From Siphonodentalium dalli (taxonomy: Eukaryota; Mollusca; Scaphopoda; Gadilida; Siphonodentaliidae): 64,000 bases of DNA. Positions within the stretch are counted from its first letter, which is position 1, and each line of letters starts with the position of its first letter. Below the pieces are notes generated by a model. The model was not told the origin of the DNA. It did no database searches and worked only from the letters and a program-made list of their open reading frames with translations. Below are positions 1 through 64,000 of this stretch, piece by piece. The stretch lies in assembly GCA_032622095.1 (NCBI GenBank), contig CP136069.1, forward strand, positions 123,122,126-123,186,125, given 5' to 3'. Both the position numbers and the translations under genes were made by a program.

Positions 1-56
1 GTTGTTGTTGAATCTGACGATATGGGGACTATCGATTCGGATTGAGTACCTTTTAA
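1..56 (-). repeat. End fragment of the TTAA-bounded 477-bp repeat family
   Basis: The first bases match the terminus of the repeat copies at 53571-54047 and 55388-55863, ending in TCGGATTGAGTACCTTTTAA. The rest of the copy lies outside the window. Seen directly by comparison within the window. Confidence 0.6.
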
Positions 57-315
57 ATTGAAGGCATTATAATCTGCCAATGTGTGAACGTACACTAATT
101 AGCATAAGTCGGAAGTTTATCCACTGAGGCATCAATTTGTGTAGACCATGCAGTCACCTGTTTGGTGTTCATTTTCCGGTGGAAGAAATAAAGTAACTTA
201 TATAATTATGCACACCGCAAATCCCATCTGGCTCCAGTATTTTGGATTCAAGTTTTAAAAATTATTCCTAATTTTTAAATAACACACATGCTTCCTGTTC
301 CATTACTCCTTGTCA

Positions 316-474
316 CTGAGTCGCGTCATACTTGATCAATCCAGCCCGTTCCGTTTTTAGTGCTACAGGTCAAAGTTCTGAAGTAGCATTAAAGGAATGC
401 TACTCCAGAACTTTGACCCGTATCATTAAAAAAAACGGAACGGGCTGAAGGGATCCAATGTTGCCGCGACTCAG
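316..474. mobile_element. Fold-back (MITE-like) element
   Basis: The two halves are inverted copies. The outer ends read CTGAGTCGCG and CGCGACTCAG, and the inner arms read CAGCCCGTTCCGTTTTTA and its complement around a short loop near 396. Related sequence (CACGGAACCGGGGCTGG) occurs at 28640-28765 and 52433-52580, so this is a dispersed family. No coding capacity is visible. Confidence 0.6.
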
Positions 475-875
475 TTATAAGGATTATCCATGCTGACATT
501 TAAATAGGATATGCCTTTTTAAGATGCAGACATAATTTTATAACACCACCTTTCCTCTGCATGCAAACCTATTCCCAAAAGAGTACATATTTGTCATGCA
601 TCTCTTTAAGAACCAATTGGATGCGATGCGGCTCGTCCGAATACCAATAATTACACCTGCATTATTCATAAGATTCATATCCTCGTTCCTGCTAATTTGC
701 ACACGATGTACCTCGCTTTCTGAAGTGCGTACTTAGCCATGTACACGACGTCGTGTTGACAATAAGAGCTTAGTATGCGCAGAACTTATAGTCCGATATC
801 ACAGGTAAGTCATATACTTCAGTCTTTAAACTATTATCGCTCTTTGTATTTGTTGGAGACCTCATTTTCAAATGT
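475..875. other. No recognisable feature
   Basis: AT-rich unique-looking sequence. I see no coding frame, RNA gene or clear repeat. Confidence 0.4.
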
Positions 876-1433
876 TTAAAGGGATACCGTACTCAAATAT
901 TGTTATTGGTTTCTATAGTCTGAGTCGTAGAATAAGGTAACCAGATTTCCATTATTTTAAAGTCTGTTGAGTACGAAGTAATGTTACTGATGGTAGATTA
1001 GCCGAATGCGAAAATACAAATTGTCGTTGTCGAGTAATTTTTGTACAGTTTTCAAGCAAATGTATGAAATAAATGTTATACTATATGCATATTTACGTTA
1101 TTTTATAGTCACCAGTCAATGAGTGGCTTGAATTTACGACCCGTATCAACATAATTTTACACGATCATGTATGTGTACCACGCGTTACCCAATCCACTAT
1201 CCATCAATTAATTTGATTGCGTCTTGTACACGGAAATTCGTATTAGTTTATGGCTCCAGCCATAAATTATATTTCTATCAAATTATTTACTTTTATTTTA
1301 AGTGAACCTATTAACTAGAAACGTTTACAGAATACATCTTAGACTCAATTTAATTATTTATATATATATTATCGATATTAGATCGTTATTATTACCGGGA
1401 ATTTTTTGAAAAAGGCGTACAGTACCCCTTTAA
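876..1433. mobile_element. TTAA-bounded MITE-like element, copy A
   Basis: It starts TTAAAGGGATACCGTAC and ends GCGTACAGTACCCCTTTAA, so the ends are inverted repeats flanked by TTAA. It aligns along its whole length with 7784-8375, including internal blocks such as AAAGTCTGTTGAGTACGAAG. TTAA target duplication is typical of piggyBac-type insertion; that assignment is an inference. No transposase is encoded. Confidence 0.75.
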
Positions 1434-1462
1434 AGATGACGTATTTCTTCCCAGAAAGTTTT

Positions 1463-2074
1463 GATTAGATTCATCGGTACATTATAAATTATAAATCAAT
1501 TACGACATAGGTACATTATAAATCAATTACGTCGAGTCTGATTAGATTCACAGGTACATTATAAATTATAAATCAATTACATCGAGTCTGATTAGATTCA
1601 AAGGTACATTATAAATTATAAATCAATTACGTCGAGTCTGATTAGATTCAAAGGTACATTATAAATTATAGATCAATTACGTCGAGTCTGATTAGATTCA
1701 TAGGTACATTATAAATTATAAATCAATTACGTCGAGTCTGATTAGATTCATAGGTACATTATAAATTATAAATCAATTACGTCGAGTCTGATTAGATTCA
1801 TAGGTACATCATAAATCAATTACGTCGAGTCTGATTAGATTCATAGGTACATTATAAATTATAAATCAATTACGTCGAGTCTGATTAGATTCATAGGCAC
1901 ATTATAAATCAATTACGTCGAGTCTGATTAGATTCATAGGTACATTATAAATTATAAATCAATTACGTCGAGTCTGATTAGATTCATAGGTACATTATAA
2001 ATTATAAATCAATTACGTCGAGTCTGATTAGATTCATAGATACATTATAAATTATAAATCAATTACGTCGAGTC
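1463..2074. repeat. 50-bp minisatellite, about 12 units
   Basis: Direct tandem repeats start with GATTAGATTCATAGGTACAT. The standard unit is 50 bp; some units lack a ~10-bp internal AT-rich block. The units are nearly identical. Confidence 0.95.
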
Positions 2075-2661
2075 GGAGAAACAAGTCAACAAGAGATTCT
2101 GACTTCGGAAATATTTTCCACAAACTTGGACAGAAAAAGTGGTTGTTTTTAGACAATTATTCAGCTTATTGAAAACATATATTTTGAAAATGTTGATTAT
2201 CGTTGTGGCAACAGGGGCGTGACAACAGGGGGTGTGGTGGGAAATGTCGTGTCTGGCACATTAGTTCGAAATATAAGACCAAAAGTAGACTAGATTTGTT
2301 CTGATATAGTTGAATATGGCAACCATTATTTAGTGTGCATGAATTGTGTTGTAATAGACCCAAAATAGAATAGTTTTGTAGTTTCGATCAATGTTTTGGA
2401 CTGAAATGGGCATCAGTTGGAAATTTTAAACCACACGAGGTGTTGGGTAGTAACTGTTTAACAAGCTTGATATGTACCAGTTGGAACATTCTAACCCAAT
2501 GCGGGCGGGGGGGGGGGGGGGGGGGGGGGGTACACATGAAATATCTCGGACATGAACATTTCGGTCTGCTTCAGTTGGGGTGCATTTTTTAACTTCCAAG
2601 TTGGAAAGCCCATCCCCGACCCTACTAAGAACCTCTAGCCACGCAAATGCTTGTTAAGAAC
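2075..2661. other. Decayed repeat with a 24-bp poly(G) tract
   Basis: A G-run at 2507-2530 follows sequence (TGTACCAGTTGGAA) that recurs near 11850, also beside a poly(G) run. This marks a dispersed repeat family. No gene is seen. Confidence 0.5.
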
Positions 2662-2972
2662 TTAACCCTTTAGCGGGTAGAACGACGTACGGTTGGTGGG
2701 TGGAACGATATATATGTCATTTGCGGTAGTTCTATTGTAATATCATGTTACTGTGTAAATAACTTCCAAACATTGTCTCCTAAATAGGCTAAAATCGTCT
2801 CCTATATAGGCTAAAATCGTCTCGTATATAGGCTAAAATCGCCTCCTAAATATATACAGGCCAAATTAGAATATATATTTTCAATTTTATTATTTTGCTC
2901 AGTTTATTTGCAAAATATATTCTCCCATGGGTATGACGTCATAAATGATTTACCCAACCACCAAAGAGTTAA
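2662..2972. mobile_element. TTAA-bounded MITE-like element with internal 22-bp repeats
   Basis: The left end TTAACCCTTTAGCGGGT and the right end (complement TTAACTCTTTGGTGGTT) are imperfect inverted repeats. About four ~22-bp tandem units with the core TATAGGCTAAAATCG lie at about 2776-2857. The termini resemble those of 24452-24807 and 30593-30854. Confidence 0.55.
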
Positions 2973-4080
2973 GGGTTATCTATCTCCATTCTGAACTTTC
3001 TATACAGGTGCATGTAGGGGTATACGGAATAAAACATTTGAGTCAGAGAGACTAGAGAGTAGGAAATTTCTGTCAAAGGTAAATTTAGTTTTTTCAATTT
3101 GTTTTCGCGAATTGAGACAGAAAATGTGGCTATTTTTATAACAATACAATATTTTGTATTAAATATCTTTCTTTCATAAACATTTCATTGACCTTTAGGT
3201 GAATTATATGTTACATTAGTTGTTTCTCTTGTGTTTGTTTGCGAACAACGCTATAATCATTCCTTTAAAACGAGTTTTACAGATTAACAAAAAAATTATA
3301 TATTTGTTATTTTGGTATAATACCGGAGCAAGTTATATAAAAGCAATATGTCCAAATTGTCCTTGTACTATAGTGTTTCTTTTCCTGAATGATAATCTAA
3401 AAAAAACTACTATATAATTGATCAGTACCTACCAACACCGTGGCACTATACCAGGGCCAGTTAACCCAGCTCAATATATATATGTATATACATTCTCGGA
3501 TCAGTGCGAGACATGAATTTCTCCACCCCTAAATTTCTGTCCCGCAACTGATTACCTATAACGAATATTTGCGGCGTCATTGTGGATTTATTCCGATAAT
3601 GACTTTCTAAGTTACTATCTCTATCTGATTATCCCCTTGTCCAAGGGACGTATATAATTATTGCATGCAATGGTCACATGGTGGGCTTTTATACAAATTA
3701 AGAAAACCATAGCCAGAAATGGTAACGCCCTCAAGATCATATTATTAGGCACATATATAAATTATCATATAAAATATATTGGTTTCATGAATGCACCACC
3801 TCAGAATTCCGTTAAAAGAACGAATCCTTCAAATTATTACAACAACTACGGCTTATTACTGCAGGTTTCTCATTCACCACACCATAGAGCCTCTAAATGC
3901 GGACCAAAAATCTACTAATCGGATTAAATACTCACCCGATACTTCGCAATATCACCTTTAGTCTACATTCCAACTGAGACATACTTCATCAGCAATGTTA
4001 GCTATTATATATATTACCGTATGCATTGTGTTCCCCCAATAAAATCTTCAAGAGTGGCCCAGCCATTGTTCATACCTGAA
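2973..4080. other. No recognisable feature
   Basis: AT-rich sequence with only short random open frames. I see no supported gene or RNA. Confidence 0.4.
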
Positions 4081-4240
4081 TATCGAAAGTAATTAACGTG
4101 GTCATACAAGTTACATACTGCAACAATGAGACATCCGCGAAGATACATCCGCGAATACATACATCTGCAAAAACGTCTAACCGGTTCGCAATATACGTTA
4201 TTAATCAATATATATATGTATATCCCCATAGCTTCATAGC
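4081..4240. repeat. Dispersed repeat with an ACATCCGCGAA motif
   Basis: Shares GAGACATCCGCGAAGATACA and the following CTGCAAAAACGTCTAACC with copies at 30935-31125 and 53105-53455. A second fragment of the same family (CCCCATAGCTCCATAGCTCC) lies at about 4740-4810. Confidence 0.6.
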
Positions 4241-4869
4241 TCCTATTTTTAATTTAGTTTTTATATAAATTTTATTCGTCAAAAATAGCACAAGTAACGA
4301 ATATATAAACATAAAACAGTTCATAAAACTACAGTGCAAATACAACACATTTATTATATATGTTACTATTTAACTATTATATATTATTATACGGTATATA
4401 TCATACATGCAACGTCAGACATTGTTGATTAATCATTTCTTATCGAAGTTGTTTTCGTTACCTTTTTTTTTTTACCGTCGTTTCGCTTTTTTGATTTGTC
4501 GTAATATTTGGCGTATGCGGATAAAACAGTTTGTTTTATTTTTGCCGAAATTAAATTACATCTTCTGAAAATGATACCTGATGTATTGGTTATATTACTA
4601 ATCTTGGAAAATATCCCCAGAAAAAACGTTGGATGTTACCTGTTGGGTTATATTGTGGGAATATTACATTACTCTTCGTCTACTACAATTTCCTAAAATT
4701 ACTCGCATCGCGTGAAACCCGAAATGTGTTGACCTATGTATCCCCATAGCTCCATAGCTCCATTGACACGGCCAGATCAGCATGGCAGTATACAGCCATA
4801 GGGCGTAATTAACACGTTGTGTTAATACGTGTAGGCCAAGCCACCCGTACAGCTATTATTTAATAAATA
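4241..4869. other. AT-rich sequence without a recognised gene
   Basis: Apart from the repeat fragment near 4740-4810, nothing is recognised. Confidence 0.4.
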
Positions 4870-4998
4870 GAGCATGGCTTGGAGTGAAATACGCCGATAT
4901 AGTGCATAGTGAGGTTGTGTAGTTCACGACGCGAAGCGGAGTGAACTACACAACCGCACTATGCACTATATCGGCGTATTTCACGACAAGTCATGCTC
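4870..4998. mobile_element. Near-perfect hairpin (fold-back element)
   Basis: The two ~58-bp arms start GAGCATG and end CATGCTC, are inverted copies with few mismatches, and surround a short loop around 4930 (GACGCGAAGCG). A cruciform-forming MITE-like sequence. Confidence 0.8.
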
Positions 4999-5948
4999 TA
5001 ATTATTATATTGTATCGAACAAATGCAGAAATTAAAGGCAAACCAGGAACGCAACGGGACTCCAGAGAAAACCTATGTAATTTTGATTTAGCAGTAGGAA
5101 ACTACTATTTTCAACTTTTACTAAGTTCAGACAATTGATGTTCGCCTTACTGAAGCTTTAATTTGGATCAGCGGCGAAATAACAAGTAGTTTCAGAACAA
5201 AGTTTGATGTAGTGTTCGTTACTATTTTTAGTAGTCAAAACTACATATACATAGTGCACGATGGGAGAGACTTGAAGGCGTAGTATACAACTACGACTAA
5301 TAGAGTCGAGTAGCCAACCAATCGGAAAGCTTGATTTCAATAACAAAGTCACGTGAGATACAATATTAGTTTGTATTTGGTCTTGATATTTGCTGTGATA
5401 TGTGAAATATCTTGATTTAACCCTTTCTCGGTGTGAGCTGCATTGATGCAGCATTAAGTGCCAGTGTATTCTCTTATATATACATGTCTCCCATAGGGAG
5501 CCTCCAATATATGCGAGAATGCACTGCTGTACCATGTTAATGTAAATATTGTTAGAGCAATGTATTCTCGAATATATAAGAGAATGCATTGGCCGCGTTC
5601 CATTGTGGTAGGAATGACATTGACAGGAGTGTTCACCAGGAAGTAATCGAGCTAACGAGCCTTTCCGTTTCCGTCATATATAATGGTATATTATTCTTAT
5701 AATATTCTTGATTGTGTCTGGATTCTAGGTGTGTCATTCTGGTCAATAATGCACGGAAGTGTGGAGCGTAGAGCAACTGTTCGAAGAACTAAGCCATTCT
5801 AAGCCACAAAGGGTAATCCATAATGTTGGCACATTTATTTTGTTTCTACCCTATACGGTGGTTTGCACATATACGCTCCTATACTGGACCGATCGATGAC
5901 GATAATTATGTTGTCCTGCGTATCTCTATTAGTACATCTGCACTTCTC
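4999..5948. repeat. Repeat remnants, including the TGCATTCTC hairpin family
   Basis: From 5417 (TTAACCCTTTCTCGG) to about 5595 there are pieces related to the hairpins at 23.18, 23.47 and 30.65-30.80 kb, such as AGAGAATGCATTGGCC. The remaining parts show nothing recognisable. Confidence 0.45.
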
Positions 5949-5990
5949 TCTGTCAGAGAGAGAGAGAGGGAGAGAGAGAGGGGGAGATGG

Positions 5991-6035
<45 letters not shown>

Positions 6036-6052
6036 AGCGAGAGAGAGAGAGG
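5949..6052. repeat. GA microsatellite
   Basis: Imperfect (GA)n with GGGG interruptions. The open frames across it are repeat artefacts. Confidence 0.95.
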
Positions 6053-7190
6053 CTGGTCGTCAGAGGGTTAGACCCGGAAGAAATTTGTAATGAAGGTTTC
6101 TTGGTCTCATTTTGTAGGGGAAATGTCATGAATCACATATCCAAAATCAGCTAGCTCCGCTTTGAGCGAAATGTTCTATTCAAAATGGCGTCCATGATGG
6201 CAGTTTGTATCGAAAAAATGGTGTATTTCTGTGGTAGATGCACCCGCTAATGGCAAATTAGTAATAACATTAAATATACACAAACAACGCTTAGTCGTAA
6301 ACCATATATGTAGAATGTCTGCCCCAAATTGGCCCCCAAAATGGACAAAATGGGATTTAATAGGGATGTATTGATGTAACCTTTTCTAGAAGCAGAACTC
6401 TATGTACTCAGAGCAGTCTCATGAATGTGACCGACCATCATTTATTTTGATATATGCAACATCAAACCTGTCGAAATTCACTGCTATAGAACAGTATGAG
6501 TGCTATTCATAAAGTAATTGGTAACATGATTGTGTAGATCATATATATTGTCCGTGTCTTAAAATAGTAGTCATATTTTCCCCGGGTCAAGTGATGAAAC
6601 ACATGGTGGTATACTATGAACACAATTTATTAAAAACAAAGGAGTATACCACTGACCATCTTCAATAAAATTTAAACAACAAAAATTCCTACATGCTCTG
6701 TGGCAAAGACTATGTTTAAACCTGGAAATTATATTTGGTTATATTCACTTAGACCACATACACCCGAAACATACTACGTTTTCTGCAACCGCATCGTCGC
6801 GTTTAAAATTATCCCAAATGTTACACATATCTGCTTCACACAAAACCATATATAGCAACATTGAGCGGTCAACGTTGAAATAATAACTTTAAATGCTGAT
6901 CTATTGATATTTAGCACAGATACGTGGGTGGCATTAGTAAGATATGCATGTTCAAACAAGATACTAAAAACAAATATTGTGCCTTGTGTGGTAGCATATT
7001 CCAGTTGTATAGTGCCGACGGAATGAGTTTGGAAAAAGAATTCTACAAAATCAGATATAGTATATATACGACCCAAAGCGTCGGGCTTTGGTTCGTTATA
7101 ACAACAAACTTGTAAATTACCACTACGTATTTTCACCTCTAGGTGGTTATCCAATATATTGTTTTGGAGGTAAAAGCTGCTAAGGCTAAA
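6053..7190. other. No recognisable gene
   Basis: AT-rich. Phrases such as TCAAAATGGCGTCCATGATGG near 6180 resemble the degenerate AATGGCG repeats found at 41.8, 49.7 and 50.5 kb. Short frames here show no protein-like composition. Confidence 0.35.
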
Positions 7191-7372
7191 TCAAATTCGA
7201 ATAAAAACTATCTTGATCAATTAACTTAGCTATCTTGATTAATCAACTTACTATCTCGATTAATCAACTTAGCTATCTTGATTAATCAACTTAGTTAGCT
7301 TGATTAATCAACTTACTATCTTGATTAATCAATTTAGCTATCTTGATTATTCAACTTAGCTATCTAACTGAT
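7191..7372. repeat. ~22-bp minisatellite
   Basis: Tandem degenerate units of the ATTAATCAACTTAGCTATCT type, about seven copies. Confidence 0.9.
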
Positions 7373-7783
7373 GTGAGATAGCACACAATTTATTAGCCCC
7401 CAAAGTAAAGAGATGCTGAAAAGTGTTTCCCAGAGGAAAGGGATGTGGCGCCTATAATTGTCTCGCCCCATTATATCGTATATTTGCACATCTAAACCAC
7501 CTTACACATATATCACAGAAACAAACTATCAACTTAAAGGATAGTTATTGGGGATAGCGTATATACTGATCAGTACACTAGTTATCAAAACTCGAGTAGT
7601 CTATATCGACATCCATAAGTGTATATATAGGTGTTACAACACAAGCATGTATTGATATTTCCTGAATTATGTACAAGTACAAACATATGAGTTTATTACT
7701 GACACCAGAACTATGACTATCATCGGAGAAGTCGGAAAATGTAATTATATATTCAAAATCGAAGAACAACTTCCCTTGTTGCA
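7373..7783. other. No recognisable feature
   Basis: Nothing supported in this interval. Confidence 0.4.
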
Positions 7784-8375
7784 TTAAAGGGGTACTGTAC
7801 GCCAAATGTTGTTGTTGGTTTCTATAGTCTCCGAGTCGGAGAATAAGGTAAAAAAAATTCCATTATTTGAAAGTCTGTTGAGTACGAAGTCATGTTACGG
7901 ATGACAAATTTACCGGAATGCAAAAATACAAATTGTCGTTGTCGAGTAATTTTTGTAAAGTTTTCAACCAAATGAATCAAATAAAAGTTATATTATATGC
8001 ATACTAGTCCCATATAATCATTTAAGTTATTGTATCGTCGCTAGTCAGTGAGTGGCTTGAGTGTTCTCACCGTATCATCATAATATTTTAAGCAATCGTG
8101 TGTGCGATCGGTTTAAAAATCCAGTATCCCTCAATTACTATTTTTGATTACGGTAATTCGTAATTTAATTGACGCCATTTTATGGCTCCAGTCATAAATT
8201 CAATTTATATCAAATTATTAACTTTTAAATTATTAAATTTTAAGATAGCCTATTAACCTGAGCGTTTACAGAATACATCTTCGACTCAAATTACTTATGT
8301 TTCTATATATTATCGATATTAGATCGTTGTTGTCACCGGAAATTTAATGAAAATGGCGTACAGGACCCCTTTAAC
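7784..8375. mobile_element. TTAA-bounded MITE-like element, copy B
   Basis: It starts TTAAAGGGGTACTGTACGCC and ends GGCGTACAGGACCCCTTTAA: clear terminal inverted repeats with TTAA at both ends. It is homologous throughout to 876-1433. A third terminus (TTAAAGGGGTACTGTACACT) sits alone at 40618-40645. Confidence 0.8.
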
Positions 8376-9110
8376 AGCTATGTTTGCGAACGTGGTACTT
8401 TTAAATGTATTTGAGCCACACTCGACATTAAACACATAGATTTCTTGCACAAACAATCGTTGCGTGCATCCCGAACCAAAACACCACTGTGCTTCTTAAG
8501 TCGTCTAACACAAGCGTCAATAGCTCTTGAGTTACCAATGTCACAGTCTTCTACACATCATCGTATACACAATATGTTAGTTAAATTACAAACTTATACA
8601 TTGTTACTTATGTTTCCCTCATGCCATATATAGATTTGAATATATTACAATTAACATTTGAGTCTATTGCACAGTATTTTCCAAATCTTCAGTCGACATC
8701 ATTATTAAATATCTGAAACTGTCAATTTATAAACTTAAATGTGGCCTGTTTCCACCAGGGCGGGTTTGTACAACCAGATCTCGTACCTTCTGGTCACGTC
8801 CTTACATACTAATAATTCGATAAAAATTGGAAAGGTTTTCTGTTCTGTAATCAGGATAGTAACATCTAAAAACAAATGAGTATAAAATGTATAAATTGAA
8901 TATTGAACCAATATTGAAGCAAGTTTATTTAAAAAATTTCTCCAATTTCCCTTTTCCCGGTTCTATTTCATTTAGTATTTTGTTTTTAATGCTTATACTT
9001 GCAAAGAAACATTGTGTTCCACTTATTTTCCGATAAAACCATATATTTACATACACCTGATATTTCTTCTGATTTCCCCATAGCGTTACGGTAGACACGC
9101 CCCCTTATTC
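8376..9110. other. No recognisable feature
   Basis: AT-rich; no gene or repeat identified. Confidence 0.4.
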
Positions 9111-9181
9111 AATGCGTTCATAAACCTATGAACGTAACGTGACGTCACTTTCAATGTCGTTCATAGGTTTATGAACACATT
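9111..9181. repeat. Hairpin
   Basis: CGTTCATAAACCTATGAACG and CGTTCATAGGTTTATGAAC flank GTGACGTCAC-containing sequence. The outer arms are inverted copies, and each contains a smaller palindrome. Confidence 0.75.
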
Positions 9182-9215
9182 GGTCCCGGAAATAACCGGG
9201 GATTGTCGGACATTA

Positions 9216-9560
9216 CCGACTGCTTGAGTATCTAGTCAGCCAATACGCCAAGGATTTGATAGCAAACAATATGTAATCGAGGTTCACGATTGGATGGCTG
9301 GTGGCATCTAATCGCGATCACGGGTGGCACGAGATGCTCGATTGACTATCAGAATGTTGGTTATCATTTAATCCCATAATATGTCAAATATAGCGAATTA
9401 TCGAAATATAAAATACAACGAAAAAGCGAAATATGAAAATACAGCGAAATAGCGAAATAGCACGAAAAATCGAAATAGGAAAATACAGCGAAATATAGAA
9501 ATAGGAAATTATTTTTATAAACGAAATAACGGAGATATATGAAAAAGTGTTTTTGACGAA
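9216..9560. repeat. Dispersed repeat with CGAAATAGCGAAATAG tail, copy 1
   Basis: Shares AATATGTCAAATATAGCGAA and the preceding TATCAGAATGTTGG with 52118-52432, both leading into a degenerate run of CGAAATAG-type units. Confidence 0.75.
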
Positions 9561-9621
9561 ATAACGGACATATTTGGAGAAGTGTTTTAAAGAGCGTAAG
9601 TATATAAATATAAATAATAAA

Positions 9622-9759
9622 CGGCGGATTCAGCGTGGTCATGGGTTTTGACCGCGATAAAAAATCAGCAAACTCCGCATGAACCCCTTCGGGGTTCATG
9701 CAGTTTGCTGAAATTTTCTCGCGGTCAAAACCCCATGACCATGCACATTGAAACCGCCG
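9622..9759. mobile_element. Fold-back element
   Basis: The arms start CGGCGG and end CCGCCG, with long inverted stretches (GTCATGGGTTTTGACCGCGA and its complement) and a perfect centre GCATGAACCCCTTCGGGGTT. Confidence 0.85.
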
Positions 9760-10184
9760 TTCATTTCTTATATAACTGCAGCGACTATTGTAATACAGTT
9801 CCAATGAGTCTGTTTCAACGATTGAGTGTGTCACTCGCTTTTTGACCGACCAAAGAATGCCATGGGGCCGATCGATCCCAACAAGAGTGTTGCGCTTTTA
9901 TTTATTGTATCAGTATGAAATTTCTCTGGACTGGAATCGCTGTTTCATTAGATTCGGTAAAGCTGACATCTTACCACAAATGCAAGAACCGATTGAAGTA
10001 ACACATATACAGATAATAATGGATAAATGTGCACTAGCCTATATAGGTACATGTATCTCAACCGCGATAACGCAAACCCATTAACTGAGATCGTGTCAGA
10101 AGAATTACTGACCAATCAGGTTTATATAATAGCACATTTATGGATTAGTGGCTGCACAATAACTCATAATAGGTATCGATACCA
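9760..10184. other. No recognisable feature
   Basis: A short open frame at 9842-10084 has no recognisable similarity. Nothing else is seen. Confidence 0.35.
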
Positions 10185-12242
10185 GGGGCCTGTTTCATGA
10201 AGCAAGGTCATAAGATTATCTTAAGATGGACTTAATCTAAGATCTAAGGTGGATCTTATGATGTAACTTTTCCGTTTCAAACGCGTTTCACAAAACAAGA
10301 TTAAGTCCTACTTAAGTAGTAAGTTAAGTTCCCGCTCATTTAGACTGGTTATCGACAATTTTCTACAGTCCGGAACGAAAAAATGTGGGTTTGTGCAATC
10401 TTTATGTACGGCATTGAGAGGTTATCGAGAAAGAGCCGAGTCCGAGTTGACATTATTTTGTGACAGGGATGCTGGATATCGGCTGGGGTGAGGTGGGCGA
10501 ATCAGCGCATGTATCTTAGTTTCTATAGTCAATGCATGGCCTTATATTCGCATATGGATCTTAGACTTGTATGAGTTCCACGATGTGAATTCGAACATGA
10601 GTACATCGCAGGCTCTTAAAATGACGAGCTTTGCGTTTACTGACGAGTGGCGGTGTCAGAAATAAGACAATATAATTATATGGATCGATGCATGACTGCG
10701 ACCATGCATTCACGCCGAGTTAATCAACTGAGAGGAATGACCAGGCGGCGATTTTTTTTATGTGAGCCGACATAACTGTATATTATCGACCACCGCTCTC
10801 TACGTGTAGCAATAATCAAAATAAATCGGCGATGTCATCAGGACACACATAGGTCATTTTTCGATTCAAAGGGAAATTAAAAATATTTGTTAGAGTAACT
10901 TTTTTATTATTTTGTATGCAGATGTTTTATGCGGTTGTCATAAAAAAAAAACATGACAATAATTTGGACAGCCTTGAAAATCACGACATATGGGCGTGGG
11001 CATAAACTCAATAAAAATAATATTCTCTATAGAAAATTGTCACTATTTCTAAAACATATTTTGATAAAGAGCGTTTGTGTTACCTTTCCTATATGACATA
11101 TCTGCTTTGTAAACAGCCGATGGAAATTTGGAAAGAGGAAAGAATCAATACATTAATTGATCTCATTTTACCCCATCTGACACACACACATGGAATAATA
11201 GAGGAGATTGTGAGCTTTGAGCTAGGCCATGATTCTTATCAAAAGTTTAATTCGTGGGTAATCGATTTTATAATATATATTATCTATAGGTCACATACAC
11301 AGCTGATAATTGACTATATCCTACATTCGACGAGGCTCGGGGTGGCTAGTTTGTCTCTGTGGGTTGGGGGGGGGGTACATCGTGCAATTTCCAACTGCAC
11401 CCGCCCCTTAATTGAACCGGGCCAAACTTCCATGTTCGCGATATGCCATGTCCACCCCACCCGTTGGATTTAAACTATCCAATTGTTATCTCAAATATTC
11501 CAACAGTCCGAAATTTCTAACCTGACGCCCCTAAAGTTGGTGATTTTCGGTTGCTGCTGTTTGTCTAAAACAACACATTCCTTTACTAGTTAGAAATTCA
11601 AACAATTGAAACCTATATATAGTGTACGATTAATGTTCTTGTCAGGCATGAAATTTCCAATTGCTAAACATTTTTACCAAAGTGTGTGTGTGTGGTGGGG
11701 GGGGGGGGGGGGTAGAAAACACACAAACCCCATTCGCCACGTCCCCGATGATAAGTCTGTACTCTGAATTGTTTTTACCAAATTAACCCTATGGTTATAC
11801 GGTTGGGGGGGGGGGGGGTTGCCCTCTCCAAAATTTGGTTTTGGAATGTTTGATGTACCAGTTGGAATGTTTAAACCCAAAGATAATTTGGTGTTGTTTA
11901 AGGGGGTGTAGTTGGACATTTCGAGGCGAACACCCCCTCTCACTCTGTAGCCACGACCCTGTATACAAGACGACGAATTGCCCACCCAGACAATGTACAG
12001 ATATCTCCGTAATTGCAAAATAACATAGGCCGCCATACTTGTGATCGATATGCCACTTATCACGTGGGTCTTAACTTTAAGATTATCTTATGACACCTCA
12101 CAGCACTCTTAAAGTTAAGACCAAAGTTAAGACCATCTTAAGTTAAGACCTTGTTCGTGAAACGCACTTATGACTGAAGTTTGAACTTATGACCATCTTA
12201 AGTCCCAACTATGTCATAAGTTGCTTTCATGAAACAGGGCCC
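10185..12242. mobile_element. ~2.06-kb non-autonomous TIR element
   Basis: The left end GGGGCCTGTTTCATGAA and the right end TTCATGAAAGCAAC... (read outward GGGCCCTGTTTCATGAA) are inverted. The similarity continues inward through repeated CTTAAGATGG/GGTCATAAG blocks, giving subterminal repeats of over 100 bp. Inside are poly(G) runs (11697-11712, 11805-11818) and an ATAAAGAGCGTTTGTGTTAC motif at about 11066. No transposase is visible and target duplication is not clear. Confidence 0.6.
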
Positions 12243-13678
12243 AGGCAATTGCCAGGTTTATACAGTCACGCGTTCGTGTAACTTACCATGAGTGTTGGCA
12301 TTGACCATGGATGTCACCTGACTCGCGTGATCATTTCGCCTACACGTACACTGTCAAACCGCTTAGAAGTTTTGTATCCAACGTGTAGCAGATGGAACTT
12401 GTAACGAAGGGGAATAAGCCATGCACTATAGCTATTCTGGTAACCAATTGAGCAATCAACACTGTCCAGGAATAGGTTTGCTTGCGCGGAAATATCTTAA
12501 TTAAATTGAAACTGGTCGAATTATGACCACTTGTTCTCGCAACCGAATTGGCTTTACATGTTTCGCTAGACATTGGCCGATATATATAAACGTGTAGGTT
12601 TGGTGCCATAAAATCATATAATGGTTCCCGTCATGTGCATCTCCATAGCATCTCCGTTATCTCCATACAATAAAGTAGCACAAGTTACACGTACGTGATG
12701 CTGAACTTGTTATTATCTCACTTCAAAGTATCTGTTACGTCAATGTGTGGTTATTATCTCGATATTCAATTGGGCGTTTAAGTAGTAGCTACACAAGTAA
12801 TTATCTGCATTTGACGATTTTCTTGGTCCATATATAATATATAGATACCAGCTCAACCCAAAAATGCTTCTATTGTCATGTATTTTCATCAGAAGTAAAT
12901 ACAATATAATTTTGTATAGATATCCCATAATGAGTCAGGAGACGTTGGTGTTTTCGATTCTGCATTGCCATTTTACCTGTCAATGTCATGACCTTACGGA
13001 AAAAGCATTATCAGTGGTTGAAATAAGTACCTATCTTGAACATAAAAAGGTGTTCAAATTTTTTTCATAATGTGCAAGAAAGTGTGAAAAACGATCACTT
13101 TGTTTACTCTTCGCCCAGTAGTTATGCATCTCTTATCGTAAGAGTAGTGCTACTTCCGCCCATAGTTGACGTGTTAGCTGTGGAATCCTGCTTCCTATCA
13201 TGCGTGCTGGTTCTAATACCAGAGATACCAGACTTTCGACATGAGATGCTTTTGTTTTGTTTAAGACTGGTGGGGGACATTCCCCTCCCCTAACTCTGGC
13301 GAAAACAACTTTTTGTTTAGAAAGGTCGAGTGCATTTCTCACCGTTTCATGACTATATATACAACATAATTGATAAAAACATGCATGAGATGATTTTTGA
13401 AGGTTTCTGCATAGGTGGGAAAAATATCCCGGCTTGGGCAGTCCCTATCCATCCCTAACACCTTTTTCTCAACAAGAGTACATTTTCTCTTGACCATATC
13501 AATGTTTGCAAATAGCTTGCCTATCACTCCTCTATATAAATTATTTGTATATAGGCTGCCCATGACATAGGGAATCTAATGCATGGTGTAGTTCAATTTT
13601 TTCTAAATGGCACCACTCGCCACGACATATATATGTATATATTTGCTCTGGTTGTGGCCAAAATATTTTATATTGAAA
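12243..13678. other. No recognisable feature
   Basis: Short open frames are present (for example 12340-12609), but I recognise no protein family, splice context or RNA. Confidence 0.35.
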
Positions 13679-13684
13679 CATGAT
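13679..13684. repeat. Left 6-bp target-site duplication (CATGAT)
   Basis: CATGAT lies directly outside the left terminus of the giant palindrome and again directly outside the right terminus at 22409-22414. Six bp is the length reported for Polinton/Maverick insertions. Confidence 0.8.
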
Positions 13685-14712
13685 AGAAGAATAGGAGGCT
13701 CGTTCGCCTCACATCTAAAAATAGAATCTTTGGGGTCTAAAATTGGTTGTACTAAAATATTCCCAAAATATCAAAACCCAAAAAAAATTTCAAAACTTCC
13801 AAAAATTATTTTTTCCAAAAAATTTCAAAATCCCAAAACTTCCAAAAAATTTTAAAACCCCAAAATTTCAAAAGAAAAAATTTCAAAACCCTCAAAATTA
13901 TTTCTCCAAAAAAAGTTTAAATAAAAAATTTATAACGAGTTTTCGGTTTCTGATAATCTCGATATTAAAAAAAATGTCGAATGTTAAATTATTTGCGCGT
14001 AATATCTTTCGTTATTTTTTTTGTTCAACCAATGTTTCAATGTATTTATTAATCGATGTTTAGAAATAGCTTTATTGGACATTGTGACCATCGGTATGAA
14101 TGCATACATTCCAGTGTTTTATCGGACGCAGTTCATATAATTGTCATACCTGAAAATAGACACCATTACTTTTACATAAATAATAAAGAGCGTTTATTCT
14201 TTACACTCTCTCTATCCCAGATGAAGTTATTGAGTATATGACAGGTGTGTATTATCGTGAATTATTGGAAGTATTGAGATGTACTATGTTGAATCACTAA
14301 CGGTCGAAAATTGTAATGTGAAATTACAACCCTCCAGAATGAATTGTCATATTCGCTGTACACGCAATCACACACGCGACATTGGTGGTAACAATGTGTC
14401 TTTCACACTTTGCTTTACCAAATGAATTATATTATTTCCCCGTTCACAGTTATATGCTATTCAGAAAACATATCGACTTAATGTCTGAACAAACGGGTTA
14501 GTATCAATTAAGGTTGATAAACTGTGTCATTGTTAGCATTAACACGATAATTAGTTATCCAAAACATGCATACATATTACGTCCAGGTCACTCAATTATA
14601 GAAATTGCTTCGGTGTCATTGTTATAACAACATTACGTAATAACCACTTATCACTCCATTCACACTTACGATCATTTTGTATACCAAAAATTTCAATATA
14701 ATGAAGATGACG
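13685..14712 (+). repeat. Outer terminal segment, left (1,028 bp)
   Basis: Mirror image of 21381-22408. After the AG terminus comes an A-rich block (about 13740-13930) of short degenerate CCAAAAATTTCAAAA-type units. The open frames across it are low-complexity artefacts. At about 14180 it carries ATAATAAAGAGCGTTTAT, which also occurs in the inverted repeats around the reverse transcriptase at 31.6 and 35.9 kb. No gene is supported. Confidence 0.8.
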
Positions 14713-14867
14713 AAAAGTTACCTATAATTCTGCTGTGGTTAAGCCACAACAACAACAACAACAACAACACCAACAACACCAACAACAACAACAACAACAA
14801 CAACAGTCACCAAGCGACATAACATCCTGTTTTGATGATCCAATGGCCAATGTCCATGAAGATTTTA
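14713..14867 (+). pseudogene. Deleted mini-unit: ITR fused to an ATPase gene fragment (left arm)
   Basis: It starts with the inner-unit terminal sequence (AAAAGTTACCTATAATTCTG) and jumps straight to the poly-Q codons. It continues in the sense frame through the stretch corresponding to residues ~63-82 of the ATPase, then breaks off at 14867 into the next terminal repeat. Most of the gene is missing on both sides. Mirror copy at 21241-21380. Confidence 0.75.
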
Positions 14868-14952
14868 TTTCCGATGCAAGTCATATTTCAGACTAACTCC
14901 TGAAAAGTTACCTATAATTCTGCTGTGGTTAAGCATTCCATTATTTAGGGCA
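14868..14952 (-). repeat. Terminal inverted repeat of the inner ATPase unit, outer end (left arm)
   Basis: Contains CTAACTCCTGAAAAGTTACC followed by TATAATTCTGCTGTGGTTAA. It is the inverted counterpart of 17915-17995 at the hairpin end and stops at TTTCCGATG, where the hairpin arm is truncated. Confidence 0.8.
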
Positions 14953-15126
14953 TACCTGTATGTAGGCCTACCAGTGGATGAATAGTCTGCCGGAGAAGTA
15001 CTGTGTAGACAGGTCTTGTCGGTAAGAAAGTCAGACGAGTAGTGAAGGCTCGGCTATTAAAACATAGTAATGCGATAGCGAACATCAAACGAGTCTGCGC
15101 ACGCATATCTGTCAAAGGATACAATG

Positions 15127-15214
15127 GCAGTCATTGGTCAATTTATCCCCGGTGTCAGCTCGGTACAATAACAGTCATTGGTCAATTTATCCCCGGTGTC
15201 AGCTCAGTACACAA
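15127..15214. repeat. 44-bp tandem duplication
   Basis: CAGTCATTGGTCAATTTATC and the following CCCGGTGTCAGCTC occur twice in direct order. Mirrored in the right arm near 20885-20975. Confidence 0.85.
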
Positions 15215-15247
15215 TCGGCACGAAGCCGGAGGTCATAATTACTCTTA

Positions 15248-15806
15248 CGAATGAAGAGCGTTGAACATATACGAAATTATTACACGAATGAACTGAAATT
15301 TATATTTCACATCTTACCAACAACAGATACAGACATAGTCATAGTGTTATACTATCTTACATGTACCCATGCTGTGACATCATTCGAAGGGGCAATACAC
15401 GCAAGGAGTTAAAGTGACACGAAACAAGGGACGTGATGTAATATTGGTGTTTGAATCTTAAAGGAACACAAGACACTCTAAAGGGACACTCATTATGAAT
15501 GAATGTTAACAATACAAGCGCACGAATGAAGAGCGTTGAACATATACGAAATTACTACACGAATGAACTGAAATTTATATTTCACATCTTACCAACAACA
15601 GATACAGACATAGGCATAGTGTTATACTATCTTACATGTACCCATGCTATGACATACTTAAAGGGGGATAATGCACGCACGGTGTGGAATGTTAAAGTGA
15701 CACGAAACAAGGGACGTGATGCAATATTGGTGTTTGAATATTAAAAGGAACACAAGACACTCTAAAGGGACACTCATTATGAATGAATGTTAACAATACA
15801 AGCGCA
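15248..15806. repeat. ~275-bp tandem duplication (left arm)
   Basis: Two direct units, 15248-15522 and 15523-15806, each starting CGAATGAAGAGCGTTGAAC and ending AATACAAGCGCA, with small internal differences. Mirrored at about 20284-20843. Confidence 0.85.
15499..15744 (+). CDS. Possible 81-aa protein within the duplicated block
   Basis: An ATG-started frame of 81 codons covers the second 275-bp unit. The peptide is mixed in composition (MKSVEHIRNYYTNELKF... in the middle) with a hydrophobic stretch ILPTTDTDIGIVLYYL. In the first unit the same frame diverges and stops early. It is antisense to the ATPase of this arm. I do not recognise the family, and coding is unproven. An identical frame lies at 20364-20609 on the minus strand. 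Confidence 0.25.
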   Translation: MNVNNTSARMKSVEHIRNYYTNELKFIFHILPTTDTDIGIVLYYLTCTHAMTYLKGDNARTVWNVKVTRNKGRDAILVFEY

Positions 15807-15978
15807 GTGGTTGAAAGTTAAAATGACAGATCAATATTTAAGGGTCAAATTTTCGGGCACTTAATGCACCTTTTATCATTACGTATCGTTTCTCACTCTA
15901 CAATTCCCAATAATCCACACACTCTCTCCCCCCAGCTTATAGATATATAACGAAAACGAGAATATCATGTTGATGAAG

Positions 15979-15984
15979 TTTATT
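15979..15984 (-). terminator. Polyadenylation signal of the left ATPase unit
   Basis: AATAAA on the minus strand, five bases after the stop codon of the downstream reading frame; its mirror is at 20124-20129. Confidence 0.6.
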
Positions 15985-15989
15985 GAAAT

Positions 15990-16373
15990 TTAATCGTCCG
16001 AATTGTCATCACTTTCGTCAGAAGTGTCATATGTTACGTCCATGAATTTTTCTAGCATCGGTTTGTACTTTAATATTGACATTTTCACTGCATCACATTC
16101 TCCATAACCATTATTCAAATATTTGTCGACTTTATCCATGACTCTGTTGTGCAGAGTCCCATTGCGCAGCTGCAGATACGATACTATTGTCCAAGCATAA
16201 TCATTCATAAAGTGTATCATATCTTTACTTTTAAGGTCCTTGTCAGCTTGTTCTTTTGCTTCTGCGTCTTTCGAGCCATTTTCCTTATACGTGTCCACTT
16301 TATCACTCCATTCCTCACGTGTTTTATCTCTACTTTCATCACACAAACTTTTGAAGTATTCATCTTCATTCAA
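15990..16373 (-). pseudogene. C-terminal acidic part of the ATPase protein, now out of frame (left arm)
   Basis: A 127-codon acidic/lysine-rich frame ending in a run of D/S/E (DTSDESDDNSDD). Its first codon is TTG, not ATG, and it directly overlaps the end of the ATPase frame. Comparing arms, a 13-bp segment present at about 19697-19709 in the right arm is absent here. Without that deletion, the frame would run on from the zinc-finger region. It is therefore more likely the separated C-terminus of one larger protein than an independent gene. Identical peptide at 19735-20118. Confidence 0.55.
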
Positions 16374-17524
16374 TTTAATTTCCTTATTCTGACTATCATT
16401 AATTTTCGTTTTAACTTATTTTCTTGACACCAGTTTTTTACGTGTCTCTGAACATCATAATGATCTGCGAACAAAAGCCCGCATTCGTTACAAGGGTACG
16501 ACATGTCTTCTCGAATGTTTTGACGGTTCTTCTTATTAATTTCATCGAGCTCACCAGGTGGCCGTATGTCGTTAGTATAGTCATTATGTTGACCCTGGGG
16601 CACAATATAATTATATGTTATGCCCTTCTGTTGACCAGGGAGTTCTCTGTCATCGTATTTCATCGCATTCTGTTGACCCTGGGTCTCAGTGTCTTTTGTA
16701 TGTTTTTTCATCCCATTCTGTTCATCTGGGTGTTCTCTGTCTTTTTGGAGATTATATTTCATGCCATTCCATTCACCCCTATGTTGGTTCGTGTCCTCTT
16801 TTAGTACATTCTGTCGCAGACGTAATGTGTCCGGTGTTGCGGCTTTTAAATCCACCAGTAGGTAACCGTACGGTTCACTCGTCGCTTCCGAAAACTCTCG
16901 AACCATACGCTGAGGACATTCAGGATACATCTGTCTTGATAATGTTGAAATTAATCCCTTGTCGATTGGGTTATTGAACAATACCAAATATTGACAATTT
17001 CGTCGTTGCGTTGGATCTTTGTTGTAGTAGAAATTCTGGTTCAAACTTATCAAAGATAAGTTCAAATGGTGACTTCCTTCGGAATGCAAATCATTAACTC
17101 TCTGGTCTTTTGATGAAGTTTGCATCAAGTCATCGAGTATAACTATATTTTTATACCGGGGGTTGATAAGCGAATCCAAGTTTGCTGGTATTCCTCGTAT
17201 AAAGTTGACCTGAGGGGTGACGGTATACTTTAATTCGTCATATAGGGGCTGCCAATATTTATAAAACCATATTATTCTGTCAGGTGCGGGTGATATTTTT
17301 GAGGCAGACTTTTGTAGTAAGGTTTTCACGAAGTATGTCTTACCACAAGATGTCGGTCCACTTACACATGCCGTGAATGGATGCTTGAAAATAAAATCTT
17401 CATGGACATTGGATCATCAAAGCAGGATGTTATGTCGCTTGGTGGCTGTTGTTGTTGTTGTTGTTGTTGTTGTTGATGATACTGTTGTTGTTGTTGTTGT
17501 TGTTGTTGTTGCGGCTGATGATAC

Positions 17525-17558
<34 letters not shown>

Positions 17559-17646
17559 CTGAAGGCGTGTGTTTAACTTTGATATGACGCTTCAAACTAT
17601 CTTGCCAAGCATAGACACTTAAGCACTCTTCACATTGATACTTCAT
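16370..17646 (-). pseudogene. Zinc-finger/poly-Q P-loop ATPase, frameshifted copy (left arm)
   Basis: The minus-strand gene starts at 17646 with a C2H2 finger (C5, C8, H21, H26), then two glutamine runs separated by YH-containing spacers. Compared with the right arm, one 7-bp direct-repeat unit (within CCAATGGCCAATG) is missing near 17415. This shifts the frame just before the ATPase domain, and the ATPase then stays open in the shifted frame down to 16370. Walker A (GPTSCGKT) and Walker B (IVILDDLM) are intact as sequence. Unlike the right copy, the C-terminal finger keeps its last cysteine (C-x2-C...H-x4-C). Further down, a 13-bp deletion separates the acidic tail. Function, by family: ATP-driven DNA packaging; this copy is probably non-functional. 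Confidence 0.8.
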
Positions 17647-17687
17647 TTTCCTATATAATCAGTGAAATCGAGCGTTCTTCTATGCAC

Positions 17688-17701
17688 CTATATTTATATA
17701 G
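17688..17701 (-). promoter_or_regulatory. TATA-like box for the left ATPase gene
   Basis: CTATATAAATATAG on the minus strand, about 42 bases upstream of the ATG at 17646; the mirror image is at 18439-18452. Confidence 0.55.
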
Positions 17702-17914
17702 AACAGAAACAAGGGAAACGTGGTGGACTAGTTAACTAGTTCAGGCTGTCGTTCACAACGTCTCTTAGTGTTGTTTGTACTGGATACAAATTTATCACAT
17801 TAGCTACAATACAACCTACCTATCCAAATGTCAATGCAATTATGAGTGATTTCAATATGAACACTCTATTATATAGATATGTGTAACCTGGTGACTGACA
17901 TGATGATACAGTTA

Positions 17915-18000
17915 TGCACTAAATAATGGACTGCTTAACCACAGCAGAATTATAGGTAACTTTTCAGGAGTTAGTCGGAAATATGGCTTGTTGCCATTCA
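17915..18000 (+). repeat. Terminal inverted repeat of the inner unit, hairpin end (left arm)
   Basis: Reads TGCACTAAATAATGGACTGC then TTAACCACAGCAGAATTATA and AACTTTTCAGGAGTTAGTC, leading into the central hairpin. It is the inverted counterpart of 14868-14952, so the ATPase unit of about 3.1-3.2 kb has matching ends. Confidence 0.85.
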
Positions 18001-18144
18001 TCGGAAAGCTCTCGCCGGCGGCGGCGGTATTGCGGTATTTTACTGCGGCGGCGGCGGTGCCGCCGCCGCCGCCGGGGTCCGCCGCCGGCGGACCCCGCAG
18101 TAAAATACTGCAATGCCGCCGCCGGCGAGAGCTTTCCGATGAAT
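18001..18144. other. Central T-shaped hairpin (A-B-B'-C-C'-A')
   Basis: Outer stem: 18001-18046 pairs with 18097-18144 (with one 3-nt bulge and a mismatch). Inside it sit two independent hairpins. B is CGGCGGCGGCGG (18046-18057) with loop TG and B' CCGCCGCCGCCG (18060-18071). C is GGGGTCCGCC (18074-18083) with loop GCC and C' GGCGGACCCC (18087-18096). This fold plan matches dependoparvovirus-type inverted terminal repeats. The GC content is extreme against an AT-rich background. It forms the axis of the 8.7-kb palindrome. The structure is read from sequence; its role as a replication telomere is inferred. Confidence 0.8.
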
Positions 18145-18145
18145 G

Positions 18146-18233
18146 GCAACAAGCCATATTTCCGACTAACTCCTGAAAAGTTACCTATAATTCTGCTGTG
18201 GTTAAGCAGTCCATTATTTAGTGCATAACTGTA
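18146..18233 (-). repeat. Terminal inverted repeat of the inner unit, hairpin end (right arm)
   Basis: Mirror image of 17915-18000, running out from the central hairpin through CTAACTCCTGAAAAGTTACC to TTATTTAGTGCATAACTG. Confidence 0.85.
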
Positions 18234-18438
18234 TCATCATGTCAGTCACCAGGTTACACATATCTATATAATAGAGTGTTCATATTGAAATCACTCATAA
18301 TTGCATTGACATTTGGATAGGTAGGTTGTATTGTAGCTAATGTGATAAATTTGTATCCAGTACAAACAACACTAAGAGACGTTGTGAACGACAGCCTGAA
18401 CTAGTTAACTAGTCCACCACGTTTCCCTTGTTTCTGTT

Positions 18439-18452
18439 CTATATAAATATAG
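18439..18452 (+). promoter_or_regulatory. TATA-like box for the right ATPase gene
   Basis: CTATATAAATATAG, 42 bases upstream of the ATG at 18494. With its mirror copy it makes the central region a divergent promoter pair about 740 bp apart. Confidence 0.55.
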
Positions 18453-18493
18453 GTGCATAGAAGAACGCTCGATTTCACTGATTATATAGGAAA

Positions 18494-18620
18494 ATGAAGT
18501 ATCAATGTGAAGAGTGCTTAAGTGTCTATGCTTGGCAAGATAGTTTGAAGCGTCATATCAAAGTTAAACACACGCCTTCAGAACAACAACAACAACAACA
18601 ACAACAGTATCATCAGCCGC

Positions 18621-18675
<55 letters not shown>

Positions 18676-19696
18676 GCCACCAAGCGACATAACATCCTGC
18701 TTTGATGATCCAATGGCCAATGTCCATGAAGATTTTATTTTCAAGCATCCATTCACGGCATGTGTAAGTGGACCGACATCTTGTGGTAAGACATACTTCG
18801 TGAAAACCTTACTACAAAAGTCTGCCTCAAAAATATCACCCGCACCTGACAGAATAATATGGTTTTATAAATATTGGCAGCCCCTATATGACGAATTAAA
18901 GTATACCGTCACCCCTCAGGTCAACTTTATACGAGGAATACCAGCAAACTTGGATTCGCTTATCAACCCCCGGTATAAAAATCTAGTTATACTCGATGAC
19001 TTGATGCAAACTTCATCAAAAGACCAGAGAGTTAATGATTTGCATTCCGAAGGAAGTCACCATTTGAACTTATTTTTGATAAGTTTGAACCAGAATTTCT
19101 ACTACAACAAAGATCCAACGCAACGACGAAATTGTCAATATTTGGTATTGTTCAATAACCCAATCGACAAGGGATTAATTTCAACATTATCAAGACAGAT
19201 GTATCCTGAATGTCCTCAGCGTATGGTTCGAGAGTTTTCGGAAGCGACGAGTGAACCGTACGGTTACCTACTGGTGGATTTAAAAGCCGCAACACCGGAC
19301 ACATTACGTCTGCGACAGAATGTACTAAAAGAGGACACGAACCAACATAGGGGTGAATGGAATGGCATGAAATATAATCTCCAAAAAGACAGAGAACACC
19401 CAGATGAACAGAATGGGATGAAAAAACATACAAAAGACACTGAGACCCAGGGTCAACAGAATGCGATGAAATACGATGACAGAGAACTCCCTGGTCAACA
19501 GAAGGGCATAACATATAATTATATTGTGCCCCAGGGTCAACATAATGACTATACTAACGACATACGGCCACCTGGTGAGCTCGATGAAATTAATAAGAAG
19601 AACCGTCAAAACATTCGAGAAGACATGTCGTACCCTTGTAATGAATGCGGGCTTTTGTTCGCAGATCATTATGATGTTCAGAGACACGAAAATTAA
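18494..19696 (+). pseudogene. Zinc-finger/poly-Q P-loop packaging-type ATPase (right arm, C-terminus truncated)
   Basis: The 400-residue frame is ATG-started. Residues 5-26: C2H2 zinc finger (C5, C8, H21, H26). 31-61: glutamine runs of 8 and 19, encoded almost purely by CAA. 85-100: HPF...GPTSCGKT, the Walker A motif (93-100). 164-171: LVILDDLM, Walker B. 197-201: SLNQN with the conserved-type glutamine. About 250-270: PYGYLLVDLK. The domain plan resembles viral/Polinton genome-packaging ATPases (FtsK/A32-like), which translocate DNA into capsids; that is family knowledge. A 34-bp deletion after H396 removes the last cysteine of the C-terminal finger and ends the protein early. Nothing else in the packaging pathway is present in the window. 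Confidence 0.8.
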
Positions 19697-19734
19697 CTGA
19701 GGACCCGGATGATAGTCAGAATAAGGAAATTAAA

Positions 19735-20118
19735 TTGAATGAAGATGAATACTTCAAAAGTTTGTGTGATGAAAGTAGAGATAAAACACGTGAGGAATGG
19801 AGTGATAAAGTGGACACGTATAAGGAAAATGGCTCGAAAGACGCAGAAGCAAAAGAACAAGCTGACAAGGACCTTAAAAGTAAAGATATGATACACTTTA
19901 TGAATGATTATGCTTGGACAATAGTATCGTATCTGCAGCTGCGCAATGGGACTCTGCACAACAGAGTCATGGATAAAGTCGACAAATATTTGAATAATGG
20001 TTATGGAGAATGTGATGCAGTGAAAATGTCAATATTAAAGTACAAACCGATGCTAGAAAAATTCATGGACGTAACATATGACACTTCTGACGAAAGTGAT
20101 GACAATTCGGACGATTAA
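19735..20118 (+). pseudogene. C-terminal acidic part of the ATPase protein, out of frame (right arm)
   Basis: Identical 127-residue frame to 15990-16373. Here the frame is open upstream through about 19681 without a start codon, in a different phase from the ATPase because of the 34-bp deletion. Charged and probably helical, with an acidic tail. Family not recognised. Confidence 0.55.
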
Positions 20119-20123
20119 ATTTC

Positions 20124-20129
20124 AATAAA
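20124..20129 (+). terminator. Polyadenylation signal of the right ATPase unit
   Basis: AATAAA five bases after the stop codon at 20116-20118; mirror of 15979-15984. Confidence 0.6.
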
Positions 20130-20283
20130 CTTCATCAACATGATATTCTCGTTTTCGTTATATATCTATAAGCTGGGGGGAGAGAGTGTGTGGATTATTG
20201 GGAATTGTAGAGTGAGAAACGATACGTAATGATAAAAGGTGCATTAAGTGCCCGAAAATTTGACCCTTAAATATTGATCTGTC

Positions 20284-20843
20284 ATTTTAACTTTCAACCA
20301 CTGCGCTTGTATTGTTAACATTCATTCATAATGAGTGTCCCTTTAGAGTGTCTTGTGTTCCTTTTAATATTCAAACACCAATATTGCATCACGTCCCTTG
20401 TTTCGTGTCACTTTAACATTCCACACCGTGCGTGCATTATCCCCCTTTAAGTATGTCATAGCATGGGTACATGTAAGATAGTATAACACTATGCCTATGT
20501 CTGTATCTGTTGTTGGTAAGATGTGAAATATAAATTTCAGTTCATTCGTGTAGTAATTTCGTATATGTTCAACGCTCTTCATTCGTGCGCTTGTATTGTT
20601 AACATTCATTCATAATGAGTGTCCCTTTAGAGTGTCTTGTGTTCCTTTAAGATTCAAACACCAATATTACATCACGTCCCTTGTTTCGTGTCACTTTAAC
20701 TCCTTGCGTGTATTGCCCCTTCGAATGATGTCACAGCATGGGTACATGTAAGATAGTATAACACTATGACTATGTCTGTATCTGTTGTTGGTAAGATGTG
20801 AAATATAAATTTCAGTTCATTCGTGTAATAATTTCGTATATGT
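20284..20843. repeat. ~275-bp tandem duplication (right arm)
   Basis: Mirror image of 15248-15806. It carries the same 81-codon frame on the minus strand (20364-20609). Confidence 0.85.
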
Positions 20844-21155
20844 TCAACGCTCTTCATTCGTAAGAGTAATTATGACCTCCGGCTTCGTGCCGATTGTGTA
20901 CTGAGCTGACACCGGGGATAAATTGACCAATGACTGTTATTGTACCGAGCTGACACCGGGGATAAATTGACCAATGACTGCCATTGTATCCTTTGACAGA
21001 TATGCGTGCGCAGACTCGTTTGATGTTCGCTATCGCATTACTATGTTTTAATAGCCGAGCCTTCACTACTCGTCTGACTTTCTTACCGACAAGACCTGTC
21101 TACACAGTACTTCTCCGGCAGACTATTCATCCACTGGTAGGCCTACATACAGGTA

Positions 21156-21240
21156 TGCCCTAAATAATGGACTGCTTAACCACAGCAGAATTATAGGTAA
21201 CTTTTCAGGAGTTAGTCTGAAATATGACTTGCATCGGAAA
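21156..21240 (+). repeat. Terminal inverted repeat of the inner ATPase unit, outer end (right arm)
   Basis: Mirror of 14868-14952. It runs from TGCCCTAAATAATGGACTGC to CATCGGAAA, where it breaks into ATPase gene sequence. Confidence 0.8.
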
Positions 21241-21380
21241 TAAAATCTTCATGGACATTGGCCATTGGATCATCAAAACAGGATGTTATGTCGCTTGGTG
21301 ACTGTTGTTGTTGTTGTTGTTGTTGTTGGTGTTGTTGTTGTTGTTGTGGCTTAACCACAGCAGAATTATAGGTAACTTTT
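21241..21380 (-). pseudogene. Deleted mini-unit: ATPase fragment plus ITR (right arm)
   Basis: Mirror of 14713-14867. The CAA run is about 15 bases shorter than in the left arm. Confidence 0.75.
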
Positions 21381-22408
21381 CGTCATCTTCATTATATTGA
21401 AATTTTTGGTATACAAAATGATCGTAAGTGTGAATGGAGTGATAAGTGGTTATTACGTAATGTTGTTATAACAATGACACCGAAGAAATTTCTATAATTG
21501 AGTGACCTGGACGTAATATGTATGCATGTTTTGGATAACTAATTATCGTGTTAATGCTAACAATGACACAGTTTATCAACCTTAATTGATACTAACCCGT
21601 TTGTTCAGACATTAAGTCGATATGTTTTCTGAATAGCATATAACTGTGAACGGGGAAATAATATAATTCATTTGGTAAAGCAAAGTGTGAAAGACACATT
21701 GTTACCACCAATGTCGCGTGTGTGATTGCGTGTACAGCGAATATGACAATTCATTCTGGAGGGTTGTAATTTCACATTACAATTTTCGACCGTTAGTGAT
21801 TCAACATAGTACATCTCAATACTTCCAATAATTCACGATAATACACACCTGTCATATACTCAATAACTTCATCTGGGATAGAGAGAGTGTAAAGAATAAA
21901 CGCTCTTTATTATTTATGTAAAAGTAATGGTGTCTATTTTCAGGTATGACAATTATATGAACTGCGTCCGATAAAACACTGGAATGTATGCATTCATACC
22001 GATGGTCACAATGTCCAATAAAGCTATTTCTAAACATCGATTAATAAATACATTGAAACATTGGTTGAACAAAAAAAATAACGAAAGATATTACGCGCAA
22101 ATAATTTAACATTCGACATTTTTTTTAATATCGAGATTATCAGAAACCGAAAACTCGTTATAAATTTTTTATTTAAACTTTTTTTGGAGAAATAATTTTG
22201 AGGGTTTTGAAATTTTTTCTTTTGAAATTTTGGGGTTTTAAAATTTTTTGGAAGTTTTGGGATTTTGAAATTTTTTGGAAAAAATAATTTTTGGAAGTTT
22301 TGAAATTTTTTTTGGGTTTTGATATTTTGGGAATATTTTAGTACAACCAATTTTAGACCCCAAAGATTCTATTTTTAGATGTGAGGCGAACGAGCCTCCT
22401 ATTCTTCT
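21381..22408 (-). repeat. Outer terminal segment, right (1,028 bp)
   Basis: Inverted copy of 13685-14712 with the same length, ending ATTCTTCT. It carries the T-rich mirror of the A-rich block and the ATAATAAAGAGCG motif (inverted) near 21905. Confidence 0.8.
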
Positions 22409-22414
22409 CATGAT
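22409..22414. repeat. Right 6-bp target-site duplication (CATGAT)
   Basis: Direct copy of 13679-13684, immediately outside the right terminus. Confidence 0.8.
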
Positions 22415-23118
22415 AGACTTATCCTTACGAAATGTGAGGACAAACCGCATGTTACAATGTAGATTTGTCCGTGTTAATCGGAAAATGACAGAAGTTTGCA
22501 TCGAGTACATTTACGCGATGAGTCAGGATGAGTCATGAAAACATACATATTCCGAAAAAACAGGGGTTTATTCTAACCAAAAAAGACGCACACATTCCTT
22601 CTTCGGCAACGCCAAAATATGTCAATTCATAATAGCTGTTCCTATTCGGGTGACGTTTCCCGCCACAACATAATCCATCTATATAATTATATCACTAACA
22701 TAATATTACACGTTACAAGCTACATATTATCTGATACTATATATATAACATAAACCTGCATATATACATGGAACTCATCTGATCTAGACACAAAAATCGA
22801 CATTATAGCCACCCAAAAGAAAAAAATATCACGGTGGCTTTACCATCCGGGTATTTTGGGTAAAATAAACTCTTCTTAATATAGGGAAGGTTGTGCTCAC
22901 TGTGATATATTACATACTCTCTATATAGACTTGTACGACTAATGCAATATCTGACCACATCGTCCCTGTCTAGTCCGTCGGCTTTAAAATTGGAGATTGA
23001 GTCCGCTCAATACCGCATACTTTTGTTAACATACATATACATGTGACTAAGGAACAATCGACAATGTTCCCACTGATAGCACAGCAACACTATGTGCAAA
23101 TGGTTCACGGCCATTTCA
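22415..23118. other. No recognisable feature
   Basis: AT-rich unique-looking sequence. Nothing supported. Confidence 0.4.
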
Positions 23119-23588
23119 GTATATGTGACCCGCCATATCAAATCCAGTCGGAAGTCGGGATTTTTTTACCCTGTGCCAATGCATTCTCTTATATATGCGA
23201 GTCGACCATAGGTCGCCTCGCATATATAAGAGAATGCATTGGCCTAACAATTTTTTACTATTTTAATAATTTGTTGTTGTATTCTTTAACAATTTTATAA
23301 TTTCACCCATACAGAGCCCCAGACAAACATGAGCAGACGACACTTTTCTATATGCTTCTATATATGTGTGGGGCTCCATGCAGGGTAATGGATGTTTATT
23401 ATTTTATGTCCTAAAAATTGTAAGAAACATTTATTTAAAAAACATGAAAAAAAATTGTTAGGCCAATGCATTCTCTTATATATGCGAGGCGACCTATGGT
23501 CGACTCGCATATGTAAGAGAATGCATTGGCACAGGGTAAAAAAAATCCCGACTTCCGACTGGATTTGATATGGCGGGTCACATATAAA
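23119..23588. mobile_element. Nested fold-back element
   Basis: Outer arms (23119-23252 and 23446-23588) are inverted copies starting TATATGTGACCCGCC. Each arm contains its own ~68-bp hairpin, CCAATGCATTCTCTTATATA with its complement around GACCATAGGTC. Related hairpins occur at 5.46-5.60 and 30.65-30.80 kb. Central loop holds another inverted pair, GAGCCCCA/TGGGGCTC-like, around 23310-23375. Confidence 0.8.
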
Positions 23589-23623
23589 GACAGAATCCCC
23601 GCAGTACTGGTAATGCTTATAGT

Positions 23624-24212
23624 AGCGAGATCTAATAGACACAAGTTACACAGCGAGATCTAATAGACACAAGTTACACAGCGAGATCTAATAGACACAA
23701 GTTACACAGCGAGATCTAATAGACACAAGTTACACAGCGAGATATAATAGACACAAGTTACACAGCGAGATCTAATAGACACAAGTTACACAGCGAGATC
23801 TAATAGACACAAGTTACACAGCGAGATCTAATAGACACAAGTTACACAGCGAGATCTAATAGACACAAGTTACACAGCGATATCTAATAGACACAAGTTA
23901 CACAGCGAGATATAATAGACACAAGTTAAACAGCGAGATCTAATATACACAAGTTACACAGCGAGATCTAATAGACACAAGTTACACAGCGAGATCTAAT
24001 AGACACAAGTTACACAGCGAGATCTAATAGACACAGGTTACACAGCGATATCTAATAGACACAAGTTACACAGCGAGATCTAATAGACACAAGTTACACA
24101 ACGAGATATAATAGACACAAGTTACACAGCGAGATCTAATAGACACAAGTTACACAGCGAGATATAATAGACACAAGTTACACAGCGAGATCTAATAGAC
24201 ACAAGTTACACA
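23624..24212. repeat. 28-bp minisatellite, about 21 units
   Basis: Direct units AGCGAGATCTAATAGACACA + AGTTACAC, nearly identical, with no spacer between them. It directly adjoins the fold-back at 23119-23588. Confidence 0.95.
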
Positions 24213-24451
24213 ACCGCTTACAATCAAATTGTTTCAAATAACACTTTTATTATTTTCCTTCAGTCGTTGCGAAATACTGTTGTATGGGTAGTGCAAAATT
24301 TTATGTGAGCGAATTATCTATACCCATTTATCCTATTGACCGTTAGAGGTGTCTAAAGGGTTGTCGTTTGACTTGACATTCACCCCACTGAGCCACAGAC
24401 AGAAATGAAATGATTAGAAAGGGGATTACACAACAAGCCAAAGGCATTATA
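24213..24451. other. No recognisable feature
   Basis: Short unique-looking interval; nothing supported. Confidence 0.4.
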
Positions 24452-24807
24452 TTAACCTCTTCGCTGCTAAATGACGTTATGACGTCGTGTGCTGGGCTGT
24501 TGACGTTATTGGCATTTTCCAATGGGAAAATATAGCCGGAATGTCAAAAGAACCATAAAAGTGACTCAGCTGAAAGGCTATTATCGTTCACAATCGTGGA
24601 ACATCATACACTGTTTGAAAGGTCGAGATACAGTTATTCCGATGCACTAATATCTGAGTTCCATTTATATATAATGGCCTACTTCTAGTGTGCTGAAGTA
24701 GGTCCGTAGTCCGTAGGTAGGTCCGTAGTACCTACGGACCATATAGCACACGGCGTGCACTTTTACGTCCGTAATAGATACGGACGTCATAGCAGCGAAG
24801 AGGTTAA
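24452..24807. mobile_element. TTAA-bounded MITE (356 bp)
   Basis: TTAACCTCTTCGCTGCT at the left and AGCAGCGAAGAGGTTAA at the right are perfect inverted repeats with TTAA at both outer ends. Subterminal sequence is also inverted (GACGTTATGACGTC / GGACGTCATA). No coding region. Confidence 0.85.
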
Positions 24808-25010
24808 GTTTGCTCCCATGCACGTGTAGTTCAAAGTGGCACTGTCTGTTCCAGGAATGGGAGTTGGAGGAGGGTCTCCAAAGTCGACAAACACATGTTA
24901 TCACCCATTTCCCCAATCGAATTGGCATCACGAGGATCTGAGGAGTCGAATGGTGTAGACTGCATTTTCCGAAGTGGCGCCGTCCGAATCAGGGAAGGGC
25001 AGCGAGTAAG
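24808..25010 (-). pseudogene. Fragment of a repeated protein domain, interrupted by the MITE
   Basis: On the minus strand, about 24960-25000 can read PFPDSDGATSENAVYTIRLL and about 24810-24885 FVDFGDPPPTPIPGTDSATL. Similar phrases (FMNFGAPS, SESATLITINYT, PDSGGVNLGSYFDNTMSMTV) occur on the minus strand at 25870-26110, and the nucleotide strings align too. The frames here are broken by stops. I do not recognise the domain; an extracellular repeat is a guess. Confidence 0.3.
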
Positions 25011-25084
25011 GCATTATAAATTTAAAAAAAAAATGTTATCGCCGATTTTTTTTACCAAACTTGTATGTATAAATCTTTAATCTA

Positions 25085-25803
25085 ATGGTGTTCATGGCTC
25101 AAATTATTATTATTATTACTATTATTTACATTTAAGAAACGCATTCTACATAATGTTCCAATGCGCTTTACAAGTAAATACAATAAACACACATAAAACT
25201 ATAAAAATACAAACAATAGGCCTACTACTATTAAATACAATTTGGTAACTATATTAAGAAAAATAAATTAACTAATTAAATTTAACGAAATTACTATAAA
25301 ATTAAAGCTAAAGAAACTTGAAATTTCAGTAAAAAAAATAAAAGATTGATTTAAAAAAATTAAAATAAAAGAATAAATTACAACTTCAACAACGGTGTGC
25401 ATTGAAACAACCAATGCAATAAGATTTCCAAAAATAATGATTTATAAATTGAAACATTTTTTGTTGTTTTTGAACGTCTAATCTTTAACGGTAGTCCATT
25501 CCAAATCTGGATAGATGTCTCTTGGAAGCATTTTTCAACATAACGTCCGTCTGGTTTCCTGATGTTGGTTAGGTCTAGACCACACGCACTTGAACGGGTA
25601 ACTCTGTCACACGATTTCAGTATGAACATGTCTGTTATGTATGACGGTACTTGTTTTCTGAGGGATTTAAAAACGATCACAGCACATTTAAACTGCATCC
25701 TGAACTCGAACGTCATTATGTGATTATGAATTAGAACTCGTGTTATGTGGTCAAACTTCGAAACGTTCCCAATAAGCCGAGCACAGGTTGATTCTTTTAA
25801 CGT
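25085..25803 (-). mobile_element. 5'-truncated LINE (CR1/Jockey-like), 3' end
   Basis: The minus-strand coding part (25378-25803) carries features typical of the C-terminus of non-LTR retrotransposon ORF2: CARLIGN...FDHITRVL, VFKSLRKQVPSYITDMF, then TRSSACG and IWNGLPLKIR...SIYKSLF, ending at 25378. Downstream comes a 3' UTR with TTGTAAAGCGCATTGGAAC and an (ATT)n-type tail at about 25105-25125. The reverse transcriptase core is absent. The protein resemblance is from family knowledge; the subfamily is not certain. Confidence 0.75.
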
Positions 25804-26231
25804 TCCCTTTTGTCAAATTTGTAAGAAGTGAGTTGAGACTGTCCACGCGCACTACCACTAAGGTGAGAACAGCTCAAATGACTTTTAACTGTCACGGTCA
25901 TCGACATAGTATTATCAAAGTAGGAGCCCAAATTGACACCACCGGAGTCCGGGATGAAGCTTGGTGAGGTGCAACAAAAAGCTACCGAGCTTTCTAAGTA
26001 TTCAATATGCATTATGTTTGATATAACGGTGTAGTTTATAGTTATCAAAGTGGCGCTTTCTGAGACAGTTATGAAGCCGATGGAGGGGGCACCAAAGTTC
26101 ATAAAAAATATTAACTGATTTAACCAAATATTTTCATCTCCATGATGTGACATATATTTATATAATATTAACGTTGGTCTGAATTCACGACGCCTGCATG
26201 AGTCGGGAATGGGGTTCTGTGAACCATACAC
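25804..26231 (-). CDS. Open frame with a possible duplicated domain, unrecognised
   Basis: A 144-codon minus-strand frame (25797-26231) with protein-like composition, including FMNFGAPSIGF, SESATLITINYT and PSFIPDSGG. Parts resemble 24810-25000. No splice sites or partners are evident, and it runs into the LINE remnant. It may be an exon or decayed fragment of an extracellular repeat protein. Coding status unproven. Confidence 0.25.
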
Positions 26232-27261
26232 GTTAAATATTCGGCTTATTCTTTCGAATCGATTAAGAAAACAGAACTAGAGTGGCAATGGGTATATGCA
26301 TAGTTGTTATATATGGCCGATATGCGACATAAAGGCTGGGTTACTTTTTGACATGGGCAACTGCATGTGGAACTATAGTTTATCATAGAATCCAAATGAA
26401 TTATAATAGCGACCATGCATGTCTTGAATAGAATTGTTGTTGTCTTAGTATATACACAAAACCTTTAGCGCCATCGTTACCGATGCCAATTATATACATG
26501 TATATGTTATAGAGAATATGTAGAATCAGCGAATCTATAGATTGTACCCAGATTCCCTGTCAGATATAAATGTGTGGGTGCGTGTGTATGCTGTTTGTCG
26601 TGTTTGGTGTTTGTTCTGATGTTTTGTGGCACCATACATTGGTATTTGTATCAGTGTAATACAAACTATCTGAAACCGGTGTAATTTCAAGTCGAAAACC
26701 ATTGGAACCAATTGGTCACTGAAACATACCGATCTATCAGCAATCCATGCTCGGCATTGACAAACTGCGAAAATAAACAATCCCCTTATAGGAAGACATC
26801 CCTCCTCTCAGCGGCAGACTTGTATCTTGGTGCTAAATTTGGATTGTTGTATTTTAATTTTTTGTGACGAATTATTCATTTTTTTTCAGGGTCGTAGTGG
26901 TGAGTGGGGCATTCAATTAGTGTGGTAACACAAGGGGACACTGTCAGAAGTTACAACTTCGACAATGCAGCAAAGATATTGGATCTGCCAAATAGTAGTG
27001 ATCTTGTGGTCAAGTTGTGGAACAACTACCAGATTTCGTTGTTGTTGGTGTTAGAATCTTAACCAATTTTAAAAGCATTATTGACTCCTATCTATACGAT
27101 GAAAATGTGACTTGTTATTGTTCATAACCCATTTTGTGATATCGTTTTATATTTACTGTAATACCATCTGGGACTGTAAGTCGAACGACTTGTTCCTTAT
27201 TAAATTGATGTTGATATTGATATTACTAAGGTCTTTATGTGATTATATTTATTTCATTGTA
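26232..27261. other. No recognisable gene
   Basis: A pyrimidine tract followed by CAG at about 26878-26890 resembles a splice acceptor, but no convincing exon follows. Otherwise nothing is recognised. Confidence 0.35.
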
Positions 27262-27295
27262 GGTTGTCGTGACATCTACATGTAGTTGAAAAAGG

Positions 27296-27832
27296 TTGGA
27301 GCATGTGGATAGTTTCAGCCAGACAGATTCAACCCTAGAGAACGTGGCGCTCGAGTCGACAAGCAAACGACACAGCATTCCTTTAGGCAGTCCGTTCTAT
27401 ACGGAGTGGAAAACAGCAATAACGATGGAACATAACGAGGCACGCGATCCGCCAGGCGGCAACACCGATCAGCACGTCCCTTTGCCGCGGGACACAAACT
27501 GGGCGTCGGTTGACACGGCAACCAGAATCCGTATGTGTTACAACACTAAAACGATGCCATCATCGAATTCATCAGACAGTAACATTGCTGTTGTACAGGG
27601 AACTGTTGATAATAATCGCAAGTACGTCAAAGGCGATATGTCTTGTATCCAGACGAACATGGGAAAGAGCTGCGAGTACAATGAAACCAAAGGACATGAA
27701 AATTCAGGAAAATCGCTAGACATAGAAGATGTTGCTGACAGGGATGAACTCCATGCAAACGAACATATATCGGGATACGTGCCTGGGAATAAAAGGGTTA
27801 AGTCCCTAATTTCTGATTTGGATATTATGTAA
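27296..27832 (+). CDS. Possible terminal coding exon, unknown protein
   Basis: A 178-codon open frame ending in TAA at 27830. The peptide is hydrophilic and Ser/Asn/Asp-rich with no transmembrane segment, ending LISDLDIM. The base composition is visibly less AT-rich than the surroundings. It has no good ATG at its beginning (first in-frame ATG at about 27425). A TTTCATTGTAG acceptor-like site lies upstream at 27262, but an in-frame TGA at 27287 separates it, so the exon start is unresolved. It could be the cytoplasmic tail or C-terminus of a host protein; family not recognised. Confidence 0.35.
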   Translation: MEHVDSFSQTDSTLENVALESTSKRHSIPLGSPFYTEWKTAITMEHNEARDPPGGNTDQHVPLPRDTNWASVDTATRIRMCYNTKTMPSSNSSDSNIAVVQGTVDNNRKYVKGDMSCIQTNMGKSCEYNETKGHENSGKSLDIEDVADRDELHANEHISGYVPGNKRVKSLISDLDIM

Positions 27833-28631
27833 TGAGAGATGAACACGCACGTATACAATGTATGCTGGTCCGCAAGATGTACATGTGTATATGTACGTGT
27901 ACGGCAATACGGATAAATATTATGCAGATGTATACGGCATGTTCATGCTCGCAACGGCATCACAATCATGACATCTGGAACATATATGTGCATATTTACA
28001 ATATGGACTACATATCGTACAGAAATTGAAGTTTATTGCGAGAAGTAGATCCACTGTACAGGGGCTATTCATATATATGTTCTCAGTGTTGTACAGAAAT
28101 AGCTTTCCACGCGAAAGTTTTCCATAGTATACAGGGACGTGGCGAAAGAATGCGGTTGGGTATCCCACCCCCCCCCTCCATTTGGAAACAATTTTCAACA
28201 ATTGAAAATTCCATGCCTCGATCTTAGCAGCAGCTAACACTCTCAGAGCGAAAGTAGATTGAACAATAATGATCAACAATGTAAAACTCAGCTACCAACT
28301 TTATGATGATGCAATTGGTCGTCAGACTTTCTCGCATATCAATAAGAAGAACATGGAGAAATAGGTAAATCATTGTTATGTAAACAAATATTGCTAATCG
28401 TGTTGTAAGTTCAAATATGTTAGTCTTAATATTATTTCAGAATATTTTTCGCAATGTTTTGACCTTCAAAATTTCCAATGTTTACCGTGAAGAATGACAA
28501 ATAAAAGAATTAAGTCGCTCTTCAAAAGCTTTCGGTCTTTGTCCTTCTTCAGTTGATATTATTCAGACTAAATCACACGATGGCATTCAGGTAAACATAT
28601 ATATACCAATGACGAAATTGAATTAACACTG
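27833..28631. other. No recognisable gene
   Basis: Contains a C-rich run near 28168-28178 beside a GGGACGTGGCGAAAGAATG phrase that looks like a dispersed repeat. Nothing else supported. Confidence 0.35.
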
Positions 28632-28765
28632 AATAATATTGTAGCACTAAAACCACGGAACCGGGGCTGGGTGAATATATGAAACCACGGAAACTTGTGA
28701 ATCCAATATGGCCGCGAGTTAGTGACAGGGCGTATTGATGGCTGACAAACATGTCAAACATACGG
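28632..28765 (+). repeat. Dispersed repeat (ACGGAACCGGGGCTGG family)
   Basis: Shares CACGGAACCGGGGCTGG, GAAACCACG and the ATGGCCGCGA/TACGGCCGCGACT segment with 52433-52580, and the central part with 316-474. Confidence 0.6.
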
Positions 28766-29974
28766 CAAATATTTCACGAACAATATTCAATCCATTTACA
28801 TGTAATTAGTTGGTAAAAAATGACGATGTTTCCTGCCAATTTCGATATAAAACTTTATGAAAATAACAACAGTTACTTTGTGCGAGGTTCCACACCATTT
28901 TAAAGATGGTCTATCACTTCCGAGCCACAATTACAACAACGACATTATTTTTTATAAATAGATTATTTGTAATTAGGCGCAATTCTATATGAAAGTTGTT
29001 AATCGAATTTAGTGGACGAGCTTTACAAATTTCGTATGGCATTGCGACGAATTTGAGATCCTTTTTATCACATAATCATATGTTATCAAGGAAAAATTAT
29101 CTCGAAACGGCTAAGGTTAAAAAATTATAATATTGATTTCCTTATCACAACCAAAGATGAAGTAAAGACACCTTCAAGAAAAAATAAAGTTCCATTTAAA
29201 TGTGTCTTTTCGTGTTGACAAAATTGTTCAACCACACTTACATCTTCCATGTTTATATCATAGTCAACACTAAAAAACCCAGAACAAATTGAATATCATA
29301 ATTGTATTCTAATAAACACAATAATAACAACATTGATCGATATCATTGTGCTAAGCTCTTACGTCCATGCGCGTGCCGATAATACACGTGTCTTACTAAA
29401 ATTATGAGACAGGGTTTAGGTATAAATCCTGATTTCAAGATTATAAATAGCAATTTTATGAATAAAATACAGATACAAATGCAGATGGGCTATATTATTT
29501 ATATATAACGCCCCAATAAAGTGGTTTATTTGTATCGTAATTAGAAGAAATCACGTAGCAAATCTGGAAATTTTCGTGATTGCATGACGCTGCTAAAAAA
29601 TATGCATGCATGTAGACTTCTCCTTCTTGGTACGCTCTAGGCACGCACTGGACGCTTTTGAGCAAATTTCTGTTCTAAAATTGGCTAGCCCCTAAAACTG
29701 TTCCATGAATGCCATAAGAAATTGATATTAATTGATAGAAGCTTTTTCCGTACAGGTGTCCTCGAATCGGATAGATCTCTTATTTTATGCCATGGAATGT
29801 ATATAAAACTTGCTGTGAAGAGATAGACTATCTTTAATAACTCTATATTGATAAAGTTGTTTGTAATCAGCAACGAGGTCGCATATATATTCAGATGGAA
29901 GATAGTATCAAACACATTTATTATGTATGATTGATTACAATCTCTATAATTATACCGCACACACAGGGCAACGA
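28766..29974. other. No recognisable feature
   Basis: AT-rich. Short frames show no recognisable protein features. Confidence 0.4.
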
Positions 29975-29982
29975 TAAGGCGG

Positions 29983-30427
29983 CAAGTCTGCAAATAGCGT
30001 GCCTGTCATTTGCAGAATGAGGTCCCCAGAGGGTGAATTTAGTGATGCTATCCCGCATAGCGGGTTAGCATCACCAAATTCACCATATGGAGACCTCTTT
30101 CTGCTTAGGCCTCATCTTCTGGGAAGTATCTATAGTATCAAATTAACATTGTTTTTAGTTACATTTCCCTTCTAGAAAGTTTCTATATCCCCTAATTTTC
30201 ATAAGATAAAATTCATAATTGAGGTGTCCAATGGGTGAACATCACCAACTTCAACTGGGGAACTTCAATCTGATCCCAGATCTGCCATCGCAGTTGAGGG
30301 CCTTAGCAGAATGAGGTCCCCAGAGGGTGAATTTAGTGACACTAGCCCGCTATGCGGGATAGCGTCACTAAATTCACCCTCTGGGGACCTCATTCTGCAA
30401 ATGACAGACACGCTATTTGCAGGCTTG
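29983..30427. mobile_element. hAT-like MITE with two internal hairpins and 8-bp TSD
   Basis: The ends CAAGTCTGCAAATAGCG and CGCTATTTGCAGGCTTG are inverted repeats flanked on both sides by TAAGGCGG (29975-29982 and 30428-30435), an 8-bp target duplication. Each end contains a ~90-bp hairpin (30012-30106 and 30307-30398) built from GCAGAATGAGGTCCCCAGAG and its complement. The 8-bp duplication and the CA-start termini fit the hAT superfamily; that is an inference. No transposase. Confidence 0.85.
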
Positions 30428-30592
30428 TAAGGCGGTCGCGTGGTCTCACTACTTGGACTAACTGACCTTGATATTTAGTTATACTCCATAACCCTAATAA
30501 AGTATATTAATAATATGGGAGGTAATTGTAAGTTTGTGTAATAGAAATTATAGAATACACGTCAATGGCAAAATGCATCCACCACAGTGGCC

Positions 30593-30854
30593 TTAACCCT
30601 TCTGTGGCGGGAGATGCTCTGGTGCAGCATTAAAGAGCATATGCCAGTGCATATATACGGGTTTCGCATATTGAGCCTCGCATATATAAGAGAATGCAAA
30701 GGCTTACACGGTCCAGGTAAATATTGTCAGGCCAATGTACAGTTTATTATCTTAAATACGAGAATCCCAATGGGCGACTCGCATATATATAAGAGAATAC
30801 AATTTCACAGGGTTTTCGTAAAACTTCAGGATGTTCCAGTCATGAAAGGGTTAA
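30593..30854. mobile_element. TTAA-bounded MITE-like element
   Basis: The left end TTAACCCTTCTGTGGCGGG and the right end CATGAAAGGGTTAA are short inverted repeats. Inside are GAATGCA...CATATATAAGAGAATGC hairpin pieces shared with 5.5, 23.2 and 23.5 kb. Confidence 0.5.
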
Positions 30855-30934
30855 TTGGCCACATTTTTCAAAAAAGTTGAATCGTCCATGCCTGACACAA
30901 CACTATTTGAAATTGCAAATCAAAGCAAATAACG

Positions 30935-31125
30935 CGGTTATAAAAGTCAACAATGAGACATCCGCGAAGATACATCCTCAAATAACATACATCCTGCAAA
31001 AACGTCTAACCAGTACGCAATGTAGCGAGTACGTTATTGATCACATTTACTCCATAGCTCATATGACAGCGACACATATGCCTGGCAGTATCCACCATAT
31101 AGAGGGTGTAATAATATATATATAA
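30935..31125 (+). repeat. Dispersed repeat with an ACATCCGCGAA motif
   Basis: Aligns with 4081-4240 and 53105-53455 (GAGACATCCGCGAAGATACA, CTGCAAAAACGTCTAACC, GCGAGTACG). Confidence 0.65.
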
Positions 31126-31169
31126 TATATTTATTATCCGCCGTTTTACGATACTCATTGACGGGTTGT

Positions 31170-31420
31170 TTCGTTGGAAAATTGTAAAGCGGCAAACTTC
31201 AAAGTTGGGTCGCGCTATTAGCTATAGACAGCCAGCTTGACTAACGTAATCGACCGACGTTCCAGTTTTGTAGAAACTGGTTCAGATTATTCAGAGTTCA
31301 TGAGGCAACTTCAAGTTGGAGTATATAAGCGCTATAACCCATGCAATGTATATCGACGTTAAAAAGACGCCCGATACATATGAGATACGAGCGGCGTTGG
31401 CGGTGGGTATGCTGTTAAAA
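31170..31420 (+). pseudogene. Decayed coding-like block shared with 63034-63240
   Basis: The plus strand starts AGCGGCAAACTTCAAAGTTG and can be read as SGKLQSWVALL, ETGSDYSEFMRQLQVGVYKR and YNP in shifting frames. The 63-kb copy reads SGKLQTWVAII, ETGYIGHSDFIRQLK and KRDNP in one frame. The left copy has frameshifts and stops. The protein family is not recognised. Confidence 0.45.
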
Positions 31421-31800
31421 TATGCACCTCCGTAAAAAAAAAACCGCCATAGACAGAAATAATAGTAAAATATAGACAGACCTTGTTCTTTTACCAATCA
31501 GAAATATGGCATAAACAGTATTTTATTGTCAATCTTTTGCCTTTGTTATGTAAACAAAAGCAAAAAACGTTACAGAACCTGGCTTTTGTTTAGATCCGGA
31601 TATGGTAAACATATAAAGAGCGTTATTTGTTACTGTTTTCCTTATATGTATATAATAAAGAGCGTTTATATCATTTTTGTGTGATTAACCAATAGAATTG
31701 CGCTGTGTTATGTAAACAGAAGCACAACTTATGTAACACGAGCAGGCTCTTGTTTACGTACACCATCGTACGTCTTGACGACAATATACTATTTACGCGC
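31355..31800 (+). repeat. Diverged inverted repeat, left of the reverse transcriptase
   Basis: Aligns in inverted orientation with 35745-36179 over most of its length. Examples are GGTGGGTATGCTG / CAGGATACCCACC, TTTGTTATGTAAACAAA, GTAAACATATAAAGAGCGTT and AATAAAGAGCGTTTATA. Boundaries are approximate and divergence is substantial. Confidence 0.65.
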
Positions 31801-31809
31801 TGATTATGT

Positions 31810-34110
31810 ATGCTCTTTATAATAGAACTTGAAAACATGGAAACGTCAGATCCGAGTGAATACTGGAAGTTTATTAAAAAAATGAGAGATGATAGTAGGA
31901 AAGATAACGACGATCTTGATCCAGACATTATGATTTATATTGCAACAGCGCTCATCGGGATAAAGATACTTTTATATGTAAAACAGACAAACCTAAGATC
32001 ATTTGCGATCTCAATAATGATGAAATTTCGACCCTGGAAGTAATAGGCGTTCTGAAGAGTTTGAAAAATAATAAATCTCCAGGCAGTGACGGGCTGCGGA
32101 ATGAACTATTGAAAGCCGTCGGACCGATTATGGCACAAGATTTAACAAAGTTGTTTAATTTGGTTCTGAACTCTTCATATTATCCTACATGTTGGAGCGA
32201 GTCCACACTGACACCTATCTATAAAAAAGGTGATCGTCACGATCCAAACAATTATAGAGCTATAGCTTTGAGCAGTTCTATAAGTAAAATATTTAACAAA
32301 ATAATCAATACACGAATTTCCAAATTTTTGGATGATAATGATATTATAAGTGATAATCAATATGGATTTAGAAAAAATAGAAGCACGATTGATAGTGCTT
32401 TCATTTTAAAATCGCTAACTACTAAGTACCTGAAAGAGGCAAAACCTCTATATGCAGTATTTGTAGACTTCCGTAAGGCATTTGATACTGTCCACCGAGA
32501 GACAATGTTTACTAAATTGAAACATGTTGGTATCAATGGCAATATTGTGAAAACTATTGAATCTATGTATGCGTCAAGTGCTTATTCGGTACGAACTAGC
32601 CAAGGTTATGGGCCTCATATTATTTCAAATATTGGCGTTAGACAAGGATGTATTATTTCTCCCACAATTTTCAAAATATTTATTGATGACATTAGCGCCG
32701 AATTTTATGATTCGTGCAAACCGGTTAAAGTTGGCGAATAATATCTAAGTCATATGCTATTTGCAGATGATCTGGTTATGCTATCTGAAACTGCTGAAGG
32801 TATGCAAAGATGTTTGAATAAATTGGAGAATTACAGCATAAGGAACAAAGTAGAAGTGAATCTTCAGAAAACTGAATGCCTGATATTCAGGAAACGAGCA
32901 ACAAAAAAAATAACTGCCTTTAAATTAAGCAACACTCCGTTGGAAACAGTTAAGGAATATACCTATCTTGGTATTAAATTTTGTGCGAATGGAAAATTTT
33001 GCAAAGCCCAGATAGATGTTAACAACAAAGGGTTAAAAGCAATGTATAGTTTAATGTCATCCTTGCGCAAACATGAAATTTTCTCAGTAAGCATTTGGTG
33101 TAAACTATTTGACAAGCTGATAAAACCTATCGTTTTATATGGTTGTGAAATATGGGCATCGCATATTAATATTAACAAGCTCGAATCTATTCCATGTGAA
33201 ATTACACATGTTAAATTTTGTAAATCGGTGTTGGGTTTAAATAGAATGGCGTCTAATCACGCGACAAGAGCAGAATTGGGCAGATTTCCGATAGCACATG
33301 ATGCGATAATGAATGCTGTAAGATATATGCTTAAACTGTCTGAAAGAAAACCGAATATGTTACTTCAGAATTCTGCCCAAATATGCGAGGAATATATAAT
33401 TCCACCGTTTTTGGCAGAAGCACTTCACATGCCAAAAATAAGCGATTTAGAGAATAACCTATCGCTGGAATATCTCAATAAAGTCCGGGAAGAATTAAAA
33501 TGCGTTCATATTCTAACGTTCAAAAACGAAATATTCGATGACAACAAGAAAAATGGTATGAATAAATTAAGAACGTATCGTTGTTTCAAAGAACAATATG
33601 AAATTGAACCATACTTACTCCAAATTACTAATTTTTATACGAGATCGTGTTTCAGTAAGTTTAGAGTAAGCAATCATAAGTTGCAGGTAGAGGTTGGGCG
33701 ACACGCTCAGCCAAAAATACCTTACGAGAAACGCATATGTAAAAAATGTGAAGCAAATGAAATTGAAACGGAAGAACACTTTATAATGAGATGTGAAAAA
33801 CATAACCATTTGCGGAAGAGAATTTTCACTGAAATAGGAGTTCACCAACCAATTTTCGTAAACTTTGATGAAATAGAAAAGTTCATATTCCTCATGAAGG
33901 CTGAACACCCGAGCATATGCAATCTGATCTGTAACATGGTTCGGCAGTTTTCCGCAAATAAATGAGAATATAGTGTTGAGTTACAAATACATGTTATATA
34001 TATATTTTATATGAAATTTTCTTGACTTGTGTTTAAATTATCTGTATTATGACAACTGCCCCGCGTGGGTGTATTATGTCAATAAAAAAATGTTAAATGT
34101 TAAAAAATGT
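31810..34110 (+). pseudogene. LINE reverse transcriptase, 5'-truncated and mutated
   Basis: The reverse transcriptase of a non-LTR retrotransposon, which copies element RNA into DNA at a nicked target. The N-terminal lead (31829-31925, DPSEYWKFIKKM) is followed by a frameshift. Then come KSPGSDG, GFRKNRSTID, VFVDFRKAFD (catalytic Asp motif), GVRQGCIISP and, after an in-frame TAA at 32739-32741, LFADDLVML (catalytic FADD) and YTYLGI. The frame continues to 33965 with a C-terminal CKKC...H...C-type finger. No endonuclease domain precedes it. The 3' end has an AATAAA at 34081 and ATGTTAAATGTTAAAAAATG tail repeats near 34090-34115. Its position between inverted repeats is unusual for a LINE. Confidence 0.85.
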
Positions 34111-34566
34111 TATGAACAAAACTATATATTTTTTAATATTCCTTCTGTTGATGGCGATTTGAACAAATATGAATATTTCTGCAACGAACGCCGTCCGATA
34201 CATATTAATGTGTCCAAAAATCACACATAAAAATACGCGAGGTTCCTTTAATAAAGTCTTGCGAGGTCTTATAATAGCAATACGTTGGTCGAAACGAACG
34301 GTATTGAAATTCCCACCAGATCATAAACATAAACATTGTAAAATGTCAAAGCATCAACAACAATCTATGGATTCTCAACCGAAACATTTGAATTAAAATC
34401 AACATGCACATGAAACATGGATATCCTATACTAAAAACATAATCACGGTGGGGAATCACGTGGTTTCGAGGTTGGTGAATACCACGCATTCAAAATGTGC
34501 AAACGCACAAAATCATAATATACGAGGAACTGATACAAAACATATCAGTTTGACTGTTACGAGCAT
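34111..34566. other. No recognised gene; short inverted-repeat partner of 39975-40025
   Basis: AATCACGTGGTTTCGAGGTT at about 34447 recurs inverted near 39990-40020. Open frames at 34027-34396 are not recognised. Confidence 0.4.
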
Positions 34567-34797
34567 ATGCTGGTTTATTTGTGAAACAAAGTTTATACCT
34601 TATTTGTTCGGAAATACTTAGTGGTTTTCTATGACATTCTGACCAAAGTTGCCAGTCGGAGGTGCGTGGAATACGCCAGTTCATAGTTCATACAGCTCGG
34701 AAAATCCTTCAACTGACAACTTTGGTCAGAATGTTAGAGTAAACAGATGTGAATTTGGACATAAATAAGGTATCAGCTTGTTTGAAAAATAGTATAG
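34567..34797. mobile_element. Fold-back element
   Basis: ACATTCTGACCAAAGTTG (34634-34651) is perfectly inverted at 34718-34735. The weaker inverted similarity extends outward through TTATACCTTATTTGT / AATAAGGTATCAGC. Confidence 0.7.
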
Positions 34798-35744
34798 CAT
34801 CTGCTCATAGCTGTAAAAATACTACGTAATGCGTCATACCTTAGTATACCTTTTTTCCTCGCTTCTGGTCACGTTTTAGATCGCCTCGGCCATATTGAAC
34901 AAGAAAACTAAGATGCATGCATCAGGTCAGCCATGAACTATTTAGCATAGAATAATTCAGTTCGGTTGCAGTTTCACAACGTTACAACTGACATACGATT
35001 ACACCTTGAATGTGGAACTATGTAAGAGTGAATATTAATGTTCTAAATCCCATGTTTCACCTTTAGTGGTAATGGGGTCGTACTTTATTAACACGCAAGT
35101 AGTGTAATTAAGTACGGGTAATTAGAAGTAACAAATCGTTTAGTTTCTATCGTATCGGCTAAAAGGGGTGAGCAGATTGCTGATGATGAATGCTCTCGTT
35201 AGCTGCCAATATAATGTGCATATTTGCCCCGTTACGTTTATACACTGTAGCATTGGCGGGCCAGAGTGTGTTGACATGTTAAGTGTTTGGTTCATTAATA
35301 ACAGATCAGCAGGGATTTGTCGTGATAACGTATACGTGGAAATATTCTACCTAAACGGTTAAATTAACGGTTGATCTATTACACCACCGTTTATACTCGG
35401 TTTAAATAGGTATATTATATAGGGACGTGTGCTCAATTTTGGTGCGGACCGATGATAAAACAAAATCAGAGGTAAATGTCGGCGGGCGGGAGGGCCATTT
35501 TTTTCAATAATTTTAAAAGAAATTGAACAGTTGCAGCAGCAGCAAAAAAGGGTGTACAATTGGCAAATGATGAGGGTCGGCGTGACGTGTAACTAGGATT
35601 GAAATTAGATATGCAATTTGGAGATTATTGGATGAGGGATGTTATATTAATTATATTAAAGGGACGAGGGGGCTTAGTTGTCGAAAATATTCATATTTGT
35701 TCCAAACACCGTAAACAGAAAAATATTAAAACGCATACATTTTG
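34798..35744. other. No recognisable gene
   Basis: Unique-looking sequence between the fold-back and the right inverted repeat; nothing supported. Confidence 0.35.
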
Positions 35745-36179
35745 GTTCAAATATACGATCACTATCGCGTAAACATCATGCTCACATAAAGACCTACTAA
35801 ATTTTACCTAAACAAGAGTCTGATTGTGTTATAGAAGGCAGCACAATGCTACTGGCTAATCACACACAAATGGTATAAACGCTCTTTATTATTTCCAAAT
35901 AAGGAATTGAGCAACAAAGAACGCTCTTTATGTTTACCATCATAATATAAAGAAACACCAAGAAAGTAACTTTTTATGCTTTGTTTACATAACAATCGTC
36001 AAATTTACGACAATAACATACTGTTTGTGAGATATTTCTCATTTGTATATTAACAAAGTATGTCTATATTTGAATATTATTTTCGTTTGTAGCGGTTTTT
36101 GACAGGTGGAAATATGTTCACAGGATACCCACCAAGGCCTTCCGTACCTTTAAGGTATACTGCAACTTTGTTTCTTGTC
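35745..36179 (-). repeat. Diverged inverted repeat, right of the reverse transcriptase
   Basis: Inverted counterpart of 31355-31800. Read on the minus strand it contains AATAATAAAGAGCGTTTATA and TGTTATGTAAACAAAGC. Confidence 0.65.
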
Positions 36180-36439
36180 AATAGCAGAATACATAATGCT
36201 ATTAAGAAGTGACACAAAACACAGAACATTTTTTTTAATTATAAGTATTGAGCAGTGAGAAATATTTGAGTCGAGGAAACCAGTAACGAAAGGCGATATT
36301 AACATGATTTCTGTCAGCGAATAATTGTTTACGTTCCAATGAATATTAAAATGTACTGAAAACAAACTGCTAATGGGTGCCAGACTTTCATAAACACAAA
36401 TTATGTATTAATGGTGTAACGACATATTTCGTTCTTAAT
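36180..36439. other. No recognisable feature
   Basis: Nothing supported. Confidence 0.4.
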
Positions 36440-36690
36440 TGTCTAAAAAAATAGGGGATGGGGATGTTTGGATCTCTAGTTTAACGACATTTTTCGGTCT
36501 TTAATAGTTTAATGACATTTTTCGGTCTTTATAATATCTCAAGATATAGGGGGTATTTGGATCTCTAGTTTAACGACATTTTTCGGTCTTTATAGTTTAA
36601 CGACATTCTCGGTCTTTAATATTTCAAGATATAGGGGCCCTTAGTGGGTATTTGGATCTCTAGTTTAACGACATTTTTCGGTCTTTGATA
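36440..36690. repeat. Degenerate tandem repeat (TTTAACGACATTTTTCGGTC)
   Basis: Five or six copies of a short unit with TTTAACGACATTTTTCGGTC, grouped in larger blocks that start TTTGGATCTCTAG. Confidence 0.9.
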
Positions 36691-36755
36691 GCAAAATGGA
36701 AGAAGTACATCTTTGGAAAGATGTGGTGGCCCTAAAAAGGAAAGTTGTTTGGTGA

Positions 36756-38212
36756 TCTTGAAATGCAGTTTTTCTGAACAGTCTTCCTTGATTAAAGTGA
36801 CGTGAAACACTCCGACAGACAACGGGCAGAGTGATCAAATAGAAATTAAGAATAATCTTTCTCAAAGTAGTTATTTGTTACGAATATTAATCCAAATGGA
36901 TGATACACAACGTCATTCTTATATATTAGTTAAATGCAATGACTCTCGATGGCGAAATCATTTTTGTTTAATTATAGCCGATAGTTGCGCCCCGAATCGA
37001 GATGTAAATATTTACAATTTGGAGTAGTTCAGACGATGTTCTCTATGAAGTGGGGTGGTAGATTTTTTTGGAAATTTTCAGTGATGTTAGTAGAATGATA
37101 ACATTCCCCAGGTTGGCAAAGTGCCTGAGCACTGACTTATCAATTTCTCGCACCAGAAAAAGTCCATAACAAGTCCATAATATGTCTTTAAGCATATATA
37201 TAAATCTCCGAAAACCAAAATTCTAAAGCATTAAACGATTTCTTGAAATACAGTTTTTTCTGAACAGTCTTCCTTGATTAAAGTGATGTGAAACACTCCG
37301 GCAGACACCGGGCAGAGTGATCAAATAGAAATTAAGAATAATCTTTCTCAAAGTAGTTATTCGTTACGAATATTAATCCAAATGGATGATACACAACGTC
37401 ATTCTTATATATTAGTTAAATGCAATGACTCTCGGTGGCGAAATCATTTTTGTTTAATTATAGCCGATAGTTGCGCCCCGAATCGAGATGTAAATATTTA
37501 CAATTTGGAGTAGTTCAGACGATGTTCTCTATGAAGTGGGGTGGTAGATTTTTTTGGAAATTTTCAGTGATGTTAGTAGAATGATAACATTCCCCAGGTT
37601 GGCAAAGTGCCTGAGCACTAACTTATCAATTTCTCGCACCAGAAAAAGTCCATAACAAGTCCATAATATGTCTTTAAGCATATATATAAATCTCCGAAAA
37701 CCAAAATTCTAAAGCATTAAACGATTTCTTGAAATACAGTTTTTTCTGAACAGTCTTCCTTGATTAAAGTGATGTGAAACACTCCGGCAGACACCGGGCA
37801 GAGTGATCAAATAGAAATTAAGAATAATCTTTCTCAAAGTAGTTATTCGTTACGAATATTAATCCAAATGGATGATACACAACGTCATTCTTATATATTA
37901 GTTAAATGCAATGACTCTCGGTGGCGAAATCATTTTTGTTTAGTTATAGCCGATAGTTGCGCCCCGAATCGAGATGTAAATATTTACAATTTGGAGTAGT
38001 TCAGACGATGTTCTCTATGAAGTGGTGTGGCAGATTTTTTTGGAAATTTTCAGTGATGTTAGTAGAATGATAGCATTCCCCAGGTTGGCAAAGTGCCTGA
38101 GCACTAACTTATCAATTTCTCGCACCCGAAAAAGTCCATAACAAGTCTATAATATGTCTTTAAGCATATATATAAATCTCCGAAAACAAAAATTCTAAAG
38201 CATTAAACGATT
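36756..38212. repeat. Tandem array of three ~486-bp units
   Basis: Units at 36756-37240, 37241-37726 and 37727-38212, each starting TCTTGAAATACAG and containing AGTCTTCCTTGATTAAAGTG and TAGCCGATAGTTGCGCC. Divergence between units is only a few percent. No long open frame. Confidence 0.95.
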
Positions 38213-40617
38213 TGCTATATTTCCAGGGCATATATTTCATCTGATTTTGCGAGAATCCATATATATATTTTTTCACGAGAATCCAGGGTAATTTGCGAGA
38301 ATATTTACGAGAATCTAGATTTGGATTCTCGCCGAAATATAAGCCCTGATTTCACTCTGAAAGTGTGCCTAAATGGCATAAATTGTACCGTGGTTCCCAT
38401 GTTCGCCAAAGTGGCATAAATTTATTTCAGGATAATACTAATTTTAGGCATTCATTTATATCACTGATATCAGGACAATAAATAGCCATTTCCATTGCAT
38501 GGAACAAAGAGCGTTATTGTTTATCGGTGTTGTTTTTGGAAGTGGTGGTAGTTAAATTTTATACATTTCGACCCCCAATAAGTATTTCCGAACAAATGAA
38601 TTATTAACAAGCGTGACATGACATCATTGACGAAGATAATTAACACCGATCTACAAGCAATTAAAGTCTTAAAATGAGCTAAAATTTAACATTTTCTTTA
38701 AAAAATTTACATTTTTATCTCTCGCGACATAATTGTCACCAATAAAAACAAATTTGATTCATCGTGGAAGTTAGTCGGTGACTATAAATAATGTCACCAT
38801 TCAACTGAATGTTGTTGAGCATATTTCAACCAATTTTGGAAGTTTAAATGAATATTTTCTTCACACGCAAAGTAAAATTGACAAATTTCAGGATTTTAGC
38901 CTGCTTCGTTGGGACCAAAATTTGTTGTGCACACTCAAGAAACGTCTACCGACACTCGCTAGGCCAAATTATGCCATGACCATGCTATAAACTAGCTTGA
39001 AATTGGCAAAACAATGAATTTTTTTTGGTTGAAAACATTTACATGGGAATCTCCAGTCAAATATAGGCATAGAGAACGATTATTTTTCGATAAAAACGAA
39101 AATAATGCGAAATGAAATTCGGCACTCGTCAGAATGGTGCAGAATAACATACGAGTCTTGTTATATGCGAAAATTTGACCTCATTCGATAAATTAGTCTC
39201 GTAATTAAGGAATGTGGAATTCCGTCGCACTGTAGTGTTACTGTACATGGCCGACGCAATTTTGAAATGTAAACACGCATCAAACACGCATCAAATTTAC
39301 CTTTTGTGAGAATAACAAAAGCGCAACCTTGATCAAAGTAATACAATACACAACAACACATAGAATAAAACTGATATAAGTGAGAATAAGACGCGTATTC
39401 AGACGTGGAATTTGACAACATTTCTTCGCTATAAATATATTTGACCCAGATAACCGAGATGCAGCTGTTTTGCGCACGTCACTTTCCATATTTGGAATTT
39501 CCATATATGGGATTTGTGTTAACCTCAATACCGATCAAGTTATCTTAGCATAAACATAAACTATATTGTAATTTATGCAACTACGACCCTGGTGACCCTG
39601 ATAACTAATAAAATATACCGGCCAATTCATTTTAAGATCGTTATTTCACTTTGCTTTAGGCATAAATATACTCTTAAACGCACATAAACGACCCATTGGC
39701 GTTAAATTAAATATACTCGGTATTTATTAATATTAGTTTTTTATTGCTCAGTATAGAGTTAGACCCTTGACACCTGTCAATATATTTGGGCTGAATTCAT
39801 ATGATGCGGTATTATTCCTCGAAATAAACAACAAAGCCGTCGTTACTTAGAAATGTCGTTTGGGCTAACATTTACACAAATCCTCCGTGTGTTCTCCTCA
39901 ATTGACACGCAGGTTCTCAGTCGACACACAGGTTATCCCAGAAACCGGTGTGAAATAAACAGCCAAGGTTTGGCTGAAATGAGTGATACTCATCAACTCG
40001 AAACCACGTGATTCTCCATCGTGATAATTTTGCAATGGCCGTGGTCAGAGACATGTCATTCGATCAACGGGGACAGTCGCGGAACCCAGGAGTCGATTCG
40101 CGCGTGTTGACGAGTCCGTAATTTTCATTTACATGTATTAGATATTCATAACTACATTTTTTTTAGAGAATAATATAAATCTATGTATGACTGCATCCCC
40201 GGCCACTGTAAATTCTCAACTAAGAATTCATTTCCCGAATGTTATACTTTTAAAAATTTACTATATATGGTAATCATTATAGGCCTACAAACTTCGATCA
40301 TATCCGTATATGGCATATATATGCTTCTCTAATCGAAATTTATTTTTCATCAAAATTACGAGTTCTTGGTCCAAAATAATCACTTAAATGTTGGTGGGGA
40401 AAATAAAATATCAAATCAATCTTGACATTTACATTCTGACATTGGTGATCATCGGCAAGGTGGTCACTCCATGTCGTGCTTTTTTCTTGATGTGTCATTT
40501 GGTCTGGATTTGTTTCAGAAACCCTGCATTAAGCAACATTAAGACTTAAAAATGAATGCTCAAACAGAATAAACGTGTATCGCTTTTATTATTTTCTCAT
40601 TTCCATTTCTACCATTG
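38213..40617. other. No recognised gene; repeat fragments
   Basis: 38213-38345 has a cluster of GCGAGAATCC-type words. An AAAGAGCGTTATTGTTTAT motif lies at about 38508, and the inverted partner of 34447 lies at 39975-40025. The remainder is unrecognised. Confidence 0.4.
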
Positions 40618-40645
40618 TTAAAGGGGTACTGTACACTAAATATGG
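40618..40645 (+). repeat. Solitary terminus of the TTAAAGGGGTACTGTAC family
   Basis: TTAAAGGGGTACTGTACACT matches the left end of 7784-8375. No right end was found nearby. Confidence 0.55.
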
Positions 40646-41444
40646 CTACTTACGGGACCATCTCATGTTATACTCAAAAGAATATATGCAACAAATGAAT
40701 TTGAGCCATGGATTAGTACCAAACACACCCACATCGACCGGTGTACTCTATGAACGATGCAAACAACATAGTAATTATATAACGAAAATTAATATATGAC
40801 TCGAGAGGGGGTATTCCAGCTGTTAGAACGGTTGAGGTAGATGTACCAGTTTGAAAATTCAGCAGGAACATATTCCAGGATACAAAGTTGAAATGTTTTG
40901 TTTTTTAATCTTTGAGACCCATGCATATATCGCTCCGTGAACACAAGGTTTTTTCCTATTCGATCTTGGACGTTCCATGTTAGTCTATTCCTGATATGAT
41001 AGAATAAATAACGTTTATTTCACTTTTTTTCGAAAAAATGAAAACTGTTGGAAAATGATGTGACCATGGAAACTATTTTTCAGAGCATTTGAAGCCGGTA
41101 TATCAATATTTCGTGTATTTGTCAACCTATATACCTCCTTCCATAGACACGACATATATATTCACTATTCAAAAACAACATTGATGACTCGACAATAATA
41201 ACAATGTTAATTAATATGTGGCTAGTACATATTACATTATAACATACATACGAATTACAGTATATAGATACGATTATAGACAGTAGCTAAGCTCCAGTTC
41301 CAGGAGCTTACTGATGCGCGCCACAATACACAGGCATTACTTTAATCCGGCGCCATTTATTTTCATCTCGCAAATCGATGATGACCTTGCGCATGTAAAT
41401 ATGTTGCTTTAGATTTGTATCTTGCCTCACCATGTATTGTTTCT

Positions 41445-41446
<2 letters not shown>
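40646..41446. other. No recognisable feature
   Basis: Nothing supported. Confidence 0.4.

Positions 41447-41474
<28 letters not shown>
41447..41474. repeat. Poly(T) tract
   Basis: A 28-base T run followed by other T-rich stretches to about 41600. The open frame across it (poly-Phe) is an artefact. Confidence 0.9.
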
Positions 41475-41479
<5 letters not shown>

Positions 41480-41807
41480 ACTTGATGTAGATTTTGGTTT
41501 TTTTTTCATGTCAATTTTATTTTATACCTTTATACCACATTTGTTTAATTACTTCATTGGTTTTTTTTTCTTCTTTCGATTTAATATTTTCTTTTTTCTT
41601 GCACTTTCATGTTTGATTAGAGATTATTTTGTATATCTTTATGTAATTGTGTTAGTTTCCTGTGTTTGTCTGAAACTCTCCATGTATGGAGGAAAGAAAT
41701 AAATATATATAAATCAGTGAGAAATCACTACAACTCAACCTATGCTTAAAGTTGTGAGTTGAGAACACTGAGGTGAAGTCTGTCCTTATATCATATCCAA
41801 CAAAAAG

Positions 41808-42190
41808 TTCCCAAATCCAAATGGCGCCCAATATGGCGGACATATTTTTTCAAAATCACCGAAAATCCTTCATAATCACATCTTTTGGCGTTATTGTCAT
41901 GACAACTCCACACATGCTTACATTTGAGATAGGAATATTGAAACGACGCAATTACCTTACACCTCATGCAAGAAATGGTTTCCCAAATCCAAGGCGGCGG
42001 CTAAATGGGGAACGAAATTTGATAACTCCTATATTCATTTACTTTCTGTCAATGGGCGTTATTGTTACGGGAATTCTACCCAAATTTACGCGTGGATAGG
42101 GAAATTGATACGACGCATTGGCTTGAATTGGGCAATTGATACTCACAGCCAAGATGGCGGCCAAACTAGTGGCCAGAAATTGAAAATTAG
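41808..42190. repeat. Degenerate ~170-bp tandem repeat with ATGGCGGC motif
   Basis: Two full units and a partial one: CCCAAATCCAAATGGCGCCC, CCCAAATCCAAGGCGGCGGC and AGCCAAGATGGCGGCC, each followed by related sequence including GGCGTTATTGT. Related in style to 49600-49985 and 50465-50950. Confidence 0.6.
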
Positions 42191-42439
42191 TCGGTATTTT
42201 AAAATTGTTCATAAATCAGCTATTGGTTCCAACTTAAAACGTCCTCAAACGCATAGCATAGCCAGTATCCTTCTGTGAGGACGATAACCCACAATTAATA
42301 ATCACGATTTGGTATTTCAAAATCCATTCTCCAGTAATCGCCGATAATGACAGTAACCGGATGCCGAATAATCGTATGACTTGCAAGATTCAGAACAATT
42401 ACATGAGAACAGATTCTGATTTGCCACATCCAGAACTAT

Positions 42440-42936
42440 CTGCACCAGCTTCCATCTCTTCGTCTGCTAATTCTAACTCGATCACACCATCAAATTATTC
42501 TTCACTTCCTGGGAGAAGGGTCCCTCTAATCAGAACGTTTCAAACCACCCATTCCCCGGTGTGCGTCATCTTGAGCTAGAAAGGCATGCGGTCAATGCGT
42601 ATGCTAGATTTCAGAAAGTCACTTATATCTACGCCTTTCTCACAACTCATGCGGCTAACCACATGTACACCTGGTGATCTTCCAATTTATAGATATAGCG
42701 ACTTCTCAATAGATCATTCGTCAACTCACAAACTCAGCGAACGCATTGACGTACGTGGACAATGCCGTCAGGGGTTTCGAAAGTTGCTAGCTTTCTCATT
42801 CCCTTGGGCGAATGCATGCATCTCTGCCAAGAATATCATAATATACCAACACGTCTTGACCATGATGCTAAGCAATATTTGTGACGTATATACAGCAGTC
42901 ATCTCGTCGAAGACCTCCATTCACGCGGTGCTAGTT
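42440..42936 (+). pseudogene. Decayed coding-like region, unrecognised
   Basis: Protein-like stretches appear in different frames: PFPGVRHLELERHAVNAY and ARFQKVTYIYAFLTTHAANH (about 42555-42670), then DLPIYRYSDFSIDHSS and further to 42936. A stop or frame change separates them. Composition suggests former coding sequence, but I cannot name it. Confidence 0.25.
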
Positions 42937-44030
42937 TGAGGATATTCGCCATTGATAATGGGAATATAATGGGACCACAATCTGCACGAGGTCTATGTTT
43001 CAGATATATGGCCTAAAATTCCTTAAATCGACATGTAGTTTGCAATAAAATCGAAAAATAAATTTTCGATATGCCGGTTATCATCATCATAATATGAAAA
43101 TATAGTATGTGTGGAATGTGTCACGTTAAAATGAGCACCGGAGGATCATGTTCCTATTTTTCAGCTGCCATGAAAACGGTAGGCACTTTTATGCATGTTT
43201 TCTCCGTTACCAACCCGAAAAGGTAGCATATGGGTACGTACAGTCCATTTAAACATGTGGCAACAGTTTTATATTGTCACAATCAATACACAACGGTGGC
43301 TATAGTCAAATGCATGCAATTTTATAAAATACTCATGATTCGAGCTGTCACTAGCCAGATGTTTAGGGTCAATGGCTACCCGTATATCTTAGGATTACCG
43401 TGCAATTAAAAATTCATTCCGAATCGAACACTCTCTGTCACTCTATATGGTGTATAGACTGACGAAATGGACCAATTTCTTATGTGGGGATATATACCTT
43501 TTCGAAAACAAAACATGTGGAAAATATTGATGTGGCGTTTGTGATATGCGACACACATATACTACAGTGGGCGTGGTAACGGAGAAAACACATTTTGTGT
43601 CTTTATATTCCTAAATATTGCGAATCGTTGAAACACATTAAATTTTTAATAATATGTGACACAAACGTGTTTGGTTGAATTTCTAACTTCGCTAGAAACA
43701 TATTAACTATTATTTGAAACTACATGCAGTCCCATGTACTTTGAATGTGTATGTGTTTCCAGTAAACCCATATCATTGATCTATGCTGGTGCACACAATT
43801 CTGTGCATCTAAAAATAAGACCTGCGTAATCATGCCATTCAATTTTATTTGATTACATAAATATAAGAATGTGTTAATATATGTCGAACAAGGAATACCT
43901 GACAATTCAAACGCCCGGTGTAATATTAGCATGGACATGATGGTAACGGAGAAAAAACCTATATATAGTTATATACGACATGTATGCAAGTTTATGAATG
44001 AGGAATATTTTGCTAATGAACGAGGAGTGG
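42937..44030. other. Unrecognised sequence with three copies of GGTAACGGAGAAAAC
   Basis: Copies of the 15-mer at 43197-43211 (minus), 43575-43589 and 43942-43956 (last base variant). No gene supported. Confidence 0.5.
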
Positions 44031-44660
44031 TCACTTTCGATCCACCGGAGACTTCGTCCCAGGTGAGCTAAAAATTAAAGGTCAAAATGCAAAAATGTAA
44101 TTTTTTGTTTTTAGAGTTATGTCCCTGGCTCCGCCCCTATTTGACCCAGTGACCCCATTTGAACAAATCTGAACCCCAATCACCCAAGGTCCCTCCGTAT
44201 CAAATATGAATCCATTCGACCCGGTGGTACAAGAGAAGAAGTCGTTTTAAGAAATACTATGGAGGGAAAGAGTTATGGCCCAGGCTTCGCAACTATTTGA
44301 CACAGTGACCTCATTTGAACAAATCTGAATGTGAGTCACCTAGGGAACATCCACACCAAATATGAACCCATTTGGCCTGCCGGTATTTGAGAAGATGCTT
44401 AAAAGAATTACTATGGAGGGAAAGAGTTATGGCCCTGGCTTCGCAACTATTTGACACAGTGACCTCATTTGAACAAATCTAAACGAGAGTCACATAGGGA
44501 ACAGCCACACCAAATATGAACTCATTCGGTCTATAGGTTCCAGAGGAGAAGATGTTTAAAGAATTGTTGACGGATGGACGGACTGACGGACGGACGACGG
44601 ACGAGAAGTGATGACTATAGCTCCACCAGAGACTTCGTCTCAGGTGAGCTAAAAACTACC
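44031..44660. repeat. Dispersed repeat with internal ~125-bp tandem units
   Basis: Both ends carry GAGACTTCGTC(C/T)CAGGTGAGCTAAAAA. Between them are about three degenerate units with GAGGGAAAGAGTTATGGCC and TTTGACACAGTGACCTCATT, followed by GGACGGACTGACGGACGGAC. I associate this repeat style with mollusc genomes. Confidence 0.75.
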
Positions 44661-44817
44661 AAAACAAAATGCATTGTTTTATTCATGGATTGGTACTAGT
44701 ATGCAATATGATTAAAATTCGAAATTAATTTTAAATAGCTAGTAGCCTTCAATTAATTTCCTGCCCATATAAATCAATTTAATAAATGTCATCGTTACTA
44801 GTGTCATCACATTGAGT

Positions 44818-45656
44818 CTATATGTCTAAACATGACAAACACGTGAAATTATCACCGTCGTCAAAGACACCGTAATCCTCTCCGCAACCTTCATGAAACC
44901 ACTTGCCACAATCTGAGCACAACGCCCATTCGTCGCGTTTACTGGGGTCGAGTGGATCACCATAAACACATCCACACTTCCCACAAGAATACGCATCTTG
45001 ACAGTTATTTTCCGCACTCTTTTTTGAAGCTCGCTTGCCTTTGATGACGGTTGACCGAGAACCATTAGACTCGCGAACATGTGGTGCAGACATCGTTGTG
45101 AACTTCCAATTGCATTTCAGGTCGGATTCACCATTTGAAGTTAGAAACTTTAAACAATTGGCGCAAAAACATGACGTTTCTCTGGTAGCGATGCCGTTTG
45201 CGTGTTTGGTAGGAATAACCGCGTGTACCTTGAGTGTCCAGGAACGGGTAGGACATCGGGAAAACCAATTTCACGGCGCTTTCGTTGAGGTGAATAAATG
45301 CGACATTAACAATCACAAAATGTGGCGGCGTTCTGTATCACACATTTACCGGTCTTCACTGCAACGTCAGCCAACCTCTTGGAGGTCCCTCCAACTCCAC
45401 CACACGGCCCCTTTCCATGACCTGCTTCCAAATATTGCCAGGTAGCTTTCACGCCCATCTTAGAATGATTACTGACAAGGTTGAAGATATCTCTGTCGAT
45501 ATTGGCTGGTGGGTGAATCCGAAATGTATAGTGGATGTATTTGACACCAGGAACAATATATAACACCCTTTGTTTGACATAAATCGGCCAAGGGGTTGAG
45601 AGATAGCATGGGTGTCCTATTTGGAACCCCTCTGGACAGCGACAATTTTGGATCAT
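44818..45656 (-). pseudogene. Decayed mobile-element-type protein with PHD-like zinc finger
   Basis: Read on the minus strand. About 45480-45310: LEAGHGKGPCGGVGGTSKRL followed by ADVAVKTGKCV, a motif set I know from multicopy invertebrate proteins. About 45250-45120: LPVPG, then shifted by one base LKVHAVIPTKH and TSCFCANC. 45093-44818: a PHD-like finger, CGKCGCVYGD...WALCSDCGKWFHEGC...FTCLSC. The pieces lie in order but in different frames, with at least one frameshift and a stop, so it is probably a dead copy. It resembles transposon-derived or orphan multicopy genes; the exact family name is uncertain. Confidence 0.6.
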
Positions 45657-46140
45657 GCAGGTTGAGGTGTGTGATGTGTTCGGAAAGAGTGCCTGGGGAG
45701 GCGCCCCCTACAACACCATTTGTTTGACCTAAATCGGTCAACGGGACGAGAAATGGCATGGATGTCCTATTTGAACCCTTCTGGTCGGCGGCCATTTTGG
45801 ATCGGGGTGGTGTGAAAGGGGTGAATATTTAGATTATCTTGGGGCACCCTTTGTTTTACCTAAATCGTCCAAGGGGTCGAGAAATGCCATGGGTGCCCTA
45901 TTTGAACATCTCTGGATGGTGTCCATTTTAGATCGTGGTGTGGTGAAGGGGGCGTATTTAGATTGGCTTCCTACACACACCTTTTGTTTGACCTAAATCG
46001 GCTGAGAAAAGGCATGGCGCCATATTTGAACCCTTCTGAACGGCGGCCACTTTGGATCTGGATGGGTGCGTGGATAGAATATCTGTGGGGGGGGGGACCA
46101 TATACAAAACCCTTTGTTTGACATAATTATAAAAAATTCG
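45540..46140. repeat. Degenerate ~130-bp tandem repeat
   Basis: About five units with CCCTTTGTTTGACCTAAATC and GGCGGCCATTTTGGATC-type segments. Overlaps the upstream part of the minus-strand open frame at 45306-45656. Confidence 0.85.
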
Positions 46141-46720
46141 AATAAGTAATAAGGAATGGAAGTCACCTTCGTTTTAATTGGTACTGTAACGGGGTGAATA
46201 TATTGTTAAGATAGATAACTCTGGTCGCCAGACAAGAAATCCATCCTACATAACCCAACAGAAACTCATCTGCCACTCAGAGCCCATCTGTCTTTAGCAG
46301 TGTGGGCAATGGCAACCCGCACTGTCTCTTTGATTTTGCTGTCCCATTTTGCCCGGATAGCATGGCACATTGTCCCACTTTGCCCATTGCGGTGTCCCGA
46401 TTTGCCCAAAGGCACGGGCAAAGTGGGACAAAACAAGACGTTCCAAAAGGGACATACCGAGATGGTGTTTGGTATCAATGATCACCCGATTATATGCGCC
46501 GATGAATTATATACCAATCAACGGCTTTCCATTTTTTCCGGCGAAAATCCTATCTAAATTTCCTTGAAAACATTTGGTATCCCGCTTTGCCCGGGTTTCC
46601 CCTATTTGTAATTAAACTGGTTAGTTTTTTGTGTTGATCTGAGTCAAACAAACCCAGACTGCCGATATAGTATCGCCAAGGGGTTCATATGTGCCTAAAG
46701 AATGACCTTCTGATGTTCGC
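46141..46720. other. No recognised gene; short inverted words
   Basis: TGTCCCACTTTGCCC (about 46372) is inverted as GGGCAAAGTGGGACA (about 46419), with further CCCATTTTGCCC-type words. Otherwise unrecognised. Confidence 0.4.
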
Positions 46721-47100
46721 TGGTAACGGAGAAAACGGTAACGGAGAAAACCGCATATTGTTTACAACCATATACAAAAGTCTTGTGATATTAATTTCAA
46801 CATGCTCACGTGATATTTTGGGCTTGATAGACGTTCCGTCAGATGAGATTAGCAGTTGGAGTTAAATCGTCGATTTTCTATGTTTTATGGTGGTAACGGA
46901 GAAAACATCCTTAAATAAACTGTTTTGGGAGTGGCAACTGATCTCTCGTTATTTCTACATATGATTCATTTGCATTTAGAGCTATATGTTCCCCAGATTA
47001 CACGTGATATTGCGTTTCTTTGTATAAAATTAGGCACGTACAGCAAGTTGTATCTGTCAGTTATGACGATTTAAATTGATGGTAACGGAGAAAACACCGT
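46721..47100. repeat. Cluster of four GGTAACGGAGAAAAC copies
   Basis: Exact copies at 46732-46746, 46747-46761, 46892-46906 and 47081-47095, in otherwise unrelated sequence. Confidence 0.8.
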
Positions 47101-47863
47101 TTTCACGGACAACATACCATGGTGGACTGCTTCCAAATATAGTAACGTTATAGAATAATGGGTTTTTAATGCGAGAATCGGTCATACAAGTGAGATAATT
47201 ACATAGGACTTGTATAACATAGTAACGGATTACTCAAGTTTCTGAGCTCATGAAATCGGATACCCAATAACGGACATCCCAAAAACAGCCAATTTTGTCA
47301 CTCAAACCTCCCATTTGTGAAATATAAGGAAGCCAACCGGATTTTTCTATGTGATATATATTCGTCATAAGACCCCTGTTTAATGGTGTGTTGCCATTGA
47401 GATGGCGGTCGAGACATGCATGAGATACACCCCTCGGACACGTATTTGCCATTTTTTCGCTACAAGGAATTTTGGGCCATATAATACCATGCGCGTCGGT
47501 ATTGTTGGTGTGTTCAGATTGTATTTCCACATCCGCTTCGAATCGGTTCTGAATCAACTGGACCATGGCCATTATGATGTGAATGACGGCTATTCTGGTA
47601 GCCATCCTGGCAGCCATTTTGAACTATCGCGTATGCGTTAATTTGTTTGGTTCTGATGTCTTATGCCACATTTAACAGTATCATGTCGAAAATTGGAGAT
47701 ATGCACACAAAATGATTGAGCAATAAAAGCATAGAAAACACACTCCAAAATTGTATTCTTGAGAAAATTATTGAATAGTAGATATTTGTTTATGATATAT
47801 CCGAAAATGCCACTTTTGTCCGGCCCTGTCATTAACGGACTAGAGTCACTAGACTATACAACA
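47101..47863. other. No recognisable feature
   Basis: Nothing supported. Confidence 0.4.
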
Positions 47864-47913
47864 CAGAGGTCAGTCCCCTCGCTACGCTAAGTCTGCGCAG
47901 GGGACTGAACTCT
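47864..47913. repeat. Hairpin
   Basis: CAGAGGTCAGTCCCCT and AGGGGACTGAACTCTG are inverted around CGCTACGCTAAGTCTGCGC. Confidence 0.7.
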
Positions 47914-48523
47914 GCATAGAGCTCGACTGCATACAACCCGGAACAGTCTACTGAAGAAACCCGGATCCTTGATTGCACTCATGTCAGACGCAATTGGGTG
48001 GGTATGTCGGGTCGGAAAAAATTACTAATTCAATTATTTTCCTTATATACACATAAATTTACTCATGTGTGTCCTCTATTAACATTATATAGACTCTAAA
48101 GACTTATCTACATTACTATATCATTTAGTACACAGTTCGCTGCCCGTATAATGGTCAATATATGGTCTGCATGAGGTTCCAATACCGCGGTACAAATTCA
48201 GGCATTCCGGCAGACATAACTCGAAGTTGCCAAGTTTGTGTTTGGTATAAATCACTTGATGCGTTTGCCAATAAAACCGAATACAAATCTCCAGAAACAA
48301 AACATTTTTGTGCTATTCCGTTTGTGTACTTCAACAGTTACGAACACGGGACTAATATCGTTATATGGAACTAAAGCAATATTATGTCGGCATTATCGTA
48401 TTTATCGTATAACAATTGTAATTATATGTTATACTCCACTTAATAATAGGATTTTTTTTCTTAATTAATAATACAGGCATGGTCATTAATTGTTATGGAA
48501 CCCCATCGGAAAATATATAATAG
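47914..48523. other. No recognisable feature
   Basis: Nothing supported. Confidence 0.4.
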
Positions 48524-48604
48524 ATGTGGCGTCAGCCATGTAGCCCCGAGCGAGCGACATGCGTACTATGTATACACGGGGCTAACCCCATGTAGTGCCA
48601 CCTC
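48524..48604. repeat. Imperfect hairpin
   Basis: GTGGCGTCAGCCATGTAGCC and the inverted GGGGCTAACCCCATGTAGTG form the arms. Confidence 0.6.
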
Positions 48605-49136
48605 ATCCTTCCAGACATCAAACCATAGGTTTTTAGCATTCTGATTGGCTCTGTACCTCCGATCAGTCACAACATTGCTACACAATACACACAATACCAG
48701 TTCACAACCAAGGAATGGACACGCAATTCACCTGATTTTAAAACTGTTTTATACAACGTTAACACACGATAACAGGCTCAGAATTATGTTGGGGTTAGAT
48801 TTGTTGTTTGTGCAGGTTTATGCATAGCTTGGTTCACAGAATAAAGTACCTATATTAATATGATTGAAGCAGATTGGGATAGAAATGTTTAATGTCATTT
48901 ATTTTTATCAATAGTCAATGATAATGGCGAAGACTCAATGGTATGGTAGGATGACACATATAGTTTTGAACTAGCTATACATTTGGAATGGTATTTCTAA
49001 TAAAAACAAATGAAATTATCAATGGCACTGCAGCTCAACTTGTAGGTGGGTAATTTCATGTGTTACAGTCAATGGAACGGTTAGGGAATGCGGAAAGTTA
49101 AAATGCCTAAGTAATATACTATTGGTGTCAACATGA
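48605..49136. other. No recognisable feature
   Basis: Nothing supported. Confidence 0.4.
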
Positions 49137-49154
49137 AGAGAGAGAGAGAGACAG

Positions 49155-49240
<86 letters not shown>
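49137..49240. repeat. GA microsatellite
   Basis: Almost uninterrupted (GA)n of about 100 bp. Confidence 0.97.
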
Positions 49241-49243
<3 letters not shown>

Positions 49244-49599
49244 TATATAGTAACATCCAATATATATATATATCTTTATTGCCTCCAGTATTGAAGATTT
49301 AACAAGACATAGTATACATGAATGTAACATAAATACATTTAGCAATCAAGAAGTAATGAAAAGACAGACAAGAGAACAAACTACCGAGGAAAAGAATACC
49401 ATTCTAATTGTATGTACACGAACACGAGCTTACATATCACATCAACAGAAAACACACGCCCTCTCGACCACACCCGTACGCATATACAATCTAACACATG
49501 GCGCAGACACAAACACAACCGTACATACATACGTTATGATGCACTGTCACAACAGCACACCATAAGCAGGTGCATACAATTACAAAAGGAACTCTAGTG
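49241..49599. other. No recognisable feature
   Basis: A CA-rich stretch at about 49410-49560; open frames there look compositional. Confidence 0.4.
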
Positions 49600-49985
49600 A
49601 AGGATGTGGTATGTAGGGTGTGACAAAGGATTTTGTCTTGCTAAGAGTAGAATACAAGATGGCTGCCGGTGGCCATGTTTTTCATCGAAAATTCGATAAC
49701 TCCCATCTAGAGGTGATTCTAAACATGCCTGTATATTTTCAAAACAATTCTCCAATAAATGCGGGCTGCATGGTGTGCCGATGGATTCAAATTTGAAATC
49801 CAAGATGGCTGCTGGCGGCCATGTTTTTATACGAATTTCAGTAAAAGTTGATGACTCCCATCTAGAGGTCACCCCGAAGTTCCATATGCAGTTTGGTGAT
49901 GATCGGATGAGAGATGGACATGTAGGGTGTGCTAAATTATTTAGTCATATAAAGAGTCAAATCAAAGATGGCCGATAGCAGCCAT
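49600..49985. repeat. Dispersed repeat with CAAGATGGCTGC motif, copy 1
   Basis: GATGTGGTATGTAGGGTGTG, CAAGATGGCTGC, AACTCCCATCTAGAGGTGAT and CAATAAATGCGGGC align with 50465-50950. Contains two internal subunits. Confidence 0.75.
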
Positions 49986-49988
49986 GTT

Positions 49989-50420
49989 TTAAAGGTACTC
50001 AATCTGATCAGACGGTCCCCATATCATCAAGTTACAACAAAAACAACATTTATTCAAATTACGCTTTTGTGATCAGAATCGGCTAATTACAACAAAATAA
50101 TGGTAACCGCTGTCAACTATGGTATAAAATTTCCCAAAACGTGTTATTTGTCAACATGTTGTTCAACGAAATATGGCGTATTAACATTTGAGTATCACGA
50201 AATTTTGCCGTATAACCATTTGATGTTAGAGTTATCCATCTTCATTCGCAATTTTGTCCGAGACCGTGGATTTGACGGCTCTTTTCTGGGCCATAAATGA
50301 TTCCACATTTCAAGAAATAAAAAAATTCAAAAATCGATATCTGATCACTCTGAGCTTTGAAGTGTGAGTTCCTCGACTCGAATCAAATATTTTTTACCCC
50401 CGAAGCCAAAAAAATAGTAA
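49989..50420 (+). repeat. Member of the TTAAAGGTACTCAATC family, variant 2
   Basis: Starts TTAAAGGTACTCAATCTGAT and continues into a body shared with 58677-59045 (AACCGCTGTCAACTATGGTA, TACCCCCGAAGCCAAA). No clear right terminus. Confidence 0.65.
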
Positions 50421-50464
50421 TTTGGGAGCTTTATTTCGGACTATGCATCTTTAACAGAATTCGG

Positions 50465-50950
50465 GGGAAATGGTAAGCTCTCATCTAGAGGTCACACCGA
50501 AAATCAATATCAAGTTTGGTGGTGATCGGATGAGGGATGTAGTCTGTAGGGTGCGCCACAGGATTTAGTCATGCAAAGAGTAAAATCCAAGACGGCTGCC
50601 TGTGGCCATGATTGTTTTACGTCGACAATTGTTCAAATTCGGTAGCTCCCGTCTAAAGGTGATTCTAAACATGCTTGTAAATTTTTCCAAACAATTCTGC
50701 AATAAATGCATGCTGCGATAGCTCCCATCTCGAGGGGATCGTAAACATGGCTGTAAATTTTCAAAACAATGTTCCAATAAATGCGGGTCGATGAAATCAA
50801 ATTTGAAATCCAAGATGTCTGCTAGCGGTAGTGTTTTTTTTAACGAATTTCGGAAAAAATCGATGACTCCCATCTAGAGGTCACCCCGAAGATCCATATG
50901 AATGATTTTGGTGATGGTCGGGTGGGAGATGTGACCTGTAGGGTGTGCTA
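50465..50950. repeat. Dispersed repeat with CAAGATGTCTGC motif, copy 2
   Basis: Homologous to 49600-49985. Its right end runs into the hairpin at 50914-50991. Confidence 0.75.
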
Positions 50951-50991
50951 ACTTAGCACACCCTACAGGTCACATCTCGCACCCGACCATC
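50914..50991. repeat. Near-perfect hairpin
   Basis: ATGGTCGGGTG...GAGATGTGACCTGTAGGGTG and its complement meet at GTGCTAACTTAGCAC, with one mismatch across 38-bp arms. Confidence 0.85.
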
Positions 50992-51054
50992 TGCTAACAT
51001 ATTATGTTTTTCTCTGACCCAAGATATCATATATGGACATTGAGCAAAATGTTT

Positions 51055-51071
51055 GGGGGGGGGGGGGGGGG
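51055..51071. repeat. Poly(G) tract
   Basis: A run of 17 G. Confidence 0.95.
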
Positions 51072-51233
51072 TAACAAAAGATGGACAAAAGGCAATAAAC
51101 TTACAGTCGCTAACACGCCATGTCACTTTAAGTGAAAAATAAACAAACGTGACAGTCATGAGTGCTATTTCGCATCTATCCGACAGCTCTGTGTCGTTCA
51201 AGGTCCGATGCGCAGCTATATAACTGCATTGAC

Positions 51234-51401
51234 ATGGAGATTGTGGACGGCTTGGATTTCGAAAAGATTTTTGAGGGTCTGCCAGGTGCCGAGGGTCCTG
51301 TTTTCACAAAAGATGGACATTTTTTCGCCGTTGCACCCGAAGTGGAACGAGAAGGAATGCCAGCCGGTGAAATACACATGATCGACATAGCTAACAAAAC
51401 G
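51234..51401 (+). CDS. Diisopropyl-fluorophosphatase-like gene, exon 1
   Basis: First coding exon (56 codons) of a six-bladed propeller phosphotriesterase-type hydrolase of the SMP-30/gluconolactonase/DFPase superfamily. These enzymes hydrolyse organophosphate P-F bonds in vitro; the natural substrate is not settled. Key features: PGAEGPVF with E20 at the position of the calcium-ligand glutamate (E21 in squid DFPase), then VAPEVE and PAGEI. The ATG at 51234 is the first in this frame and gives a normal N-terminus with no signal peptide, so a cytosolic enzyme is expected. Exon ends at ACG followed by GTATGT. A short upstream ATG frame (51158-51223) and an acceptor-like CCGACAG before 51187 leave the 5' UTR structure open. 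Confidence 0.9.
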
Positions 51402-52117
51402 GTATGTGTTTCCGCTCTTTTTAATCCATATCAATCGATATGTCTCTACTGTAATGCGATTGAAGACGAGTAACTCTACTAAAACACATTCTGCTTTACT
51501 GCGCTGCACACTTAAAACAAGCAAACCATAGTCAGAATTTGTAATGCCCTCAATGTCATATTATTAGGGATATACAAGATATGTTGGAGCTTTAATGTAA
51601 TGATTCAAACTCCATGCAGCGCCCTCTCCGTTATCACTGCGATAGATCACTGCCACAAGGATGGTACTTTGCGGACCATCTATATTTCTACGCATCGTCG
51701 GAACTGTATTTTGTCACCTATTATTTTATTTTGACCACCACAAGTTTGCAATAATCGTAATTCTTTCGGTATTGATAAGAAAAATATGAACTGATCCAGA
51801 TATAGACAATTTTAATCCTAAAACATAAGAATTACATGTAAGATCATGTCAGAAATCCTTACCAAATGTCCCAATGGCCGTGGTATCTCAGCGGAACGAT
51901 GGGAGGTAACTCTGACTGGTGTTTGGTAGTGATTGTGAAAAATGTGTATATAGGTCACCCCTATATGTAGTTGATTATATGTAATTTGTTTTGAATGTGT
52001 TTATAGTGTGCGTTTAGTGAAACAGCATGTGAAAATCGGACATGCCAAAATTGAGGCAGTTGCAAATAACAGTTAATACATTAAAAGTTACACATTAAAA
52101 TAAAATACATGTAATAG

Positions 52118-52432
52118 GCCAGGCAATACGTACACGCTTGACTACCAAAAGATAACATATCGGGGTTCACGATATCATGGCTATTGACATACAATCGCGA
52201 CCACGGGAGGCACGTGATGTTCGATTGAATATCAGAATGTTGGGTATCATATAATACCATATCACATAATATGTCAAATATAGCGAATTATCGAAATATG
52301 AAATAAAACGAAAAAGCGAAATAGGAAAATATATCGAAATAGGAAAATACAGCGAAATAGCGAAATAGGGAGAAATATAGAACGAAATATAGAAATATGA
52401 AATTATTTTTATAAACGAAATAACGGAGATAT
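52118..52432. repeat. Dispersed repeat with CGAAATAG tail, copy 2
   Basis: Homologous to 9216-9560, with the shared AATATGTCAAATATAGCGAA and the CGAAATAGCGAAATAG run. Confidence 0.75.
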
Positions 52433-52580
52433 GCTACTCCAGAAATTTGACCTGTATCACTAAAATCACGGAACCGGGGCTGGATTTCTCTCTGAAACCA
52501 CGAAACAGATCGGGATGAATTCAATACGGCCGCGACTCATTGATCTCGCTTATTGATTGAAATTTTCATCGCCAAACATG
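52433..52580 (+). repeat. Dispersed repeat (ACGGAACCGGGGCTGG family)
   Basis: Aligns with 28632-28765 and with the inner arm of 316-474 (GCTACTCCAGAA.TTTGACC). Abuts the previous repeat directly. Confidence 0.6.
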
Positions 52581-53104
52581 CAACGGCCATTGCATTGATA
52601 CCCTAATAACCACACACACATTGCCAAAAAAAAGTGGCGAACGCCTTGATGATTGACTAACACTAACTGATAGTTTCTCGGTTCTCTTATACGACATTTT
52701 GAAGTTTGTTATTTGTTCTAAATTCTATTGAAATATAGAGGTCTGAATAGTGCATGAAATAGCATGCAGAATAATAGTCAGGCCAAAAGTTTCTAATCAC
52801 ATATTTAGTCCATCCAAGTACGCAAACAAAATACTGGTTCCCGATGAAGATATTATTTTTAAAAAACATTTACTGACAGAAGTCAATCTATACGGCGGCT
52901 GAACACTGAATGGTTTACAAACAATCCCGAGACTCGTTATCGATAATTTCGACTAGGTTTCATTTACCACCTATTATTAAAACAACTCAATGGTTGAGAT
53001 ATATAATCCATGGATTCCGATTATTGGAGACTATAGATAATCATAATTCCTTCAAGGTTTCGTGAATGCAGCACTTCCGTTAAACAGCTACCCTTCAAAT
53101 TATT

Positions 53105-53455
53105 ACAACAACTAAATATCGAAAGCAATTAACGCGGTCATAAAAGTTACATACTGCACCAAAGATACATCCGCGAATTTGCGCGAAGATACATCCGCGA
53201 ACACATATATCCTGCAAAAAGTATAACCGGTACGCACATAGCGAGTACGCATTTGATCATGTTTTCCCCATAGCTGCTATGACACCACCATATCAGCCTC
53301 GCAGTAATACACACCCAAAAAATATCAAAAGCAATTAAAGCGTCATAAAAGTTACATACTGCACCAATGAGACATCCGCGAATACATACATCCTGCAAAA
53401 GGTCTAACTAGTATGCACATAGCTAGTTACACCCTGTAGAGCGCGTAATAATACA
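53105..53455 (+). repeat. Dispersed repeat with ACATCCGCGAA motif, two units
   Basis: Two direct units beginning at about 53112 (TATCGAAAGCAATTAACGCG) and 53326 (TATCAAAAGCAATTAAAGCG), both homologous to 4081-4240 and 30935-31125. Confidence 0.75.
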
Positions 53456-53570
53456 TAGACCTAAACATGAAGCAATAAGTGAAATGTATTGGATGAAATG
53501 ATAACGTATAGGCAAAGTAATAATGCGATATATAATCACTTATAATAAGAATAATGTATCATTTTTTAAA

Positions 53571-54047
53571 TTAAAGGTACTCAATCCGAACAGAGGGTCC
53601 CCATCTCAACAGATTCCAACAACAACAATCCGATCAGAGGGTCCTATATTACTATTTCTTTGGCTTTGGGGGTTAAAAATATTTGATTCGAGTCGAGGAA
53701 CCCATCAAACAAAGCTCAGAGTTATTAGATATTGATTTTTGAAATTTGTTATTAACTCGAGATGAGTACTAATAACTGCCGTAATCTGCTCTGGATGTGT
53801 ACTCCAAATCTATTCAAACAGACAAGGATGGATAACTCTAAAATCAAGTGGTAATTTTAACGCAATATTGACTGAGTTCTGGGCCAGATAGTATTCCCGA
53901 TAATGAAAAATAATAGATTTATAAAATCGATATCTAACAAATCTGAGCTTTGATGGGTGACTTCCTCGACTCGAATCAAATATTTTTGACCCCCGAAGCC
54001 ATTGAAATAGTAATTGAGAGGAGTTTTATCGGATTGAGTACCTTTAA
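53571..54047 (+). mobile_element. TTAA-bounded 477-bp element, plus orientation
   Basis: Starts TTAAAGGTACTCAATCCGA and ends TCGGATTGAGTACCTTTAA: perfect terminal inverted repeats with TTAA. The interior has further inverted symmetry around CTCGACTCGAATC / GATTCGAGTCGAG. Copy in the opposite orientation at 55388-55863. Confidence 0.85.
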
Positions 54048-54987
54048 CTTTTTCGTTTATAAAGATGCATTCAGGGTTACAGACCTCCACTTTCTACACG
54101 GAGTATAAAAGAATGTAACACAATTTGGTTTGTCCAATCGATAACATGTCATATCCAATAAAATCTTCTCATAGCTTGTATAAGAAATACTGATAGTCGA
54201 GGTCGCCACAAAATTACGATGTATAGTTACTAGTTTATTGTCTACACGATGTAAATCCGCCGCGATGGTGTTGTATATACACATATACTATCTCCAGCAA
54301 TGACCAAGAACCGGAACTGCTATCAGCTCCAAGATATACGAAAATATCACAGAAATATTACAAGAATATATTTGTCAGTTTTGAATTCGCGCAGCTAGGT
54401 GCGCGAATTTAAAGTGCGCAAATTCAAAACTGAGCGAAAGATAGTACAGCGCGAATTTAAATACGAGTAAGGTATATTAATTAGCCTGTTGTCCAGAATA
54501 CACATTTAAGTAACTAATTCATTTATTTAGTCTTCCCAATACACTGTTCAAAGAGTTTCCGTAAGTTTACGGAGTAAAGCGCTGGACAAATATTTTCCAG
54601 AACTTTGTTCCGTAAAATTACGGAGCTATTAACCGTAATATTACACGACATTTGTCCGTAATTTTACGGTATACAATCATCTGTGAAACAATTTTGTCCG
54701 TAAATGTTTATGGTTCAACGTACTGTATTTGTACGGACTTGCGTTCCGTAAGTTTACGGTAAAATCATCTGTGAAAGGATTTATCATGTATATCTGACAA
54801 ACATTTGACATATACTTTTATCACATGATTAGCACTATTTTCCGATGTAATATTCGAGCGTAATAGACACGTGTAATATCGTCGCGTGCTATGACGTCAC
54901 GCTGCTCTTTGGGACAATGATCGCTGGCTGCAGTTAATTGTTGTTTTCGATAATTTTTTAGCGATTATATGATCATGTGATAACAAG
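54048..54987. other. Spacer with short palindromes
   Basis: A hairpin at 54378-54440 (CAGTTTTGAATTCGCGCA / GTGCGCAAATTCAAAACTG) and a cluster of CCGTAA..TTACGG palindromes at 54559-54572, 54610-54623, 54656-54669 and 54746-54759. No gene. Confidence 0.6.
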
Positions 54988-55130
54988 TATCTCAAACTCG
55001 TTCTATTTTATACGTAATTTATCAACCTCGTCCACTAAATTCTATTTGAGCCTCGGTAAACCTCGACTCAAATCGAATTTAGTGAACTCGGTTGATAAAT
55101 TCCGTATAAAATAGTAACTCGTTTGAGATA
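54988..55130. mobile_element. Fold-back element
   Basis: TATCTCAAACTCGTTCTATT and its inverted partner ending GTTTGAGATA. The arms are about 65 bp, and the centre is CCTCGGTAAACCTCG. Confidence 0.8.
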
Positions 55131-55387
55131 CTCTATATACAGTGGCTCGAGGTTAAATATACAGTTCCTTTCATTTCATTGCCTCTTATACGTTACATGA
55201 AGACAATTTTAAGTGTATAATTATAGGAAATTGTTGGAACTAAAAATTGTTTGGCTGAATTCGTTTAATTCGTAGGTTCTGCAGAGCAGCATGTCCCGGT
55301 TAACACCGTTTGTCGTCATTTCGCATGCAAATTCACACATTTCGCATGCAAATTATACACATTTTGTTTAGTTTCAATATTTCTTAG

Positions 55388-55863
55388 TTAAAGGTACTCA
55401 ATCCGATCAAACTCCTCTCAATTACTATTTCAATGGCTTCGGGGGTCAAAAATATTTGATTCGAGTCGAGGAAGTCACCCATCAAAGCTCAGATTTGTTA
55501 GATATCGATTTTAGAAATCTATTATTTTTCATTATCGGGAATACTATCTGGCCCAGAACTCAGTCAAAATTGCGTTAAAATTACCACTTGATTTTAGAGT
55601 TATCATCCTTGTCTGTTTGAATAGATTTGGAGTACACATCCAGATCAGATTACGGCAATTATTAGTACTCATCTCGAGTTAATAACAAATTTCAAAAATC
55701 AATATCTAATAACTCTGAGCTTTGTTTGATGGGTTCATCGACTCGAATCAAATATTTTTTACCCCCAAAACCAAAGAAATAGTAATATAGGACCCTCTGA
55801 TCGGATTGTTGTTGTTGGAATCTGTTGAGATGGGGACCCTCTGTTCGGATTGAGTACCTTTAA
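55388..55863 (-). mobile_element. TTAA-bounded 476-bp element, minus orientation
   Basis: Inverted copy of 53571-54047 with high identity and the same TTAA termini. Confidence 0.85.
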
Positions 55864-56044
55864 TACCTGTTCCTTAGTAATGCATTTCACTGTACGTGAA
55901 GGTCCCTACTCGAAATGGCACGATTTAAGCATCGACGTACATATATGTCGATGATTTAAGTGACTTTGTGATCTATTTTGCTTTGCGTTGCTTATACAAT
56001 CATGAAATGTCTTCGGCATGGTTAATTAATTAAATATTTATTGC

Positions 56045-56513
56045 GATATCTATGGGCGCCATTCGGTCGGAAATTACATGAAATAAAAGTTAATGGTGGT
56101 TTGTGAAAACAATTACAATCTAGTATTTCAAACCAATAGTCTCCATTTTAAAACCAATAGTCGTGAGAAATCGGCTATTGGTTAGAAATATGTCCATTGA
56201 TTAAGAAAATATGGCTATTGAAACGGAATATACGTTTATTGAATATGCGATGGCTGTACTAATTGTTTGTTATTAGATATTAGTTGAACAGTGAATACTA
56301 TTAAATTAAAATAGAACATTAATTTTGCATCAGTCAACATTGATTATGAATCTACATCTATATTAAAACGGAATTGTCTCTTATTGAATCCAAGAACGAC
56401 TATTGGTTTGAAAATGGAGACTATTGGTTTGAAATAGATTGTAATTGTTTTCAAAAATCACCATTTACTTTTATTTCATGTAATTTCCGACCGAATGGCC
56501 GCCCATAGATATC
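56045..56513. mobile_element. Fold-back element (469 bp)
   Basis: Left arm GATATCTATGGGCGCCATTC... and right arm ...GAATGGCCGCCCATAGATATC are inverted over about 130 bp, including ACAATTACAATCTA and AACCAATAGTCTCCATTTT. No coding. Confidence 0.85.
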
Positions 56514-56812
56514 AGCTCACAGAAGTCACACAAAAAGCTTACAATCTCGAGCGGGGACCACCCCCTACTGGGAAGTATATTAATGAGGAGCAAGTATATT
56601 AGTATTAACAAATAAATAAATTCCTGTCTTGTTTGTTCAATGTTATCAAGTTGGCTGTCAAAACGACCGGGTCAGAACATCAAAACTTTCCCAGTTTTTT
56701 TACTGGTGGAATATGTCGATCTCTATGGGTGTACGTACAGGGTAGAGATTCGTGACATGCTCTACATTAGGATCTGCAATGACTGAATCAGTCTGAATGC
56801 CAGTTAGTTTAG

Positions 56813-56818
56813 TTTATT
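56813..56818 (-). terminator. Polyadenylation signal for the Cys-loop receptor gene
   Basis: AATAAA on the minus strand, about 52 bases downstream of the stop codon at 56870. Confidence 0.5.
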
Positions 56819-56869
56819 GTGTATTTCCTGGCAACTGAATTCTCTCTTCACAGCTGCTCTTTGTGAGTA

Positions 56870-58039
56870 TTACAATGTCAGGAATGAGAATATTCCAATA
56901 GTAATTGCTACTGCGGCGATGCCGTGTAAAATGAAGAATATGAAATCCATTTTCCTCGCCACTGTCTTTCTTTTTGTCAATCTATCTCCACTAGGACTCT
57001 GTGGTTTTGCAGATACTCGTCTTCTAGATAGACAGCAACACTGTTTAAGGGTCGATTCGTGTTCTTCTCTGTCATTCAGCCAGATGGCTATGGCGGCCAT
57101 GAATACCGCGACTGCACACATGACTAGCGTGAGGATGAGGTAAAGCAGGAAATAGCTAGTAGAACTCGCTGTGCGTGGTGTGAGGCCTGCTATGTATGTC
57201 ACGTATACAGCATCGGTAAGAAAGATCGAAACAGCAAAGGATAGTTTCTCACCCGACTCTGCAGGGACCAAGAAAACCGTTGTTGCTAAAAAGGTCAAGG
57301 CAATTGGCGGTATGATGTCAATCATAGCGTGCAATGTCGGTTTCCTTTGAATGTTGAAGTTGAATGCCATCATTTCAGTTTGGTGTTGTTGTGATTTGGA
57401 TTGCGATCCTTCACACGACACAAGCGCCCACAGTGTGTTATCTTCATACAGATTCAACCGAACGGCTATTCTTGATACAGCCACATGCTCCTTTTTGTAT
57501 GTCTCTATGTTCAGATTTAAGATGCATGTTTGTTTGTCATATGGATAAAAGGTAATATCTAACAAACATGAGAACCGAAACATAGCACGGACATTCATCT
57601 GAACGGACCCAGATGAATAGAAGCTTACGTAACTGCGTGTTGTATCCAGTAGAGATTCTGAACTTCCAATACTATTCGTCACCGCTAATGGAGGAGACCA
57701 TACGTTTGCTGTGGTGATTGCGACCTCGGTATCTGACTCGAAGATACCATAACTCGAACCGTTGAACCTGAGTCGTTCATCTTCCCAATGGACTTTCAAA
57801 TCACCAAGGACTTCCATTTCGTCGCTTGTTTCGATGATCCGCACAATCTGCTTTGGCAGAAAGGTTATCGTGACGTTCGTTGTTGTGTTTTTAGGTGGTC
57901 TTACTCTGACGTCATAGCCGGACGTGTCGAGGAGGTCTCTCAGGAGTGCGGTCTCATCCGGAACAAAAGACAGAGATATCACTAAATCTGAGCAATGAAT
58001 CATTATCAGGGAACAAACTGCCAGCACGTATGCAAACAT
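56870..58039 (-). CDS. Intronless Cys-loop ligand-gated ion channel subunit (nAChR-like)
   Basis: A 389-residue pentameric channel subunit for the plasma membrane. Hydrophobic signal peptide at residues 1-23. Extracellular domain with N-glycosylation sites at N51, N55 and N93, and W114-SPP near the usual WxP motif. The Cys-loop is C158...C172 (CLLDITFYPYDKQTC, with FYPYD). M1 ~237-258 with IIPP; M2 ~264-287 beginning GEK (cation-channel type) with L274 at 9'; M3 ~296-320; a short cytoplasmic loop of ~45 residues with CCC at 334-336; M4 ~364-387. There is no vicinal Cys pair in loop C (only C209), so it is not a classical alpha subunit. D276 at 11' of M2 is unusual. An in-frame TAG lies two codons upstream of the ATG, which fixes the start. 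It is slightly shorter than typical nAChR subunits (about 450-500). It lies antisense within DFPase intron 1. The ligand cannot be predicted. Confidence 0.92.
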   Translation of the reverse strand: MFAYVLAVCSLIMIHCSDLVISLSFVPDETALLRDLLDTSGYDVRVRPPKNTTTNVTITFLPKQIVRIIETSDEMEVLGDLKVHWEDERLRFNGSSYGIFESDTEVAITTANVWSPPLAVTNSIGSSESLLDTTRSYVSFYSSGSVQMNVRAMFRFSCLLDITFYPYDKQTCILNLNIETYKKEHVAVSRIAVRLNLYEDNTLWALVSCEGSQSKSQQHQTEMMAFNFNIQRKPTLHAMIDIIPPIALTFLATTVFLVPAESGEKLSFAVSIFLTDAVYVTYIAGLTPRTASSTSYFLLYLILTLVMCAVAVFMAAIAIWLNDREEHESTLKQCCCLSRRRVSAKPQSPSGDRLTKRKTVARKMDFIFFILHGIAAVAITIGIFSFLTL

Positions 58040-58676
58040 AGTCTAACTGAAATGTGCCGCGTATAATTGAATTGTCAATATGAGTTGAATTTACTTGCTC
58101 GATTGATGCTGGCGTTTAGATTACACACAATGCGAAAGTTTAACGTGAAATATCTGCGTTGGAGCACATTTCTTGAACGGCGAAGAAAATGGCACTTTCC
58201 AAGGTGTTAAAGCTTTATGATAATCCACTGTTAGCACGCTTGTATTCCAAATCGTGCCTCTCTTGGAGACAGAACACCAATTGTTTGTTAACGGAGGAGT
58301 CGGCCAGTGTTGTGATTCCAATCTGCGACACGACAGTGTCAATATGCACTTATCCCATCAACTATATATGCATGACGCGGTTGTACTTTGTTTGGACATC
58401 ATTTATTAAAAAAAACATGAAAAGTCAACATAATTAAGTATTTCAGTTCCACAATCATGGGTGCGTGCAACGCACCTCGTATCGACCCTGGTTATATACA
58501 TCCCTACGGACATTTCATCAAAGGCGACAATCATATATAGATAATAATATAATCATACATATAAGAATGTGATGGCGCACTTGCAAGCGTTTATACTCTG
58601 CTGCTACATAATTCACAGGAATCCGACGAACCCATGTTCAGACTGATACGCTTCCTAACTACGAAACTTCAAAATA

Positions 58677-59045
58677 CGATTTTGTGATCAGAATCGATTA
58701 ATTACATAATAATGCTAACCGCTGTCAACTATGGTATAAAATTTCCAAAACGTGTTATTTATCAACATATTGTTCAACGAAATATGGCGTATTATCATTT
58801 GAGTATCACGAAATTTGGCCGTATTACCATTTGATTTTAGAGTTATCCATCTTCATATAATACGCAATTGTGTCCGAGACTTGGATTTGACTGCTCTTTT
58901 CTGGGTCACAAATAATTCCACATTTCGAGAAATAACAAATTTCAAAAATCGATATCTGATCACTCTGAGCCATGATATGTGGGTTCCTAGATTCGAATAC
59001 AATATTTTTTACCCCCGAAGCCAAACAATTGTGCTTCTTTAAGGA
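58677..59045 (+). repeat. Member of the TTAAAGGTACTC family, variant 2 body
   Basis: Aligns with 50060-50420 (TGCTAACCGCTGTCAACTAT, TTTGAGTATCACGAAATTT, TTACCCCCGAAGCCAAA). Termini are missing. Confidence 0.65.
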
Positions 59046-59418
59046 TATATATGTCCCCATAGCCGACGTTCATTAGCCGACGTTCATTGTTAGGTCGTGA
59101 ATACGATCATCGTAGTCCGGGCTAGATGAGGTTGGCACGGATTAGAACCCAGACATGGTGAAAATGGGGACCAATGTGCCATTACGATCGATAGATGGCC
59201 ATTTCGATAAGAAATGAGAATTTGTTCACTGAACTAAGCACAATCATATGAAATCAATGAACACCCATCGCATATATACTGAGTCCGTGCACCCATAACT
59301 CTGATATATATATACACCAGTACCAGTAATCGTATATGGAAACAGCTGCAAAAAACGAAGAAGAAATAAAGATATTGAATTTCACATAAACACCGACATA
59401 ATTGAATCCGTAAACAGT
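59046..59418. other. No recognisable feature
   Basis: GCCGACGTTCATTAGCCGAC is a short direct duplication near 59063. Nothing else. Confidence 0.4.
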
Positions 59419-59536
59419 AAGCAATTATTTCATGTGTCTTTTGGGAACAGGCAAAATTGTTGTCCCTCGGTATCAGGAATGACTATCGAACTGTTGCCCA
59501 AGGCCTGTTCCCAAAAGACACATGAAATAATTGCTT
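59419..59536. mobile_element. Hairpin with perfect 34-bp arms
   Basis: AAGCAATTATTTCATGTGTC...GGGAACAGGC is exactly inverted as GCCTGTTCCC...AATAATTGCTT, around a ~50-bp loop. Confidence 0.9.
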
Positions 59537-59694
59537 TGTTACCCAATACATTTACTTGTATATAATCAGGTCATTGCTAATTAATCAATTAATTAATTCA
59601 TAATTAATTTCGAGCGTGACAGTGACAATGCGGAAATCCGGTATAATTAAAAAACGAAACCGGAAATAGTCGAAACGTCACGGAATTTGCAAAC

Positions 59695-59850
59695 CATATA
59701 ACAGTTCGTTCGGGCCAATCAACAGTTCGCTCGGAGCCAGTCAACAGTTCGCTCGGGTCGGGCAACAGTTCACTCGTGACGTCACGAAAGCTGACCGTGA
59801 TTGCAAACCAGGCAACAGTTCATTCAGGGCGGGCAACAGTTCGTTGTGGC
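59695..59850. repeat. ~22-bp degenerate repeat with CAACAGTTCGCTCGGG
   Basis: About six units of the CAACAGTTCGCTCGGGCCAG type, some separated by a GTGACGTCACGAA block. Confidence 0.8.
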
Positions 59851-60089
59851 GTTACGAACGCGAATTTGGAGTTAACCAGTTAATTCTAAATCCCAATGAT
59901 TTACGAAGTAAAACTCTACTATTGGGTAACAATTATAAATATCTAGGTAACAGAATTCAATAAAAACAGTAACTTCGCAACCGACAGAAACACACGGTGC
60001 GGTAATGTCAAGAAGGCAATGTATAATCGCGAGGCAACAAACTGTCCGTCGAAACGAGTTTAGATATCTATGAAAAATCAATGATAATA

Positions 60090-60215
60090 TAAGGCCAAAT
60101 TTCGTCGAACAACATTTTGATAAATAACACGTTTCGGGCAATTTTATACTATAGTTGACAGTGGTTAGCATTATTTTTGGGCAATTAATCGATTCTGATA
60201 ACTGAAGCGGCATTT
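60090..60215 (-). repeat. Fragment of the TTAAAGGTACTC family, variant 2
   Basis: Read on the minus strand it matches the ATGCTAACCACTGTCAACTA and ACGTGTTATTTATCAAAATG segments of 58677-59045. Confidence 0.6.
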
Positions 60216-60746
60216 CTAAAAATGTTGTAAGAGATGTGCATTATAGGCTATATTGTGAGTCCAGAAAATGAGGATTTAATTTGACCAAACAAAAAATCTG
60301 ATTTGGCAAAATAATTTGGCCAAGAGATTTCTCGGCCCAGCCTGAAAACTGTAAATATCGACTATTGCTGACTATTTTAGGACAAGCGTGCACACCAAGC
60401 ACTTTTCAATTTCTCAGAACGGGTTGACTTCTAAATCTAAATCACTAATCATGTTCCTCACAGTTTATGTATTTACAGAGAAATTACAGAGAAATCAAAA
60501 TTAATATAAGCTCAATGTCAGCTCAATAATGTTATGTAGATAAATTGGTAAAATAGAAGACGTGAAATGCCATAATAATTTGTCAAATTATAAAAAAATA
60601 AATTAAATGCATGTAATAAGAAAATTTAAAGCCTACCTACCGGTCCTATAATATTTTTTAGACGTGTAACCCCAACCAGACATTTAATATCTTGTGGCCT
60701 TATACATTTAAAAAAGATATATATAGTGTGGTTTTTTGTTATTCAG

Positions 60747-60887
60747 AGTAAAGTACTGTGTCGACCGAACGTTGGTGGTTATGGCGGAATTCCTGCGGGG
60801 TGCCAGTTGGATAAGGATGGCAGTTTGTGGGTTGCGGACATGCGACTTGGTCTTCTTCACGTCCAGGCAAATGGAGACTATCAACAG
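60747..60887 (+). CDS. DFPase-like gene, exon 2
   Basis: The 47 codons begin after TTATTCAG and end before GTTATA; both junctions are in phase 0. The encoded residues include CRPNVGGYGGIPAGCQLD and LWVADMRLGLL, closely matching the second propeller region of squid DFPase (GYGGIPAGCQ, ADMRLGLL). The frame joins exon 1 and exon 3 without gaps relative to the squid enzyme. Confidence 0.9.
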
Positions 60888-62253
60888 GTTATATATATAT
60901 CATATACATGCATTCAAGATCGCGGTATATAGGGTACCCGTGGCTTTTAATAAAATTTCGATCAGAATATTGAAATGCTAAGTATGAGTTGAGTACATGT
61001 ATCCCGAATCATTCAGGGCAAAGTAAACGGCTTGTATTCTGCATGGTCACAAAACTTCCCGCTGGCATGCGACTTAAATTTGAGATCGGCTTATAGTGTG
61101 TATGTGATAAAACGGAGAGCGTTCGTGCGAAATATTGAAAACAGCCAATAAGTTATGTCACTTTGGTATGTTAAATTCATTTAAAGTCTCTTCCTATGTC
61201 GTGCGACACTAAGAAATCGCGCGGCAATTGCGAATTCGACGTCTTCGGTGAATTATGCGGATACCATGGGACATCCGTGGAATTATTTCGTACTTCACTG
61301 GTTATTGTGCAAAATATTATAATTCCTATATGACTATAGAATGATTTCTTCATTAAATATACCTGCCATAACCATATTTGAATAATTTAATATTACATCT
61401 ACACTTTAATGATCCTTATATATATTTGTAATTTTACATCAATACAAACCACAAAATAACAAAAATACAACGTTGTTTTTGCGAACAGCGCGAATTGTAC
61501 CCTGAAAATCTTGTTGACTAAAACCTCTACTCAACACATTGCATGTGTGATAGTTTGTTGAGCGGTTTGTATTCAGTGGTTTAATTAGTTCAGGATATCT
61601 GTTTCGGATTTAATAAACACGTTGATTAAAAGTTTTATATATATAGGAACAATAACTCAATGTAAAACACTGTGCATCTACAATGGTATAGTCATTTCGA
61701 GATGTTTAATCTACGTTTCAACATTATTTTTGGATCTATAAATGCAACGTTGGGATGGGAGGAAATGGTCGATAGGTATATGTATATATGTCAGAACTTC
61801 TTAAGTTTTCCACCCTGATTCGGTCACTGATTCTGGATATATCATCCAGTTCGGTTTCGAGAATTCTTCCAACAAATATTTCTACTTTTATTAACTACGA
61901 AAGCTATAATTTTCAGTCAACAGTACTGTTGAACGATTTCACTTTAAGTGTTGAGTAAAAAAAATATGATTAACTCGTTGAGTAGAAAAAGTTTACTCAA
62001 CAATGTAGTGCAACGTTGAGTGGTGTTATACCTATACTACGGTTGAGTGATTGTTGGGTAAAATTTTAAGTCAACGAGATTTTCAGTATGAGTACAGGTA
62101 ACTCCGCATCTGGCGGTTGTATCTTCTGTGACGTTTGTTCGCAACCACTCTCATTGCACGCGGCATACTGGTCTAATTTGGCGAGTCCGTCCATTTCGCG
62201 CACGCCGTGCAGGACTTTAAAGGGAATAGTTATGTATATGTATTTTGTGACAG
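60888..62253 (+). other. DFPase-like gene intron 2
   Basis: GT...CAG bounded, AT-rich. TTGAGT/ACTCAA words are frequent around 61920-62060. No gene supported. Confidence 0.8.
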
Positions 62254-62385
62254 GTATGCGTGTCAGATGAGGCTGGAGATCGCATGCAGGGCTGCAACGA
62301 CTGCATATTTGACTACGATGGTAATTTATGGGTGACTGGACCCGCAGGAGATATCGCCCCTGCCGACTACCGCCGTTCGTTGGAG
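62254..62385 (+). CDS. DFPase-like gene, exon 3
   Basis: The 44 codons follow TTTGTGACAG and end GAG before GTGAGT, phase 0 at both ends. Contains RMQGCNDC with N118 at the position of the calcium-ligand asparagine (N120 in squid DFPase), then FDYDGNLWVTGPAGDIAPAD. The last 17 bases plus the splice donor are the seed of the downstream minisatellite. Confidence 0.92.
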
Positions 62386-63033
62386 GTGAGTAACAGGGGA
62401 GTTTAGATTGTATACCGCCGTTCGTTGGAGGTGAGTAACAGGGGAGTTTATATTGTATACCGCCGTTCGTCGGAGGTGAGTAAAAGGGGAGTTTAGATTG
62501 TATACCGTCGCTCGTTGGAGGCGAGTAACAGGGGAGTTTAGATTGTATACCGTCGCTCGTTGGAGGTGAGTAACAGGGGAGTTTAGATTGTATACCGTCG
62601 TTCGTTGGAGGTGAGTAAAAGGGGAGTTTAGATTGTATACCGCCGTTCGTTGGAGGTGAGTTTAGATTGTATACCGTCGCTCGTTGGAGGTGAGTAAAAG
62701 GGGAGTTTAGATTGTATACCGCCGTTCGTTGGAGGTGAGTAACAGTGGAGTTTAGATTGTATACCGCCGTTCGTTGGAGGTGAGTAACAGGGGAGTTTAG
62801 ATTGTATACCGCCGTTCGTTGGAGGTGAGTAACAGGGTAGTTTAGATTGTATACCGCCGTTCGTTGGAGGTGAGTAACAGGGGAGTTTAGATTGTATACC
62901 GCCGTTCGTTGGAGGTGATCGAGTAACAGGGTAGTTTAGATTGTATACCGCCGTTCGTTGGATGTGAGTAACAGGGGAGTTTAGATTGTATAACGCGTTG
63001 GAGGTGAGATACAGGGGGAGTTTATATTGTATA
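62369..63033. repeat. 45-bp minisatellite made of the exon 3 / donor-site boundary, 15 units
   Basis: Unit 1 overlaps the end of exon 3 (CCGCCGTTCGTTGGAG) and its donor (GTGAGTAACAGG). The same 45-bp segment then repeats 14 more times with small changes. Most units keep GAG|GTGAGT. One has GCGAGT (unit 4), one is 11 bp shorter (unit 7) and one has a 4-bp insertion (unit 13). The exon frame hits TAG within the first unit (GTTTAG), so use of a later donor would truncate the protein. Long minus-strand open frames here are artefacts. Confidence 0.95.
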
Positions 63034-63390
63034 GCGGCAAACTTCAAACTTGGGTCGCTATTATCGACCGGAAGTCAGACGATTCTCGTGATCGCCAGAC
63101 GTTCATAGCAGAAACTGGTTATATAGGTCATTCAGATTTCATACGACAACTTAAAATGTGTAGCAAACGCGATAACCCAATTCAGCTAGTTGACATACTG
63201 TTGCCTTATATTATGATATTACGTCAACAATTAAGACACCGGAGACTGGAATTCATTCGTCCACCAAAACATCACACGTGAAAGCTAAAACTCGTGTGGC
63301 GGCGTGGATGTCGACAAGCATTGAATTATTAGCAAAACAAATGGGCGATGAGACAACATTTTATTACTTCTTAGTCAAATGACCTATGGT
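63034..63390 (+). pseudogene. Coding-like block shared with 31170-31420
   Basis: Begins AGCGGCAAACTTCAAACTTG. Reads through SGKLQTWVAII, ETGYIGHSDFIRQLK, DILLPYIMILRQQ to a stop at 63281. In another frame it then continues as KTRVAAWMSTSIELLAKQ to 63381. It lies inside intron 3 of the DFPase-like gene, directly after the minisatellite. I do not recognise the protein; a mobile-element gene fragment is the likeliest reading because a second copy exists at 31 kb. Confidence 0.4.
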
Positions 63391-63970
63391 TGATGTAATT
63401 CAGTCTCTTGCGTCTAGATGTGTTGAAGTTATGGACATTCATTCAGTAAATGTGTGAACATTATCATATCAGTGTAAAATCATGAATTGTATTTTATATT
63501 TTCCTATCATGTGCGCAGGACTCACCACTCTCGGTTAAAGGTACACAATCTGATTCGAATTCGATGGTCCAGTTAAACAACAACGGAATTTAATCAAAAG
63601 CCGATTTAGTTATCCAAATTATTTTATTACCAATAAATACTCACAACAATACCATGCACGATATCATATTTGCCGAAAAAGCACTATAACAACAGCTGAT
63701 AACGTTTTTTCGTGACTGTTTGTACGACGAACGAGTGCGGTTTGCAACTTTCCAACTACCATAATTATATATGGTGATGCCCATAATTTTAGTGGAATTC
63801 CACACACGTCATCACAAATGTAAACAAAACACATATACACGTGTAATCGGCATCCTGTTATATATAACATGCCTATTTGCGTGACTAAAACATGCTTACC
63901 GAGCCGTAAATAAGGAGATCCTATATATGTATCCGCGCGTCAATAACTAAATAATTTATGTGTTTTCCAG
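63391..63970. other. End of DFPase-like intron 3
   Basis: Includes a terminus of the TTAAAGGTAC family at about 63535-63600 (TTAAAGGTACACAATCTGAT). The acceptor is TGTTTTCCAG at 63961-63970. Confidence 0.6.
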
Positions 63971-64000
63971 GAGCCGTTCGGGTCTGTATATTGCTACACA
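63971..64000 (+). CDS. DFPase-like gene, start of exon 4 (runs off the window)
   Basis: Ten codons, EPFGSVYCYT, in phase 0 after TTTTCCAG. They match the squid DFPase segment that follows exon 3. Together the four exons give 157 residues, about half of the usual ~314. The remaining propeller blades and the catalytic His region should lie beyond 64000. Confidence 0.85.

Follow-up and report, generated by a model that had tools for sequence, protein, structure and literature searches.

A palindromic insertion and its genes

The window (the whole stretch of DNA analysed, 64,000 nucleotides from the scaphopod Siphonodentalium dalli) contains an insertion of 8,724 bp at positions 13685–22408, referred to below as the element, which consists of a palindrome with Polinton/Maverick-type ends and a 6-bp target duplication. 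A self-comparison of the window placed the left arm at 13685–18048 and the right arm at 18095–22408; the two arms are 98.2% identical over 4371 columns. Differences between them comprise microsatellite indels, a 7-bp indel, a few substitutions, and a replaced stretch near 16400–16441/19688–19708. The palindrome edges are exactly AGAAGAATAG.../...CTATTCTTCT, enclosed by the direct repeat CATGAT, whose left copy (13679–13684) is repeated exactly by the right copy (22409–22414). Because the palindrome stops exactly at the Polinton-type termini within this 6-bp duplication, it is one inserted element.

The left terminus (13685–13715, plus strand) reads AGAAGAATAG-GAGG-CTCGTT-CGCCT-CACATC and is identical to the right terminus (22378–22408, minus strand). 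It contains two hypervariable blocks (13695–13698 and 13705–13709) that vary among elements, and comparison of the termini revealed the same blocks in the right terminus. An autonomous Polinton has a terminal repeat related to the outer 1.0 kb of the right arm (21403–22408, minus strand; mirrored at ~13685–14690), with matches in the copies L128 and L130 discussed below. Each arm also contains inverted, scrambled fragments of axis-proximal DNA and of DNA from the 5' part of the ATPase gene. In the right arm, self-comparison located them at 21147–21381 (copies of 18150–18234, 18631–18740, and 18175–18207), and their mirror lies in the left arm; they are perhaps the trace of an earlier axis or of recombination. 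Elsewhere in the window, a second inverted pair (53570–54049 and 55386–55864, 98–99% alike and ~1.3 kb apart) is probably a different fold-back element. Pfam matches identified a reverse-transcriptase element in two frames at 32061–33965 and a neurotransmitter-gated ion channel ORF at 56870–58039.

An ORF of 400 amino acids in the right arm (18494–19696, plus strand) combines a C2H2 finger, a Gln run, an A32-like packaging ATPase, and another C2H2 finger, as judged from Pfam, relatives, and folds. This ORF is shortened compared with its relatives; a second frame in the ORF list (19675–20118, plus strand) resembles the C-terminal part of the relatives when judged by eye against the family alignment (A1). 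The left-arm gene (16370–17658, minus strand) is broken into the frames 17362–17658 and 16370–17413 (and 15990–16415), and the 7-bp indel between the arms is located at 17413/18710. Both window copies of the gene are broken.

The Pox_A32 match of the window ATPase (E = 8.6e-5) scored 22.6 bits, just under the Pfam cut-off of 22.8; 25 of 28 aligned family members matched this profile at E up to 0.01. In the structure model (mean pLDDT 72.9, low outside the ATPase domain), the nearest PDB fold was the STIV packaging ATPase, and the nearest folds among predicted models were giant-virus A32 and adenovirus IVa2. The protein search returned 386 relatives at E up to 1e-3. Bivalve proteins were numerous among the best 120 of these 386, and one mussel relative (P0041) also had an adenovirus-type protease match. 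The ATPase motifs are conserved across species in the family alignment. PHROGs and PDB sequence searches gave nothing useful for the ATPase domain. No relative was confirmed among viral contigs searched with the window ATPase, alignment A1, a JGI relative, and two short DNA patterns, or among prokaryote genome contigs searched with alignment A1. The gene in each arm is thus that of an A32-like packaging ATPase bounded on both sides by C2H2 fingers. The Pox_A32 profile, the relatives, and the fold place it with the packaging ATPases of the double-jelly-roll virus family, possession of which is a criterion for Polintons.

Recent variation of the ATPase gene within the genome comprised 14 synonymous and 60 non-synonymous changes, with 20.5% expected to be synonymous. 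This variation looks neutral, so that a packaging role of the protein is putative in this genome. A peptide from 20367–20609 (minus strand) had no homologue and no Pfam family. Since Pfam revealed no PolB, integrase, or protease among the six element ORFs scanned, the element would depend on a helper; on these ORFs it is at most a non-autonomous Polinton derivative.

The hairpin axis and its recurrence in the genome

The original prediction had read the axis of the palindrome as a T-shaped hairpin with the A-B-B'-C-C'-A' plan of a parvovirus telomere. Folded as single-stranded DNA, positions 17983–18157 form a single outer stem capped by two separate hairpins (-112.4 kcal/mol, z = -20.7, with none of 200 shuffles equally good), which bears out this layout. 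The inner stem A (18031–18044) pairs with A' (18099–18112). A scan for perfect hairpins located B/B' at 18045–18072, with 18045–18056 pairing with 18061–18072, and C/C' at 18073–18097, with 18073–18083 pairing with 18087–18097; the 12-bp arms proposed for B were recovered, whereas the arms of C measure 11 bp and not the proposed 10. The imperfections of the axis stem are a 3-nt bulge (18026–18028) and a mismatch (18034/18109). The outer stem of the hairpin is the whole palindrome, with its two arms (13685–18048 and 18095–22408) as sides. The fold, the palindrome, and the presence of an ATPase gene in each arm agree with the proposal that an ATPase unit forms an inverted dimer with a telomere-like hairpin at its axis.

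The 83-nt axis core folded with -46 kcal/mol (z = -8.3). Each of 1000 dinucleotide shuffles folded less stably than the 54-nt block containing B and C, and two disjoint perfect hairpins with arms as long as those of B and C did not occur in any of 2000 shuffles. Perfect hairpins with arms of at least 10 accounted for eight rows in the window, four of which were overlapping descriptions of B and C; five shuffled whole windows gave 1, 0, 0, 0, and 1.

The genome searched comprises 2.23 Gb in nine contigs. Long matches to the ATPase numbered at least 104 in at least 67 places and were 98–100% identical to the window protein. Of these matches, 93 of 104 had no internal stop, and open frames of ~570–590 codons were present in many copies. 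The copy numbers are lower bounds, with 104 of 5,702 first-look candidates scored for the ATPase, 40 of 1,934 for the terminal sequence, and 40 of 1,134 for the axis, and the scored samples are biased toward the copies most similar to the window. We inspected 50 of the 67 places, made up of 37 adjacent ATPase pairs and 13 single matches. All 37 pairs were head-to-head, and two inverted arms around an axis were present in 48 of the 50 places. The two asymmetric places are L088, in which one side of the axis was lost, and L127, in which the T is kept and one ATPase arm is visible. Perfect 6-bp duplications enclosed all 14 insertions for which both flanks were fully read (the window included); the flanks of a further element agree over the 3 nt read, and the right end of one more lies outside the sequence obtained. 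The elements form a young, multi-copy family of near-identical copies. In those sampled, the element is usually integrated as the palindromic dimer, which is therefore no chance, unresolved intermediate.

Two side observations concern other parts of the genome. At G000:C1:159746392-159773606 (L123–L126), five terminal matches lie on one strand, four of them with a spacing of ~5.4 kb; the four ends obtained have a common terminus and flank, and the array resembles a tandem duplication of one insertion. An old fold-back at L131:719-884, with arms of ~80 nt that are 74–84% similar to the axis-flanking DNA and without a T, is probably a decayed relative.

We classified the axis cores of the 48 paired elements. 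A T apex, defined as the stem GTATTTTACT/AGTAAAATAC plus B and C with the stem sides 51–54 nt apart, was found in 26; 19 retained B and a stem side but no complete C, and three were different. The second group is a pattern class, in which two of the 19 (L011 and L017) keep both stem sides. It had been stated in advance that the telomere reading would fail if other ATPase units lacked the hairpin or if the GC-rich block were an unrelated trinucleotide expansion. The inverted axes and T apices just described speak against the former. As to the latter, CGG/CCG runs within the window are confined to the axis, and in the genome search with axis DNA all 40 scored places (of 1134 candidates) matched on both strands, as expected of a palindrome, and in 38 the match spanned the full query.

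The apex type tracks the ATPase haplotype. In the two largest haplotype groups, 16 of 18 elements have the T, against 1 of 13 in the GGA[AT]AT groups; it is also found in several smaller groups. Because the apex type follows the haplotype, the T is probably ancestral, and the apex without C has been propagated. The idea that the T is essential was dropped, as 22 of the 48 axes have no intact T and 19 of these are of the one C-less type. A hairpin axis is general, and its T shape is not essential for spread, because the form without a complete C is common to many copies. These C-less axes are the main result against a strict telomere reading.

Agreement of arms and ends, and the likely helper

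Arms were compared over 900 nt in the 38 elements with both ATPase arms. The mean difference was 0.13% between the arms of an element versus 0.65% between elements. The partner arm was nearest or tied-nearest in only 23 of the 38 elements, because many arms are identical across elements. At 19 subfamily sites, mixed arms were found in three of the 38 elements (17 cells), whereas 2000 random re-pairings gave a mean of 31.8 mixed elements (minimum 24) and a mean of 171 cells (minimum 117). Two of the three mixed elements, L077 (axis L039) and L084 (axis L028), have arms from different subfamilies and look like joins of two subfamily units. Private alleles were present in one arm in 34 cases and in both arms in 15.

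The termini provide a marker that is independent of the ATPase arms. Across elements, they follow the pattern AGAAGAATAG-N4-CTC[CG]TT-N5-CAC, and among the 15 elements read at both ends the N blocks, which were entered by hand from the fetched end sequences, combine into 13 distinct pairs. Both ends carried the identical block pair in all 15 of these elements; the chance that two random elements have a pair in common is 0.019. The same variation among elements, with agreement at both ends of each, is seen in the hypervariable blocks of the window (13695–13709 and 22384–22398) and of L089–L126. Because the subfamily sites are rarely mixed and the terminal blocks agree at both ends, both halves of an element are copied from, or corrected to, one arm. 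Together with the 6-bp duplications, this agreement implies that the dimer was made, or its halves were made alike, before integration.

In a search with PF03175, for which 69 of 1595 candidates were scored, many PolB frames resembled one another in length and score. The terminal repeat beside one PolB copy (L128) is 82.9% identical over 1120 columns to window positions 21403–22409, and the right end of another (L130) is 86.1% identical over 1073 columns to the outer arm. The ends of the PolB Polinton have the same block layout as the satellite ends, with other letters. Its gene content was pieced together from three different Polinton copies and includes an integrase core (rve, 2.2e-14) whose tail is a chromodomain (2.3e-8), a protease-like ORF (Peptidase_C5, 5.8e-4, below the cut-off), and its own ATPase, whose protein identity to the satellite ATPase is 29.6%. 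One ORF without a Pfam match is putatively capsid-like, going by its gene position; a long ORF adjoining PolB in L128 also had no Pfam match. In a motif search, GC hairpin runs were absent from these helper pieces. An autonomous Polinton with PolB, integrase, and its own ATPase is the likely helper, a putative link drawn from terminal repeats that are similar (83–86%), not identical.

Downstream of a PolB copy, matches to PC4 (L129:920-1573, 5.5e-15) and TBP (L129:1585-2109, 3e-32) were found. It seems from these matches that a Polinton carries genes for the general transcription factors TBP and PC4, and a literature search of limited coverage found no description of such a Polinton. A second PolB family (frames mostly of ~1,312–1,330 codons) was rejected as a helper: L132–L134 had no match to the window arm. 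In this family, L132 holds its own ATPase, and L131 has a short match to the axis-flanking DNA alone.

Proposed replication, alternatives, and related systems

Our best reading is a satellite that is parvovirus-like in mechanism and a Polinton derivative by its ends, gene, and likely helper. We think it fairly probable that the axis is the hairpin of a young, multi-copy, non-autonomous Polinton satellite, which integrates as a self-complementary inverted dimer and turns round at the hairpin. This reading builds on what was observed directly: the palindrome with its duplications and Polinton-type ends, the recurring apex, the likeness of arms and of ends within each element, and the presence in the genome of a Polinton with related terminal repeats. 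The turn-round as the equalising step, the recruitment of helper enzymes, and any part of the zinc-finger ATPase in packaging are inferred. An extrachromosomal single strand would snap back into a 4.3-kb duplex with a Polinton end on one side and a closed hairpin on the other, the latter T-shaped or, in derived lineages, simpler. Copying would start at the Polinton end, probably with the protein-primed polymerase of the helper, and would pass through the closed hairpin and return, giving a palindromic duplex with two Polinton ends. The helper integrase would then insert this dimer, creating the 6-bp duplication. The arms may have been made alike by the turn-round or by mismatch repair in the folded strand, and the data fit both. 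Against this reading stand the 22 axes without an intact T, the 15 private alleles found in both arms, the low share of elements (23 of 38) in which the partner arm is nearest or tied-nearest, the neutral look of recent ATPase variation, the similarity short of identity between helper and satellite termini, and the two asymmetric places; repair within the folded strand or after insertion could also be the cause of the likeness of the arms.

An alternative that we consider unlikely, though worth serious attention, is that the palindrome arose a single time, when a Polinton end folded back on itself as in a snap-back defective genome, and was from then on copied like any double-stranded element, with the T as a relic and the arms equalised by repair. 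The spread of C-less apices would fit this history, as would the neutral look of the recent ATPase variation, the private alleles in both arms (as conversion would give), and the motif search that found no such GC hairpin in the helper pieces. However, shared subfamily alleles are almost never mixed and the terminal blocks always agree, so that repair would need to be nearly complete in each cycle; the 34 private alleles confined to one arm argue against strong correction after insertion, and the T is found in several haplotype groups. Long near-perfect palindromes can also be artefacts of assembly, an explanation we find scarcely credible for a form that is common to 48 inspected places, has arms differing by substitutions and indels, and ends exactly at transposon termini inside a target duplication in the window and in 13 further elements. 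It is very doubtful that the palindrome is the genome segment of a multipartite Polinton that needs the ATPase in trans. Each unit has one gene, the termini are common to the PolB/integrase Polinton, and many copies have open frames of ~570–590 codons; yet recent ATPase variation looks neutral, and the idea of a needed segment lost weight when an ATPase gene was found in the PolB Polinton itself.

The AAV repeat described in PMC1131931 also has a T geometry made of A, B, and C palindromes. This likeness and the unit of ~4.3 kb would suit a true parvovirus-type telomere, in which the T serves as origin of a replicon that is primed by the hairpin and nicked by a Rep/NS1-like protein. We regard this as highly improbable, as the outer ends and duplications are Polinton-type, the C arm is dispensable, and no Rep-like family turned up among the six ORFs of the element that were scanned. 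No stretch of at least two tandem GNGC units was present in 17983–18157 on either strand, and runs of three were absent from all 48 axis cores. The hairpin is present at the axis alone; the outer ends of the element are open, unlike those of a monomer with two hairpin ends. Together with the likely Polinton helper and the recurrence of C-incomplete copies, these results leave a parvovirus-type hairpin-ended replicon unsupported; the suggestion in the original prediction of a different lineage is supported. Flip and flop were discarded as evidence: both orders occur on the printed strand, which merely reflects the strand read, because orientation has no meaning in a palindrome.

The satellite thus favoured shares features with several known systems. 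Intact vertebrate Mavericks are described in PMC8097293 as having 6-bp duplications, end motifs of (AG)3//(CT)3 or related form, and terminal repeats of 46–1,447 bp. Like Polintons/Mavericks (adintovirus-like), the element has 6-bp duplications, inverted ends starting with AG (AGAAGAATAG), and a packaging ATPase of that family (PMC8097293); its termini are homologous to those of the autonomous Polinton of the same genome at 82.9% and 86.1%. Unlike a Polinton, it is 8.7 kb long and palindromic throughout, with the ATPase as sole gene and a hairpin axis, and its arms of 4.3 kb contrast with the vertebrate terminal repeats given in that source. For AAV, the account in PMC1131931 states that copying through an unnicked closed hairpin gives duplex dimers joined head-to-head around the terminal repeat as axis, and that self-complementary dimers of half-size genomes can be packaged. 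The element resembles AAV (Dependoparvovirus) in its A-B-B'-C-C'-A' T hairpin, in the position of this hairpin at the axis of a head-to-head dimer, and in a unit of 4–5 kb (PMC1131931). In contrast to AAV, it lacks the GNGC Rep-binding repeat, has no Rep/NS1 in the ORFs scanned, and has Polinton-type outer ends, an axis kept as a genomic dimer, and a dispensable C arm. The Bidnaviridae, according to PMC4061559, combine Polinton and parvovirus parts and have terminal repeats that form no parvoviral hairpins; the element shares with them this crossing of features, but the element ORFs scanned contained no PolB or parvoviral helicase gene.

Protein-primed viruses such as adenovirus produce snap-back palindromic defective genomes, which are inverted duplications of one genome end. 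The element is likewise an inverted duplication of one genome end. It differs in having a structured axis and in being propagated as a family of many genomic copies. Nor is its ATPase arm the end of the helper that carries the helper's ATPase, the two proteins being 29.6% identical. A literature search of limited coverage found no such palindromic, hairpin or T-hairpin, fold-back, non-autonomous, or satellite Polinton described in the titles and abstract openings retrieved.

Polintons are regarded as central to how several groups of eukaryotic DNA viruses arose; to our knowledge, the copying of their ends has hardly been studied. A young family that records a one-arm origin in its arms and ends offers natural markers for this process. 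The parvovirus-like axis in a lineage with Polinton ends also bears on how the Polinton and parvovirus parts of bidnaviruses were combined. Should the ATPase act in packaging, the element would live in an animal genome as a packaging parasite of a Polinton. More tentatively, and we hold this as possible but doubtful, the element may be a satellite virus with a protein-primed Polinton end and a hairpin telomere, regenerated in every cycle by turn-round, that would use the polymerase, integrase, and capsid of its helper and claim particles with its own zinc-finger ATPase. If true, it would be the Polinton-lineage counterpart of self-complementary AAV and a new class of satellite virus.
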